Assembly: GCA_018668695.1 (NCBI GenBank) | Contig: JABJBS010000292.1 | Span: forward strand, 1 to 47,339 | Origin: Deltaproteobacteria bacterium | GTDB lineage: Bacteria; Myxococcota; XYA12-FULL-58-9; JABJBS01 | Reading direction: 5' to 3' | Length of the DNA stretch: 47,339 nucleotides | Shown here: in pieces, positions 1 to 47,339 of the stretch | How the letters are laid out: each line of letters begins with the position of its first letter | Position numbering within the stretch: the stretch's first letter is position 1 | Notes under the pieces: model-generated | Seen by the model: only the letters and a program-made list of their open reading frames with translations | What the model was told of the DNA's origin: nothing | The model's database searches: none | Made by a program: the position numbers and the translations under genes

Positions 1-73
1 CGGTAATGTTTTGCTCAGCACAGGCCACACAGCCAATGGTCAGAGCGCAGAGGATAAGTTGTCGTGCATTCAT
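1..73 (-). CDS. Partial lipoprotein or secreted protein (N-terminus only)
   Basis: Only the first 24 codons lie inside the window; the gene runs off the left edge. The peptide begins MNARQLILCAL and is followed by a hydrophobic stretch with two cysteines (TIGC at residues 12-15 and VAC at 16-18), which looks like a lipoprotein signal peptide although neither is a perfect lipobox. A GTGAGG ribosome binding site lies about 6 bases before the ATG. Nothing can be said about its function. Confidence 0.6.
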   Translation of the reverse strand, partial: MNARQLILCALTIGCVACAEQNIT

Positions 74-126
74 GTTCGCCTCACTTTTACTATAGAGGGT
101 TCACTGAAGTAGCCGGGCAAGCTACT

Positions 127-152
127 CCCATCTTCCCACATCCCAAGATGGG
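127..152. other. Hairpin in the 74-266 intergenic gap
   Basis: CCCATCTT at 127-134 pairs perfectly with AAGATGGG at 145-152 around a 10-base loop. It lies between the DMT transporter stop and the partial lipoprotein gene, both on the minus strand, so it could terminate transporter transcription. There is no T-tract on either side, so this is only a candidate. Confidence 0.35.
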
Positions 153-266
153 TACGGTATGCCACAGATTCAAATGTAGCAAGTGAAGGTTTCTACTTTG
201 CGCTATTTCCCGTGATAAAACTTATTTCGGGGTTCAGTAGGGGCAGCACAAGAGGTTAGCAGCGGG

Positions 267-1172
267 TTAGGTAAGTAGGTAGATCCCGACGAGAGCCACA
301 AATGTGCCTAAAATCGCTCTTCTACTTAGCTCTTCACCTCTCACCTTGGCGATGGCCAGAGCAAAGAGCGGGCTGGTGGATAGCAGCGTCTGGGCCACAG
401 CGGCTGAGGTGTATTTTAGGGAAATTTGCTGGAGCCAAAGCCCGAGAAATGTCCCCATGACGGTGGCCCAAAAAACCATCACCCATAGTTTTCTACCTAA
501 GGTGCCCTGTGAAATTTTTCTTCCAAGCGCGGCGGTACCCTGTTTTGGCATAAAGCTCCCCGCAATGAGAAGGCCGGCCAGAGCCGCCATCAAACGAATG
601 AACGCAGCCCATAACGGATCCAAGGCATGATCGATGAGAACGATATGCGCCATCACCACGCCAGTGGCTTGAGAGATGGAAGCGATGACCGCGAGTATCA
701 GTCCAACTCGAAATACGTCTGGTGCAATTTGCAGCTCGCCGGGCTGACTGCGCTCTAAGACAACTGATGTAACCCCAGCAACGGTTACCAGCACGCCGCA
801 CCAAGCAGCCAACGTGAGTTCTTCTTGGATGGCCACCAGGGCGATGAGGCCGGTGAGCGGGGGAGTGAGTGACTCGATAAGAAGTGCTCGTCTGGGGCCT
901 ATTCTGCTCAACGCCCCGAAAAAAGCTGTGTCACCAATTGTGATGCCAAGGATTCCGCTAAGTCCTAAAAGCAGACCTTGCATGGTCCAGATTTCTTCTG
1001 GAATTCGTTCGAGAGCCACGGCGCAGCCGCCCAGTAGAATCGATGCAATGACGCCCTTAGATATGTTGAGCTGGATTGGAGAGAGTTGCCGGCCAGCTGC
1101 CGCAAACATAAATGTTGCGCTGGCCCATAGACCAGCGGCACTGAGTGCAGCGAGTTCACCTGTATACATCAT
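267..1172 (-). CDS. EamA/DMT-family inner-membrane transporter
   Basis: The 301-residue protein has about ten hydrophobic segments arranged as two EamA (drug/metabolite transporter) halves, the usual length of the family. The first half carries the typical GLWAS start near residue 15 and a conserved GDTAFFGAL stretch near residues 80-88. Such proteins export small metabolites or amino acids; the substrate cannot be read from the sequence. The ATG at 1172 is preceded by GAGGG about 7 bases upstream. The gene starts 85 bases after the stop of the B12-binding MerR regulator on the same strand, so it could be co-transcribed with the biosynthetic operon and export its product, which is an inference. 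Confidence 0.85.
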   Translation of the reverse strand: MMYTGELAALSAAGLWASATFMFAAAGRQLSPIQLNISKGVIASILLGGCAVALERIPEEIWTMQGLLLGLSGILGITIGDTAFFGALSRIGPRRALLIESLTPPLTGLIALVAIQEELTLAAWCGVLVTVAGVTSVVLERSQPGELQIAPDVFRVGLILAVIASISQATGVVMAHIVLIDHALDPLWAAFIRLMAALAGLLIAGSFMPKQGTAALGRKISQGTLGRKLWVMVFWATVMGTFLGLWLQQISLKYTSAAVAQTLLSTSPLFALAIAKVRGEELSRRAILGTFVALVGIYLLT

Positions 1173-1183
1173 GGAAAATCCCT

Positions 1184-1212
1184 CGCGTCTCGAAGGGCAT
1201 TGGAGACACGCG
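1184..1212. other. Hairpin between regulator and transporter genes
   Basis: CGCGTCTC at 1184-1191 faces GAGACACGCG at 1203-1212, pairing with a two-base bulge around an 11-base loop. It overlaps the leader of the DMT transporter and may attenuate or partly terminate transcription coming from the upstream operon. No T-tract follows. Confidence 0.3.
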
Positions 1213-1257
1213 GTAGCTTTATAGAATTTAATCTAGAGGGGCTAGATATGAAACCGT

Positions 1258-2310
1258 TTAAACTTGATTTAGTTGGTCACCGAAAAAAAGGTGCAAAGAC
1301 TCAAGGCTTGGGATGCGTTGGACGCTGGGCGGGAGTTGAAGTTGGTTTAGGAGATAATCCGGACCGCCGACCCATACATTGTAGAGTGTACTTAATTCCA
1401 TAATGCCTTGTTCAATCTCACTGGCGTGATCTGGGCTGAGAATAGTTTGGACAGCCAAGAGGACCGCTTGGGGTTTCACACAATGCGCCGCTTCTTGGAT
1501 TTCCTCATAAGGAATGTTGGGCCCCAGATAGACCGGGTTCCAGCCTTGGTGGGTCGCCAAGATACCCGCAATATTGGCTCCGAATTCATGCAGGCACGAA
1601 GGAGGAGTTGCAATAATAACCTTGGGGCCATCAAGGTGAAAACCAGCTTGCTTACGAACGGTGTAGAGCGTGCCTTTGACGATTTCGGTTGCCAAGTGCT
1701 CTTGTCCTACTCCGATGTCGCCGTCTGCCCAAAGTTCACCTATCTTTCTCATTAACGGAGCGACCATGAAGAGAAGAAATGACCGCGTGTCTAAATAGAG
1801 AGATGCATTGGTGAGAACGTTGGATGCTTCGGCGCAATCGTACTCGTCAATAGCTTGAAGAAAACGGTTGAGTGTATGTTCGTAAACAACGGAATCGTCC
1901 TCAACAACTTTCTCAGCAGGCTGAACAGGGTCAAGCGTGTCGGCATGAACAATTTGCAGGAGTTGGTCCTCTTCGAGTCTGGCAATTTCGCTGATTGCAT
2001 GGCCGGCTCGAATAGCTTCTCGCAATAGAGCGAGGCGCCGAACGTCTTCCATGGTGAAGCGTCGAGCATTGCCCTGTGAGCGTCTCGGCACAACTGCCTT
2101 ATAGCGCCTTTGCCAAGCGCGAATGGTCTCTGCTTTTAGCCCGGTGAGTTGAACTACGGCACGCATTGGGTAGAGGCCATCGGGGACCAATTGAGGTTCC
2201 CCGTTGGCTGTCTGATTACTTCGCTTCCGCTCATTTGAAAACATTTCCATTGCTGGTGGAGTTTCCACAAGTCGCGGCTCAAAGTCGGTCTGTCTTTTGG
2301 TGGGAAGCAT
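1258..2310 (-). CDS. MerR-family regulator with cobalamin-binding domain (CarH/LitR-like)
   Basis: This 350-residue protein has a MerR winged helix (residues 48-110) followed by a B12-binding module. The cap carries W194, nine residues, then E204-H205, the W-x9-EH motif of CarH-type adenosylcobalamin photoreceptors. The Rossmann part has H241-E-F-G-A, fitting the HxxG core of the lower cobalt-ligand motif, although the usual acidic residue two positions before the His is Cys239. Family members repress genes in the dark and release DNA when light breaks the Co-C bond; photoreception here is inferred. The start overlaps the stop of the methyltransferase gene (TAATG), so it is translationally coupled and is the last gene of the operon, an arrangement that suits autoregulation. 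The 45-residue N-terminal extension may mean a later start. Confidence 0.88.
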   Translation of the reverse strand: MLPTKRQTDFEPRLVETPPAMEMFSNERKRSNQTANGEPQLVPDGLYPMRAVVQLTGLKAETIRAWQRRYKAVVPRRSQGNARRFTMEDVRRLALLREAIRAGHAISEIARLEEDQLLQIVHADTLDPVQPAEKVVEDDSVVYEHTLNRFLQAIDEYDCAEASNVLTNASLYLDTRSFLLFMVAPLMRKIGELWADGDIGVGQEHLATEIVKGTLYTVRKQAGFHLDGPKVIIATPPSCLHEFGANIAGILATHQGWNPVYLGPNIPYEEIQEAAHCVKPQAVLLAVQTILSPDHASEIEQGIMELSTLYNVWVGGPDYLLNQLQLPPSVQRIPSLESLHLFFGDQLNQV

Positions 2311-3062
2311 TATGCTGATGCACCTAGGTTACTTCCATGCCAAATTGAGACTTCAACGCCATCATCGATGGCTTCAAAATATTCCATGGGTGCTTTGTAA
2401 TGAACACTTGTGTATTTACCGCCGGTGCGAACGTAATCTAGATAGGGAACGAGCGTGTTTTCGAAGATACCAACATTGTCGGCAATGACCGTCGCACCCG
2501 GTGCGAGCAAGTTCTTCTCTTCAAGGGCGAGAAGGTCTGGGAGGTATGAGTCTTTCCAATGATCGATAAATACAACATCGAATGCTTCTTGAAGGCTCGG
2601 GATTTGTTCTTCGGCGCTACCAACTCTTATTTCTACTTGGTCGGATAAGCCTGCGTGGTCGACTACCCGTTTGGCATAACTTGCAAACTCAGCAGACTTT
2701 TCAAGTGAGATAAGTTTACCACCGGTTTGCTGGAGAATACGGCCAGTACGAAGGGCTGAGTAGCCACAGTAACAACCCATCTCTAGCACACGCTGTGCAT
2801 TTGCCTTTTCAAGGGCTTCATCGAGGATTCGACCCTTTTCGATTCCCACATTCATGAGGAAACGTTTTCTAGCGAAAATATCGATGACTCTAAGGGCGTC
2901 GTCGATATTGCCAGCTTCCGCATGACGCTCTACATAATCAGCCAGCTGCTTCTCACGAGCACCACGCATCAAAAGTAAATCGAAGGCCATACGAAAAAGC
3001 TCTCGAAGTCCAAAGAAGAGCCAAGGAAGAAGGCTTTTTAGTTTTATAGTAATGGGAATCAT
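2310..3062 (-). CDS. Catechol O-methyltransferase-like SAM-dependent methyltransferase
   Basis: The 250-residue protein closely follows vertebrate COMT, judged from memory of the human sequence. It has RHAEAGN (46-52), MNVG..KG (70-77), LEMGCYCGYSALR (93-105), DHWKDSYLPD (167-176) and ADNV (194-197). The Mg-binding residues D167, D195 and N196, the catalytic Lys170 and the substrate-binding Glu227 are all present. Residues 5-30 are hydrophobic, like the anchor of membrane-bound COMT. The expected reaction is methyl transfer from SAM to one hydroxyl of a catechol. The ATG at 3062 has a GGAG site 8 bases upstream, 30 bases after the thiamine-enzyme stop, and its TAA overlaps the regulator start. 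In context it probably tailors the operon's product. Confidence 0.88.
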   Translation of the reverse strand: MIPITIKLKSLLPWLFFGLRELFRMAFDLLLMRGAREKQLADYVERHAEAGNIDDALRVIDIFARKRFLMNVGIEKGRILDEALEKANAQRVLEMGCYCGYSALRTGRILQQTGGKLISLEKSAEFASYAKRVVDHAGLSDQVEIRVGSAEEQIPSLQEAFDVVFIDHWKDSYLPDLLALEEKNLLAPGATVIADNVGIFENTLVPYLDYVRTGGKYTSVHYKAPMEYFEAIDDGVEVSIWHGSNLGASA

Positions 3063-3091
3063 ATTCTTATCTCCGTTTTGTAAAGTAGGTC

Positions 3092-4849
3092 TTAAGCAGC
3101 CATCTCGCAGGACGAGACCTCATAGGTTTTGGCTTCTTTCGGTAAAAATGGACTGAAGGGTGGTAACTCTTCTAGGGGCAGCTGGAGTTCCAGAATGCCC
3201 GGCTTGGTGAAGTTCTGATTACGAAAGTCTTCCAACGCCTTTTCTAGTTCAGCTCCGGTTGATGCGGTCTGAGCCCAGAGCTGGTCCGAACCGGCGAGGC
3301 CGCGAGCTACATCCTTGATTTGAATACCTTGGTATTCTGTGGCTTCGGTTCGACCCTCAAAAAAGAGTTGTTGCCGAGTCACACACATTCCGTGTTTGTT
3401 GTTGTTGAAGACAATGAAGAGAATAGGGAGCCCAAGCTCGACGGCCGTGTGGACTTCTAGCCCGAGCATGAGAAATGCTCCGTCTCCACAGATAACCGTT
3501 GTTTGGGTTTTATTAGAACTGCTAATTTGAGCACCGATGGCTGCAGGGATTGAGTATCCCATACCTCCCATGCCGAGTGCGATGGTAGCAGAACTGCCCT
3601 TGGGCATCGCCAGGTAATGCAGCGCACTTGCGGCGCAATTACCTGCATCAAAGATAAGGTGGCCGTTAGCAGGCAAGTGACTTTGAAGTATCGAGAGTGC
3701 CTCGCTTTGAAGAAGTACGGAGTCTCTATCGTATTCTTCGCTCTTCTTTTGAGATGGCGGATCCAATTCTGCAACAAATCGGGTCAGCTTATAGTTCATG
3801 ACCGCAGATGCGTAGAAAGGCTCCGCGCGCCACCTTGCGATTAAGGCATTAAAGGTTGGGGATGCGTCGGCTTTGACGGTAAGCGCGGGGGTGATGGCAT
3901 TGAGAATTTTTTCAACATCGATATTCACGACAGCGACCTTCGCACGGCCTAGGCCCATGGCGATGGGGGCTCTGGCCATGATATTGAAACCAGTTCCCAC
4001 GGCGATGATGAGATCTGCCTCTTCATTTAGGTAACGATGCGCAGAGGGGTGCCCTGCAACTCCTACCATGCCAAGATAGAGCGGATGGCCGTTTGGAAAC
4101 GCCGCCGGGTCAGCCATGGTTGTCACCACAGGGATTTTTGCCCCGATTGCATAGTCTCTAGCAACGTTGGGGTGGCTAGCGCGTCGCATTCCACTGCCGA
4201 TAATCATCACCGGATTTTTGGCCTGACGAATCATTAGGTCCAAGCTTAAAATGTCTTCAAACTTTGGAACCAGTGTGGGCCGGTTGTTCAATAATTCTAA
4301 AATCGAATCTGGAACATCTCCAACTTCGCTTTCGTTAAGGTCTCTTGGAATCAAGAGTGCCACCGGTCCGGGACGCCCACTGAGGGCCAACCGAACAGCC
4401 TTCTCAAGGCAGGGCCAAAAATCTGATGGCTGCTCTATGCGGGCGGTGTATTTGGTGATTGCATTCCAGAGTGCCAGAGCATCAACGCTTCGGCCAATTC
4501 CTGACGAGTCTTGAAATGCACCACAGCCTTCAAGGATTTTTGGAGGTTGGCCTACAATTGCGAGGACTGGCACTGAGTCGTTAAAGGATTCGGCTATGCC
4601 AACCGCTAAGTTCATCATGCCGCCACCCGAAGTTGAGCAACAAACACCAAGCGTGCGGTGAACCCGAGCATTGGAATCGGCCATGAAGGCTGCTCCCATC
4701 TCGGTTCTGGCCAAAACGGATTTTAATGTATCTCCACCTAATCTGTGAATGGAGTCATGAAAGTGTTCAATATTGGCACCGCTCACGCCAAATACAGAAC
4801 GAACGCCCCAGTTTTGAAGCGTCGTGACAAGTGCATCTGATAGTTTCAT
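3092..4849 (-). CDS. Thiamine-diphosphate-dependent enzyme, acetolactate-synthase-like
   Basis: The 585 residues have the three-domain layout of the acetolactate synthase/pyruvate decarboxylase superfamily. The N-terminal pyrimidine domain carries the catalytic Glu50 (RTEMGAAF). The central domain includes IIGSGMRR (216-223). The C-terminal diphosphate domain has GDG (455-457) and NNN (482-484), the Mg/ThDP motif at family spacing. No partner small subunit is nearby and the window has no other branched-chain amino acid genes, so valine/isoleucine synthesis is unlikely. With a KAS III-like enzyme 22 bases upstream it more likely makes an acyloin or a related C-C bond for a secondary metabolite, as ThDP enzymes do in some natural-product clusters (inference). 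The exact substrate cannot be predicted. Confidence 0.85.
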   Translation of the reverse strand: MKLSDALVTTLQNWGVRSVFGVSGANIEHFHDSIHRLGGDTLKSVLARTEMGAAFMADSNARVHRTLGVCCSTSGGGMMNLAVGIAESFNDSVPVLAIVGQPPKILEGCGAFQDSSGIGRSVDALALWNAITKYTARIEQPSDFWPCLEKAVRLALSGRPGPVALLIPRDLNESEVGDVPDSILELLNNRPTLVPKFEDILSLDLMIRQAKNPVMIIGSGMRRASHPNVARDYAIGAKIPVVTTMADPAAFPNGHPLYLGMVGVAGHPSAHRYLNEEADLIIAVGTGFNIMARAPIAMGLGRAKVAVVNIDVEKILNAITPALTVKADASPTFNALIARWRAEPFYASAVMNYKLTRFVAELDPPSQKKSEEYDRDSVLLQSEALSILQSHLPANGHLIFDAGNCAASALHYLAMPKGSSATIALGMGGMGYSIPAAIGAQISSSNKTQTTVICGDGAFLMLGLEVHTAVELGLPILFIVFNNNKHGMCVTRQQLFFEGRTEATEYQGIQIKDVARGLAGSDQLWAQTASTGAELEKALEDFRNQNFTKPGILELQLPLEELPPFSPFLPKEAKTYEVSSCEMAA

Positions 4850-4871
4850 CGTATTCTACCTGGAAACATAA

Positions 4872-5885
4872 TTAGTTTTTGGTGGAGGCGCTGCGGGCTT
4901 GCCAGTCCACAACTGCCGCTGCGGCATAATCTCCAGCATGGGAGAATCCACCGAGAATGACCTTGGAGCCTGGTTTTACCTGGCGTTGCATGACCGCTCG
5001 CTCAAAAGAGACGGGTATGGCTGCGCCAAAGAGATTTCCATATTCGGCAAATGTATCGATGTGCTTGGTTTCAGGCACTTCAAGCGCTTCGCGCCAGTTT
5101 CTTAAGAAGACTGGATTGGGCTGATTGGTAACAAGGAGGTCGATATCATTTTTTGTGATGGATGCTTGTTCGCAAGCTTCATTGATAATGTTGGGAACCA
5201 GTGTATTGGCTCTGCGTACAATGCTCCCAACTTTACGCCGGCTAAAGTCGATCTTAAAGCTGGTCTCTCCGGGTTGCCACCATTTGCGCTCATCCGGTGT
5301 TGAGATTTGCATGTCGCAAGCAAACTCTCCGAAGGTTCGGGTAATGATGGACTGAACGGGTGACTCGTCATTTGCAACGAGGTATCCAACACCACATCCA
5401 TCGCCCGGTACTGCAGATTGAGCTTCTTTAAGGTTCGATTTTTGTCCGAAAATGCGACCCGCTGCAGTTTGTACATTACAGATTAGTGCGCTTTTCGCAT
5501 TGCTTGTTGCCATGAGGCTGCGGGCAAGTTCCATCATAAATACAAACGATACACAGCCGGTATTGTGTACATCGAGAACCCAGCGCGGGTTGGCGCCCAA
5601 ACGATGCGCTATCTCAGCACCGCACCCTGTAAAGGGGAGGTCGGGAAGGCTTACGTTTGTGAGAATGATATCGATGTCTTTAGAACCGTCGATATTCAAA
5701 CGGTCGCAAAGCTTTTCGGTAGCATCCATGATCATATCGGCGGAGCGCTCGTCATGCTGCATATGGCGTCGTTCTTTTGTTCCTTTGAACATGGGCCCCG
5801 TTGTACTGGCGATATCAAAGTGGTCATTGGCCACCACGTGGGCAGGCATTGAGCTGGCGGTTGCGATTAAACTGATGGGCTTCAT
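4872..5885 (-). CDS. Ketoacyl-ACP synthase III-like enzyme with altered triad
   Basis: Thiolase-fold KAS III homologue of 337 residues. The ATG at 5885 is chosen over the in-frame codon at 5921 because GGAGG precedes it and it overlaps the upstream stop as ATGA. The nucleophile Cys111 sits in HNTGCVSF and the Asn of the triad is Asn284 in EYGNLFGAAIP, with the closing GGFSHAGDYAAA loop. The His expected in the segment aligned with FabH PHQAN is replaced: the protein reads TNQPN, giving Asn254. Loss of this His occurs in KAS III relatives that transfer acyl groups without decarboxylative condensation, so an acyltransferase role is plausible. It is coupled to the SRPBCC gene upstream and the ThDP enzyme downstream. 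Confidence 0.85.
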   Translation of the reverse strand: MKPISLIATASSMPAHVVANDHFDIASTTGPMFKGTKERRHMQHDERSADMIMDATEKLCDRLNIDGSKDIDIILTNVSLPDLPFTGCGAEIAHRLGANPRWVLDVHNTGCVSFVFMMELARSLMATSNAKSALICNVQTAAGRIFGQKSNLKEAQSAVPGDGCGVGYLVANDESPVQSIITRTFGEFACDMQISTPDERKWWQPGETSFKIDFSRRKVGSIVRRANTLVPNIINEACEQASITKNDIDLLVTNQPNPVFLRNWREALEVPETKHIDTFAEYGNLFGAAIPVSFERAVMQRQVKPGSKVILGGFSHAGDYAAAAVVDWQARSASTKN

Positions 5886-6553
5886 GCTACTGCCTCCAAT
5901 CCTCGGTAAAGTGGCTGGCATTCTTGATAAGAGCCGATTGCGATGTTGTTAGCGTGACGGTATTCGAGAATCTTTTTGAGATTATCCATTTCAACTTTGT
6001 GACCGGCGTAGAAAAATGGCCACATCTCGCCGACCCATTCGTCACGGTCAGCAGGCGCCGTTTGAGGGAAGGGGTTCTTGTCGTAGAAGGGGTGGTGGCA
6101 GTTGGTCCAGGTGATTACTGAGCCTGGCTTGTTAAACACGAGCTGAGCAGGAACGACTCGCATTAAATACACCATCCACATCTGATCGGGCTGATCCCAG
6201 GCGCAGTGGAAATCAACGGTGCCAGCACCTTCGTGGGTAATGGTTCGACAGAAAATCTTAGTACTGTCGGCAAGCATGTCGTGGCCGATAAGGAGGCCTT
6301 CTTCGCCCGACTCAACAAAGTCACGGGTGCTCCAAGTCCATTCTGCGAGATTATGGGGATCAGCGAGGTACTTGAAGGCCAGCTCGGGCGGGCAATCAAT
6401 GTACTCTTGAATCGTGCAATATTGGCCGTAGATTTTGTCGTGTGGATAAACCGCGTGGGTTAGCTCCATACAGGTCGCAAACATCTCGTCTCTTGAAAAG
6501 TTCTCGATCCTCTGTAGCTCGGGTACATCGTTTATGTGGTGTGTTGCTGTCAT
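5882..6553 (-). CDS. SRPBCC-fold protein, first gene of the operon
   Basis: The 223-residue protein shows the START/SRPBCC (polyketide cyclase/dehydrase) pattern: a conserved YLADPHNLAEWTW stretch (about residues 63-75), a beta-rich middle with FCRTITHEGAG, and a long C-terminal helix around HKVEMDNLKKILEY. Members bind hydrophobic ligands and some catalyse cyclisation or aromatisation of polyketides. No signal peptide is visible, so it is cytoplasmic. AGGAG lies 8 bases before the ATG. Its TGA overlaps the KAS III start by 4 bases, marking it as the first gene of a five-gene operon whose control region is 6554-6977. A ligand-binding or cyclase role in the pathway is inferred. Confidence 0.75.
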   Translation of the reverse strand: MTATHHINDVPELQRIENFSRDEMFATCMELTHAVYPHDKIYGQYCTIQEYIDCPPELAFKYLADPHNLAEWTWSTRDFVESGEEGLLIGHDMLADSTKIFCRTITHEGAGTVDFHCAWDQPDQMWMVYLMRVVPAQLVFNKPGSVITWTNCHHPFYDKNPFPQTAPADRDEWVGEMWPFFYAGHKVEMDNLKKILEYRHANNIAIGSYQECQPLYRGLEAVA

Positions 6554-6620
6554 TGTGTCATCTCCTATTGCGTATGTTCTGGTCGGGGTGGCTCACATGG
6601 GGAGGGGCCGAACCGGTTAA

Positions 6621-6634
6621 CTACTCATGAGTAG
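6621..6634. promoter_or_regulatory. Perfect 14-bp palindrome CTACTCATGAGTAG
   Basis: Perfect inverted repeat 68-80 bases upstream of the SRPBCC start codon, a position suited to an operator. The same CTACT-N4-AGTAG pattern is found at 23511-23524 (perfect arms) and, with one mismatch each, at 6815-6828 and 13745-13758. The binding protein is unknown. Confidence 0.5.
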
Positions 6635-6814
6635 GTTTGGCGCAGGTAGGGGATTTGTACAGGAATCGTCAAGGTGTGAAATGCCACTGTAGAGTGCTTG
6701 TACAGGTCATGCATGACTCAGGTCAGGCCGTTGGCGGGATTCGTGAACACTTAACCTACTGAAATTGTTCGTTAATAATTTCAAGGGAGAGAATGATCAA
6801 AATCCGCACTTAAT

Positions 6815-6828
6815 GTACTTTTAAGTAG
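6815..6828. promoter_or_regulatory. CTACT-N4-AGTAG-type dyad, one mismatch
   Basis: GTACT-TTTA-AGTAG, the second copy of the dyad in this control region, followed by ATAAG. AGTAGATAAG is repeated exactly at 23520-23529 next to another copy of the dyad. Confidence 0.35.
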
Positions 6829-6939
6829 ATAAGTTTTTGTACAGGTTCGGTTGAGGACAGATTCGCGGGAAGAATCTTAGGGGCAAAGAGGAGAAAGTAG
6901 AGACAGGAAGCCTGGCAGGGAATGCTGGAAGACGAGTTT

Positions 6940-6955
6940 CCCACCCCGGGGTGGG
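6940..6955 (-). terminator. Possible terminator, GC-only palindrome
   Basis: CCCACCCCGGGGTGGG is a perfect 16-bp palindrome lying 22 bases past the stop of the minus-strand gene ending at 6978. It has no loop of its own and no T-tract, so a factor-dependent or roadblock terminator is as likely as an intrinsic one. The adjoining run GGGGTGGGGTGGG (6948-6960) resembles a C-rich run at 16709-16724. Confidence 0.35.
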
Positions 6956-6977
6956 GTGGGAGTGTTAAATCGTCTTA

Positions 6978-8855
6978 TCAGTGGAGCGTAGGACAGCCAC
7001 ACCAATCAGATGCAAGTTCAGTTGGCGTGGAGCCAGGGCCATCGTGATAGATGGTCGCTGCTGGAGCATCCAGTAGGTCCGCTTCATAGGCGTACTGGCA
7101 TAAAGGCTTTTGGCCAGAGCCAGCTGCTTGGCTGCCTATTGGTGTGCGGATGTGTCGCTTCACAACACTTGAACAGAGGCCGCATGCTGCAGCCAGCCGC
7201 TCGCTGTTGGGAGCCGCAGCCACGCGCTGCTTGAGAGTGTGAAGAGCTGTATAGCCTTGAGAACCGCTGTACCGTTCACACCAAACCGGTCCGTACGCAT
7301 CTTGGAAGAGACGAGTGACGGCGGTGGATGCGAGAGTTTTTGAAGGCTGAACTTCACTGTGCTTGTGAAGATTCACATCGGAGTAGCTTGCAACTCCTCG
7401 CCCGATATCGACGTAGTGACCGTTTGGCTTAATGTTCATGAGGTCACCAAGACCTCCGGTGGCCAGTTGCGTTCCCTCGGGATCAATCTTTGCGTAAAGG
7501 GCCATCTTGCTAACCATACGAGAAAGGTCGCGGCGATACTGGCTTTGCTTTCTCCACAGTTCCCACCAGCTAAGGTCGTCGTAGTTTTCCGCAGCGTCGG
7601 CGCTGCCTACAAGAACGGTCGTGGTGGCCAGGTAGCTGTCGATTTCGAGATGGTAGGGCCAGAATCCGCCCCAAAGTACATCAATACCGCCGCCCTTTTT
7701 CATGGCTGCATTGGTAGCGCGTTGACCGAAGCAATCTTCTTCTGAAGTGGGGTTAACATTTTCGATATCGTTGTTTGGGTTTGCCGCACCGTGGAATTGT
7801 CCACTTGCTCGGTACACTTCAAGCATGCCTTGTGCACCACATGAGAGTAACCGGCGTTTTTGTTCTGAGAATTCACCGTGGGGATGAAGGTTTGCTGATT
7901 CATCGGCGGCAATTACAGCGTCGAAGTATAGGTCACCCGTCGCAGGATAGGTCACGTTACTATTAGGATACTTAAAGCGTACCTCTTCATGCACGGGGGC
8001 ACAGAGCGCGTCATTGAAGTCACCGAGAAAACCGAGTTGCTCTTGAAGGCTTGAGCGAACACCGTGAATGAGGCCGGTTGTTGCGCCTACCGCGAGGGCA
8101 TCAAAGTGGTCATTCATTAAATCTTTATCTGAGGCTCCCCAGCGTTCCCACATGTGTCCCATACTCCAAGAGTCTTGAAGGAAGTGGTGGCCGATAGACT
8201 CGTACAACAAGGCGAGCTTTTCACAGGGCAAAAGATAGTCGTTTAGAATATGAGCCGACGGGTTGGGCCCCGCAGCATTGGCAACACTTGCACATTGATT
8301 CGCCATTTCCATCGCCAAGCCATGGTAGTGCTTATAGGTTTCAAATGCCTGCGGAACGAAGTGGTTTGAGTTTACTGCACCATTGTGGATCTTTAAATCA
8401 TGGCAAGCTTCGGTAGCGATCCCATTGCCCAATGGACATGTCTCATTACCGGATGCCCAGTCCCACAGGGAGTAGGATAGGTCAGCCAGCTGGCTGAAGT
8501 CGGCAATGTAGATGGAACGGTTATGGGCTTGTGTTGCGCTGCTGAATTCAGCCGGCATCAAAGAAGGCTCCATAGAACCATCAACGTTAACTGACCCGCC
8601 GTTGGTGTAAGCAGTGACTTCGTAGGATTCCAGAAGCTCGGAAGGGATACCTGCGATATCTGACGTGTACTGCCACATAAGCTGATGCTCTAATGACTGA
8701 TGCCAGCTGCCGCGAGCGCTCTCTGGTCCTGGTGCGCATTCTTTATCTCCACGCTTACATCCTGAATCAAAGGCGAAGGCAGAAGAGCACGTTAACATAA
8801 TTCCTATAATAGGAATGACTGAGAATAATGATGGTTTGGTGTTTTGGGTGTACAT
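6978..8855 (-). CDS. Secreted protein with zinc-phospholipase-like HxxxDx5H motif
   Basis: The true start is the ATG at 8855 (625 residues), preceded by GAGGAAATAAAG; the longer frame back to 9017 would overlap the upstream gene. Residues 1-28 form a Sec signal peptide ending SSAFAF. The mature protein has scattered cysteines. Residues 218-236 read YESIGHHFLQDSWSMGHMW, containing H224-x3-D228-x5-H234, the metal-binding pattern of zinc-dependent phospholipase C/S1-P1 nuclease folds. H176, H178 and E183 in the preceding helix could be further ligands. I could not assign a named family, so enzyme activity is inferred from one motif. It lies 19 bases after a membrane-anchored Cys-rich protein gene and is probably co-expressed with it. 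Confidence 0.7.
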   Translation of the reverse strand: MYTQNTKPSLFSVIPIIGIMLTCSSAFAFDSGCKRGDKECAPGPESARGSWHQSLEHQLMWQYTSDIAGIPSELLESYEVTAYTNGGSVNVDGSMEPSLMPAEFSSATQAHNRSIYIADFSQLADLSYSLWDWASGNETCPLGNGIATEACHDLKIHNGAVNSNHFVPQAFETYKHYHGLAMEMANQCASVANAAGPNPSAHILNDYLLPCEKLALLYESIGHHFLQDSWSMGHMWERWGASDKDLMNDHFDALAVGATTGLIHGVRSSLQEQLGFLGDFNDALCAPVHEEVRFKYPNSNVTYPATGDLYFDAVIAADESANLHPHGEFSEQKRRLLSCGAQGMLEVYRASGQFHGAANPNNDIENVNPTSEEDCFGQRATNAAMKKGGGIDVLWGGFWPYHLEIDSYLATTTVLVGSADAAENYDDLSWWELWRKQSQYRRDLSRMVSKMALYAKIDPEGTQLATGGLGDLMNIKPNGHYVDIGRGVASYSDVNLHKHSEVQPSKTLASTAVTRLFQDAYGPVWCERYSGSQGYTALHTLKQRVAAAPNSERLAAACGLCSSVVKRHIRTPIGSQAAGSGQKPLCQYAYEADLLDAPAATIYHDGPGSTPTELASDWCGCPTLH

Positions 8856-8874
8856 CTTTATTTCCTCTAATATA

Positions 8875-9522
8875 TTAGTAGTGAGCGGGTGGTGCCGGTG
8901 AAACACCGGTGAGCAGATCTTCAAGACCTGGAAAGCAAGAGCCATCCGCAAAGTAGACTGTATCAAAAGCGGTAATCGGCTCGACGCCGGATTCTCGTAG
9001 AGTTGCGTAGGAGTCAAAGCAGCTAGCCGGGCAGCAGTGTGCTTCTTCTTCCCAGGGTTTATCGGTAGTGCATTGCGGCACGCTTAGTGCGCAGTCGTCG
9101 AGAGAGCGTTGACCGGGCTCGACGCATCCTACAATCCAACGGGTACAAGCACCGACGGTGGTAAGAGGGTCGCGAAGGTCCTTTTGAATTTCCATGTGTC
9201 CCTGACTCTCGCCACTGTCTACCGGAAAGAGCATGTATCCGCCGGTCTCGGTCTGCTGCAGCTTAAGGGCGTCTAGATCGGGAAGGGCAGGTGGGGTGTA
9301 CTCTACGCGTTTACCAATTTTAGGAGTCGTGGTTTTTGGGGTCGGCGCCTTTATTGCAACTCGGGCTGGTGCCTGTACGGGTGCTGCGATGATTGGCTTT
9401 ACGATTCGTGGCTGAATCGCCTTACTGGTTTCGAGCGTCGCAGTCTCTTTGCTTTGGGTCATCCAACCGATGAGCCCCAGGGCGAGCACCCCTATAACGA
9501 TGTATACGTATTTCGTTTTCAT
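8875..9522 (-). CDS. Membrane-anchored protein with Cys-rich domain
   Basis: The 215-residue protein has a single N-terminal hydrophobic segment (residues 5-21), then a Pro/Ala/Lys/Thr-rich linker (about 35-80) that could span the periplasm. A C-terminal domain (about 85-215) has nine cysteines including an adjacent pair in HCCPASC. No family was recognised. The layout is anchor, flexible stalk and disulfide-stabilised extracytoplasmic domain. It precedes the secreted HxxxDx5H protein by 19 bases, so the two likely act together at the cell surface. GAGGATGAG lies before the ATG. Confidence 0.7.
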   Translation of the reverse strand: MKTKYVYIVIGVLALGLIGWMTQSKETATLETSKAIQPRIVKPIIAAPVQAPARVAIKAPTPKTTTPKIGKRVEYTPPALPDLDALKLQQTETGGYMLFPVDSGESQGHMEIQKDLRDPLTTVGACTRWIVGCVEPGQRSLDDCALSVPQCTTDKPWEEEAHCCPASCFDSYATLRESGVEPITAFDTVYFADGSCFPGLEDLLTGVSPAPPAHY

Positions 9523-9912
9523 AATCTCATCCTCGTTAATTGACGCAGTAGGTTAAGCACAGAATATGCCAAGCTGAAGATGGTTCGCGGCGCTCGTTTA
9601 AATCATTATTTTAATTGATGAAATGAGGAATTATACCCATGAGTTGATAAGTGTTTTGATGAGACAGTTTGGATACTGCCCCCAAAAGCCAAAATGTCGC
9701 TTGAATCTTCTAAAACGGCTTAGTTGGATGGTCCAAAGCTTAACTTTTTGGCTGAATATGAACCTCGGGAGCCTCGTAGTAAGCGATTCTCGCAGAAGAT
9801 CAGGATGAAAAATACGACTGATTTCTATAATGTTGAATAATATTAGACACTAAGGGGAGTGATTGAAGGCTTCGAATAAAATGGTAATGGCGCGCCGAAA
9901 TATCGGCTCCAT
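9523..9912. other. Intergenic region, no convincing gene
   Basis: The 390 AT-rich bases separate the 9522 gene from the pirin gene; both are on the minus strand. CAGTAGGTTAAG at 9546-9557, 24 bases upstream of the 9522 start, is the inverted copy of CTTAACCTACTG at 6750-6761. A 61-codon frame at 9623-9808 looks like chance: composition is random and no ribosome binding site is clear. Confidence 0.5.
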
Positions 9913-11067
9913 CTATATGGGTTCCTCGCGTGAGTTATCTGGATGTTTGGCGAATCGTTTTGAGCCGCGGCCATGGGTCGGGTCAGAACCGCTCCAAGGC
10001 CATCCGCCAAACTGAGTTGCTCGGTAGTCCTCAAAGGCTTGGACGATTTCCTCTCGGGTATTCATGACAAACGGGCCATGTTGAACGACCGGCTCGCCAA
10101 TGGGGCGCCCCTGAAGCAAAAGAAGGCGGCTTTTACGCGCCCCGTTTTGGATGGTGATGTTGGCCGATGGGTGGAGCAGCACCTGGACTTTTTGGTCGAG
10201 TTCTTCGCCTGCGAGGTTCAGCGGGTTTCCGTCCACAAGGTAGAGAGCCCGCAGTGAGTTTTTCTGTGTGGCTGGAAGTACCCACTCTGCATTGGGAGCA
10301 AGCTCAATAGTCCAGATGCCAACGCCGGTATCGGCTTGCGCTGCCCATGAGTTTGGCGGCGGGTTCAGGGCTTTAGTCGTGTTAAAATTTCCCGCGATGA
10401 TTCGAATCTTCGTTTCATGGCCCGCCGAATCGGTGTGTCTCAATTCGGGAACATCCTTGTTCCAAAGCATCGAGAAATGGGGCTCTGCCATTTTATTTTT
10501 AGCCGGTAAGTTGAGCCAAATTTGAAAGAAATCGAATGGGTTGGGACCATCCTGGCGCAGCAAGGGGAACATCTCAGCGTGATTGATACCGCGCCCTGCG
10601 GTTAACCACTGAACGTCCCCCGCGCCGTATCGCGCGGCTCCACCCAAGGAGTCAGAATGGTCAACAAGACCCTCCTGCATCACGGTGACGGTTTCAAAGC
10701 CCCGGTGCGGGTGCCGCGGAAAACCAGGTACGGTTTGGCCGTGGTACATGCTCCAGCCGTCTATTCCCGAAAAGTCTTGACCAAGCTGGCGACCGGCGAG
10801 GCTTGCATTGGGACCACTCTCAGGATTGCCAGAGGGGTATCGGTCGTTATGATGCACACAGAACAAAAAGGGGTCTTGGGTGGGCCAAGGTCCAGACGCG
10901 GGCAGTGGCCGAATGCCTTGAATTGGGTTTCCTGTGAAGAGTGGGGCGCTTGGTTGTGATTCCATGACGGTATCCTTGGGGCTAGAGGGTGAACATGAGA
11001 TAAGGCTTGCTCCAGCGGCCCCGGCGGCGAGTATTTTTATCAGCTCTCTACGGGTAATGTCTTCCAT
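9913..11067 (-). CDS. Exported pirin-family bicupin (Tat lipoprotein)
   Basis: The ATG at 11067 follows GAGGA at 7-base spacing (384 residues). Residues 5-25 are a twin-arginine signal (TRRELIKIL) ending in a lipobox LISC with Cys25, so the protein should fold in the cytoplasm with its metal and be exported as a lipoprotein. The N-terminal cupin has the pirin metal ligands H119 and H121 (RHPHRGFET), H163 and E165 (GINHAEMF). The C-terminal cupin ends near PFVMNTREEIVQAFEDY, as in pirins. Some bacterial pirins have quercetinase activity; most have unknown roles and are cytoplasmic. Export is unusual and suggests oxidation of an environmental substrate or redox sensing in the periplasm (inference). 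Confidence 0.88.
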   Translation of the reverse strand: MEDITRRELIKILAAGAAGASLISCSPSSPKDTVMESQPSAPLFTGNPIQGIRPLPASGPWPTQDPFLFCVHHNDRYPSGNPESGPNASLAGRQLGQDFSGIDGWSMYHGQTVPGFPRHPHRGFETVTVMQEGLVDHSDSLGGAARYGAGDVQWLTAGRGINHAEMFPLLRQDGPNPFDFFQIWLNLPAKNKMAEPHFSMLWNKDVPELRHTDSAGHETKIRIIAGNFNTTKALNPPPNSWAAQADTGVGIWTIELAPNAEWVLPATQKNSLRALYLVDGNPLNLAGEELDQKVQVLLHPSANITIQNGARKSRLLLLQGRPIGEPVVQHGPFVMNTREEIVQAFEDYRATQFGGWPWSGSDPTHGRGSKRFAKHPDNSREEPI

Positions 11068-11522
11068 CAATCATCCTCTAACGGCCAACTGTGTCATCAT
11101 ACTCTTTGAGTCGTATGACGTTCCTGAATCGGAATCGGTACGCCTCGTTGATAACCTCAATATTTCAACGGCTTACATTTGGTCCAGGGGCGAGTTCAAC
11201 TGATCTCATCTACGAACCTACTGCCTACTTGTACACAGTAGGAATCATTTGGTATCTGGTAAATCGATAAAATGAAGATAATTGGTATCGATAAAGCCGA
11301 TGGTCATTGCTTAAGTCGGCGTTTATTCTCGGGGACGTTCATACATTTTACGTTGGTGATGAAGAAGGGTAGCCTGAATACCTTTATAAATCGGGTAAAT
11401 TTGTCTGCTTTAGGGTTTGGGGCTGTATTTCTCCTGGATATTTTGATTTTGGGGCTTGGATATTCGAAGCACTTGAATTACCTCAGTGTTTAGAGCCAAT
11501 CACGAATAAGGACTGAATAGAT
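11068..11522. promoter_or_regulatory. Intergenic region between pirin and YebC genes
   Basis: The 455-base divergent gap should hold promoters for both genes. At 11224-11242 lies the dyad CCTACT-N7-AGTAGG with TGTACA inside its centre (11230-11235), preceded by another CCTACT at 11217-11222. A 73-codon frame at 11272-11493 lacks a ribosome binding site and was not accepted as a gene. Confidence 0.5.
11224..11242. promoter_or_regulatory. Dyad CCTACT-N7-AGTAGG containing TGTACA
   Basis: Arms CCTACT and AGTAGG flank TGTACAC. It combines the two elements seen upstream of the 6553 operon (CTACT/AGTAG arms and TGTACA) in the shared pirin/YebC gap, about 160 bases upstream of the pirin start. Operator role is inferred. 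Confidence 0.4.
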
Positions 11523-12248
11523 ATGGGTAGGACTTTCGAGAACCGTAAACATGCGATCATGAAGCGCGGTGCAAGAGACAACAAAGCATTCACGCGTTGC
11601 GGCCGGCAAATCAGCATGGCTGTTAAATCTGGAGGCGGCGAGTCCGATAGCAATCCAGCGCTACGACGTGCCATTCAAAACGCACGCGCAGCCAATATGC
11701 CCAAAGATAAAATCCAAAATGCCATCGATAAGGCACTGAAGATTGGTGACACGTCTGGCTTTGAGCAGATGCTTTATGAAGGCTATGGTCCTCATGGTGT
11801 TCCGATGATTGTGGATACGGCCACCGATAACCCAACTCGAACGGTTGCCAATGTTCGGTCTGCTTTCAAAAAAGAGAATGGCAACTTAGGCAACGCTGGA
11901 AGTGTTTCGTTTCTCTTCGACCAATACGGGGTGTTTCGACTCAAGCCTGACGGAGTTGACCGCGACGAACTTGAACTTGAACTCATCGATTTTGGGCTCG
12001 AGGAATTAGATGATGGTACCAACGATGACGGTGACCCATTGATTCTTTTGCGTTGTGCGCGAGAGGGTTTTGGGACGCTTCAGGATGAACTCGAAGCGCG
12101 TAAGATTGAAGTCGATTCTTCGGGATTTGAATGGATACCGAAGACCATGGCTGAGCTGTCTGATGAAGAGGTGGATGCGGTTCTCAAATTGATAGATCGC
12201 TTAGAGGAAGATGACGACGTTCAGGAAGTCTTTCATAACCTGGCTTAA
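11523..12248 (+). CDS. yebC: YebC/PmpR (TACO1) family protein
   Basis: The 241-residue protein matches the YebC family along its length. The start is MGRTFENRKHAIMKRG, with the helical N-terminal domain including NPALRRAIQNARAANMPKDKI and the EGYGPHGVPM motif near residue 82. The middle has AFKKENGNLGNAGSVSFLF, and the acidic C-terminus ends LIDRLEEDDDVQEVFHNLA. Family members were described as transcription regulators and more recently as translation factors that relieve stalling at proline stretches. AAGGA lies 9 bases before the ATG. Its neighbours suggest no special role. The gene converges on the EEP hydrolase gene with only 21 bases between. Confidence 0.95.
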   Translation: MGRTFENRKHAIMKRGARDNKAFTRCGRQISMAVKSGGGESDSNPALRRAIQNARAANMPKDKIQNAIDKALKIGDTSGFEQMLYEGYGPHGVPMIVDTATDNPTRTVANVRSAFKKENGNLGNAGSVSFLFDQYGVFRLKPDGVDRDELELELIDFGLEELDDGTNDDGDPLILLRCAREGFGTLQDELEARKIEVDSSGFEWIPKTMAELSDEEVDAVLKLIDRLEEDDDVQEVFHNLA

Positions 12249-12269
12249 TCTACGATTTTACCAAGCAAT

Positions 12270-13460
12270 CTACTCTTCCCAAGTTACATCCACCTGCATG
12301 CCAAAGTGATCTGAGAGGCTTACTTCCACAGTGCCGTCTGTTTCTGACTCAATGGTAACCGACCCATCATAGAGCCGCTGAGGGGCTGATGTGGACGCTT
12401 GCCGAACCATGATATGATCGATGGCGCTATTGACAGGATCATTCGAAATCAGGTTGGCTTCGCACCAAGTGCAAAATGGGACATCTGCCGCGCAGTTGGC
12501 ATCGGCGTAGCCTGCTGCATCCAAAGCACTGTAGTTTTCAGCCCACTCTCCGCTTAGGTCACCTACCGCCGGACCAGCATTGAAATCACCGGAAATAATC
12601 TGGGGCCCACCCAAATTGTTCGTATCCATGGCTGCAATGAGTGTATCCAGCTGGTCTTTATGCTCAGCTTCGTAAGATTCGAAATCACCGCCGTAATCAA
12701 CTCCAAGCTCGGTACTCATATGGGTGCATAGGATCTGTGCGCCATCGACCTCGGCGTAGAGTGCAGGTCGAACAATCAGCCAGGAGTTAAGTGGAATCAG
12801 TTGGGTATTGGTCATCGGTTGTTTACTCAGTAACACGGCGCCATGGCGTCCCTCGTAGAGCCATTCTGTGCTCCCGGAAGTGCATGCCACAAAGATATCA
12901 TCCATATTCCCAAGCCCTAAATTGGCCGCGAGACATTGTTGGCAGTCGGGTCCTAAAGCGCTGTATTCGGTAACACAATTTGTAAGAACACAGTTGCCGA
13001 GATCTGTAGCAGAGTCACATTCGGCAGCGGTGGCACATTCCATCAGTGGGGCGCCTTCATCTGGGGTACATGCAGGGTCGCCTCCGGATTCAACTTCTTC
13101 AAATTGCGAATACTGATGAGGGTATGAGTCCGCGAGCTGGCTTAAGACATATTCACGGTCTTCATCAAACCAAACTTCTTGCAGGCAGATCACATCGGCG
13201 GTTGAGGTCGCGACCGCTGCCACAACAGGGTCCCGGCGTTCAGCTGCATAGGGAACATAACCCGGCGCCAACCCCATGTTATAGGTTGCAACTGCCAGCG
13301 TTTTGGTTGCTTGTGTAACTTCGCTCGGATCAGAGGGGTCCGTCGTTTCTGACGGGTCAGCTGGATCTGTCGTTTCTGATGGGTCTACGGGTTCTGGATC
13401 ATCACCTGTGCAAGAGGCACACAGCAATATAGCGATCAGTCCTAATGGTAGTCTTTTCAT
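12270..13460 (-). CDS. EEP-family (DNase I-like) hydrolase lipoprotein
   Basis: 396 residues. The signal peptide ends at the lipobox CASC (Cys17), followed by an acidic Asp/Pro/Ser/Thr repeat linker (21-50). The catalytic fold shows ATYNMG (N61), CLQEVW (E95), THMS (H247), GDFNAGP (D292, N294), AIDHI (D348) and SDHFG (D384, H385), the endonuclease/exonuclease/phosphatase set. An insertion at about 131-193 contains eight cysteines and resembles the disulfide-rich modules of myxobacterial surface proteins. Possible substrates include extracellular DNA, sphingomyelin or inositol phosphates; the motifs do not decide. GGAG lies 6 bases before the ATG. It acts outside the cytoplasm. Confidence 0.85.
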   Translation of the reverse strand: MKRLPLGLIAILLCASCTGDDPEPVDPSETTDPADPSETTDPSDPSEVTQATKTLAVATYNMGLAPGYVPYAAERRDPVVAAVATSTADVICLQEVWFDEDREYVLSQLADSYPHQYSQFEEVESGGDPACTPDEGAPLMECATAAECDSATDLGNCVLTNCVTEYSALGPDCQQCLAANLGLGNMDDIFVACTSGSTEWLYEGRHGAVLLSKQPMTNTQLIPLNSWLIVRPALYAEVDGAQILCTHMSTELGVDYGGDFESYEAEHKDQLDTLIAAMDTNNLGGPQIISGDFNAGPAVGDLSGEWAENYSALDAAGYADANCAADVPFCTWCEANLISNDPVNSAIDHIMVRQASTSAPQRLYDGSVTIESETDGTVEVSLSDHFGMQVDVTWEE

Positions 13461-13808
13461 CTGAATCTCCGGGTCGTTAATATTGAGCGCTTCAGGCAGA
13501 GAGTTAACGAGTCTCCTAATTACCTAAAGATTATTCTGACACCGAACACACTGCCGAGCAATGAAACCTGAGCCACGTGCACATGTTGTGAGATAAATAT
13601 CGTAATATTAGAAGCTTGAGCCCACTTTTTTGAAGCAGGGCAGTGCCGGGTGTCGAACCTTGATGAACCTCTTACCCGACAAATTTTCGGATGTAAGTGT
13701 AGGTAGTCTTAAACGAAAATGCTTGGACCGCTCCTGAAAAGTCACTACCATTAAGTAGCTGCAGTAGATTCGTTGAGGTTACTGCAATGGAACACGTGGG
13801 GGGCACGC
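13461..13808. promoter_or_regulatory. Divergent intergenic region with CTACC-N4-AGTAG
   Basis: The gap separates the divergent EEP lipoprotein and TonB-receptor genes and holds no gene. CTACC-ATTA-AGTAG at 13745-13758 (one mismatch from the 6621-6634 palindrome) is followed by a second AGTAG at 13763-13767, about 45 bases before the receptor start, suggesting control of the receptor. Confidence 0.4.
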
Positions 13809-16229
13809 ATGAACCATTCAATTACTCGCGTCGTAACTTTCTTATTCATTCTGGTTTATACATCTCTGGGCGTTGCTCAAGAGCTTGATGGTATGGACAG
13901 TCTCGATTTGAGTGAGCTACTCAATTTGGAAATCACCACGGCTTCAATGTCGGCTGAATCGATTCTTGATGCACCGGCGCCGATGTATATTGTTACCCGG
14001 GAAGACATTAAAAATCGGGGCTATACGGATTTCACCCAAATCATGGATGACCTGCCTGGTTTTGATATCAGCAATGTGGGTGGTAACACGGAGTACTTCG
14101 CTTATCAGCGAGGCTTTCGGTCGGTCTTCAACAACAGAACTCTTTTCCTTATCAACGGACGCACGTTTAACACCCTTTGGTTTCAGGATGCGCAGATTGG
14201 GCACCAGATACCAGTGGAGGCTATTGAACGTATCGAGGTCCTTTATGGTCCTGCCGGTGTTATTTACGGGCCCAACGCCTTTCTCGGCGTAATCAATGTG
14301 ATTACCACCACGGCAGCTGATTTGGATGTTGGCGAGTACGATGTGCGGTCGGCTTTCTCGATGGGTAGCTGGGCCACGCGCCGGGCGGATATTCACGCAC
14401 GCGCAAAAATTTCTGAGAATTTAGCTCTTACTTTAACGGCTCGCTTTGGTCGTTCAGATGGAGCAGATATCAGCGAACGAGACAATAAGTGGATGAGCAC
14501 TGATTTTCTCAACAGCGAAACGATTTATGGTCCCATTTTGGATATGTCGAGCAACGGTTATGATTTTGGAATCTCTTCCAATCCAGACGATGACCGTATG
14601 TTTATGGCTTCTTTGGAAATCGGTGATTTCACTTTAGATGGCTACATGTATGAAATAGCCGGCAGTAATGGACCTCAGTATGCTGGTGACCACTCCCAAG
14701 CTTCTAACTTCTGGCCAGCTAAAGGTATGGGTGGTGCCATTGCTCATAATTATGATGTAGATGATTCTCTTCATATCTTTTCGGAATTGTCTTACCGTAC
14801 ATCGGGTCGATATGGCTTGTGGGTTGATGCTTATCCAAGCTGGAATGAGGGGCAAAGCGAGTACTCTTATTTGTCGATGATTGATTTTAGAACCGATAAC
14901 AATGCGCTGGAATGGCGCCAAAACGTATTTTGGGACATGACCGACGATATGAAATTATCGGCTGGTTATCGCTATGTGCGTAAGCAATTGACCAAGGCCT
15001 ATGATATTGGTGATGGGTATTTCGGCGGTTACAACAGCAATGGTCCTGATGATGGATCTGCTATTTGGGATACATTTCCTTGTGACATTGATTCCGATGG
15101 TGATGGCGAAGCCGATGATACAGGTTTTACGAATTATGAAACCGGAGAGTGCGGCCCTTATGATGCAGGCTCACCATCTTCTTATCGTATGCCAATGGAC
15201 AATATGGTTCTTACGGAAGACATCGGTGGTTTCGTCGAGGGTAGCTACCGCTGGGGTGATCTGAAGCTGAACGTGGGTCTTCGGTACGATATCAATACAA
15301 ACCCTCAGGTATCACCTGAAGATGAAGACGACCCAACTTCGCACCGTGGTTATAAAGCAATCAGCCCTCGGGTAGGTCTTATCTACAAATTCAGTGACTT
15401 GGGCTTTATTGAAAACGGAGCTGTTAAGTTTCTCTATGGTACAGCCATTCAGGAACCCGCGCCGACTCAGCTTTGGGGAGGTTGGTCAGGCCGTGCAGCA
15501 GCACCTGGATTGCAGGAAGAGAGTGGTCGTAACTACGAACTCGTAACCTTGCTTCAGACGGGGCCAGTACTGAGTGACATTTCGATGTTTTTCGCTGAGT
15601 ACCAAAAGGTTCACGTTGCACCAGCAGATAATGCGGGCCGTCGCCGTATTTGGGGCGCTGAATACAAAGGTCGCCTTGAGCTTGAGAACCCGATTCCAAG
15701 CTCTGCTAAAATTACCAGCTATGTGAACCTGAGTTATACCAAGAGCGAGTCTTACCGCTATTACGATTTTGAGACAGGCGAGTGGACAGTTGTTGGGGAT
15801 AACCAGACGCAGGATACCGGGGACATCGCGCCAGTGAAACTCCACTTGGGTATGAATATTCCGATGACGGAGTACTTTAACTTAAACGTGCGTGGCCGTT
15901 ACATTGCCGCGAAGATACCGTTCCTCTCGAACCCATTGCGCGACCCATCTCGCCCAGACGGTGGGGAACCGGATTATTTCCACGAGCACTTCGTTGGCGA
16001 TGTTTCTATGAGCCTGCACTACGGTATCGCAACTTTGAACTTCTCAATCTACAACATTACCAATGCTGACTATAACCATCCAGGTGATGGGGAGGCCAAC
16101 GCGGGTGATGGCTGGGTTGTGAAGCCTGATGGCACCATGGATACAACTGTGCGGGCAACAGGCTACCGAAACTCTTTGGTGCCCCAAGCTCTACGCAATT
16201 TCATGATGACGTTGAAGCTTGATATGTAG
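13809..16229 (+). CDS. TonB-dependent outer-membrane receptor
   Basis: The ATG at 13809 gives 806 residues with a signal peptide (MNHSITRVV to GVAQ). The plug domain carries APMYIVTREDIKNRGY, the GFRSVFNNRTLFLINGR stretch and IERIEVLYGPAGVIYG, all standard. The rest is a beta barrel with repeated aromatic/glycine strands (KLSAGYRYVRK, DLKLNVGLRYDIN, AISPRVGLIYKF). An extracellular-loop segment near residues 425-445 reads DIDSDGDGEADD, a calcium-loop-like acidic run next to a Cys pair. The final residue is Met rather than the usual aromatic. Substrate is unknown: no siderophore, B12 or ExbBD/TonB genes are adjacent. The in-frame TTG at 13773 was rejected as a start because the signal peptide begins at 13809. 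Confidence 0.92.
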   Translation: MNHSITRVVTFLFILVYTSLGVAQELDGMDSLDLSELLNLEITTASMSAESILDAPAPMYIVTREDIKNRGYTDFTQIMDDLPGFDISNVGGNTEYFAYQRGFRSVFNNRTLFLINGRTFNTLWFQDAQIGHQIPVEAIERIEVLYGPAGVIYGPNAFLGVINVITTTAADLDVGEYDVRSAFSMGSWATRRADIHARAKISENLALTLTARFGRSDGADISERDNKWMSTDFLNSETIYGPILDMSSNGYDFGISSNPDDDRMFMASLEIGDFTLDGYMYEIAGSNGPQYAGDHSQASNFWPAKGMGGAIAHNYDVDDSLHIFSELSYRTSGRYGLWVDAYPSWNEGQSEYSYLSMIDFRTDNNALEWRQNVFWDMTDDMKLSAGYRYVRKQLTKAYDIGDGYFGGYNSNGPDDGSAIWDTFPCDIDSDGDGEADDTGFTNYETGECGPYDAGSPSSYRMPMDNMVLTEDIGGFVEGSYRWGDLKLNVGLRYDINTNPQVSPEDEDDPTSHRGYKAISPRVGLIYKFSDLGFIENGAVKFLYGTAIQEPAPTQLWGGWSGRAAAPGLQEESGRNYELVTLLQTGPVLSDISMFFAEYQKVHVAPADNAGRRRIWGAEYKGRLELENPIPSSAKITSYVNLSYTKSESYRYYDFETGEWTVVGDNQTQDTGDIAPVKLHLGMNIPMTEYFNLNVRGRYIAAKIPFLSNPLRDPSRPDGGEPDYFHEHFVGDVSMSLHYGIATLNFSIYNITNADYNHPGDGEANAGDGWVVKPDGTMDTTVRATGYRNSLVPQALRNFMMTLKLDM

Positions 16230-16779
16230 CAGAGCCGCCTTTTGGGTTCTTGGTCTTGCGCTTGAACCACCTAATTAGAATCGGAGAGGTTCATTTAATT
16301 CAACTGCGTGGTTCTAGCGATCATTTACGGTTAATCAGGCTAAACATGTTTTAGCTCTAAAACATGTTTTAAGTAGGGGATGATATTCACTCTCGGTAAA
16401 CAATTAAAACATGTTAATCCGATAATATGTGAGTCCCCCTACGCTCTTGAATTACAATTAAACAGGTAAAACATGTTATAGGTTTTATTTTCCCAAGAGA
16501 TTAAGCGCCTTAAATCACGAAATCAATCGAGTTTTCGTTCCTAGCCCAAACCTTGAACATGTTCATTAGCCAGTTTTCCTTGTAGAATCATTTTTAACAG
16601 TTTAACTACATTAGTGTGCGTAAACCTCCATAGTTTCTGAGCACGAGATTACTTGAACGAATCATCAATTCTCATAGTTTATAGTTATAATTGTACTTGG
16701 GCTGGACTCCACCCCACCCCACCCATTGAGGGGTATCTCGTCAGCTACCCGCTGGCCTTTTTGGAAAGGGACTTTGTAA
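16230..16779. promoter_or_regulatory. AT-rich region with five AACATGTT palindromes
   Basis: The 550 bases hold no gene but five copies of the palindrome AACATGTT: 16343-16350, 16361-16368 (core of TAAAACATGTTTTA, 16358-16371), 16408-16415, 16470-16477 and 16556-16563 (core of GAACATGTTC). Spacing grows from 18 to 86 bases between centres. TTTTAAGTAG follows the second copy. A C-rich run CCACCCCACCCCACCC lies at 16709-16724, just before the ribosome binding region of the 16780 gene. The array looks like a multi-operator control region for that gene. Confidence 0.6.
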
Positions 16780-17571
16780 ATGCCATTGGCCAAAAAGAAG
16801 CTCGAACAAGTACCATATTCTCAGGATAATGCAGAACTTCAGGCAGAGCTTGAAGCAATAAAGTCGGCAACGGGCGCACGTCGCATAGAATTATCGAGAA
16901 ACTTGGTTCGCCGATTTTGTGATCTTCAACGCGATCTTCAAGGCGGGGGCGATTTTTGGGGCCAGCTTGGCGTATCAGGAACGCTCACAGAGTTTATTTT
17001 TACAGGCCTCGGGAGCTGGGCCAATGGTGGGTCGTTAGAGTCAGCCGTATCTGTAGATGCAAAACCAGGTCGTCCACCTCAAACTCACCGTAATCAAGCT
17101 TTATTTGAGGACGTTCGTCAGCGGGTGAGTGCGGGGTGGGACGTACATGCGGCTTGCTACGCAACAGCAGATGCACTGCAGCTGGGTGATGTTCAAGGCT
17201 TGGAGGCGCTGTCTCTTTCACCGAGTTCAATTCGCAGAATTTATTATTCGGTGATGAGCTCGGCTGAGGAAAAAGAGAATTCGGAAGACTTGAATCTTAC
17301 TAAGGAAGAAGTCGCCCAGCAATCGAGTTTGGATCCCCTGGACGGGCAAACTGTGAACCGTGCCAAGAGCGGCCAATGGAAGGCGACAACAGATATCCTT
17401 GATCAGCTTCACCGGGTTTGTGACCTGGTCATATCAAACCGGTATCTGATGATGATTGCATGTGTGACCGGACTTAATCTCGATGTGTTGAAATACCAAA
17501 GTGCATGCCTTAAAAAAATAGTTGATGGTCAATCGCCTAATGAGGCCTATGGCTACGAGCCCGAAGAATAG
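16780..17571 (+). CDS. Protein of unknown function, possibly DNA-binding
   Basis: The 263-residue protein matches no family I recognise. It is helical and charged, with no signal peptide or membrane segment, so cytoplasmic. Residues 1-50 are Glu/Lys/Leu-rich. Residues 94-98 read KPGRP, an AT-hook-like patch, followed by a segment (about 103-160) ending LSPSSIRRIYYS that resembles a recombinase- or phage-type helix-turn-helix recognition region. A linker then leads to a C-terminal helical part (about 200-255). It starts downstream of the AACATGTT array, so an autoregulated DNA-binding protein is a reasonable guess, but only a guess. A run with AAAGGGA precedes the ATG. Confidence 0.7.
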   Translation: MPLAKKKLEQVPYSQDNAELQAELEAIKSATGARRIELSRNLVRRFCDLQRDLQGGGDFWGQLGVSGTLTEFIFTGLGSWANGGSLESAVSVDAKPGRPPQTHRNQALFEDVRQRVSAGWDVHAACYATADALQLGDVQGLEALSLSPSSIRRIYYSVMSSAEEKENSEDLNLTKEEVAQQSSLDPLDGQTVNRAKSGQWKATTDILDQLHRVCDLVISNRYLMMIACVTGLNLDVLKYQSACLKKIVDGQSPNEAYGYEPEE

Positions 17572-17597
17572 ATTCTTCTCTCTGACAAAGTTGGATA

Positions 17598-17619
17598 CCT
17601 CATTTCAGACTGAATGAGG
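17598..17619. terminator. Hairpin between convergent genes
   Basis: CCTCATT at 17598-17604 and AATGAGG at 17613-17619 form a 7-bp stem with an 8-base loop, in the 71-base gap between the convergent 16780 and 19043 genes. A bidirectional terminator is likely, but no T-tract is present. Confidence 0.45.
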
Positions 17620-17642
17620 CGAGCAGGAACAAGCGAGGCTAA

Positions 17643-19043
17643 TTATGCCAGCTTGTAAACTGCAACGGGCTGCTCTCTGCCTTTTACTTGAGCATTTCCT
17701 AAAGAAACGGCACCCAAGCAGGCTTCCGGTGCAGCTTCAAACACCGAACCCGTGACCAGAAGAGTCGAGTTAAACGTACGGTTTAAGGATTCAACTCTCG
17801 CGGCAGTGTTCACCGCATCACCAATGACCGTGTATTCCTTACGCTGATCGGTACCCACTGTACCTGTGAGCGCCGTTCCGGCATGCAGGCCCATGGAGAC
17901 CTCAGTGGCAGGAATTCGCCCCGATTCGATGAGTGAGCTGAGCCTGACGAGCAACTCTTTGGATGCGCGAACTGCGTGTTCGGCTGCGTAGGGGTCGTCG
18001 AGTGGCGCACCAAACACTGCCATAAAACCATCTCCCAAAAACTTGTTCACAAACCCATCATTTTCGCCGACGACTTCGACGAGTTCTTGAAAAAGGGTAT
18101 TGAGAAAATCGACCACTTCGGCGGGCTCTTTGTTTTCAGAAAAGTTGGTGAAATTTCGGATATCAAAAAAGAGAACAACCACTTCTCGTAAGTCGTGATT
18201 GCTCGAGGAACCCAGAAGCTTTTCCATGACAACGTCGGAGACGTGTTGACCGAAGAGCGTTTTGATACGCCCTTGTTCTTGGTGGGAATGCCAAGTGCTG
18301 AAGATAAGCTTACGCAGCTGAACGGTTACGATTCCCGTTATAAGACCGCCAACGGCCATAATTCCGGCTTTCTCAAAATGGGTCAGAGGTTCTGTGAGTA
18401 CGTTGCCGCTTCCGCTGATCCAGGCGCCGGGCACAAAATACATGGCAACGAGGATGTACCCTGCCGCTGAGATAAGGCCAGTATAAATCGCAAGACCTAA
18501 GTCGAACCGAAGGGCAGATAGGATGATGAAGAGGAAGTAAAGAAATACGGGTGGTGAAGCAAGCGTCTCAGGCCCATCTAGGATTTGTGCGACCCCGATG
18601 AGCATGATGCTTGGCAGGGCGCTCTCAATGGTGGCGTTTACATAGCGGGCAAATTGAAACCGCTTTACAGAGAGTCGGCCCCGGTTCCCAAAGATCCGCG
18701 CCGAGATATAGCCATAGAGCATCGTGGCGCACAGAATCTGTAGGATTCCAACTCTGGGAATAGGCCTCGCGAACACTGCCTGAAAGTTGTCGCTGTATTG
18801 ATAGCTTAGGGGAATGAAAAGTGCCATTCCCACCACGCTCAACACTGCGATGATCTGCCCGCGTAGCTGCTCGCCGCGGTAGATGTTAACGAACATGGCA
18901 TGTTCGAGCGAACGACTGCGGGGTAGGCCAGAGAAAGCTCCGCTGCTTGGACGCGGCACTTCCTCGGCGAGCGAAGGCTGCTCGATTGTTGGTTGAACGA
19001 CCGTAGATGTCGTACTGGCGTTCTTTAGCATGGACAATGACAT
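17643..19043 (-). CDS. Membrane-bound class III adenylate cyclase
   Basis: 466 residues. After a cytoplasmic N-terminus (1-60) come about six hydrophobic segments (64-81, 97-116, 138-155, 166-190, 190-206, 226-243), then a class III cyclase domain (about 282-460). Metal-binding Asp294 (FFDIRNFT) and Asp338 (FLGDGFMAVFG), the adenine-selecting Lys334 and Asp409 (VIGDAVN), and the transition-state Asn412 and Arg416 are all present, so it should make cAMP. Such 6-TM cyclases probably sense membrane or extracellular signals. ATGs at 19043 and 19031 are both possible starts. No cAMP-binding regulator is adjacent. Confidence 0.9.
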   Translation of the reverse strand: MSLSMLKNASTTSTVVQPTIEQPSLAEEVPRPSSGAFSGLPRSRSLEHAMFVNIYRGEQLRGQIIAVLSVVGMALFIPLSYQYSDNFQAVFARPIPRVGILQILCATMLYGYISARIFGNRGRLSVKRFQFARYVNATIESALPSIMLIGVAQILDGPETLASPPVFLYFLFIILSALRFDLGLAIYTGLISAAGYILVAMYFVPGAWISGSGNVLTEPLTHFEKAGIMAVGGLITGIVTVQLRKLIFSTWHSHQEQGRIKTLFGQHVSDVVMEKLLGSSSNHDLREVVVLFFDIRNFTNFSENKEPAEVVDFLNTLFQELVEVVGENDGFVNKFLGDGFMAVFGAPLDDPYAAEHAVRASKELLVRLSSLIESGRIPATEVSMGLHAGTALTGTVGTDQRKEYTVIGDAVNTAARVESLNRTFNSTLLVTGSVFEAAPEACLGAVSLGNAQVKGREQPVAVYKLA

Positions 19044-19237
19044 TCCCTACTTTGCTACCTTAAAGAACCGCGCGGCACACGTTAAGGCAACACTGACCCA
19101 GACAATGTGAATTTTTTCACTGTTTTTCAAGGGGAAACTCACCTTAGAACTTCTCCGACGTTAGCATTTCGAAGAATTATCGCTTCAACGGATGTTGCCC
19201 CGCTGAGTAATCGTACCTACCTTATTGTAGGAGAAAA

Positions 19238-19783
19238 ATGATGTATATGCGGTTAATAGGTCTCGTAGCGGTCTTAGTGCTGGCACAAGCTTGCAGTTCG
19301 ACAATTGTAAACCGAGAGCCTGTGGGGGAGAGTTTCCCAAATGTTAGAGGCCAGTCCTTGGCTGGCGAACAATTCCTAATACCCGGGGATTTTAAGGGCG
19401 CACCTGTCATTCTTCTGATCGGTTACAAGCAGCGCACGCAGTTTGATCTTGACCGTTGGATTTTGGGTTTAGTCCAGTTGGGAACACCGGTTCGGATCAT
19501 TGAAGTGCCAACCATTAAAGGGCTTGTGCCCGGGCTCTTTGCCAACCAAATCGACAATGGGATGCGTAAGGGAATTCCGGAAGAAGACTGGGGTTCGGTG
19601 GTGACGGTTTATGACGAAGCCGCTCCGATAGTTGCTTTTACGGGTAACGAGAACGCCTCGAATGGTCGCATTGTGCTCTTGGACGAAAACGGGCAAGTGG
19701 CGTGGTTCACAGACCGGGGTTACTCGGCCGGCCAAGTTAAAGAACTCGATACCCTCGTTCGTTCTCTTTCGACGAAACCTTAA
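19238..19783 (+). CDS. Lipoprotein with ATP10/thioredoxin-like fold, no CxxC
   Basis: 181 residues. The signal peptide ends at a lipobox ACSS (near residue 19). The mature part has ESFPNVRGQSLAGEQ, then FKGAPVILLIGYKQRTQFDLDRWILGL, resembling the thioredoxin-like ATP10 family, which in mitochondria helps assemble the ATP synthase Fo sector. The position where thioredoxins have CxxC holds none, so no redox role is expected. AGGAG lies 5 bases before the ATG, right after the short dyad CCTAC-N6-GTAGG (19216-19231). A bacterial role is unknown; a chaperone-like periplasmic function is an inference. Confidence 0.7.
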   Translation: MMYMRLIGLVAVLVLAQACSSTIVNREPVGESFPNVRGQSLAGEQFLIPGDFKGAPVILLIGYKQRTQFDLDRWILGLVQLGTPVRIIEVPTIKGLVPGLFANQIDNGMRKGIPEEDWGSVVTVYDEAAPIVAFTGNENASNGRIVLLDENGQVAWFTDRGYSAGQVKELDTLVRSLSTKP

Positions 19784-19937
19784 AATGGACGAAGCCCTGC
19801 CGCCTGTCGCGCTGTGTCAAAATGATACGGTCTATGTCGACGACTACATGTTTTGACAAGTTGATTCTCGACTCGTTTACCGACCCCATTTAATAGTCTC
19901 TCAAGCTGTATTACCAAAATACCAGGGAGACCATTGC

Positions 19938-21287
19938 ATGGCTGAGTTTAAGACAACCACATGGAGTAACTCATTCGATAAAGGCACGGGGTGGTTCGTT
20001 TTCGCGAGGAGAACACTTTCATCTCTTCTATTGATTACTCTATGTCCACCGGTCGCCATATTAATGTGGTACACCTGTGTGCATTTGAATGGCTCCGTTG
20101 CTGAGTTAGCTCAGCTCTTTTCAGAGCAGGGCATTCTTGGCGCAATTTACAACATCTGGTCGCCCGTATTTTTTGGAACTCAAACTGCCTGGACGATGAT
20201 TTTCGTATTTGCGGCATTTGAACTATTTCTTATGAAAGCTTTGCCGGGCAAACGATTCGAAGGGCCCGTGACACCCTCAGGGAATATCCCCGTATACAAA
20301 GCCAATGGTGTAGCGGCGTTTTGCGTTACTCTTTTTACCTTCTGGTTATGCTCTTATCCGCTCGGTCTTTTCGACCCTGCCATCATCTACAAGAATTTTG
20401 GTGGCTTGCTTGGCGCGTTGAATGTTTTCAGCCTTGGATTCTGTTTAATGCTGTATATCAAAGGCCGGTTAAAGCCTTCGAGCAGCGACTCCAGTTTTAC
20501 GGGTAATTTTATTTTTGATTACTATTGGGGAACTGAGCTCTATCCGCGAATCTTTGGGTGGGACGTGAAGATGTTCACCAATTGTAGATTTGGAATGATG
20601 GGTTGGCCCGTTATTCTTTTGTCATTCGCGGCCGCCCAACATGAGACAATGGGGCTCACCGATGCTCTTTTTGTTTCGGTTGCGCTGCAGCTTATCTACA
20701 TCGCCAAGTTCTTTTGGTGGGAGACCGGTTATTTGCGCTCTCTCGATATTATGCACGACCGAGCAGGCTTCTACATTTGTTGGGGATGCCTTGTTTGGGT
20801 ACCCGCGGTCTATACCTCACATTCGCTTTATATGGTGAGTAACCCCCATACCCTTGGTTTGTTTTGGTCTGCGGTGATTATGGTTTGCGGTATCTTGGCA
20901 ATTTTTACAAACTACTGGGCAGACCTTCAGCGGCAGACAGTGCGAGCAACAGACGGTGACTGCAAAGTTTGGGGCAAGAAGCCCGAGGTTATTGTGGGAA
21001 ACTATGTAACTGAGGCGGGTGAGAAAAAACAAAGCCTTTTGCTCGCTTCAGGGTGGTGGGGCGTGTCTCGGCATTTTCATTATATACCTGAAGTTCTGGG
21101 GGCTTTCTTCTGGACACTACCAGCCATGTTTGACCATTTTTTGCCTTACTTCTACGTCGTGTTTTTAGCGATTTTGCTCACTGAGCGTGCGTTTCGAGAC
21201 GATAATCGCTGCGCCTTTAAATATGGTGAGGATTGGAAAACTTATTGTGAACGCGTGCCCTACAAGATTGTACCAGGCGTCGTGTAA
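19938..21287 (+). CDS. ERG4/ERG24-family sterol reductase (DHCR7-like)
   Basis: 449 residues with about nine membrane segments. Signature stretches are WGTELYPR (197-204), NCRFGMMGWP (215-224), WETGYLRSLDIMHDRAGFYICWG (261-283), LLLASGWWGVSRHFHY (367-382) and the C-terminal RDDNRCAFKYGEDWKTYCERVPY (420-442), all diagnostic of NADPH-dependent sterol C14/Delta7/C24(28) reductases. The DIMHDR segment and overall pattern fit 7-dehydrocholesterol reductase best. Sterol synthesis is rare in bacteria but known in several myxobacteria; intracellular bacteria such as Coxiella also carry such reductases, probably for host sterols. No other sterol gene lies in the window, so the substrate could be self-made or acquired. 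Confidence 0.92.
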   Translation: MAEFKTTTWSNSFDKGTGWFVFARRTLSSLLLITLCPPVAILMWYTCVHLNGSVAELAQLFSEQGILGAIYNIWSPVFFGTQTAWTMIFVFAAFELFLMKALPGKRFEGPVTPSGNIPVYKANGVAAFCVTLFTFWLCSYPLGLFDPAIIYKNFGGLLGALNVFSLGFCLMLYIKGRLKPSSSDSSFTGNFIFDYYWGTELYPRIFGWDVKMFTNCRFGMMGWPVILLSFAAAQHETMGLTDALFVSVALQLIYIAKFFWWETGYLRSLDIMHDRAGFYICWGCLVWVPAVYTSHSLYMVSNPHTLGLFWSAVIMVCGILAIFTNYWADLQRQTVRATDGDCKVWGKKPEVIVGNYVTEAGEKKQSLLLASGWWGVSRHFHYIPEVLGAFFWTLPAMFDHFLPYFYVVFLAILLTERAFRDDNRCAFKYGEDWKTYCERVPYKIVPGVV

Positions 21288-21390
21288 GCTGTCGGTTCCG
21301 GTATCTAAGGTAAGATTTGAAATATACTAAATATACTTGGTTGAGGTTCTAGGCATTGCCAGATGCTGCGAACTTGACCACTATATAAGT

Positions 21391-21705
21391 ATGATAAAAG
21401 TGTATGCTTCTCACGACCGATTTTTTGTAGAATCCTTACGAGCAAACCTCCGGGATGCGGGGATCGAGCATCTAATTAAGGATGAGAGTTCCTCTAGCTT
21501 GGGGGAAGTTCCACCCATTGTAAGCCAACAGCATGTCTGGGTGATTAACGCGGCCGATGTTGAGGATGCAAAGAGCTTGGTCGCTGAGTTAGAGAGCAGG
21601 GTGAATCACTCTCGGGAAGAGCCTTGGGTTTGCCAAAGTTGCTCGGAGCAGTTGGAGCCACAATTCACAGCATGCTGGAAGTGCGGTGGTGAACGCGATG
21701 CATAG
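21391..21705 (+). CDS. DUF2007-like protein with C-terminal zinc ribbon
   Basis: The internal start MIKVYASHDRFFVESLRANL at 21391 gives 104 residues; the extension back to 21337 looks non-coding. The N-terminal 70 residues have the small alpha/beta pattern of DUF2007 (putative signal-transducing domain): a strand, a helix, then GIEHLIKDESS and a hydrophobic VWVINAADVEDAKSLV. The C-terminus CQSC-x12-CWKC is a zinc-ribbon knuckle pair. Function is unknown. The stop overlaps the next lipoprotein gene by 8 bases. Confidence 0.7.
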   Translation: MIKVYASHDRFFVESLRANLRDAGIEHLIKDESSSSLGEVPPIVSQQHVWVINAADVEDAKSLVAELESRVNHSREEPWVCQSCSEQLEPQFTACWKCGGERDA

Positions 21706-22498
21706 TTTGTGGCACGTCGTGATTGTATCCTTATGGGTCTTGACGCAGACCGGCTGCGAGGAACCTTGTACGCTTGAGACATGCCCTGAGTTATGTGGAG
21801 ACGGCTATGCTGAAGAATGGGAGGAATGCGATGCGGGCTACGATACCGAAACTTGTGACAGCGATTGCACCTTACCTCAGTGCGGCGATGGTTACCTAAA
21901 CGGCTACGCGGGTGAGGAGTGTGACGATGGCGGCTCCGAGGATGATGGCTGGTGCGATAGCCGGTGTCAGCGTCAAACAGATCCGGCTTGGTGTGAAGAA
22001 ATCGGTCAATTTGGGGCCTGCGAAAACAATGTTCTTACGTTTTGCCAGGACGGTGATTACTTCGACATGATTTGCTCTCTTGAGTACCGAGAAGGAACCT
22101 GCGGTCTTGTTAACGAGAATTGGGGCAATGATTGTATCGCGCCTTTGGGTCATGCTTGCCTACTGAGTGCCACTGAATCGTCGGTGCGATTCGCGCCCTG
22201 TGCCGGTGAGCAATCTGGTTGCGGTTTGGCGGCCGGTGTTTCGGGTTGCATCGCAAATTTTGGAACTTGTGATTCGGGTAGTCCTCCTGAATGCCTCGAC
22301 GACGATGTGCTTACCCTCTGTAGTCCATTTGAGCAGCTTGCTCGTGTGCAATGCGCATCTTATGGAGCATCTTGCATGCCGCAAGCCCGTGCTTGTGTAG
22401 GTGCGGGGCTCGGGCAACCTTGTATCCCGGGTCTTGTTTATTGCGGTGCGGATTTAGAATGTGTCCAAAACCAGTGTGTGATTTCAGATATGCCCTGA
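21698..22498 (+). CDS. Lipoprotein with myxobacterial Cys-rich (DUF4215-type) repeats
   Basis: The ATG at 21698 begins MHSLWHVVIVSLWVLTQTGC, a lipoprotein signal with the lipidated Cys at residue 20 (266 residues). Residues 25-90 hold two repeats of CGDGxxxxxxEECDxG, the disulfide repeat typical of myxobacterial surface proteins. The remainder has about 20 further cysteines in irregular pairs, so the whole protein should be disulfide-bonded and extracellular. No enzyme motif is seen. It may be translated by coupling to the zinc-ribbon gene upstream. Confidence 0.8.
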   Translation: MHSLWHVVIVSLWVLTQTGCEEPCTLETCPELCGDGYAEEWEECDAGYDTETCDSDCTLPQCGDGYLNGYAGEECDDGGSEDDGWCDSRCQRQTDPAWCEEIGQFGACENNVLTFCQDGDYFDMICSLEYREGTCGLVNENWGNDCIAPLGHACLLSATESSVRFAPCAGEQSGCGLAAGVSGCIANFGTCDSGSPPECLDDDVLTLCSPFEQLARVQCASYGASCMPQARACVGAGLGQPCIPGLVYCGADLECVQNQCVISDMP

Positions 22499-22504
22499 GC
22501 CCTC

Positions 22505-22894
22505 TTAGGAAGACTTGGGCCACGCCGGGTCATCGAACCTTTGGATCTCTACGAGATAACCCGCAGGGTCTCTAAAAAAAGCGTGGTAGATGTTGAACTT
22601 GGAGTTGAACGTTGGCGATTTTTCAAACGTGACGCCCCTTTGGACGAGTGTTTGAGCACAGCTGTCCACGTCTTGAGTGACTAGCGTGATAATGACATCG
22701 CCAGGAGAGCTATTGGGCTTTTCGCAGAAGCCGATGAATCCATCTTTGCTAACGCGATAGATTCGGCAGCTGCCTTGATCGAGCACCAGCTCCAATCCAA
22801 CTTTATCCTCCCAAAAGCTGGCAGAGCGGTGCAGATCAGGCGTGTAGTAGAACGATACAGATTGCTCAAAGAGAGCATGATTGTTTTTACACAT
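22505..22894 (-). CDS. VOC-superfamily (glyoxalase/dioxygenase-like) protein
   Basis: 129 residues with the paired beta-alpha-beta-beta-beta units of the vicinal oxygen chelate fold: SVSFYYTPDLHRSASFWEDKVGL at the start, and a second half from VIITLVTQDVDSCAQTLVQRGV to FFRDPAGYLVEIQRF, the usual C-terminal metal-ligand segment with Glu118. Activity could be a lyase, dioxygenase or drug-binding role; nothing selects one. ATAGGAC directly precedes the ATG. It lies 48 bases after the lipoprotein gene on the same strand. Confidence 0.85.
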   Translation of the reverse strand: MCKNNHALFEQSVSFYYTPDLHRSASFWEDKVGLELVLDQGSCRIYRVSKDGFIGFCEKPNSSPGDVIITLVTQDVDSCAQTLVQRGVTFEKSPTFNSKFNIYHAFFRDPAGYLVEIQRFDDPAWPKSS

Positions 22895-22942
22895 GTCCTA
22901 TCCTCGTACGGAGACTCGGAAGGACATTAGCAGCTCTGTATT

Positions 22943-23473
22943 TTATTCACACTCAATAACTGGGCCTTGGCCAATTTCAGTAGACGGGCCACACCAAGTT
23001 TGGCTTGCAATCAGGCAAGAGAAAACGGCGTTGCATGTCCAAGTTGCAGTGTCTGCGCCGGCGTCGTAGCAAACCTGGTTTGAAGCGCACTGAATGCTGC
23101 AGTATCCGTCGCTAGCACCAGGCTGCTTGATGCAGAAGTCAGTTGGAGCGCCGCAATCGCTATCGGCGGTGCAGTATGCGCCCCAGTTTTCAGAAACTTC
23201 AGTACCGTCAGTTGTGTCGTCAGTTGTGTCGTCAGTTGTGTCGTCGGTTGTGTCGTCAGTTGTGTCGTCAGTTGTGTCGTCAGTTGTGTCGTCAGTTGTG
23301 CCGTCAGTTGTGCCGTCAGTTGTGCCGTCAGTTGTGCCGTCAGTGTTGGTCTCGTCTGCAGTTTCAGTGCTGTCAGTCGTTTCTGCATCTTCGCCGCAAC
23401 CGACCATACCGAAGAGGGTCATGGAGACGGTTAGTCCGAGTACGATGGCATTGAGTGGGAGGATATTTTTCAT
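22943..23473 (-). CDS. Lipoprotein with Thr/Asp repeat stalk and Cys-rich domain
   Basis: 176 residues. The signal peptide ends LFGMVGC (Cys26). Residues 31-90 are a low-complexity stalk of four TDGT and seven TDDT units, then a domain (about 95-176) with nine cysteines including TADSDCGAPTDFCI. It appears to be a surface-displayed small disulfide domain on an acidic stalk. No function is recognised. CAGGAG lies 7 bases before the ATG. Upstream (23511-23524) is the dyad CTACT-N4-AGTAG, suggesting shared control with the 6553 operon and the TonB receptor. Confidence 0.75.
   Translation of the reverse strand: MKNILPLNAIVLGLTVSMTLFGMVGCGEDAETTDSTETADETNTDGTTDGTTDGTTDGTTDDTTDDTTDDTTDDTTDDTTDDTTDDTTDGTEVSENWGAYCTADSDCGAPTDFCIKQPGASDGYCSIQCASNQVCYDAGADTATWTCNAVFSCLIASQTWCGPSTEIGQGPVIECE
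23207..23338. repeat. Tandem repeat, 11 copies of a 12-bp unit
   Basis: Eleven head-to-tail units of GTCAGTTGTGTC: seven end in GTGTC (one with GTCGG) and four in GTGCC. It lies in frame within the lipoprotein gene and encodes its stalk, so copy-number changes keep the reading frame and only alter stalk length. Near identity of the units implies recent expansion. Confidence 0.95.
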
Positions 23474-23510
23474 GATGGGCTCCTGAGAGTGATGAGTGTT
23501 ATGACGTTAG

Positions 23511-23524
23511 CTACTACTGAGTAG
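23511..23524. promoter_or_regulatory. CTACT-N4-AGTAG dyad upstream of lipoprotein gene
   Basis: CTACT-ACTG-AGTAG lies 38-51 bases upstream of the start codon at 23473, at promoter distance. The following ATAAG makes AGTAGATAAG identical to 6824-6833. Binding protein unknown. Confidence 0.45.
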
Positions 23525-23797
23525 ATAAGTGATCGTCAACTCCTTTATAAGCGTCTTCATGCGTCATTTTTCAAGTGTTTTGATCCGAAAAACCGATAAA
23601 AAACGAGCTGATGGGGGCTTTACCGACGACCATATCAAGAGATTAAATAGTAGATAGTGAACATTGCTACTTCTTGCTGAGCCTCTAGTCCCGCGATATT
23701 AAAATGTTTTCGGTGTCCTACAGGCACCCACACCACTTAAATCTGGATTTCAAATCGGGTTTTATTCCCGAGGTAAGAAGTCCGAGAGGGGCGATCG
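23525..23797. other. Divergent intergenic region without a gene
   Basis: With the dyad just before it, this 324-base gap serves the minus-strand 23473 lipoprotein and the plus-strand 23798 gene. It holds another AGTAGATAG (23648-23656) but no ORF or strong hairpin that I can support. Confidence 0.4.
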
Positions 23798-24976
23798 ATG
23801 GCCGGGCGAGTTCACTTGATTGGGATGTTTTTGGTGCTGGTTGGATGCGGCGTTGAGCAGATTAGTCCGGCGCCGGTCGATGTATCACCGGGCTTGCCGT
23901 CGGATTTCGAGTGTTCGATGACGGAATCGGAGGCTTGTGGAGATCCGATCGAGAATATGACCGTCGAATGGGCGTGGTACCCGGTCAGCGATTCAAAATG
24001 CTTGGATGGTTCCTCCACGGGCTTTGGCGTTCGCATCGGCGAGGAACCCGAGAAAGTTGTGCTCTACCTAGAGGGCGGGGGAGCTTGTTACAACAGTTGG
24101 AGCTGCGAAAATATCTTCGCATCGAAGTTTGGTGCCGAGGATTTTGGTGAGGGTAAACAGGTTGGGATCTTCAACTTGGACGACGATGACAATCCTTTTA
24201 AAGCATGGACTCACGTTTACATCCCATATTGCTCAGGTGATATGCACTCAGGAAGCGTTCCTTTTGGAGAGGGCTACGCAGGGCAAGCTCACTGGGGGTA
24301 TCAAAACATCAGTTATTACCTGAAGCGTTTGGTTCCTACATTTAAAACGGCTCAAAGAGTCGTTCTCATGGGCTCGAGTGCAGGTGGGTTCGGCGCAACA
24401 TATAACTGGTTAAGAGTTCAAAAAGCATTCAATCCTGTCCCTGTTGATGTCATCGATGATTCAGGCCCATTTTTTACATCATCGTTTTTAGACAATTGTT
24501 TTCACAAAACAGTTTCACAGCTTTGGAACCAAAGCGTCGTATTCCCCAGTGACTGCACAGATTGCCTTGATTCAGCTGATAGTTTTATTGCCCATTTACG
24601 ATACACACGTCGCCAACTACCGGAGCGACGTTATGCCCTGCTTACGGAAGCTGAGGATTATGTGATTCGGGCCTATTTTAGCTACGGTACAGAGGAATGC
24701 AGTCAGTGGGACTCAGCCAACCGCCCTGATTACAGTGCGGATAGATTTCATTCGGCGCTTGAGGACTACCGTCATGCCACTCATGATTTAGAAAATACGT
24801 ATATTTACGAAGCAGAGGGCAATGGTCACGTGATGCTATTCAGCGACTTTAGCGATGGACTGCAAACGGTTCAAAATGGGATAGCTTTAGCGGCTTGGCT
24901 CAATGATTTTATAGGAGGCGCCGACATAGAAGATGTCATCGTGCCGAAGGCTGAAGGTTCAGGTCTTCCTTATTAA
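23798..24976 (+). CDS. Pectin acetylesterase/Notum-like lipoprotein hydrolase
   Basis: 392 residues. The signal peptide ends in a clear lipobox LVGC (Cys17). The body matches the PAE/Notum family: VVLYLEGGGACYN (87-99, oxyanion region), YIPYCSGDMHSG (141-152), the nucleophile elbow GSSAGGFG (192-199, Ser194), DDSGPFF (220-226) and a late GNGHVML (His344); the acid may be Asp259 or a later Asp. Family members remove O-acetyl or O-acyl esters from pectin or, in animals, from Wnt proteins. Surface-exposed polysaccharide deacetylation is the likeliest role. AGAGGGG precedes the ATG. It converges on the 25359 lipoprotein gene. Confidence 0.85.
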   Translation: MAGRVHLIGMFLVLVGCGVEQISPAPVDVSPGLPSDFECSMTESEACGDPIENMTVEWAWYPVSDSKCLDGSSTGFGVRIGEEPEKVVLYLEGGGACYNSWSCENIFASKFGAEDFGEGKQVGIFNLDDDDNPFKAWTHVYIPYCSGDMHSGSVPFGEGYAGQAHWGYQNISYYLKRLVPTFKTAQRVVLMGSSAGGFGATYNWLRVQKAFNPVPVDVIDDSGPFFTSSFLDNCFHKTVSQLWNQSVVFPSDCTDCLDSADSFIAHLRYTRRQLPERRYALLTEAEDYVIRAYFSYGTEECSQWDSANRPDYSADRFHSALEDYRHATHDLENTYIYEAEGNGHVMLFSDFSDGLQTVQNGIALAAWLNDFIGGADIEDVIVPKAEGSGLPY

Positions 24977-24999
24977 AGAGCTTGGCGACTTCCCGCTGC

Positions 25000-25359
25000 T
25001 CAGTCCTCAATGGGAATACAAGTACTTCCGGGGTTGCATTCTTCCAAGCTTTGCCATTGAGATTCGGATTCACACTGAAAGCCATCGGCTGCCGAGCAAA
25101 AGCAGTGATTGGAGAATACGCAAAAAGCATTGACGTCGCCATGCATGGTGCAATCTACGGGCTCAAGGCCCTGCGACTCGCTGCCACAACTTGTCGGTGA
25201 ACTTCCAACATGAATGGAGTCTTCATCGTCTCCAGTCTCTGTTTCTGTTTCTGTATTCTGCTGCTCGCCTGATTCAGGCTGAGCATCGCTCGTCTCTTGG
25301 GTGCCGCATGCAGAGAGTGCCAGGCTAAGGATGAGTAAAGTGAGTGATAAAATGCGCAT
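25000..25359 (-). CDS. Small Cys-rich lipoprotein
   Basis: The internal ATG at 25359 has GAAGGAG 6 bases upstream (119 residues); the extension to 25377 is unlikely. The signal peptide ends ALSAC (lipobox, Cys18). A Gln/Glu/Thr-rich linker (about 20-48, ETETETGDDE) leads to a domain with nine cysteines that ends CNPGSTCIPIED. It has the same layout as other lipoproteins in this window: anchor, acidic stalk, small disulfide domain. Function unknown. Confidence 0.75.
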   Translation of the reverse strand: MRILSLTLLILSLALSACGTQETSDAQPESGEQQNTETETETGDDEDSIHVGSSPTSCGSESQGLEPVDCTMHGDVNAFCVFSNHCFCSAADGFQCESESQWQSLEECNPGSTCIPIED

Positions 25360-25897
25360 GTAATTCTCCTTCAACATGTTACGAACCCACAGGGGGAGGG
25401 GGTTAATAGAGATGATTAATTCAGAGAACCTATTGCTTGTAAATTTGAATAATCTAAAGACACTGTTAACTTCACGTTAATGAATGGTGGGGGTAGGGCC
25501 AAATATACCGTCATTTTGTCACGTGTTTACCTAAATATTTGAAACCTTCCAAAATGTGGAAAGTTTGAAGTTGTAGCCTTGAGCCCACCATAACTTTGAA
25601 TCTTTCATGGTTTTGGCTCATGGATACTCCGATGAGAGAGGCCGCGGGTAGAAATCTTGTTCCGAAGATTCAATTTGAGAATGAAATTTTGAGCCAAGAG
25701 AGCCGGTTTGCAAAGAATGCATGGAAATAAATCAGGCTGGCCATATTTAACTCGCCCGGATTCCATTTGAAGCTAACGGGAAACAGTCCAAAAATCGTTT
25801 TCATCTGGCTATTGATTCAAAATCGACTTTGGGTATTTTTAAGCATCGAGAACGATTGAGGTCTCGATAATCTTTACTAGACCGGAGTTTAAATTCG
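25360..25897. promoter_or_regulatory. Long leader region upstream of sulfhydrylase gene
   Basis: 538 bases with no credible gene. Two possible RNA structures lie upstream of the sulfhydrylase: TGAGCC (25580-25585) with ACCAT (25587-25591) pairing ATGGT (25607-25611) and GGCTCA (25615-25620); and ATCGAGA (25845-25851) pairing TCTCGAT (25862-25868). I could not match it to SAM-I, SAM-II or other known methionine riboswitches. Promoters for both flanking genes must lie here. Confidence 0.4.
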
Positions 25898-27163
25898 ATG
25901 AAATTAGATACGCTTGCGATTCATGCTGGATACGAAACTGATCCAACAACCAAGTCTGTTGCAGTACCGATCTACCAAACGGTAGCTTATGAGTTTGATA
26001 ATGCTCAGCATGGGGCTGACCTCTTTAACCTCGCCGTGCCCGGTAATATTTACACCAGAATTATGAACCCGACTGCGGACGTATTGGAAAAACGCGTTGC
26101 AGAGATGGAAGGCGGAGTCGCAGGACTCGCAGTAAGCTCGGGTAGCGCAGCTGTAAACTATTCGATTCTTACCCTTGCGAAAGCCGGCAACAACATTGTC
26201 TCGGTCCCCCTGCTTTATGGCGGTACATACACGTTATTTGCTCACATGCTGCCCAGCCAGGGAATCGATGTACGCTTCGCTGAAGATGATAGTCCAGCGG
26301 CACTCGAGAAGCTGATAGACGACAAGACTTCTGCGGTTTACTGCGAGAGTATTGGTAACCCTGCTGGTAACATCGTCGATCTTGAAGCCATTTCTACCAT
26401 GGCGCACAAACATGGTGTTCCGGTGATTGTAGACAACACTGTAGCGACGCCGATGCTGATTCGTCCGATTGAGCATGGCTGCGACATTGTGGTTCATTCA
26501 TTGACGAAATACATCGGTGGACATGGTAACTCTTTGGGCGGGCTCATCGTTGATTCAGGTAAGTTTCCATGGGCGGAAAACGCTGAGCGTTTCCCTATGC
26601 TAAATGAGCCTGAAGCCTCTTACCATGGTGTGGTTTACACCGAGGCACTCGGGCCAGCAGCCTATATTGGTCGCGCGCGTACAGTTCCGCTGCGCAACAC
26701 AGGTGCAGCGATCAGTCCACTGAATGCGTTCTTGATTCTTCAAGGCTTGGAAACACTGGCCCTTCGTATGGAGCGCCATTGCGATAACGCATTGACGGTT
26801 GCGAAGTTTCTTTCGGATCACGACAAGGTTGAGTGGGTTGAGTACGGTGGTCTTGAGACATCGAAGTACCATGACCTCGCGAAGAAGTACGCCGACGGTA
26901 AGCCTTCGGCACTGCTTACCTTTGGAATCAAGGGTGGCTTTGAGGCGGGGGTTGAGTTTTACGATAAGCTCAAGCTCTTCAAGCGTCTTGTGAATATCGG
27001 TGATGCGAAGTCATTGGCAGCGCACCCGGCATCCACAACCCACCGTCAGCTCACAGAGGATGAACTGAAAACAGCAGGCGTTGGTCCAGATATGATCCGC
27101 TTGTGTGTGGGTATCGAGGCCATCGATGATATCATTGGTGATCTGGAGCAAGCACTTGCTTAA
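25898..27163 (+). CDS. metY: O-acetylhomoserine sulfhydrylase (PLP enzyme)
   Basis: 421 residues, normal length for the family. It belongs to the Cys/Met-metabolism PLP group: LAIHAGYETDPTTKSVAVPIYQTVAYEF at the start, YTRIMNPTADVLEKRVAEMEGG near 52-73, SSGSAAVNY (80-88), VDNTVATPML (178-187) and HSLTKYIGGHG with PLP Lys204. The AHPASTTH stretch near residue 375 is typical. It converts O-acetylhomoserine plus sulfide to homocysteine and acetate in methionine synthesis. GGAG precedes the ATG at 11 bases. Other enzymes of this family (cystathionine gamma-synthase) are less likely given the long form. Confidence 0.93.
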   Translation: MKLDTLAIHAGYETDPTTKSVAVPIYQTVAYEFDNAQHGADLFNLAVPGNIYTRIMNPTADVLEKRVAEMEGGVAGLAVSSGSAAVNYSILTLAKAGNNIVSVPLLYGGTYTLFAHMLPSQGIDVRFAEDDSPAALEKLIDDKTSAVYCESIGNPAGNIVDLEAISTMAHKHGVPVIVDNTVATPMLIRPIEHGCDIVVHSLTKYIGGHGNSLGGLIVDSGKFPWAENAERFPMLNEPEASYHGVVYTEALGPAAYIGRARTVPLRNTGAAISPLNAFLILQGLETLALRMERHCDNALTVAKFLSDHDKVEWVEYGGLETSKYHDLAKKYADGKPSALLTFGIKGGFEAGVEFYDKLKLFKRLVNIGDAKSLAAHPASTTHRQLTEDELKTAGVGPDMIRLCVGIEAIDDIIGDLEQALA

Positions 27164-27193
27164 GCCTTAAACGGTTTTCGATTGAAGTGAATG

Positions 27194-27232
27194 ACCTCTC
27201 CCCGCTTTTCAACGGCAGGGAGAGGTTTTTTT
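27194..27232 (+). terminator. Rho-independent terminator after the sulfhydrylase gene
   Basis: ACCTCTCCC (27194-27202) pairs with GGGAGAGGT (27218-27226), a 9-bp stem, followed directly by a run of seven Ts. This is a textbook intrinsic terminator 31 bases after the stop codon and marks the end of the transcription unit. Confidence 0.92.
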
Positions 27233-27267
27233 GTTTTCTCCTGCTAAAAATTGTGGTGCGATGATGC

Positions 27268-28908
27268 GTGGAGAATGTTGATGGCTTATCTTTTGTAGAC
27301 CAGCGGGGGACCAAGTTGCCTGAGAACATCGTCATGATAGTTACCGACCAAGAGCGGGATTCCGGCAATTTTGAGTCCGCGGGTATGGCTTCGTTTCGGG
27401 AAAACTGTTTGCCGGCTCGGAGACGGTTATTTTCTGAAAGCATTCGATTTAATCAACACCGCGTCAGTACAAGTGCATGTGTTCCAAGCCGCGTCTCTTT
27501 ATTGACCGGTTATTCGCCATGGGTACACGGAGTCAAGCAGACCGACGGTTTTGCTAAATTTCACGACGACCCTCAACTCAACTGGCTTCCTTCAGATCGT
27601 ATTCCCACTTTAGGACATCGTTTCCAAGCTCATGATTGGGATTCCGTCTATTTCGGTAAATGGCATTTGTCTTATGCCAACTTACATCATGAGCAAGGTG
27701 CTGTGGTCAGCGCAACGGAGCCTACTGTCTATCAAGCGGCCGACCCACTGGCTGCTTATGGTTTTAATGAATGGGTAGGACCTGAACCGCATGGGGCAGA
27801 TATTAAAAACTCAGGACTGTTTCGCGACGAAGGTTATGTGACGCAGGCTCAAGAGTGGTTACGAAGCAGAGCAAAGGTTCAAAATGATGCGCCGTTTTTA
27901 CTGGTTATCAGTCTAGTCAATCCCCATGATATTGTCTTTTGGCCTCCATGGTCGTTGTGGCAATCGAAGTTTTTGGAGTTAGATGGCATTCCTCATATAG
28001 GTGAGGCAGCTTCGCAAGCCTGGATTCCGAAAGAGGAAGCAGCTGTTTTGCGCGCCTATCGTAAGCAGTATGCTTCAGCCTATGGGCCCGCGTCCATTGT
28101 GAATTGGTTATACGATAGAAACCCGGAGAGGTACCGTAAGTTTTATTGCTCACTTTTACGCCGCAGTGACCGGCTCCTTGGCCAAATTTTAAACTGCCTC
28201 GATGAAACTCAATTACGAGCATCGACCCATGTTGTAATGACTTCCGACCATGGTGAGCTTTTGGGCGCGCACGGAGGACTCCATCAAAAATGGTACAATG
28301 CATATGAAGAGACGATACGGGTGCCCTTAGCGATTTCTTCACCGAGGCACAGTCAAAGAGCGGGGGAAATTGTGGAAAGGTGTTCCGATCACTTAGACCT
28401 TGTCCCCACATTGTTAAGTCTGGCGGGCTTACCTGAGAGTTTACCGGGATCTCTTTGTGAATCATTTGAAAGTGTACCTGCACTCTCAGGAGTGGATTTA
28501 CTCAATAGCCCAGCGCCAAAGCCATCCTACTTTGTAACCCACGACCATATTCTTGAGGGCAATCACCGCGAGGCAGCTTTTGGTCGACGGTTTCCCTGGT
28601 TCGGCGCTATTTGGCCGATGAAGTATAAGCCACTGGAAGCACTCAATACGGCTGTGGAGTCGGTCACAGAGCACGTGAGTGATTCAAGCGGTGCAACTAG
28701 GCTCTGGAAACTTGTGAGATATTTCTCTCCAGAAGAAGACTGGGCACATGACTCTGATGAATGGAGTCTTTTCAATCTTGATGAGGATCCCAGCGAAATG
28801 GACAATTTATTCTCCGATACAAGTTTTGGCCATGTGCGTGACCAATTACTGACGAGTTTAGAAAGCTGCCGGGAAGGTAGCCTCGCTTCGCGTAAAGAGT
28901 CCAAATAA
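27268..28908 (+). CDS. Sulfatase, Cys-type (formylglycine-dependent)
   Basis: 546 residues from a GTG at 27268. The homology begins at NIVMIVTDQERD, so a TTG at 27316 behind GGGGGA may be the real start. The sulfatase signature is SACVPSRVSLLTGYSP with Cys71, to be oxidised to formylglycine. FGKWHLS, the metal-binding segment TSDHGELLGAHGG and the later VTHDHI also fit. The family hydrolyses sulfate esters or, in some members, phosphonates. No signal peptide is seen, so it would act in the cytoplasm, unlike most arylsulfatases. No formylglycine-generating enzyme or anSME lies in the window. Confidence 0.85.
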   Translation: MENVDGLSFVDQRGTKLPENIVMIVTDQERDSGNFESAGMASFRENCLPARRRLFSESIRFNQHRVSTSACVPSRVSLLTGYSPWVHGVKQTDGFAKFHDDPQLNWLPSDRIPTLGHRFQAHDWDSVYFGKWHLSYANLHHEQGAVVSATEPTVYQAADPLAAYGFNEWVGPEPHGADIKNSGLFRDEGYVTQAQEWLRSRAKVQNDAPFLLVISLVNPHDIVFWPPWSLWQSKFLELDGIPHIGEAASQAWIPKEEAAVLRAYRKQYASAYGPASIVNWLYDRNPERYRKFYCSLLRRSDRLLGQILNCLDETQLRASTHVVMTSDHGELLGAHGGLHQKWYNAYEETIRVPLAISSPRHSQRAGEIVERCSDHLDLVPTLLSLAGLPESLPGSLCESFESVPALSGVDLLNSPAPKPSYFVTHDHILEGNHREAAFGRRFPWFGAIWPMKYKPLEALNTAVESVTEHVSDSSGATRLWKLVRYFSPEEDWAHDSDEWSLFNLDEDPSEMDNLFSDTSFGHVRDQLLTSLESCREGSLASRKESK

Positions 28909-28999
28909 GGTCTTTCTTTATGGTGATTAAGAACGCGAGTGAGCTAAAGTAAAGCTGGGGTACCAGAGAGTGCCTCCAGTTTAGGGAAGGGTTTAAAAT

Positions 29000-30631
29000 A
29001 TGTCGACTGGGTCTTTGTGGGTAAGTTGGATGACATTGGTGCTCATGGTTTTGGCGGCGGGGTGTCAAGATGACACTGCCGGGGCAGAACCAGATGAGCC
29101 CCAATCACAAGTATTAACGTGTACTCCTGAACAAAACAGCCCTTACGACTCGACCACACCATACCTTGGTATTCATGGTGATGCCGGTAACAGTGATATT
29201 GTTCCATGCGAAAGTGCAAATGCTTTTGAGGAGGCGTGGCATGTGCTGAAAGGGCACGCGATTGCGCAACCGAATACATTCAGCCCCGATGGTTCCACCA
29301 CATATGTTACAGCTTTTCCCAACGCCGAGGACCCGTGCAGTCTTTTTGCACTTAACGCTGAAACAGGAGAAGTGCAGTGGTGTAAGGAGCTGGCGCGCAA
29401 CATCGCCGGTGGGTCCGTAGAAGTTGATTCCAAAGGTATGCTCTACGTGGCGGCAGATGCGAAGATATTTTCCTATACACCGGACGGCGAAGAGCGTTGG
29501 GTCACGCCGCTTGATGGTGCCGATGGTTTAGACTTAGGCCATCGACCCTTTGGACTTCATTTTACCCAAAGCGGCTACGTTACGACCGTGACAATCCCGG
29601 GGAATGTATTTTTATTGGACCGAGAAACGGGCTCTATAGCGCTTCGTTTTGATGTAGCCGCGGAATATGGTTTTGTGGCGCCGGAGCCTGCACTGCCTGC
29701 CGGAATCGATATACTTTCGTTTTTTCCGAAATCTGTTGAAGATGATTTTGTTGCTGCATTCGGCACCAAAGAATCCGCGAATATTACCCTCGGCAACTTT
29801 CTCGGTGTTAGCGGCAATTTCACGGATAACACAGTGGCTGTTTCCATACGCGATGAGATTTATGTGCAAGGTGGAGGCCCTACCGCCGCCGACGGGTCCA
29901 TTATTCAGCTTATCTTAACTGAATCCGATACAGGACCCACTTTGGAAAAAGGTTGGTATATTCTCGCGGAAGGTGGCAGCGCCGCCAGTCCATCCATAAG
30001 CCGCAACGGCCGCTACATGGTGATGAGCGATGGTGCATCCACGGGGACGGCTATGAGCCAAGCTGAAGGTTCCGCTTATGTTATTTTGGTCGACCTTGAG
30101 GCCTGCAATGCCAACACAGATTCAGAACCCGACCCGAATGTGTGTGGCAGGCTCAAGAGGGTAGAGCTTGAACGAGGTTCAATGTCTGGAGCACCTCCCA
30201 TCGCGGATGATGGTACGGTCTATTACTGGGAGTCGGGTTTGGACTTTGCAAACTTTTACGAAAATGGTGACTTATTCAGTTTCGGCCCAGATCAAGAAAA
30301 GGTTTCCAAGAGATTCGATGCCGACCGAGATTGGTCATCGGTGATGACGGTTACGAATAATCATCTCATTGGCTCAACGACTTCTTACGTAGAGTCAGAA
30401 GAGATGTTGATGACAAATGTGTTACCTGCGACGACTGAGAATTATTTGTCGATCTATGACCGTCAAACTCTGGAACCAGTTTGGGAAGCGCCGCTAACAG
30501 ATGACTCTACCTCCACGACCACAATCGATAAGTCAGGCTCCCTCTACGTTACGCTTTTCGGGCTGCTGAACATCATCGCCACGGAAGAACGCCCAACGCT
30601 TGGGTTGGTTAAGTTTAAGGCAGTGCAATAG
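29000..30631 (+). CDS. PQQ-like beta-propeller lipoprotein
   Basis: 543 residues. The signal peptide has lipobox LAAGC (Cys22). The mature protein contains repeated propeller blades of the PQQ/BamB type: SLFALNAETGEVQW, GMLYVAADAKIFSYTPDGEERW, VFLLDRETGSIALRF and YLSIYDRQTLEPVWEAP. Such proteins serve as scaffolds or, with PQQ, as dehydrogenases; no clear PQQ ligand or dehydrogenase Asp was identified, so a scaffold role is more likely. GGAAGGG lies 8 bases before the ATG. It is a single transcription unit ended by the hairpin at 30630. Confidence 0.75.
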   Translation: MSTGSLWVSWMTLVLMVLAAGCQDDTAGAEPDEPQSQVLTCTPEQNSPYDSTTPYLGIHGDAGNSDIVPCESANAFEEAWHVLKGHAIAQPNTFSPDGSTTYVTAFPNAEDPCSLFALNAETGEVQWCKELARNIAGGSVEVDSKGMLYVAADAKIFSYTPDGEERWVTPLDGADGLDLGHRPFGLHFTQSGYVTTVTIPGNVFLLDRETGSIALRFDVAAEYGFVAPEPALPAGIDILSFFPKSVEDDFVAAFGTKESANITLGNFLGVSGNFTDNTVAVSIRDEIYVQGGGPTAADGSIIQLILTESDTGPTLEKGWYILAEGGSAASPSISRNGRYMVMSDGASTGTAMSQAEGSAYVILVDLEACNANTDSEPDPNVCGRLKRVELERGSMSGAPPIADDGTVYYWESGLDFANFYENGDLFSFGPDQEKVSKRFDADRDWSSVMTVTNNHLIGSTTSYVESEEMLMTNVLPATTENYLSIYDRQTLEPVWEAPLTDDSTSTTTIDKSGSLYVTLFGLLNIIATEERPTLGLVKFKAVQ

Positions 30632-30660
30632 GATATAGCCCGTTTGGGTATCCTGGTTTT
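30630..30660 (+). terminator. Rho-independent terminator candidate
   Basis: AGGATA (30630-30635) pairs with TATCCT (30649-30654), with an inner CCC/GGG stem around GTTT, then GGTTTT. It begins within the stop codon of the PQQ-propeller gene, so termination occurs right at the end of the gene. Confidence 0.65.
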
Positions 30661-30787
30661 GCAAAGGTTCATGGGGGTTTTCGCCACTAGAAAACTTGAA
30701 GATTTTAGACATTTCCCGCTTCGCAGACTCTAGCCTGAGAGGGTGAGATCCGCTATAGGCCAAGCTCACTCTAAGAGGAGTCCTAAG

Positions 30788-32074
30788 ATGCATGCACTTG
30801 CCGAAGAAGCCAACGCAGCCCTCCCAGAGCGCATTTGCGCTATGCTCTCGAATAAAGGAAAGAAGATTTTCTTCCCCAGTAAAGGGATCTTAGGCCAGAG
30901 TGCAGAAGCCAAGGGGCGTAAAATCAACGCGACCATAGGTATCGCCTTGGAGGATGACGGTTCACCTATGCGCTTGCCGGGCTTAGAGTCACAAATCGAA
31001 GTTGAACCAAAAGATGCGTTTCCCTACGCGCCCAGTTATGGGAAGCCGCAATTAAGAGATCGCTGGCAGGGAATGATTCGGGAGAAGAACCCGGCACTGG
31101 GCGATACGATGATCAGTCGGCCCGTCGTTAGCCAAGCCCTCACTCACGCATTAAGTATCTGTGGTTACCTGTTTCTAGATCCTCAAGACGAGGTCATTTT
31201 ACCAGACCTTTATTGGGGTAATTATCGGCTCGTGTTCGCTCACGGTCACGATGCAGTCTTAAAAACTTACGACACTTTTCAAAACGGAGCCTACAACGTT
31301 AAGGGTCTCGAGGCTGCACTGGCTCAGGGCGAGGTAGGTAAAAAGGTTGTTGTTTTGAATTTCCCAAACAACCCAACGGGCTACACTTGCACACCGGCAG
31401 AGGCTGAGGCCATTCGAGACACCTTGGTTGCGTCTGCTGAGGCAGGCAACAACGTTGTCGTTATGATTGACGACGCTTACTTTGGTCTTGTTTACGAAGA
31501 CGGCGTTTATACCGAATCGGTTTTTTCGCTCTTAGCGGATGCACATCCTGGTATTCTCGCAGTGAAGATTGATGGTGCTACGAAGGAAGATTATGCCTGG
31601 GGCCTTCGGGTTGGTTTTATCACTTACGCTTTCAAGGGTGCAGATGCTGCGGCCATGAAGTCTTTAGAAGATAAAACAGCAGGGGCTGTGCGTGGAAATA
31701 TCTCCAATGCTCCGCACCTCTCACAGTCGCTTCTTTTAAAGACCTACGGTGACTCGGCATTTTCTGACTGGAAGAAAGAGAAGTATGAAATCTTGGCTCA
31801 GCGTTATGCTGAAGTAAGAAGCATTCTCAAGGACCACCCAGAATATGCAGAGAGCTTTGCACCACTGCCGTTCAATTCCGGTTACTTCATGTGTGTGAAG
31901 CCGGTGAAGGCAGATCCTGAAGCTGTTCGACAGGTATTGCTTTCTGATTTTGATACAGGGCTCATTGCAACGGCAGGGCTTTTACGCGTAGCGTATTCGT
32001 CGGCCCCTAAAGCGGTCTTGGCTGAGCTATTCGCGAATCTACATGCCGCGTGTCAGAAGGTTGCTGGAGCATAA
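30788..32074 (+). CDS. PLP-dependent aminotransferase, class I/II fold
   Basis: The ATG at 30788 follows AGAGGAG at 8 bases, giving 428 residues and displacing the earlier frame start at 30743. Fold-type I features: the PLP-ring pocket NFPNNPTG (191-198), MIDDAYFGL (226-234, with Asp229 and Tyr231), the Schiff-base lysine K266 in KIDGATKEDYAWGLRVGF, and a C-terminal catalytic Arg near LLRVAYSSA. The N-terminus IFFPSKGILGQSAEAK and INATIGIALEDDG is typical of a subgroup found mainly in Deltaproteobacteria and Chlorobi (from memory), whose substrate is not established. It probably acts in amino-acid metabolism. Confidence 0.85.
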   Translation: MHALAEEANAALPERICAMLSNKGKKIFFPSKGILGQSAEAKGRKINATIGIALEDDGSPMRLPGLESQIEVEPKDAFPYAPSYGKPQLRDRWQGMIREKNPALGDTMISRPVVSQALTHALSICGYLFLDPQDEVILPDLYWGNYRLVFAHGHDAVLKTYDTFQNGAYNVKGLEAALAQGEVGKKVVVLNFPNNPTGYTCTPAEAEAIRDTLVASAEAGNNVVVMIDDAYFGLVYEDGVYTESVFSLLADAHPGILAVKIDGATKEDYAWGLRVGFITYAFKGADAAAMKSLEDKTAGAVRGNISNAPHLSQSLLLKTYGDSAFSDWKKEKYEILAQRYAEVRSILKDHPEYAESFAPLPFNSGYFMCVKPVKADPEAVRQVLLSDFDTGLIATAGLLRVAYSSAPKAVLAELFANLHAACQKVAGA

Positions 32075-32148
32075 CTGTTCCAATGACATGCCCGGTTTGA
32101 GTGACGTTTTTGGTATGGGCTAACTTAAACTTTCTAAGGGTGCAGCCC

Positions 32149-33495
32149 ATGGTTAACGAGAGAACCGACCGCCTAAAACGTGCATTCTCACTGAATCGCA
32201 ATATTCGCGGCCTCTTCATTCGACCAGCGCATCACGAACCCGTCATCGATGGGTTTAGAGCCTTCGCCATATTAACCGTCTTCGCTTACCACTGGCTCTG
32301 GTCGGCTCAGCTCTTTATCGCTGATACCTACGAGCAGTATCTCGAATATCCGATTTACATCAAATGGCTCGAGCGGGGAGAGACCTCGGTTGACTTGTTC
32401 TTTGTTGTGAGTGGTTTTCTCATCGGGCAGCTTCTTTTCTCAGAATACCAGAAACGTCAAACCATAAATCTGAAACGGTTTTTTACGAGGCGCTTCTGGC
32501 GGCTGATGCCTATTTACTGGTTTGCGCTTGGGGCTTCGGTAGTAGGCCTGTTGATAGCGCCTGGCCCAAACAAGGTATTTGATAGAGCGGTGAAGAATAA
32601 TATTGAATACGTGTGGTCAAATTTACTTTACGTAAACAATTTCATTGAGCCACAAAACCAATTCTTTGGTCATGCTTGGTCACTGGCGGTGGAAGAACAA
32701 TTCTATTTCATTTTCCCCTTTCTGATTTTAGGATTTTTTAAATTCAATTTATATAAAGCTCCGATCCGTTCCATCCTGGGGGTCCTGGCCCTCTACGGCA
32801 TCGCCCGTGGAGGTGCACAATGTTACGCCTTGGAAGTGATGGTGCGTGAATGTGGATCGCCCGTCGCTCAAAGCCTGGCGGAGCTTGAAAAGAATCACCT
32901 CACCAGCTTTGTGTCTGATTTGAATTATTGCCTTGGGCTTTACCAATGGGATTACGTTTACGACAATATGTATACCAAATTCGTTACGCTCTTTGCTGGG
33001 GTCGTTGCCGGCTACATGCAAGTGTTTAGCAAGGCGCATCTCGAAACATTCTTCCTGAGACCTGTGGCACCGAATGTTTGTGGGGTCCTTGCGCTCTCTG
33101 GGTTCTGGATTGGTTTTTTCGACCTGTTCCTCATAACGGACCCCTTGATGCTTCGGGTCTTCAGGAGCTTTTTCTCGCAAACCATCTTCAGTTTCGGCAC
33201 GGCGTATTTGATACTCTTTTGTATTTACTCGAAGGGTAGATTTGCCAGAAGCCTTGGCCGTGTGCTTGGTGCTCGGTTGTTCTATGTCATCGCGCAGCTA
33301 TCGTACTCAATGTATCTATTCCACATTGTGATCATACTGGGCGTTTATCAGCTTATGATGGATGCATCACCGGGCTTAACCCTTACGCAGCTCATCGAAA
33401 GTGCTGCGCCAATCACCCTGGTTCTTACTCTGGTTTTTTCTGCGGGGACCTATCTCTTTATCGAGAAACCGTTCATGAATTTTAGAAAAGATTGA
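32149..33495 (+). CDS. Membrane acyltransferase, acyltransferase-3 (OafA-like) family
   Basis: About 448 residues from the ATG at 32149 (AGGGTGC upstream). Motifs of family 3 acyltransferases: VIDGFRAFAILTVFAYHW, SVDLFFVVSGFLIGQLLF, the basic RRFWRLMPIYWFAL and HAWSLAVEEQFY, spread over ten or so membrane segments. Members transfer acetyl or longer acyl groups to sugars of lipopolysaccharide, capsule or secreted glycans at the inner membrane. The acceptor cannot be predicted; no surface-polysaccharide locus is adjacent. It converges on the 34561 hydrolase gene. Confidence 0.9.
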   Translation: MVNERTDRLKRAFSLNRNIRGLFIRPAHHEPVIDGFRAFAILTVFAYHWLWSAQLFIADTYEQYLEYPIYIKWLERGETSVDLFFVVSGFLIGQLLFSEYQKRQTINLKRFFTRRFWRLMPIYWFALGASVVGLLIAPGPNKVFDRAVKNNIEYVWSNLLYVNNFIEPQNQFFGHAWSLAVEEQFYFIFPFLILGFFKFNLYKAPIRSILGVLALYGIARGGAQCYALEVMVRECGSPVAQSLAELEKNHLTSFVSDLNYCLGLYQWDYVYDNMYTKFVTLFAGVVAGYMQVFSKAHLETFFLRPVAPNVCGVLALSGFWIGFFDLFLITDPLMLRVFRSFFSQTIFSFGTAYLILFCIYSKGRFARSLGRVLGARLFYVIAQLSYSMYLFHIVIILGVYQLMMDASPGLTLTQLIESAAPITLVLTLVFSAGTYLFIEKPFMNFRKD

Positions 33496-33547
33496 ATCCC
33501 AAATAAAGACTTGTTGGCAACGTTGCTCGGCACAAGAGAAACATGGC

Positions 33548-34561
33548 CTAGTGAGGTAAGTGGCTATCAAAGAAGTCGAGATAGGCTTCCATATAGGTTT
33601 CTCTATCGACTTCATTGAGTAGCTCGTGCCAATCGCCTTCATGAACCACTAAAGAACACTGCTCTGGATAAATAGCATTGATACCGTCGCAAAGAGCGGG
33701 GTGGGATGAATCGTCTACCCAATGCTCGTCACCGGCTGATTGAATGAAAAAGGGTACTCGAATATCGGCGAGAGAAGCCATCATGGAGTCGATTGCATTG
33801 ATAAAAGCGAGACCTGCTCCCCAAGTTGCTGAGCCGATTATCGTGAGTGGGTCATCGGCGAATTGGTCGTAGAGTTCGCAGTCATGGGTAATCTTGGCCT
33901 CTTCACACGTGGCTATAGGGCTGCCGTCAGACGGAATGACAGGTTGTTCAGAATTACCTTGTGCAACTTGATCCGTCGCTAGGATACGAGCTGTCTCCAC
34001 ATCGATGCCGCCAGGGAAAAGAAGGCCCCACATGGGTGATGAGAAAGCGGCGGCCACTGCGAGATCTGGCTCAAGCTGAAGGGCGCGAACAACTGCTAGG
34101 CTTCCCATGCTGTGGGCTAGGATGAACCGGGGAAGTGTCTCATCCGTAAGTTGATGAACCACTTCCTGGAGGTCACAGGAAAATTCAGTATCCACATTAT
34201 TCACATGAGCTCTCGTCCCGTCAGAGCGTCCTTGGCCGATATGGTCATAGAATACAATGTTGATATGCCGGTCGATGAGAGGAATTAGGTGATGGTACTT
34301 GTCGGTGTATTCACTTCTGCCGGTCGAAAAAATAAGAGTGGCGTAGGCCTCGTCGTCATCGGTCCACTTGTTGTAAGAGATGCTGTTTCCTTCGCATCCA
34401 TCGATAAAGCCTGATTCAAATGTGCGGGTTGGAAATGCATTTTCTGCGTTGGTCTCAGTGTTTGTACCGGGCGCCGTCTCGGTCTCGGTACCCGCGCAGC
34501 CAAACGTCAAAGCGGTGACCATGCAGAAAATTCCGGCTACATGAGTTGGGTTTAGATTCAT
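33548..34561 (-). CDS. Alpha/beta-hydrolase lipoprotein (S33/lysophospholipase-like)
   Basis: The ATG at 34561 follows GGAGATAATAAG; the longer frame to 34678 is rejected because the signal peptide MNLNPTHVAGIFCMVTALTFGC (lipid Cys22) begins here. 337 residues. The fold shows FYDHIGQGRSDG (104-115) of monoglyceride lipase-like enzymes, the nucleophile AHSMGS (Ser151), AGDEHWVDD near residue 275 and a final EGDWHELL with the catalytic His. The first Gly of GxSxG is Ala. A short Thr/Glu linker follows the lipid Cys. Likely a surface lysophospholipase or esterase. Confidence 0.85.
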   Translation of the reverse strand: MNLNPTHVAGIFCMVTALTFGCAGTETETAPGTNTETNAENAFPTRTFESGFIDGCEGNSISYNKWTDDDEAYATLIFSTGRSEYTDKYHHLIPLIDRHINIVFYDHIGQGRSDGTRAHVNNVDTEFSCDLQEVVHQLTDETLPRFILAHSMGSLAVVRALQLEPDLAVAAAFSSPMWGLLFPGGIDVETARILATDQVAQGNSEQPVIPSDGSPIATCEEAKITHDCELYDQFADDPLTIIGSATWGAGLAFINAIDSMMASLADIRVPFFIQSAGDEHWVDDSSHPALCDGINAIYPEQCSLVVHEGDWHELLNEVDRETYMEAYLDFFDSHLPH

Positions 34562-34829
34562 CTTATTATCTCCATATTCATCGGATTGAGGTGTACAAGA
34601 ATAGTAGACGCTGAGCGTTGCGAGAACATAACAACGTACCTCCGTCGATTCGGATCCCTTACAGCTCTCAACACGCATTTACCAACAGTTAAGCTTGTAG
34701 TTCTTGAGCAGATGTTGAGGCGGGGCGTTACTCGGCGAGTTTCTTAAGGTGTGGGTGTTTGTGAGGCCATAAATCGCGATCCAGCAATATCGCGCTTAAT
34801 ATTTTCTCGTTTTTCGATTAGCATGGCTC

Positions 34830-35405
34830 ATGCTTAGTGAGCTGAACAATATCAAGGCTGTAGTCTTGGACTTCGACTGTACGATTACCAAGGAACACAC
34901 CGGAGGTCGGGCTGCTGGCCCTTCTTTTCTGGAAAATGAGTATATTCATAATAATACAAAGAATGGATTCTCAGAGTTTATTCGTGGCGCCATCCGTCGT
35001 CAGTGGCACATTTATATTGCAACCTATGGAGACGATAGCTTCGCGTGGAACGATGAGGAAGTGGCGGGTCACGCACTCATCGAGCGTTATATGCAGTACC
35101 ATTTTGGAAGGGACCAATCAGTGTTCCGAAGTCCCGAACGAGATGGTGAGGGAACGATTACAAAATATCATAATGTTATTGCAAAGTTTTCAGGCGACCG
35201 AAAAGCTTATCATTGGTCGCTGATATTTGAGCAACTAAAGAATCAGGTTCAAGCCCACGAAATTCTGTTTTTGGACGACGATGAGGGAAATATTGGATAT
35301 GCCCAGGAGGCAGGCTGCCAAGCCGTCGTTCAGGGCTCAAAAGAGCATGCGGCTCTGATATGCGCCAATGAAAACGTTTTCGAACTTTTAAATATTAATT
35401 TATAA
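34830..35405 (+). CDS. HAD-like phosphatase protein
   Basis: 191 residues. Motif I is LDFDCTIT (Asp14, Asp16) and motif IV is FLDDDEGNIG; an intervening Thr in YIATYGDDS may be motif II and Lys128 or another Lys motif III. It therefore has the catalytic pattern of HAD phosphatases, in a single-domain form without a big cap. Substrate unknown. It is 4 bases upstream of the DUF5718-like gene's earliest possible start and probably co-transcribed with it. Confidence 0.75.
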   Translation: MLSELNNIKAVVLDFDCTITKEHTGGRAAGPSFLENEYIHNNTKNGFSEFIRGAIRRQWHIYIATYGDDSFAWNDEEVAGHALIERYMQYHFGRDQSVFRSPERDGEGTITKYHNVIAKFSGDRKAYHWSLIFEQLKNQVQAHEILFLDDDEGNIGYAQEAGCQAVVQGSKEHAALICANENVFELLNINL

Positions 35406-35424
35406 CCAAGTGATGGAGGTGGCT

Positions 35425-36282
35425 ATGCTCTGGAGTAAAACCATTGGGTTTGGTGTGGCAGGGAATTTTACCGGGCATCTTGAGCAAGCAGGCGAGGCAA
35501 GTGACTTTCTTGATGTAAAGGTTTCCGAGGCAGCTGCTCCTAAAGGAATCTTCCCGTTTTATATTCCCCACGATGGCGAGCCAGGTAAAGAATCCCATTT
35601 TTTAAACTGTATGCCGGTCAGTTCGGATAAAATTATCCTGGGCTCTTTAGAGGAAAACCATCAAATCGAACCAGAACTCTCTTTAAGTTGTGAACTCGTT
35701 TATGAAAACGAGAAGGTTACCGATATCATTCCCAAGCTGGCAATGGCTCACAATGACTGTTCTATCCGCCGAGCCGGGGCCAAGAAGATCAGTGAAAAGA
35801 AGAACTGGGGACCCGCATCGAAGGGAACCTCGTCTCAACCCATCGCCATCGATAAATTTGCTGAGGGAGGCGTGTTAGACCGCTGCCGATTAGCCTCATT
35901 TTTGTGGAGAGAGGGAACACTTTACCCCTACGGGCTTGATTCTGAAATTACGGGTTACAGCTATTTTTACCAGACGCTCGTGGATTGGCTCGTGGTTCGG
36001 ATGAACACGCAACGCGATGAGGGTCCACTTGAGGATATTCCACGGTGGATTAGCCGGGCAGGGTATCCAAAGGAAGCGCTCGTGAGCGTTGGAGCCACTC
36101 GCTATACGGAGTTTGGAGAAACTCATTTTCTACGACCAGGCGACCATTCAGTGGTGGTGCTCTATGATGGTGAGAAATGGGCGAGCGAGGACATCGCCCA
36201 GGTAGCACTGGACCCGAAGTGCTCTGAGTACCAAGGGTTGTCAGTTTTAAATCAACGGGTTGAAGCTCCGGTGGTTAGATAG
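35425..36282 (+). CDS. DUF5718-like protein of unknown function
   Basis: Earlier starts at 35410 and 35413 exist, but the ATG at 35425 is preceded by GGAGGTGGCT and gives the conserved beginning MLWSKTIGFGVAGNFTGHLE (285 residues). The sequence APKGIFPFYIPH and HQIEPELSLSCELVY recalls, from memory, proteins annotated DUF5718, which have a fumarylacetoacetate-hydrolase-like look. No signal peptide or membrane segment. The partnership with the HAD phosphatase suggests a common small-molecule task, but no reaction can be named. Confidence 0.6.
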   Translation: MLWSKTIGFGVAGNFTGHLEQAGEASDFLDVKVSEAAAPKGIFPFYIPHDGEPGKESHFLNCMPVSSDKIILGSLEENHQIEPELSLSCELVYENEKVTDIIPKLAMAHNDCSIRRAGAKKISEKKNWGPASKGTSSQPIAIDKFAEGGVLDRCRLASFLWREGTLYPYGLDSEITGYSYFYQTLVDWLVVRMNTQRDEGPLEDIPRWISRAGYPKEALVSVGATRYTEFGETHFLRPGDHSVVVLYDGEKWASEDIAQVALDPKCSEYQGLSVLNQRVEAPVVR

Positions 36283-36357
36283 TCTTTTTTTAGAGTGAGA
36301 GTTGAATATAACTAGCTAGCCGTCGTCCCAGGCTAGTAAAATTCGAAATATCCAAAA

Positions 36358-36828
36358 ATGGAGCAAGATGTGTGGAAAGTCATAGGTAGGCATGCCTGGC
36401 AATGTGCATTGGTTTTGAGTTTGAGCGTATTGAGCAGTGGATGTGTCTTTTTGCATTCCGTTCAGTTGAGCGAGGTCGATTCGAAGGTGGTTCTCGAAGG
36501 CAAGCGGTTTGAGATTCGTATCAGTGAGCAAGGCTTTAATCTTCAGGAAGGCGCGAAGCTGGTTGAGGCATTTGCGAATACTGCTGGTCAAGCAAAAGGT
36601 ATTCGGGAGGCCTCTCAAATTATCGCATTGTTTCAAATGGGTCCCAAAACAGGAAACCCTGTATTCAGCGATGATTACACCGACGACTTGATTCATCAAT
36701 TAAAATTAAAATGCCCCAGTGGCCGGATCAGTGGACTGTCTTCAATTCGTGAGACGTCAAAATACCCAGTTGTAAGTGGCGAAATAGTGAAGCTGATTGG
36801 CTACTGCTTAGAGGGAGAGAACACGTGA
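36358..36828 (+). CDS. Small lipoprotein, first of three related genes
   Basis: 156 residues if started at the ATG at 36358; a GTG at 36370 with GGAG 6 bases before is equally plausible. The signal peptide ends VLSSGC. The C-terminal part has a motif shared with the two following proteins: CPSGRISG ... GYC. Its TGA overlaps the GTG of the next gene (GTGA). Function unknown; probable periplasmic/outer-membrane lipoprotein. Confidence 0.75.
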   Translation: MEQDVWKVIGRHAWQCALVLSLSVLSSGCVFLHSVQLSEVDSKVVLEGKRFEIRISEQGFNLQEGAKLVEAFANTAGQAKGIREASQIIALFQMGPKTGNPVFSDDYTDDLIHQLKLKCPSGRISGLSSIRETSKYPVVSGEIVKLIGYCLEGENT

Positions 36829-37142
36829 TAAAATCTATTGTTACAAGTTTAATATTGAGTTTTACTTTGGTTGGTTGCGTCCACCTTGGCTCGGTATCCA
36901 CTTCGAGTATTCCCGCGGATAGAAGCCGCCCTGTTGAGGTTGAGAGATTTCAATTTTTGCCATTTCTGATTAGCTTTAGCACGAGCTATGTGAACGATTT
37001 GGCGTTGGATCTGGCCGAGCAGTGTCCTAATGGAAAAGTTGAAGGCGTGCTCACCAAGCAAGAGTTGCTCACCTATGTTCCGCTTTTTGCACATGCGTAT
37101 AGGATCACGGCTTCTGGGTATTGCGTATCGGGAGTGCAGTGA
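36825..37142 (+). CDS. Small lipoprotein, second of three related genes
   Basis: 105 residues from a GTG start preceded by GGGAGAG. The signal peptide ends TLVGC (lipobox, Cys18). It contains CPNGKVEG followed by GYC near the end, the shared motif of this set. The stop overlaps the next ATG by one base (TGATG). Confidence 0.8.
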   Translation: MIKSIVTSLILSFTLVGCVHLGSVSTSSIPADRSRPVEVERFQFLPFLISFSTSYVNDLALDLAEQCPNGKVEGVLTKQELLTYVPLFAHAYRITASGYCVSGVQ

Positions 37143-37462
37143 TGATCTATTGTATCAAAGCTTTTGCGCTTGTTCTTATGTTTATCACAATGGGCTGCAC
37201 CCACGCGTTGCATCAAAATCATACATCCGACTACCAGTTGGACCGCCCATTCAATGACTATCGCTTTATTCAGTCTCGGCAGGAACAATTTGTAGTGATG
37301 GGGATGATTGGGGAAACAGATTACGCGAATGCAGCATTCGCAGATCTTAAAAAGCAGTGTCCAAACGGAACGATTACGGGAATTCAAACCCGCCACAGCA
37401 CCAGTCACGGCTTTTTTTCCTGGACCAATGTGATTCTTATGCAGGCTTACTGCAGCGAATAG
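37142..37462 (+). CDS. Small lipoprotein, third of three related genes
   Basis: The ATG at 37142 overlaps the previous stop; the longer frame from 37121 is unlikely. 106 residues, signal peptide ending FITMGC. It contains CPNGTITG and a final AYC, matching the spacing of the other two. The three form one translationally coupled operon of paralogous lipoproteins. Two Cys after the lipid Cys in each protein may form a disulfide. Confidence 0.8.
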   Translation: MIYCIKAFALVLMFITMGCTHALHQNHTSDYQLDRPFNDYRFIQSRQEQFVVMGMIGETDYANAAFADLKKQCPNGTITGIQTRHSTSHGFFSWTNVILMQAYCSE

Positions 37463-37590
37463 GCATTTTTAAGTAGCCATACCCTTTCCAGCTCAATATT
37501 CTCTCAAGGTTATCGTCTTTCCTATCTAGACAGGTTCGTTTTCCGCGCTTATGGGCGAGGAAAATAACTTAAGAATAAGGATACTTTGCC

Positions 37591-38514
37591 ATGACTCGAA
37601 TAATATTAAACCGCGTTGTCCAACTTCTCTTGATTATAGGCCTTGCGTTTAGCAGCACTGCTTGCGGCTCTTGGGAGACCAAAGAAGATTGGCGAGGTGG
37701 AATCTGGGCCGATGATGAACAAGCTGTGCTGGCTTTTAAAGACATTTTCGAGCGGCGCCGTGAGTTTGGTGCTTCGAATTACTCGACCCGTAACCACAGA
37801 CTTCAGGTTTTCACGGCTCAGGCAAACAACCTCAATAGTCGAACGGCCATCGGACCTCGCCTACCAGGAATTTTGGACAGTGCTTGGTTCATGAACAGCG
37901 CCGGCTATCTGATTGTTGGACATACGCAGCCGGTATCGGAAGAGTTCACCGAAGGCAATTATCGTTACCAGCGTCGGAATATTATTTTTCAAAAGATGAC
38001 GCTGGATGGGTCAACCACTGAGATTGCTTCTTCTAATGCGATTTACATGAAGGGCTGTAATGGAGCTGGGAGTATGTCGGGTGTGATTCCTGCGGTTCAA
38101 GTGATCCCGAGCCCAGATGGTGATGTTTTGGCGGTTGTTGAAACCAGCGAAGACTGTACCAGCATGTCCGGTACGCTCACATTTAAGAATGCGAATGATT
38201 TAACGACGATTGGTGATAGTTACATTTTGAACTTGGAGCTAAGCCAAAACGCGTTCGCATTTCTAGATCTCGGCACTGCATGGCTAGATTCCAATGAGTT
38301 TTTTGTAGGGCAGGGAAGCGGCTTTGGTCAGTTTACATTCAGCGGCTTTAAGTACACGCCGAACCAGCCAGCTGTGGCCGTTCAGGGCCTTGGAGAGTCT
38401 TGTCTCATGCCTCAGACCACGAGTGGTCTTAACTGGAAAAGCTATCTTAATGTGAACGATTCAGGAATTTCTGAAGGCAGCGCTTACGATATGGAATTTG
38501 GTTGCGCCGAGTAA
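37591..38514 (+). CDS. Lipoprotein of unknown function
   Basis: 307 residues with a lipoprotein signal ending SSTACG (Cys25) and AAGGA 9 bases before the ATG. The rest is beta-rich with segments such as SAGYLIVGHTQPV, AVQVIPSPDGDVLAVVETSEDC and LGTAWLDSNEF that recall a short WD/propeller-like fold, though no repeat is clear. Five or so cysteines suggest disulfides. It is a separate transcription unit from the three small lipoproteins upstream (128-base gap). Confidence 0.7.
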   Translation: MTRIILNRVVQLLLIIGLAFSSTACGSWETKEDWRGGIWADDEQAVLAFKDIFERRREFGASNYSTRNHRLQVFTAQANNLNSRTAIGPRLPGILDSAWFMNSAGYLIVGHTQPVSEEFTEGNYRYQRRNIIFQKMTLDGSTTEIASSNAIYMKGCNGAGSMSGVIPAVQVIPSPDGDVLAVVETSEDCTSMSGTLTFKNANDLTTIGDSYILNLELSQNAFAFLDLGTAWLDSNEFFVGQGSGFGQFTFSGFKYTPNQPAVAVQGLGESCLMPQTTSGLNWKSYLNVNDSGISEGSAYDMEFGCAE

Positions 38515-38539
38515 TTGCGCAGGTATCTTCAGGTGAATA

Positions 38540-38567
38540 GGGCGAAACGATAGATTCGTTTACGCCC
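38540..38567. terminator. Bidirectional terminator hairpin
   Basis: GGGCG-AAACGA (38540-38550) pairs with TCGTTT-(A)-CGCCC (38556-38567): 11 bp with one bulged A and a 5-base loop. It lies between the convergent lipoprotein gene (ends 38514) and the acyl-CoA dehydrogenase gene (ends 38600). Confidence 0.7.
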
Positions 38568-38599
38568 ACTCAGCCATTCTTTCACTCTATGTGAATCAT

Positions 38600-40303
38600 C
38601 TACGGGTTCATCGTATAAAGGTCTTTGAGAGTGTAGACCGATTCTTCCCAGACGCGGTTGAAGCGAGTAGCATCATTGACCGGCTTTTGAATCATCTCTT
38701 TGAAGAGCACTTCTTGATCATCACTGAGATCTTGGTTGAGAACCATCTGAAGCGCATATTCAGAATAGTCTCGGACCATAAAGTTGAAAATCGCATCTAC
38801 AATGTCTTCGCTAACATCATAGATTTTCGCGTTTTCGAGAATCAGCTGCGAGTAGGCGATGAGTGTAAACAACTCACCTGCGCCCAGCATAAAATCCATA
38901 TTCTTTGCTTGCTTGGGAGTAGGGGGCGCCTTCATCAGTGTCTTCTTGAATGTGGCCAGCTGGTTTTTAAAGATGTCTAGGTTCGGTGTAGACATACCTT
39001 CAAAGGCCAGCGCGTGGTCAGGGAATTTAATGGTTCCAAGTCCGCCAGATGCTTGGTTGAAAAGGTAGCTGTCGTTCTTCACGCCGTCCATCTTCGCCAC
39101 TTCGGGGTAATCGATGTTCCCAAAGAAGTAGTTCTGGATGAACTTGACGATGAGTGCCATGTTGACATGAACCGTGCCTTCCAGTTTGGGCAGCATACCG
39201 ATATCTCGGATGGCCATTTCGAAATAGGTGTCTTGCTCGAAGCCTTTGGCCGCAATGACGTCGTGGAGCATTCCTACAACTTGCTCTCCTTGGCCGGTGA
39301 CCTTCATTTTCATAATCGGATTATAAAGCAGGTAACGACGGTCATCGTCGGATGCAACTCGCATATAATCTGCTGCTCTTGCACCAAATAGCTTCATGGC
39401 CACCAACCGAGCGTAAGACTCGGTGAATAGCTTTTTCACATGGGGGAAGTCGGTAACGTACTGCCCGTATAGCTTACGATTGGCAGCATGGTTGATTGCC
39501 TCGTAGAGGCAGTGCGTAGCGATACCAATTGAAGCAAACCCAAGCTCATATTTACCAACATTGACGGTGTTGAGTGCAGAGTTCCAAGCTTCTTGGCCTA
39601 CGGTGAGAATGTCTGCATCGGTGATAGGATAATCCGTGAGGGTAAACTCTGAGACAAATGCTTGCCGAACCCCTGACGTCTCGATTTTCTTAACACATTC
39701 ATATTGTTCATGGTCACTTCGAACGGTGAAAAATACATACTCTTTGGTTTCCTCAATCATGCCGAAGGTTGAAACCATTGCGGCAACATTGCCGTTGCCA
39801 ATGTAATACTTACTGCCGTTCGCGAGATAGGTACCGTCTTCTTGTTTTTTAAGAATCATTCCCGTGGAATAAATGTCCGCGCCGTGGTTTCGCTCCGACA
39901 GGCCAAAGGCAAAGACGCCACCGTTTTTAAGAAGGTTCGCAGCTTTATGCTTTAGCTCCTCGTTCTTGCCCATCCAGATAGGGCCCAAGCCAAGAATCGT
40001 TACTTGCCAAGTATACCAATAGCAGAGTCCGTAAAATCCTAGAATCTCGTTGAACTCACTGATGCGCCACATGTCCCAACGTGAATCGTCTGCGCCGTAA
40101 CCCTCAGGAGTGAGAAGAGTCGAGAAAACCTCGTTCTCTTTTACAAAGTTTAAAAAGTCGTCGTACCAAATTGCGCTTTGGTCATCTTTCTTAATCTGAG
40201 TAAGACCCTTGCCTTCAAAGAATGCGATGGTCTTTTCTGCAATCTCTTGTGAGCGTTTGTCGTTGTGGCTGCGTTTGTAGTCATGTGGATTCAAGAGCTG
40301 CAT
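38600..40303 (-). CDS. Acyl-CoA dehydrogenase-family flavoprotein
   Basis: The ATG at 40303 has GGGAG upstream and gives 567 residues (MQLLNPHDYK). Acyl-CoA dehydrogenase features: FGLSERNHGAD (133-143), LANGSKYYIGNGN (160-172), the flavin-region helices around AANRKLYGQYV, and the catalytic-type Glu375 in PKLEGTVHVN. It is longer than classical acyl-CoA dehydrogenases (about 380-400) because of about 170 C-terminal residues, a form seen in long acyl-CoA dehydrogenases of uncertain substrate. It oxidises an acyl-CoA at C2-C3 using FAD. No other beta-oxidation gene is near. Confidence 0.85.
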   Translation of the reverse strand: MQLLNPHDYKRSHNDKRSQEIAEKTIAFFEGKGLTQIKKDDQSAIWYDDFLNFVKENEVFSTLLTPEGYGADDSRWDMWRISEFNEILGFYGLCYWYTWQVTILGLGPIWMGKNEELKHKAANLLKNGGVFAFGLSERNHGADIYSTGMILKKQEDGTYLANGSKYYIGNGNVAAMVSTFGMIEETKEYVFFTVRSDHEQYECVKKIETSGVRQAFVSEFTLTDYPITDADILTVGQEAWNSALNTVNVGKYELGFASIGIATHCLYEAINHAANRKLYGQYVTDFPHVKKLFTESYARLVAMKLFGARAADYMRVASDDDRRYLLYNPIMKMKVTGQGEQVVGMLHDVIAAKGFEQDTYFEMAIRDIGMLPKLEGTVHVNMALIVKFIQNYFFGNIDYPEVAKMDGVKNDSYLFNQASGGLGTIKFPDHALAFEGMSTPNLDIFKNQLATFKKTLMKAPPTPKQAKNMDFMLGAGELFTLIAYSQLILENAKIYDVSEDIVDAIFNFMVRDYSEYALQMVLNQDLSDDQEVLFKEMIQKPVNDATRFNRVWEESVYTLKDLYTMNP

Positions 40304-40421
40304 AGTTTCTCCCGGGAAAAGAGCGCCAGACCGCATCACGAGCGAGGCGCTTAGGTTAGTCAGGTGATAGAAAGAAGCGAGGTGAACTGCAAGGAATGTT
40401 CGATGATTGCTGGCAAGACTT

Positions 40422-41759
40422 TTAAGCCCCAGCCACGCTCAGCTTGTCGAAACGTATCAGTGGCGCAAAGAATGACCGAGAATGGTCTGAATGCGTGGTG
40501 TCACCAATCGCTGAAATTTCTTGCAACATTTTATAAAAGTTCCCGGCAACTGTAACGCCTCGAACAGCTTGTTTGCGTTCTCCATTCTCATGAAGAAACC
40601 CGCTGGCTCCGAAGGAGAAGTCGCCACTGATGGCATTGGCACCCGAATGTACACCTTGGAGGCTGACCAGCTCGAGGTAGGTTCCTGATTTAAGGTCCTT
40701 CTCAGTTTGGCTTCCGGTACCGATACAAAGGTGGCTCGGTGACACCGAGAGTGCGCTCTTGGTTCCGCGGGCCGCATTTGCAGTATTAGCAGTACCAAAG
40801 AAGTTGGCCGTGGCACTGTTGTGGAGAAAAGTCGAAAGCTTACCAGCTTCAACGATAGGCGTTCGAACCGTTGCAAATCCTTCGCTGTCGAAAGCCTGCA
40901 GCGCAAAGCCGCCATCAACGGATGGGTCGTCGAAAAGCGAGAACTCAGAATGAGCGATGGTTTCGCCAATCTTTTCTCGAAGTGGATTCAGACCCTTCAT
41001 TGCGGATTGCCCAGACCAACACATGCCAAAGGCAGAGAGTAAATCGTTGAGACAATCGGTGGTAAAGACCACTTCATAGGCTCCGGTAGAAACTGGGGTG
41101 CCGGTGAGTAAGTCCTTGGCCGTTTCATAGGCTTCATCGGTTACGCGCTGAGCACTTAATTCTTGAAATTGACGACCCACTTCATAGCCAAGGTGCATCG
41201 ATTGCTGACCCTCTTGGTCCAGGAGAGCATAGGTGTAACAGCTTACTTGGCGCTCCTGGTGGGAACACGTATGACCTAAAGTGTTGGCCATAGAGATCTC
41301 GTAATTGATTTCGGAAAAGGCATTGTAGGGCGCTTTGGCGGGGATATCTCGTCCCTCAAGCCCACTCTCAAGTGCTAAAGTGAGTGCCACTTTTTCTTCT
41401 ACGGTGGCCTCGTCCTCTAAGCAGGTTCTACTGGACCAATCTGCAATCTTTTGGTCGTTGGCACAGATCTTCTCATTCGGATCCTCTTTGGCATAACCCG
41501 CATTTTCAATGGCGGTTTGGACCATGGTCTCTAGGCTCGATGGCTCAACGGATTCGGAATAACTTGTGCCGACTTGGTCACCTTGCACAACTCGAATACC
41601 AACGCAGCGCGAAGAGGTCACTTTATACTCGGAAAGTTCTCCGCGGTCTGCCTTGAGACCAAGTTGCTCTTCTTGTGTCAGAATGACATCCGCATCGACA
41701 TTCTTATCCTTAGCGATTTTTATAACAGAGTCTAAAATTTCACGATTGGTACTACTCAT
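40422..41759 (-). CDS. pmbA: TldE/PmbA-family metalloprotease subunit
   Basis: The ATG at 41759 overlaps the TldD stop (ATGA) and has GGAGG 6 bases before, so it is preferred over the longer frame to 41843; 445 residues. It has the PmbA/TldE architecture: an N-terminal domain with AKDKNVDADVILTQEEQ, and C-terminal SALSVSPSHLCIGTGSQTEKDL and GDFSFGASGFLHENGER. In E. coli TldE is the non-catalytic partner of TldD; the pair degrades unfolded peptides and matures microcin B17. Here it probably forms the same heterodimer. Confidence 0.93.
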   Translation of the reverse strand: MSSTNREILDSVIKIAKDKNVDADVILTQEEQLGLKADRGELSEYKVTSSRCVGIRVVQGDQVGTSYSESVEPSSLETMVQTAIENAGYAKEDPNEKICANDQKIADWSSRTCLEDEATVEEKVALTLALESGLEGRDIPAKAPYNAFSEINYEISMANTLGHTCSHQERQVSCYTYALLDQEGQQSMHLGYEVGRQFQELSAQRVTDEAYETAKDLLTGTPVSTGAYEVVFTTDCLNDLLSAFGMCWSGQSAMKGLNPLREKIGETIAHSEFSLFDDPSVDGGFALQAFDSEGFATVRTPIVEAGKLSTFLHNSATANFFGTANTANAARGTKSALSVSPSHLCIGTGSQTEKDLKSGTYLELVSLQGVHSGANAISGDFSFGASGFLHENGERKQAVRGVTVAGNFYKMLQEISAIGDTTHSDHSRSFFAPLIRFDKLSVAGA

Positions 41760-43141
41760 GACTGACCTCCAACGAGAATTTTGTCTACTTTCAAAGCGGG
41801 TTGGCCAACAGTGGTGGGAACTGCTCCACTCACTGAACCGCACATGCCGGCAGCGAGTTCTAAGTCGGACCCAACCATGCTGATTTCTTTCAATACCTTG
41901 GGCCCGGTGCTGATAAGCGTTGCCGATTTAAGTGGGCCAGCAATCTTACCATTCTTGATCAGATAGCCTTCTTGGACGTTGAAGTTAAACTCGCCGGTGC
42001 CGGGTTGAACGGAGCCGCCGCCCATTTTCTTGGCGTAGATTCCGTGCTCAACGCTTGCCAACATTTCGTCCAAGTTGGAGTCGCCTGCTTCGATGAAGGT
42101 GTTACGCATCCGTGAGGCCGGAGCGAATTTGTAGCTCTGCCGTCTTCCTGAACCCGTTGCTTCAAAGCCAGTTTTCATGGCTCCTACACGGTCGACCATA
42201 AATGACGTAAGCTTACCGTCTTTGATAAGCTGCGTGCGTTTGGTTGGCATGCCCTCGTCGTCAATATTGATAGAGCCCCAGGCATTTTCGAGCAGGCCGT
42301 CGTCTACGGCGCTGACCACGGGGTTTGCAATCATCTCACCCATCTTGTCATGAAAAACCGAGGCTTTCTTTTCGACGGATGTGGTTTCGAGTAGGTGGCC
42401 ACAGGCCTCGTGGAAGATAACACCGCCAAAGCCGTTGCCAATCACTACTGGCATTTCGCCTGACGGACAATCGTCAGCATGTAATTTGATCAGTGCTTGC
42501 TTGGCGGCTTGTTGTGCCAGGTCTGCTGCATCGTGGCCGGTGTTAAACTCCCAGCCTTGTAATGCGCCAGGAGCAACATAACCAGAGGATTGAAGCCCTG
42601 AGTCTTCTGCTACTGCGGTGGCAGCAATCCGGCAGTAATGGCGAACATCTTGGGCATGAAGGCCGTCTGAGTTGAAAATCTCTACGGCTTGCTCACGTTG
42701 AAGAACACGACCGATAAATTGTTGAATGTGATTGTGCTCTGCTCGTGCGGAGACATCCATTCTTTTCAGGAAGTCCACTTTTGAGTCGATGTTTGAACTT
42801 GCAGAAAGTGGGTGTTGGACCGGGTGGCGGTCGGCAAGATTCTGCTTGGTAAACTGGGTGCTACGTTTCTCACCTTTATCGTCGAGCTGAGCTGCGATGA
42901 GAGAGATTACGCGGAGCAATTCTTCCTGAGCAGTGTGGTTCGTGTATCCGTAGAGCACGCTCCTACCCACGACCATTCTAATACCCACACCGAAGTCGAT
43001 ACCTGAATTTATTTTCTCGATTTTACTGGAAAGCAGTTCTACCTCGGTGATTTTTTGATTCTCAACAAAGAGATCCACAAAATCAGCACCGAGAAAAAGT
43101 CCACGGTCGATAACCGCTTGAGCTACGCTGGAATTCAACAT
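41756..43141 (-). CDS. tldD: TldD-family zinc metalloprotease
   Basis: 461 residues. The zinc motif HEACGH is at 244-249, with a likely Cys ligand in AAGMCGSVSG near the C-terminus. Preceding sequence VVIGNGFGGVIFHEACGHLLE and the ATGSGRRQSYKFAPASRMRNT stretch are conserved in TldD. It is translated with TldE as a coupled pair. AGAGGAGATAAAG precedes the ATG. It has the expected length of TldD (about 470-480). Confidence 0.95.
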   Translation of the reverse strand: MLNSSVAQAVIDRGLFLGADFVDLFVENQKITEVELLSSKIEKINSGIDFGVGIRMVVGRSVLYGYTNHTAQEELLRVISLIAAQLDDKGEKRSTQFTKQNLADRHPVQHPLSASSNIDSKVDFLKRMDVSARAEHNHIQQFIGRVLQREQAVEIFNSDGLHAQDVRHYCRIAATAVAEDSGLQSSGYVAPGALQGWEFNTGHDAADLAQQAAKQALIKLHADDCPSGEMPVVIGNGFGGVIFHEACGHLLETTSVEKKASVFHDKMGEMIANPVVSAVDDGLLENAWGSINIDDEGMPTKRTQLIKDGKLTSFMVDRVGAMKTGFEATGSGRRQSYKFAPASRMRNTFIEAGDSNLDEMLASVEHGIYAKKMGGGSVQPGTGEFNFNVQEGYLIKNGKIAGPLKSATLISTGPKVLKEISMVGSDLELAAGMCGSVSGAVPTTVGQPALKVDKILVGGQS

Positions 43142-43280
43142 CTTTATCTCCTCTAGACGTCCAGTCTGCTTTTATTTGAGCGGTTGTCAACGGCCATATG
43201 TGGTCAATTGAAGGGAGATGGAATATCTGTTCCTTGTAGCCGGTTATCAGGGGAACTGAGCCAAGGAACGGGAGTCAGTG

Positions 43281-44357
43281 ATGAACAAGCAAATGGTATT
43301 CACAGCCTTCGGAGCAGCGGTTTGTCTGCTGGCCGTAGGGATGAGCTCGGCCCAGGCCGCCAAGGATGGTTTCTCGGAAAAAGGTGAACAAAAAGCCACA
43401 TTTGCGGGTGGCTGTTTTTGGTGCATGGAGCCTCCATTCGAGAATATCGGCGGGGTCAAAAGCGTGATCTCTGGTTATACCGGCGGTCCGGAGGTGAACC
43501 CAACCTACCGAGAGGTGGCGGGTGGTAAGACCGGCCATACCGAGGCCGTTCAAATTACATACGACGCTAACCTGGTTAGTTTTGATAAGTTACTGGACAT
43601 TTTTTGGCGCAGTATGGACCCCACGGATCCTCATGGGCAGTTTGCCGACCGCGGGACCCAGTACCGTCCAGGTATATTTTTTCACAACGAGGGCCAACAA
43701 GCGAAAGCTTTGGCATCCAAGGTAAGCCTAGAGAAATCAGGTGTTTTCTCGAAGCCTATCCGGGTGGAAATCACTGAATTCACGGTATTTTACCCAGCTG
43801 AAGAATACCACCAAGACTACTACCGAAAAAATGAATCTCACTACAAACGGTACCGCCGCGGGTCGGGGAGAGAGGGCTTCTTGAAACGGGTATGGAAAGA
43901 CCAAAAGAAAAAGTCGATTCGGTATGTGAAGCCGGATGTCTCTCAAATCCGCGCGATGCTGACACCGCTTCAATTCAAAGTGACGCAGGAAGAGGGGACC
44001 GAAAGACCGTTTAAGAATGCTTATTGGAATCATAAAAAAGAGGGCATCTACGTTGATATTGTTTCTGGAGAACCTCTCTTTAGCTCGAAGGATAAATTTG
44101 TGTCGGGTACAGGTTGGCCATCGTTTGTGCGCCCTTTAGTCCCAGAGCATGTTACCGAGCACCGCGACGCATCCTTTTTTAGCGTGCGAACGGAGGTTCG
44201 TTCGGCCTACGGGGACTCTCACCTTGGCCATGTTTTCAATGATGGTCCGAAACCAACAGGTTTAAGGTACTGCATCAATTCTGCAAGTTTAAGGTTTGTA
44301 CCGGTTGATGAACTCGCCGCAGCAGGCTACGAAGAATTCTCGAAGTTTTTTCGTTAG
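43281..44357 (+). CDS. Exported MsrA-MsrB fusion methionine sulfoxide reductase
   Basis: The ATG at 43281 follows GGGAG at 6 bases (358 residues). A Sec signal peptide (residues 1-27, cleaved near SAQAA) puts it in the periplasm. MsrA comes first, with the catalytic Cys45 in GCFWC; it reduces S-methionine sulfoxide. MsrB follows (from about residue 225) with SGTGWPSF and the catalytic Cys331 in [11 protein letters not shown]; it reduces the R form. The zinc-binding CxxC pairs of many MsrB proteins are absent. A reductant partner such as a periplasmic thioredoxin is not visible nearby. Confidence 0.95.
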
Positions 44358-44384
44358 CCTCATTGTGATGAAGGGCGATACTCA

Positions 44385-45197
44385 GTGAGAATTATCATTG
44401 GGGTTCTACTCGGCGTCCTGTTTGTAGGAGTCTTAGCCATGAGTTTTGATGGCGCGCTGATTTTTTACCCATCTTTGTATCCAGAAGGAAATTGGGAGAC
44501 TCAAGGGCGTGGCTCGTGCGCTGCTGAAGATGTTTTTTTTGAGGCTGAAGACGGTGTCACCACTCATGGGTGGTTTTTGAAAAATGAATCATCTGACAAA
44601 GTCCTTGTTTACTACCATGGTAACGCGGGAAGTATTGCCGACCGTTTCGAGTGGGGCTGTCAGCTCACCCAAGCAGGCGTAAGTGTGTTGATGGTCGAGT
44701 ATCGGGGCTACGGAAAGAGTTCCGGCAAGCCGAGTGAAAAAGGATTCTACCGCGACATCGAGGCCGTGTGGCAGTGGCTAACAGGCGCAGCTGGTTTTTC
44801 TTCCCATGACATCGTTCTGTATGGGAAATCCCTTGGCGGTGCGGTGGCTACGGAGCTTGCCCTTCGTCACGAACCGGGTGCGTTGGTGCTTCAGTCGACC
44901 TTTACGAGTATTCCGGATATGGCCCAGAAGCTCATCCCTGGTGTGCCTAAGTTTCTCGTTCCTACGAAAATGGATTCGTTAAAGAAGCTACCAAGTATCC
45001 GGTGTCCGGTTATGGTTGTCCACAGCCAGCAAGATGAGATTGTACCATTCTCAATGGGGCAATCTCTGGCCCGTTCAGCGACAAACCTTCATGCCTTTGC
45101 GCATTATACAGGTTATGGTCACAATGATTTAGTGATGGGTAAAGGTGAGGACATTGTCTCGCACATTAAAGCGCTCGTCGGTTCTTTCTCTCGTTGA
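44385..45197 (+). CDS. Membrane-anchored alpha/beta hydrolase (ABHD13/Bem46-like)
   Basis: 270 residues from a GTG start with AAGGGCG upstream. Residues 1-20 form a hydrophobic anchor. The fold shows YYHGNAGS (77-83, oxyanion), VEYRGYGKSSGKP (104-116), the nucleophile GKSLGG (Ser149), DEIVPFS with Asp217 and a final GHND (His246). This is the pattern of the Bem46/ABHD13 family of membrane-bound serine hydrolases of uncertain substrate. It starts 27 bases after MsrAB and is probably in one operon with it. Confidence 0.85.
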   Translation: MRIIIGVLLGVLFVGVLAMSFDGALIFYPSLYPEGNWETQGRGSCAAEDVFFEAEDGVTTHGWFLKNESSDKVLVYYHGNAGSIADRFEWGCQLTQAGVSVLMVEYRGYGKSSGKPSEKGFYRDIEAVWQWLTGAAGFSSHDIVLYGKSLGGAVATELALRHEPGALVLQSTFTSIPDMAQKLIPGVPKFLVPTKMDSLKKLPSIRCPVMVVHSQQDEIVPFSMGQSLARSATNLHAFAHYTGYGHNDLVMGKGEDIVSHIKALVGSFSR

Positions 45198-45220
45198 ACA
45201 GTCTGTCTCATAATAAGATA

Positions 45221-46930
45221 TTATCTAAAAATAGAGCGTTGCGAATCTATACTGGGAGCAGGCGAGAGCACATTTGTGTCTTGTGGTTGCATCCACGAAT
45301 TTACAGGCAGCAGCTTGCTCTTTGAAGAGGAGGGGCCAACCATGACGCGGCGGGGTTCGTCGTTGAGGTGAGGGCTTACAAGGCTGCGATAACTGTTGGC
45401 GAAGAGATTGTAGAAAAAGGTGATCACTGCGGTTTTGATTTGTGTCCACATGCTTTCATTCTGAAGCGATGCCAATGTGACTTCGTCGCAAGCACCGTCA
45501 TCGAGTGAATGCTTAAAAACTTTGTCTTCGATACTCGCCGCCAGTTCTTTGCTGTGAATGAGAGCGATGTCGTCCCAACCGCGCTCCCACGAGTTGAACT
45601 CTGCTTGACCGCTGGAGCTGAAGACAACCTCTGAATCGGCGACCATAAATTTACGATGGGAGTAATTCTTCAATTCGAATATCTTTATATTCGGCTCAGA
45701 AAGAATCCCTTCGTAGTATTGCCGGTAGATATGCCAGCTTGGCTCGAAGTCGATTCCATCTTTGGAGTTGGTGATCAGACGTATTTTAACGCCTCGCTTA
45801 GCGGCTTCGGTCAGTGCTTCGTGGAACTCCGCTACATGGACGTAGGCCATTTCAATATCCAAAGTTTTTTCAGCGCCGTGAATAATAGCCAAGAGGTTTT
45901 GTTGCATTTCGCCAGGGCCCCAAGGTGCACCGTGGGTAAGTTTAACAGGCATTTTCCCAGCGACTTGTGCTGCGGGAAAATATCGTTCGACGAGGTCTGC
46001 ATCGTTGGTGCCGGGCTCCAGTGATTTATCTCTATCAATCCAGCTTTGTAGAAAGGCAGCTTGTAGATTGTGAAGGGCGGGGCCTTGAATCTTCATTCCA
46101 AAGTCTTGGTATTCGGGTCGAAGCATTTCAGGCGTGATCACAAATGCAGGTTCGCCAACGCCTGTGCCGGGTGAGAAGGCAGCTTCTCTAGCTGATTTGA
46201 GAGACGTGGTTTCACTGGCTTTGGTAAAAGCATCCCAATATGCATCATTGGCGAAGTACTCGTCTCCAATACATGAGGCACCGACCAAGGCGGTGGTACC
46301 ATCGATGATGATTGTTTTTCGATGTTCCAACCCATGCTCAAGTGGTGAACTGAGCTTCAGATCGATGCCCGCATCTTCAAGACGTTTCAGATTTTTGCGT
46401 CCTTGACTCCACGGATAGGAAGCATCGCTCATCCCGGCATCGACCAAGACTCGAATGGCCATTTCAGGATTTTCTCGCTTCTTCTCGATGAGGAGATCCA
46501 CAAGGTATTGACCGAAGTGTCCACCGTCGAAGGTTAGCATTGCAATATGAATAGAGTCCTTGGCGTTCTTAATCTCGGGGATGACAAATTCGGTAAAATA
46601 GGCTCGGTCCAAAGCAACATCGACCTGGTTTCCGACGCTGGTTTTCCCGTAAGCGATCAGGTCACTCGGATTAATAGTGGTGCCCTTGGCAGCCTCAGCA
46701 CGAAGTTTGAGCATGTGGCTAATCATCTCAGCGCTGCTTTTATCGGTGGGATGATCGACCAGCCGGCCTGTATTGAGGATTAATTGGGAGGGCTCAGCTC
46801 GAGTAGCGGGTTCCGCGGTTACACCTAAACGCTTTGAACCAGATGCCGACACCGTCTGCATGTTTTTGCCAAGGCCTTGTAATGGTTGAGCTTTTGGTAG
46901 GCTGAGATTGGGTTGAATGTTCTGCAGCAT
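45221..46930 (-). CDS. Phospholipase D-superfamily protein (two HKD motifs)
   Basis: 569 residues. HKD motif 1 is HRKTIIID (H203, K205, D210) and motif 2 is HRKFMVAD (H425, K427, D432), the two halves of the PLD active site; the second is followed by SSSGQAEFNSWERG. Such enzymes act on phospholipids (phospholipase D, cardiolipin synthase) or on nucleic acids. No signal peptide is visible; the first 90 residues are low-complexity and Gln/Ser/Pro-rich. A hydrophobic, aromatic stretch near residues 505-520 could be membrane-associated. Cardiolipin synthase usually has N-terminal membrane segments, which are absent here. Confidence 0.88.
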   Translation of the reverse strand: MLQNIQPNLSLPKAQPLQGLGKNMQTVSASGSKRLGVTAEPATRAEPSQLILNTGRLVDHPTDKSSAEMISHMLKLRAEAAKGTTINPSDLIAYGKTSVGNQVDVALDRAYFTEFVIPEIKNAKDSIHIAMLTFDGGHFGQYLVDLLIEKKRENPEMAIRVLVDAGMSDASYPWSQGRKNLKRLEDAGIDLKLSSPLEHGLEHRKTIIIDGTTALVGASCIGDEYFANDAYWDAFTKASETTSLKSAREAAFSPGTGVGEPAFVITPEMLRPEYQDFGMKIQGPALHNLQAAFLQSWIDRDKSLEPGTNDADLVERYFPAAQVAGKMPVKLTHGAPWGPGEMQQNLLAIIHGAEKTLDIEMAYVHVAEFHEALTEAAKRGVKIRLITNSKDGIDFEPSWHIYRQYYEGILSEPNIKIFELKNYSHRKFMVADSEVVFSSSGQAEFNSWERGWDDIALIHSKELAASIEDKVFKHSLDDGACDEVTLASLQNESMWTQIKTAVITFFYNLFANSYRSLVSPHLNDEPRRVMVGPSSSKSKLLPVNSWMQPQDTNVLSPAPSIDSQRSIFR

Positions 46931-47184
46931 GGTAAAATCCTCGGTTAGGTGTCAGCCATATTATCGGCGGATTTGACCCATGTGTTGCGAGTAATTTGGG
47001 GCATTGCGTTAAAGTATCGAGAACCTCCTGGGTTTTGGCTTTTGGTACTGAATGACTGGAGGGTGCGAGAGATGAAAATTCGATTTGGGAACTCACGAAA
47101 GCTAAAATTTCACCCTTAAAGAGTCACCCCATTGAATCGGTCTAGAGGTTACCTTTAAGCTATGCGGAGAGGGAGAACATTAGA

Positions 47185-47339
47185 ATGAGTTCAGAAGTAC
47201 ATGTGCACCGTAAGCTACCGTCTACTGAGGTTTATGCCTGCTCGAAAAAGGAAGCTAAATCCTTGTTCGAAGAAATGGATGAGTTGGCCATTCATTTTGG
47301 GGAAGAAACTCATTTTGAATTCGACAAAGGCGTTCACCA
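47185..47339 (+). CDS. Partial protein of unknown function, runs off the right edge
   Basis: The ATG at 47185 is preceded by AGAGGGAGA, a good ribosome binding site, and opens a frame to the end of the window (51 codons and two bases). The start reads MSSEVHVHRKLPSTEVYACS and continues with a Glu/Lys-rich amphipathic stretch (KKEAKSLFEEMDELAIHFG). No family is recognised from this much. Confidence 0.6.
   Translation, partial: MSSEVHVHRKLPSTEVYACSKKEAKSLFEEMDELAIHFGEETHFEFDKGVH

Follow-up and report, generated by a model that had tools for sequence, protein, structure and literature searches.

What does the compact block of five minus-strand genes at 1258-6553 of this window (the whole stretch of 47,339 nucleotides analysed, from a marine bacterium) make, and to what signal does it respond? 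The first-pass annotation read it as one biosynthetic operon, with a DMT exporter gene downstream, for which no pathway with the same set of genes had been described. The five genes do lie where it placed them and in the order that it gave (SRPBCC, KASIII, ThDP, COMT, CarH-like), and with the transporter gene they are as follows.

5882..6553, minus strand: CqsB2/NzsI-type carbazole synthase, SRPBCC/Bet v1 fold, 223 aa (PDB, Foldseek, active-site residues)
4872..5885, minus strand: KASIII-like condensing enzyme, CqsB1/NzsJ role (Pfam ACP_syn_III_C; Cys and Asn of the triad kept)
3092..4849, minus strand: ThDP enzyme, CqsB3/NzsH counterpart (PDB matches, catalytic motifs)
2310..3062, minus strand: catechol O-methyltransferase with a hydrophobic N-terminal helix, 250 aa (COMT structures, motifs)
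1258..2310, minus strand: CarH/LitR-like MerR and cobalamin-binding regulator, 350 aa (CarH structures, ligand residues)
267..1172, minus strand: EamA/DMT-family transporter, possible exporter (Pfam EamA, 6e-31; 85 bp downstream of the operon)

The measured junctions are tight, as proposed for a single operon: the SRPBCC stop and KASIII start overlap by 4 bp (ATGA), gaps of 22 bp and 29 bp lie on either side of the ThDP gene, towards KASIII and COMT respectively, and the COMT and CarH-like genes overlap by 1 bp (TAATG). The DMT gene follows the CarH-like gene after 85 bp and is a possible further member of the operon, while the 424 bp upstream (6554-6977) contain no gene. We took the KASIII gene to start at the ATG at 5885 (MKPISLIATA) rather than at the ATG at 5921, which gives a longer frame, because the homologue in a Tara MAG (L013) begins MKPVSLIATA right after the SRPBCC stop. 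The grouping is more than chance, since other genomes carry the gene block too and this genome holds it twice. From the gene families, the gene order of relatives, active-site residues and operator-like sites, we infer that the operon probably makes an O-methylated carbazole and is repressed by the CarH-like protein.

Family matches were obtained for KASIII, ThDP, COMT-type Methyltransf_3, MerR with B12-binding_2, and EamA; the SRPBCC protein has no Pfam match. Its sole relative in the PDB is CqsB2 (6ipv/6ipw; E 1.2e-46, 41% identical), the Bet v1-fold cyclase that acts as carbazole synthase in carquinostatin biosynthesis. Four of the five proposed CqsB2 active-site residues are kept (Y144, Y172, H206 and E209), and E105 is replaced by D. 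Though the predicted structure of the cyclase is poor (pLDDT 50, with two sequences in the alignment), a Foldseek search with it returned 6ipv first by far. Two other candidate relatives were set aside: scytonemin ScyC, with an E-value of 4e-4 that is far weaker than that of CqsB2, and one further protein (G233/L018), which is an unrelated SRPBCC.

The two partner enzymes complete the set. In the KASIII-like enzyme the Cys and Asn of the Cys-His-Asn triad are kept and the catalytic His is Asn. The ThDP enzyme keeps the catalytic Glu and the GDG motif and is closest to alpha-hydroxy-beta-keto acid synthases, with BbmA (3e-66) the best PDB match and CsmA at 6e-46. Together with the cyclase these correspond to the carbazole-forming set CqsB2/CqsB1/CqsB3, or NzsI/NzsJ/NzsH (PMC7466098), so that a pathway for such a triad has been described. 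The carquinostatin (cqs) and neocarazostatin (nzs) clusters of Streptomyces hold the same three enzymes in one cluster. The operon differs from them in having no P450, prenyltransferase, dedicated ACP, second KASIII or aminotransferase, and in its E105D and His-to-Asn changes, its COMT and its CarH-like regulator. Because of the two active-site changes, the substrate or product may differ from those of the carquinostatin and neocarazostatin pathways.

Where a single-protein scan of the genome contigs gave one locus, a wider genome search gave more. SRPBCC/KASIII/ThDP triads were found on another contig of the same genome (C284), in three further genomes (G058, G300 and G375), and on actinobacterial plasmids (of Tsukamurella, R. 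opacus, Nocardia and Embleya). The order SRPBCC-KASIII-ThDP is the same in the window, C284, G300 and G375. In G300 it continues with COMT, a TetR gene and, overlapping the latter, a HisC-type aminotransferase; the aminotransferase of the Streptomyces carbazole clusters likewise carries the annotation histidinol-phosphate transaminase. Synteny in relatives, the lack of which was to count against the first-pass reading, thus speaks for it in four of the five genes, the methyltransferase being conserved with the triad in G300 and the regulator not. In the Tara MAG the contig ends 137 bp into the KASIII gene, and the rest of the cluster is on none of the bin's remaining contigs.

Judged by D105 and the Asn in place of the KASIII catalytic His, the window falls in a second clade of carbazole synthases (clade II). 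This Asn is common to all the clade II members that were read, and the Cys-His-Asn residues are intact in Embleya and G058. Among the members is Tsukamurella, to which a lipocarbazole producer belongs: a plasmid triad of T. tyrosinosolvens carries the same two signature residues and is a candidate for the machinery behind the lipocarbazoles of T. pseudospumae. The ThDP enzyme of this triad belongs to a different type (32% identical to that of the window), and no COMT or CarH-like gene adjoins the triad. Two strictly co-occurring active-site changes would thereby set the clade II synthases and their partner KASIIIs apart.

The fourth enzyme matches mammalian-type COMT structures (E 2e-47), and in the alignment the motifs DHWKD, ADN and EY are kept, which we take to be the Mg/SAM and catalytic residues of rat COMT (D141, K144, D169, N170 and E199). 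It is 51% identical to the COMT at the same place in G300. The first-pass expectation of a methylated aromatic product agrees with the predicted O-methylated carbazole. The carbazomycin and chlocarbazomycin producers (S. luteoverticillatus and S. tubbatahanensis) share with the window the core triad and, as predicted here for the window, O-methylation of a carbazole; the proposed O-methyltransferase of S. tubbatahanensis lies outside its cluster, whereas the COMT of the window is inside the operon. If the clade of the window makes mono-oxygenated carbazoles, a catechol for the COMT would be lacking.

The region upstream of the operon bears on its control.

6554..6977, minus strand: promoter/operator region of the operon, 424 bp upstream
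6655..6663, minus strand: CCTGTACAA, operator-like site 1 (sequence match)
6698..6706, minus strand: CCTGTACAA, operator-like site 2 (sequence match)
6837..6845, minus strand: CCTGTACAA, operator-like site 3 (sequence match)
6688..6704, minus strand: TGTACA-AGCAC-TCTACA, two TnnACA repeats 11 bp apart (spacing and motif as in CarH operators)

CarH operators consist of TnnACA repeats with 11-bp spacing (PMC9304148), and TGTACA, the LitR/PplR half-site, forms the core of CCTGTACAA. Three of the 20 copies in the genome lie in these 424 bp (Poisson 5e-10). The other 17 are all inside open frames and the copy number matches that of the reversed pattern used as control (18 copies), so no genome-wide regulon of this site is seen. 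The sites of the window mostly differ from CarH operators in not being tandem, the 11-bp repeat occurring at only one of the three, and a sigma-70 scan of the upstream region gave no convincing promoter in the direction of the operon.

The regulator was rightly described as B12-binding. It matches CarH structures (E 6e-28), and MerR_1 and B12-binding_2 score above the gathering score; the B12-binding domain reaches 26.2, below the cut-off of 32.1, yet aligns to the CarH structures. Like the CarH/LitR photoreceptors of Thermus, Bacillus and Myxococcus, it combines MerR and B12 domains with the dark-state ligand residues and is encoded in the operon that it apparently controls, which has operator-like TnnACA/TGTACA sites in its upstream region. 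It falls short of the NCBIfam CarH equivalog (111 bits, below the 400-bit cut-off), and the apparent target is an alkaloid-type operon, not carotenoid genes. Light control of the operon, and with it production in light, is tentative: the regulator keeps the dark-state adenosylcobalamin residues but lacks His132, and the syntenic locus of G300 has a different regulator. There is an appreciable, though lesser, chance that the regulator is a repressor blind to light that reports the level of adenosylcobalamin or another signal. The equivalent of His132, the ligand after illumination in Thermus CarH and required there for the ligand switch, is Ala; in one study most H132A CarH remained a tetramer after illumination, though an earlier report saw disassembly, and regulators differ among related loci (TetR in G300, MarR in place of the CarH-like gene in C284). 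Against this, the protein retains the equivalents of the dark-state adenosylcobalamin residues W131, E141, H142 and H177; CarH-like proteins across the phylum have widely differing residues at position 132, which may therefore be dispensable; and adenosylcobalamin is itself light-labile.

For the O-methylated carbazole, the pathway would begin with an aromatic aminotransferase encoded elsewhere, giving indole-3-pyruvate; neither a dedicated ACP nor an aminotransferase was found in the operon. The carbazole would be built from indole-3-pyruvate, pyruvate and an acyl thioester. The KASIII-like enzyme, working with the ThDP enzyme on an acyloin-type intermediate, would condense this with a fatty-acid-derived acyl thioester with loss of CO2, the SRPBCC enzyme would close and aromatise carbazole ring A, the COMT would methylate a phenol or catechol oxygen of that ring, and export might fall to the DMT protein. 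The CarH/LitR-like protein, encoded by the last gene, would bind the three CCTGTACAA sites and repress its own operon until light, or a lack of adenosylcobalamin, releases it. It is unlikely that the same three-enzyme logic works here on phenylpyruvate or 4-hydroxyphenylpyruvate to give a naphthol- or other fused-ring product: clade II does differ from CqsB2/CqsB1 at E105 and the KASIII His, and the operon has no tryptophan-specific gene, but the other four proposed cyclase residues are kept and one clade II member, Tsukamurella, is a genus with a known carbazole producer.

The xenocyloin pathway of Xenorhabdus, to which the locus had been likened, shares with it ThDP acyloin chemistry and KASIII-like enzymes, and is not known to include a carbazole synthase. 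The idea of both enzymes working on an acyloin-type intermediate survives, but a xenocyloin-like route in which KASIII acylates an indole acyloin and the third ring stays open is very improbable, even with ThDP and KASIII both in the operon and acyl transferases among KASIII-like enzymes, which catalyse varied reactions, since the CqsB2-type cyclase is the first gene, is present alongside the pair in all complete triads found, and occurs fused to KASIII in G192.

Carbazoles are three-ring antioxidant alkaloids, known otherwise mainly from Streptomyces. The operon, formerly of unknown product, now has a carbazole pathway to test; only four enzyme genes form its core, and its host lineage is uncultured. 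More speculatively, a B12 light switch of the CarH kind may govern an alkaloid pathway rather than carotenoids, with a radical-scavenging carbazole as sunscreen or quencher in light, and the D105 clade with its Cys-Asn-Asn KASIII might supply the enzymes for lipocarbazoles and other mono-oxygenated carbazoles, or represent an offshoot of that machinery with COMT tailoring. A 2020 review gave the machinery for mono-oxygenated carbazoles as unidentified; with clade II defined, and with Tsukamurella and its lipocarbazole producer inside it, this question can be put to the test. Should the regulator prove to be a photoreceptor, control of the CarH type would reach beyond carotenoids to an antioxidant alkaloid, and the parallel would be a natural one since both kinds of product quench damage.

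The five tightly coupled genes of the first-pass annotation were indeed found in one run on the minus strand, at 1258–6553, though the last part of the span given for them (1258–6977), 6554–6977, is upstream DNA. Junctions along the operon are -4 (ATGA), 22, 29 and -1 (TAATG) bp, with the KASIII start moved to 5885 on the basis of the start of a homologue (locus L013), and a DMT gene begins 85 bp past the regulator gene. Upstream, 6978–9017 encodes a large secreted-looking protein without a Pfam or NCBIfam match.

A Pfam search with the "SRPBCC" protein gave no match; its sole match among all PDB sequences is CqsB2 (6ipv/6ipw, E 1.2e-46), the carquinostatin pathway's carbazole synthase, which needs no cofactor (PMC7466098). 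Although AlphaFold modelled the window protein poorly (pLDDT 50), a Foldseek search with that model places 6ipv top at 8e-11, with the runner-up at 4e-3. The ThDP enzyme is closest in the PDB to BbmA, which we take to be the BpmA of the literature, and CsmA is also matched. Judged by sequence, the first three genes are the predicted carbazole-forming partners (SRPBCC, KASIII-like and ThDP), and the fourth is a true COMT, matching mammalian-type structures at E 2e-47 with all catalytic motifs present.

When aligned to CqsB2, all 15 cyclases conserve Y144, Y172, H206 and E209. Position 105 is Glu in CqsB2, Embleya and three comparison genomes (G058, G046, G035), and Asp in the window, C284 (another contig of the same genome), L013, G300, G375, two Rhodococcus, two Nocardia and Tsukamurella; the cyclase tree gives the identical division, strongly supported (100/99). 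The KASIII catalytic His is present in Embleya and G058 and replaced by Asn in 8/8 readable proteins of the Asp set, here clade II. The ThDP enzymes group differently, with those of the window, C284, G300 and G375 alongside Embleya and G058 (48–55% identity to the window's) and the Nocardia type separate (32–34%); parts have therefore been exchanged.

Several other loci carry all or part of this set:

L005, 9182–13184 (G000:C284, window's own genome, 5.87 Mb): second carbazole-type triad in the window's gene order (62/54/55% identity), then MarR, no COMT; contig end close behind
L078, 12594–13961 (G375): cytochrome P450 immediately following a carbazole-type triad
L022, 8307–9959 (G192): a KASIII domain and a distant CqsB2-like domain (25% identity) naturally fused in one protein; another KASIII and an SDR gene alongside

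The order in G300 (L077) is SRPBCC-KASIII-ThDP-COMT, then TetR and an aminotransferase, with a COMT 51% identical to the window's. The aminotransferase scores above the threshold of the hisC model; ChlCz1 of the Streptomyces carbazole pathway is likewise annotated as a histidinol-phosphate transaminase. G058 has a triad too, as do several actinobacterial plasmids. In Nocardia NBC_01327, KASIII is encoded a few kb off, adjoining an aminotransferase, and in R. oxybenzonivorans the KASIII frame is apparently broken. The cyclase is rare (5/195 genomes of the phylum, own genome counted; 2/52 in the class of G300). Same-phylum genomes of 1.8 Mb hold CqsB2-like genes without KASIII or ThDP neighbours (L019, 9034–9702; L021, 9312–9977). 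Triads beyond the actinomycetes were already known: a review had noted those of Sorangium and Scytonema (PMC7466098).

The last gene encodes MerR and B12 domains and aligns to CarH, though under the NCBIfam CarH equivalog cut-off. It keeps the equivalents of W131, E141, H142 and H177 (Thermus numbering); H132 is Ala, as in its closest relative (L049), and H, Q, M, Y, S or E in others. Upon illumination, His132 serves as the upper ligand in Thermus CarH, and the H132A protein mostly remained tetrameric (PMC10442372), though an earlier report disagrees. CCTGTACAA occurs three times in the operon promoter, at distances from the first gene of 102, 145 and 284 bp (Poisson chance 5e-10 for three in 424 bp, the motif having been chosen after the region was seen). 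Genome-wide there are 20 copies, compared to 18 for the reversed control, the remaining 17 all inside open frames. TGTACA is the half-site of PplR1/PmlR2 of the LitR family (PMC9758184), and one CCTGTACAA site is part of an 11-bp TnnACA tandem like CarH operators (PMC9304148). Autorepression through these predicted sites is thus likely. That the regulator controls the operon seems probable; that it responds to light is an even call, with light a plausible signal. The signal would not be conserved, as G300 has TetR and C284 MarR in place of this regulator type.

The cyclase's nearest named relative comes from a MAG labelled uncultured proteobacterium (ERR599101), presumably Tara Oceans, from which we infer a marine host. 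Elsewhere in the window are a lipoprotein-like protein with a long TTDGTTD/TTDD repeat run (22943–23473) and a neighbouring gene pair resembling, by eye, TldD/PmbA-type peptidase genes (40422–43141).

Considering families and residues, on which all product and signal claims are based, the operon is probably carbazole-type, making a carbazole. The COMT argues for a catechol in this product, which would more probably than otherwise be O-methylated. The same review describes the machinery for mono-oxygenated carbazoles as unidentified and cites lipocarbazoles of Tsukamurella pseudospumae (PMC7466098), and clade II is therefore a candidate for that machinery.
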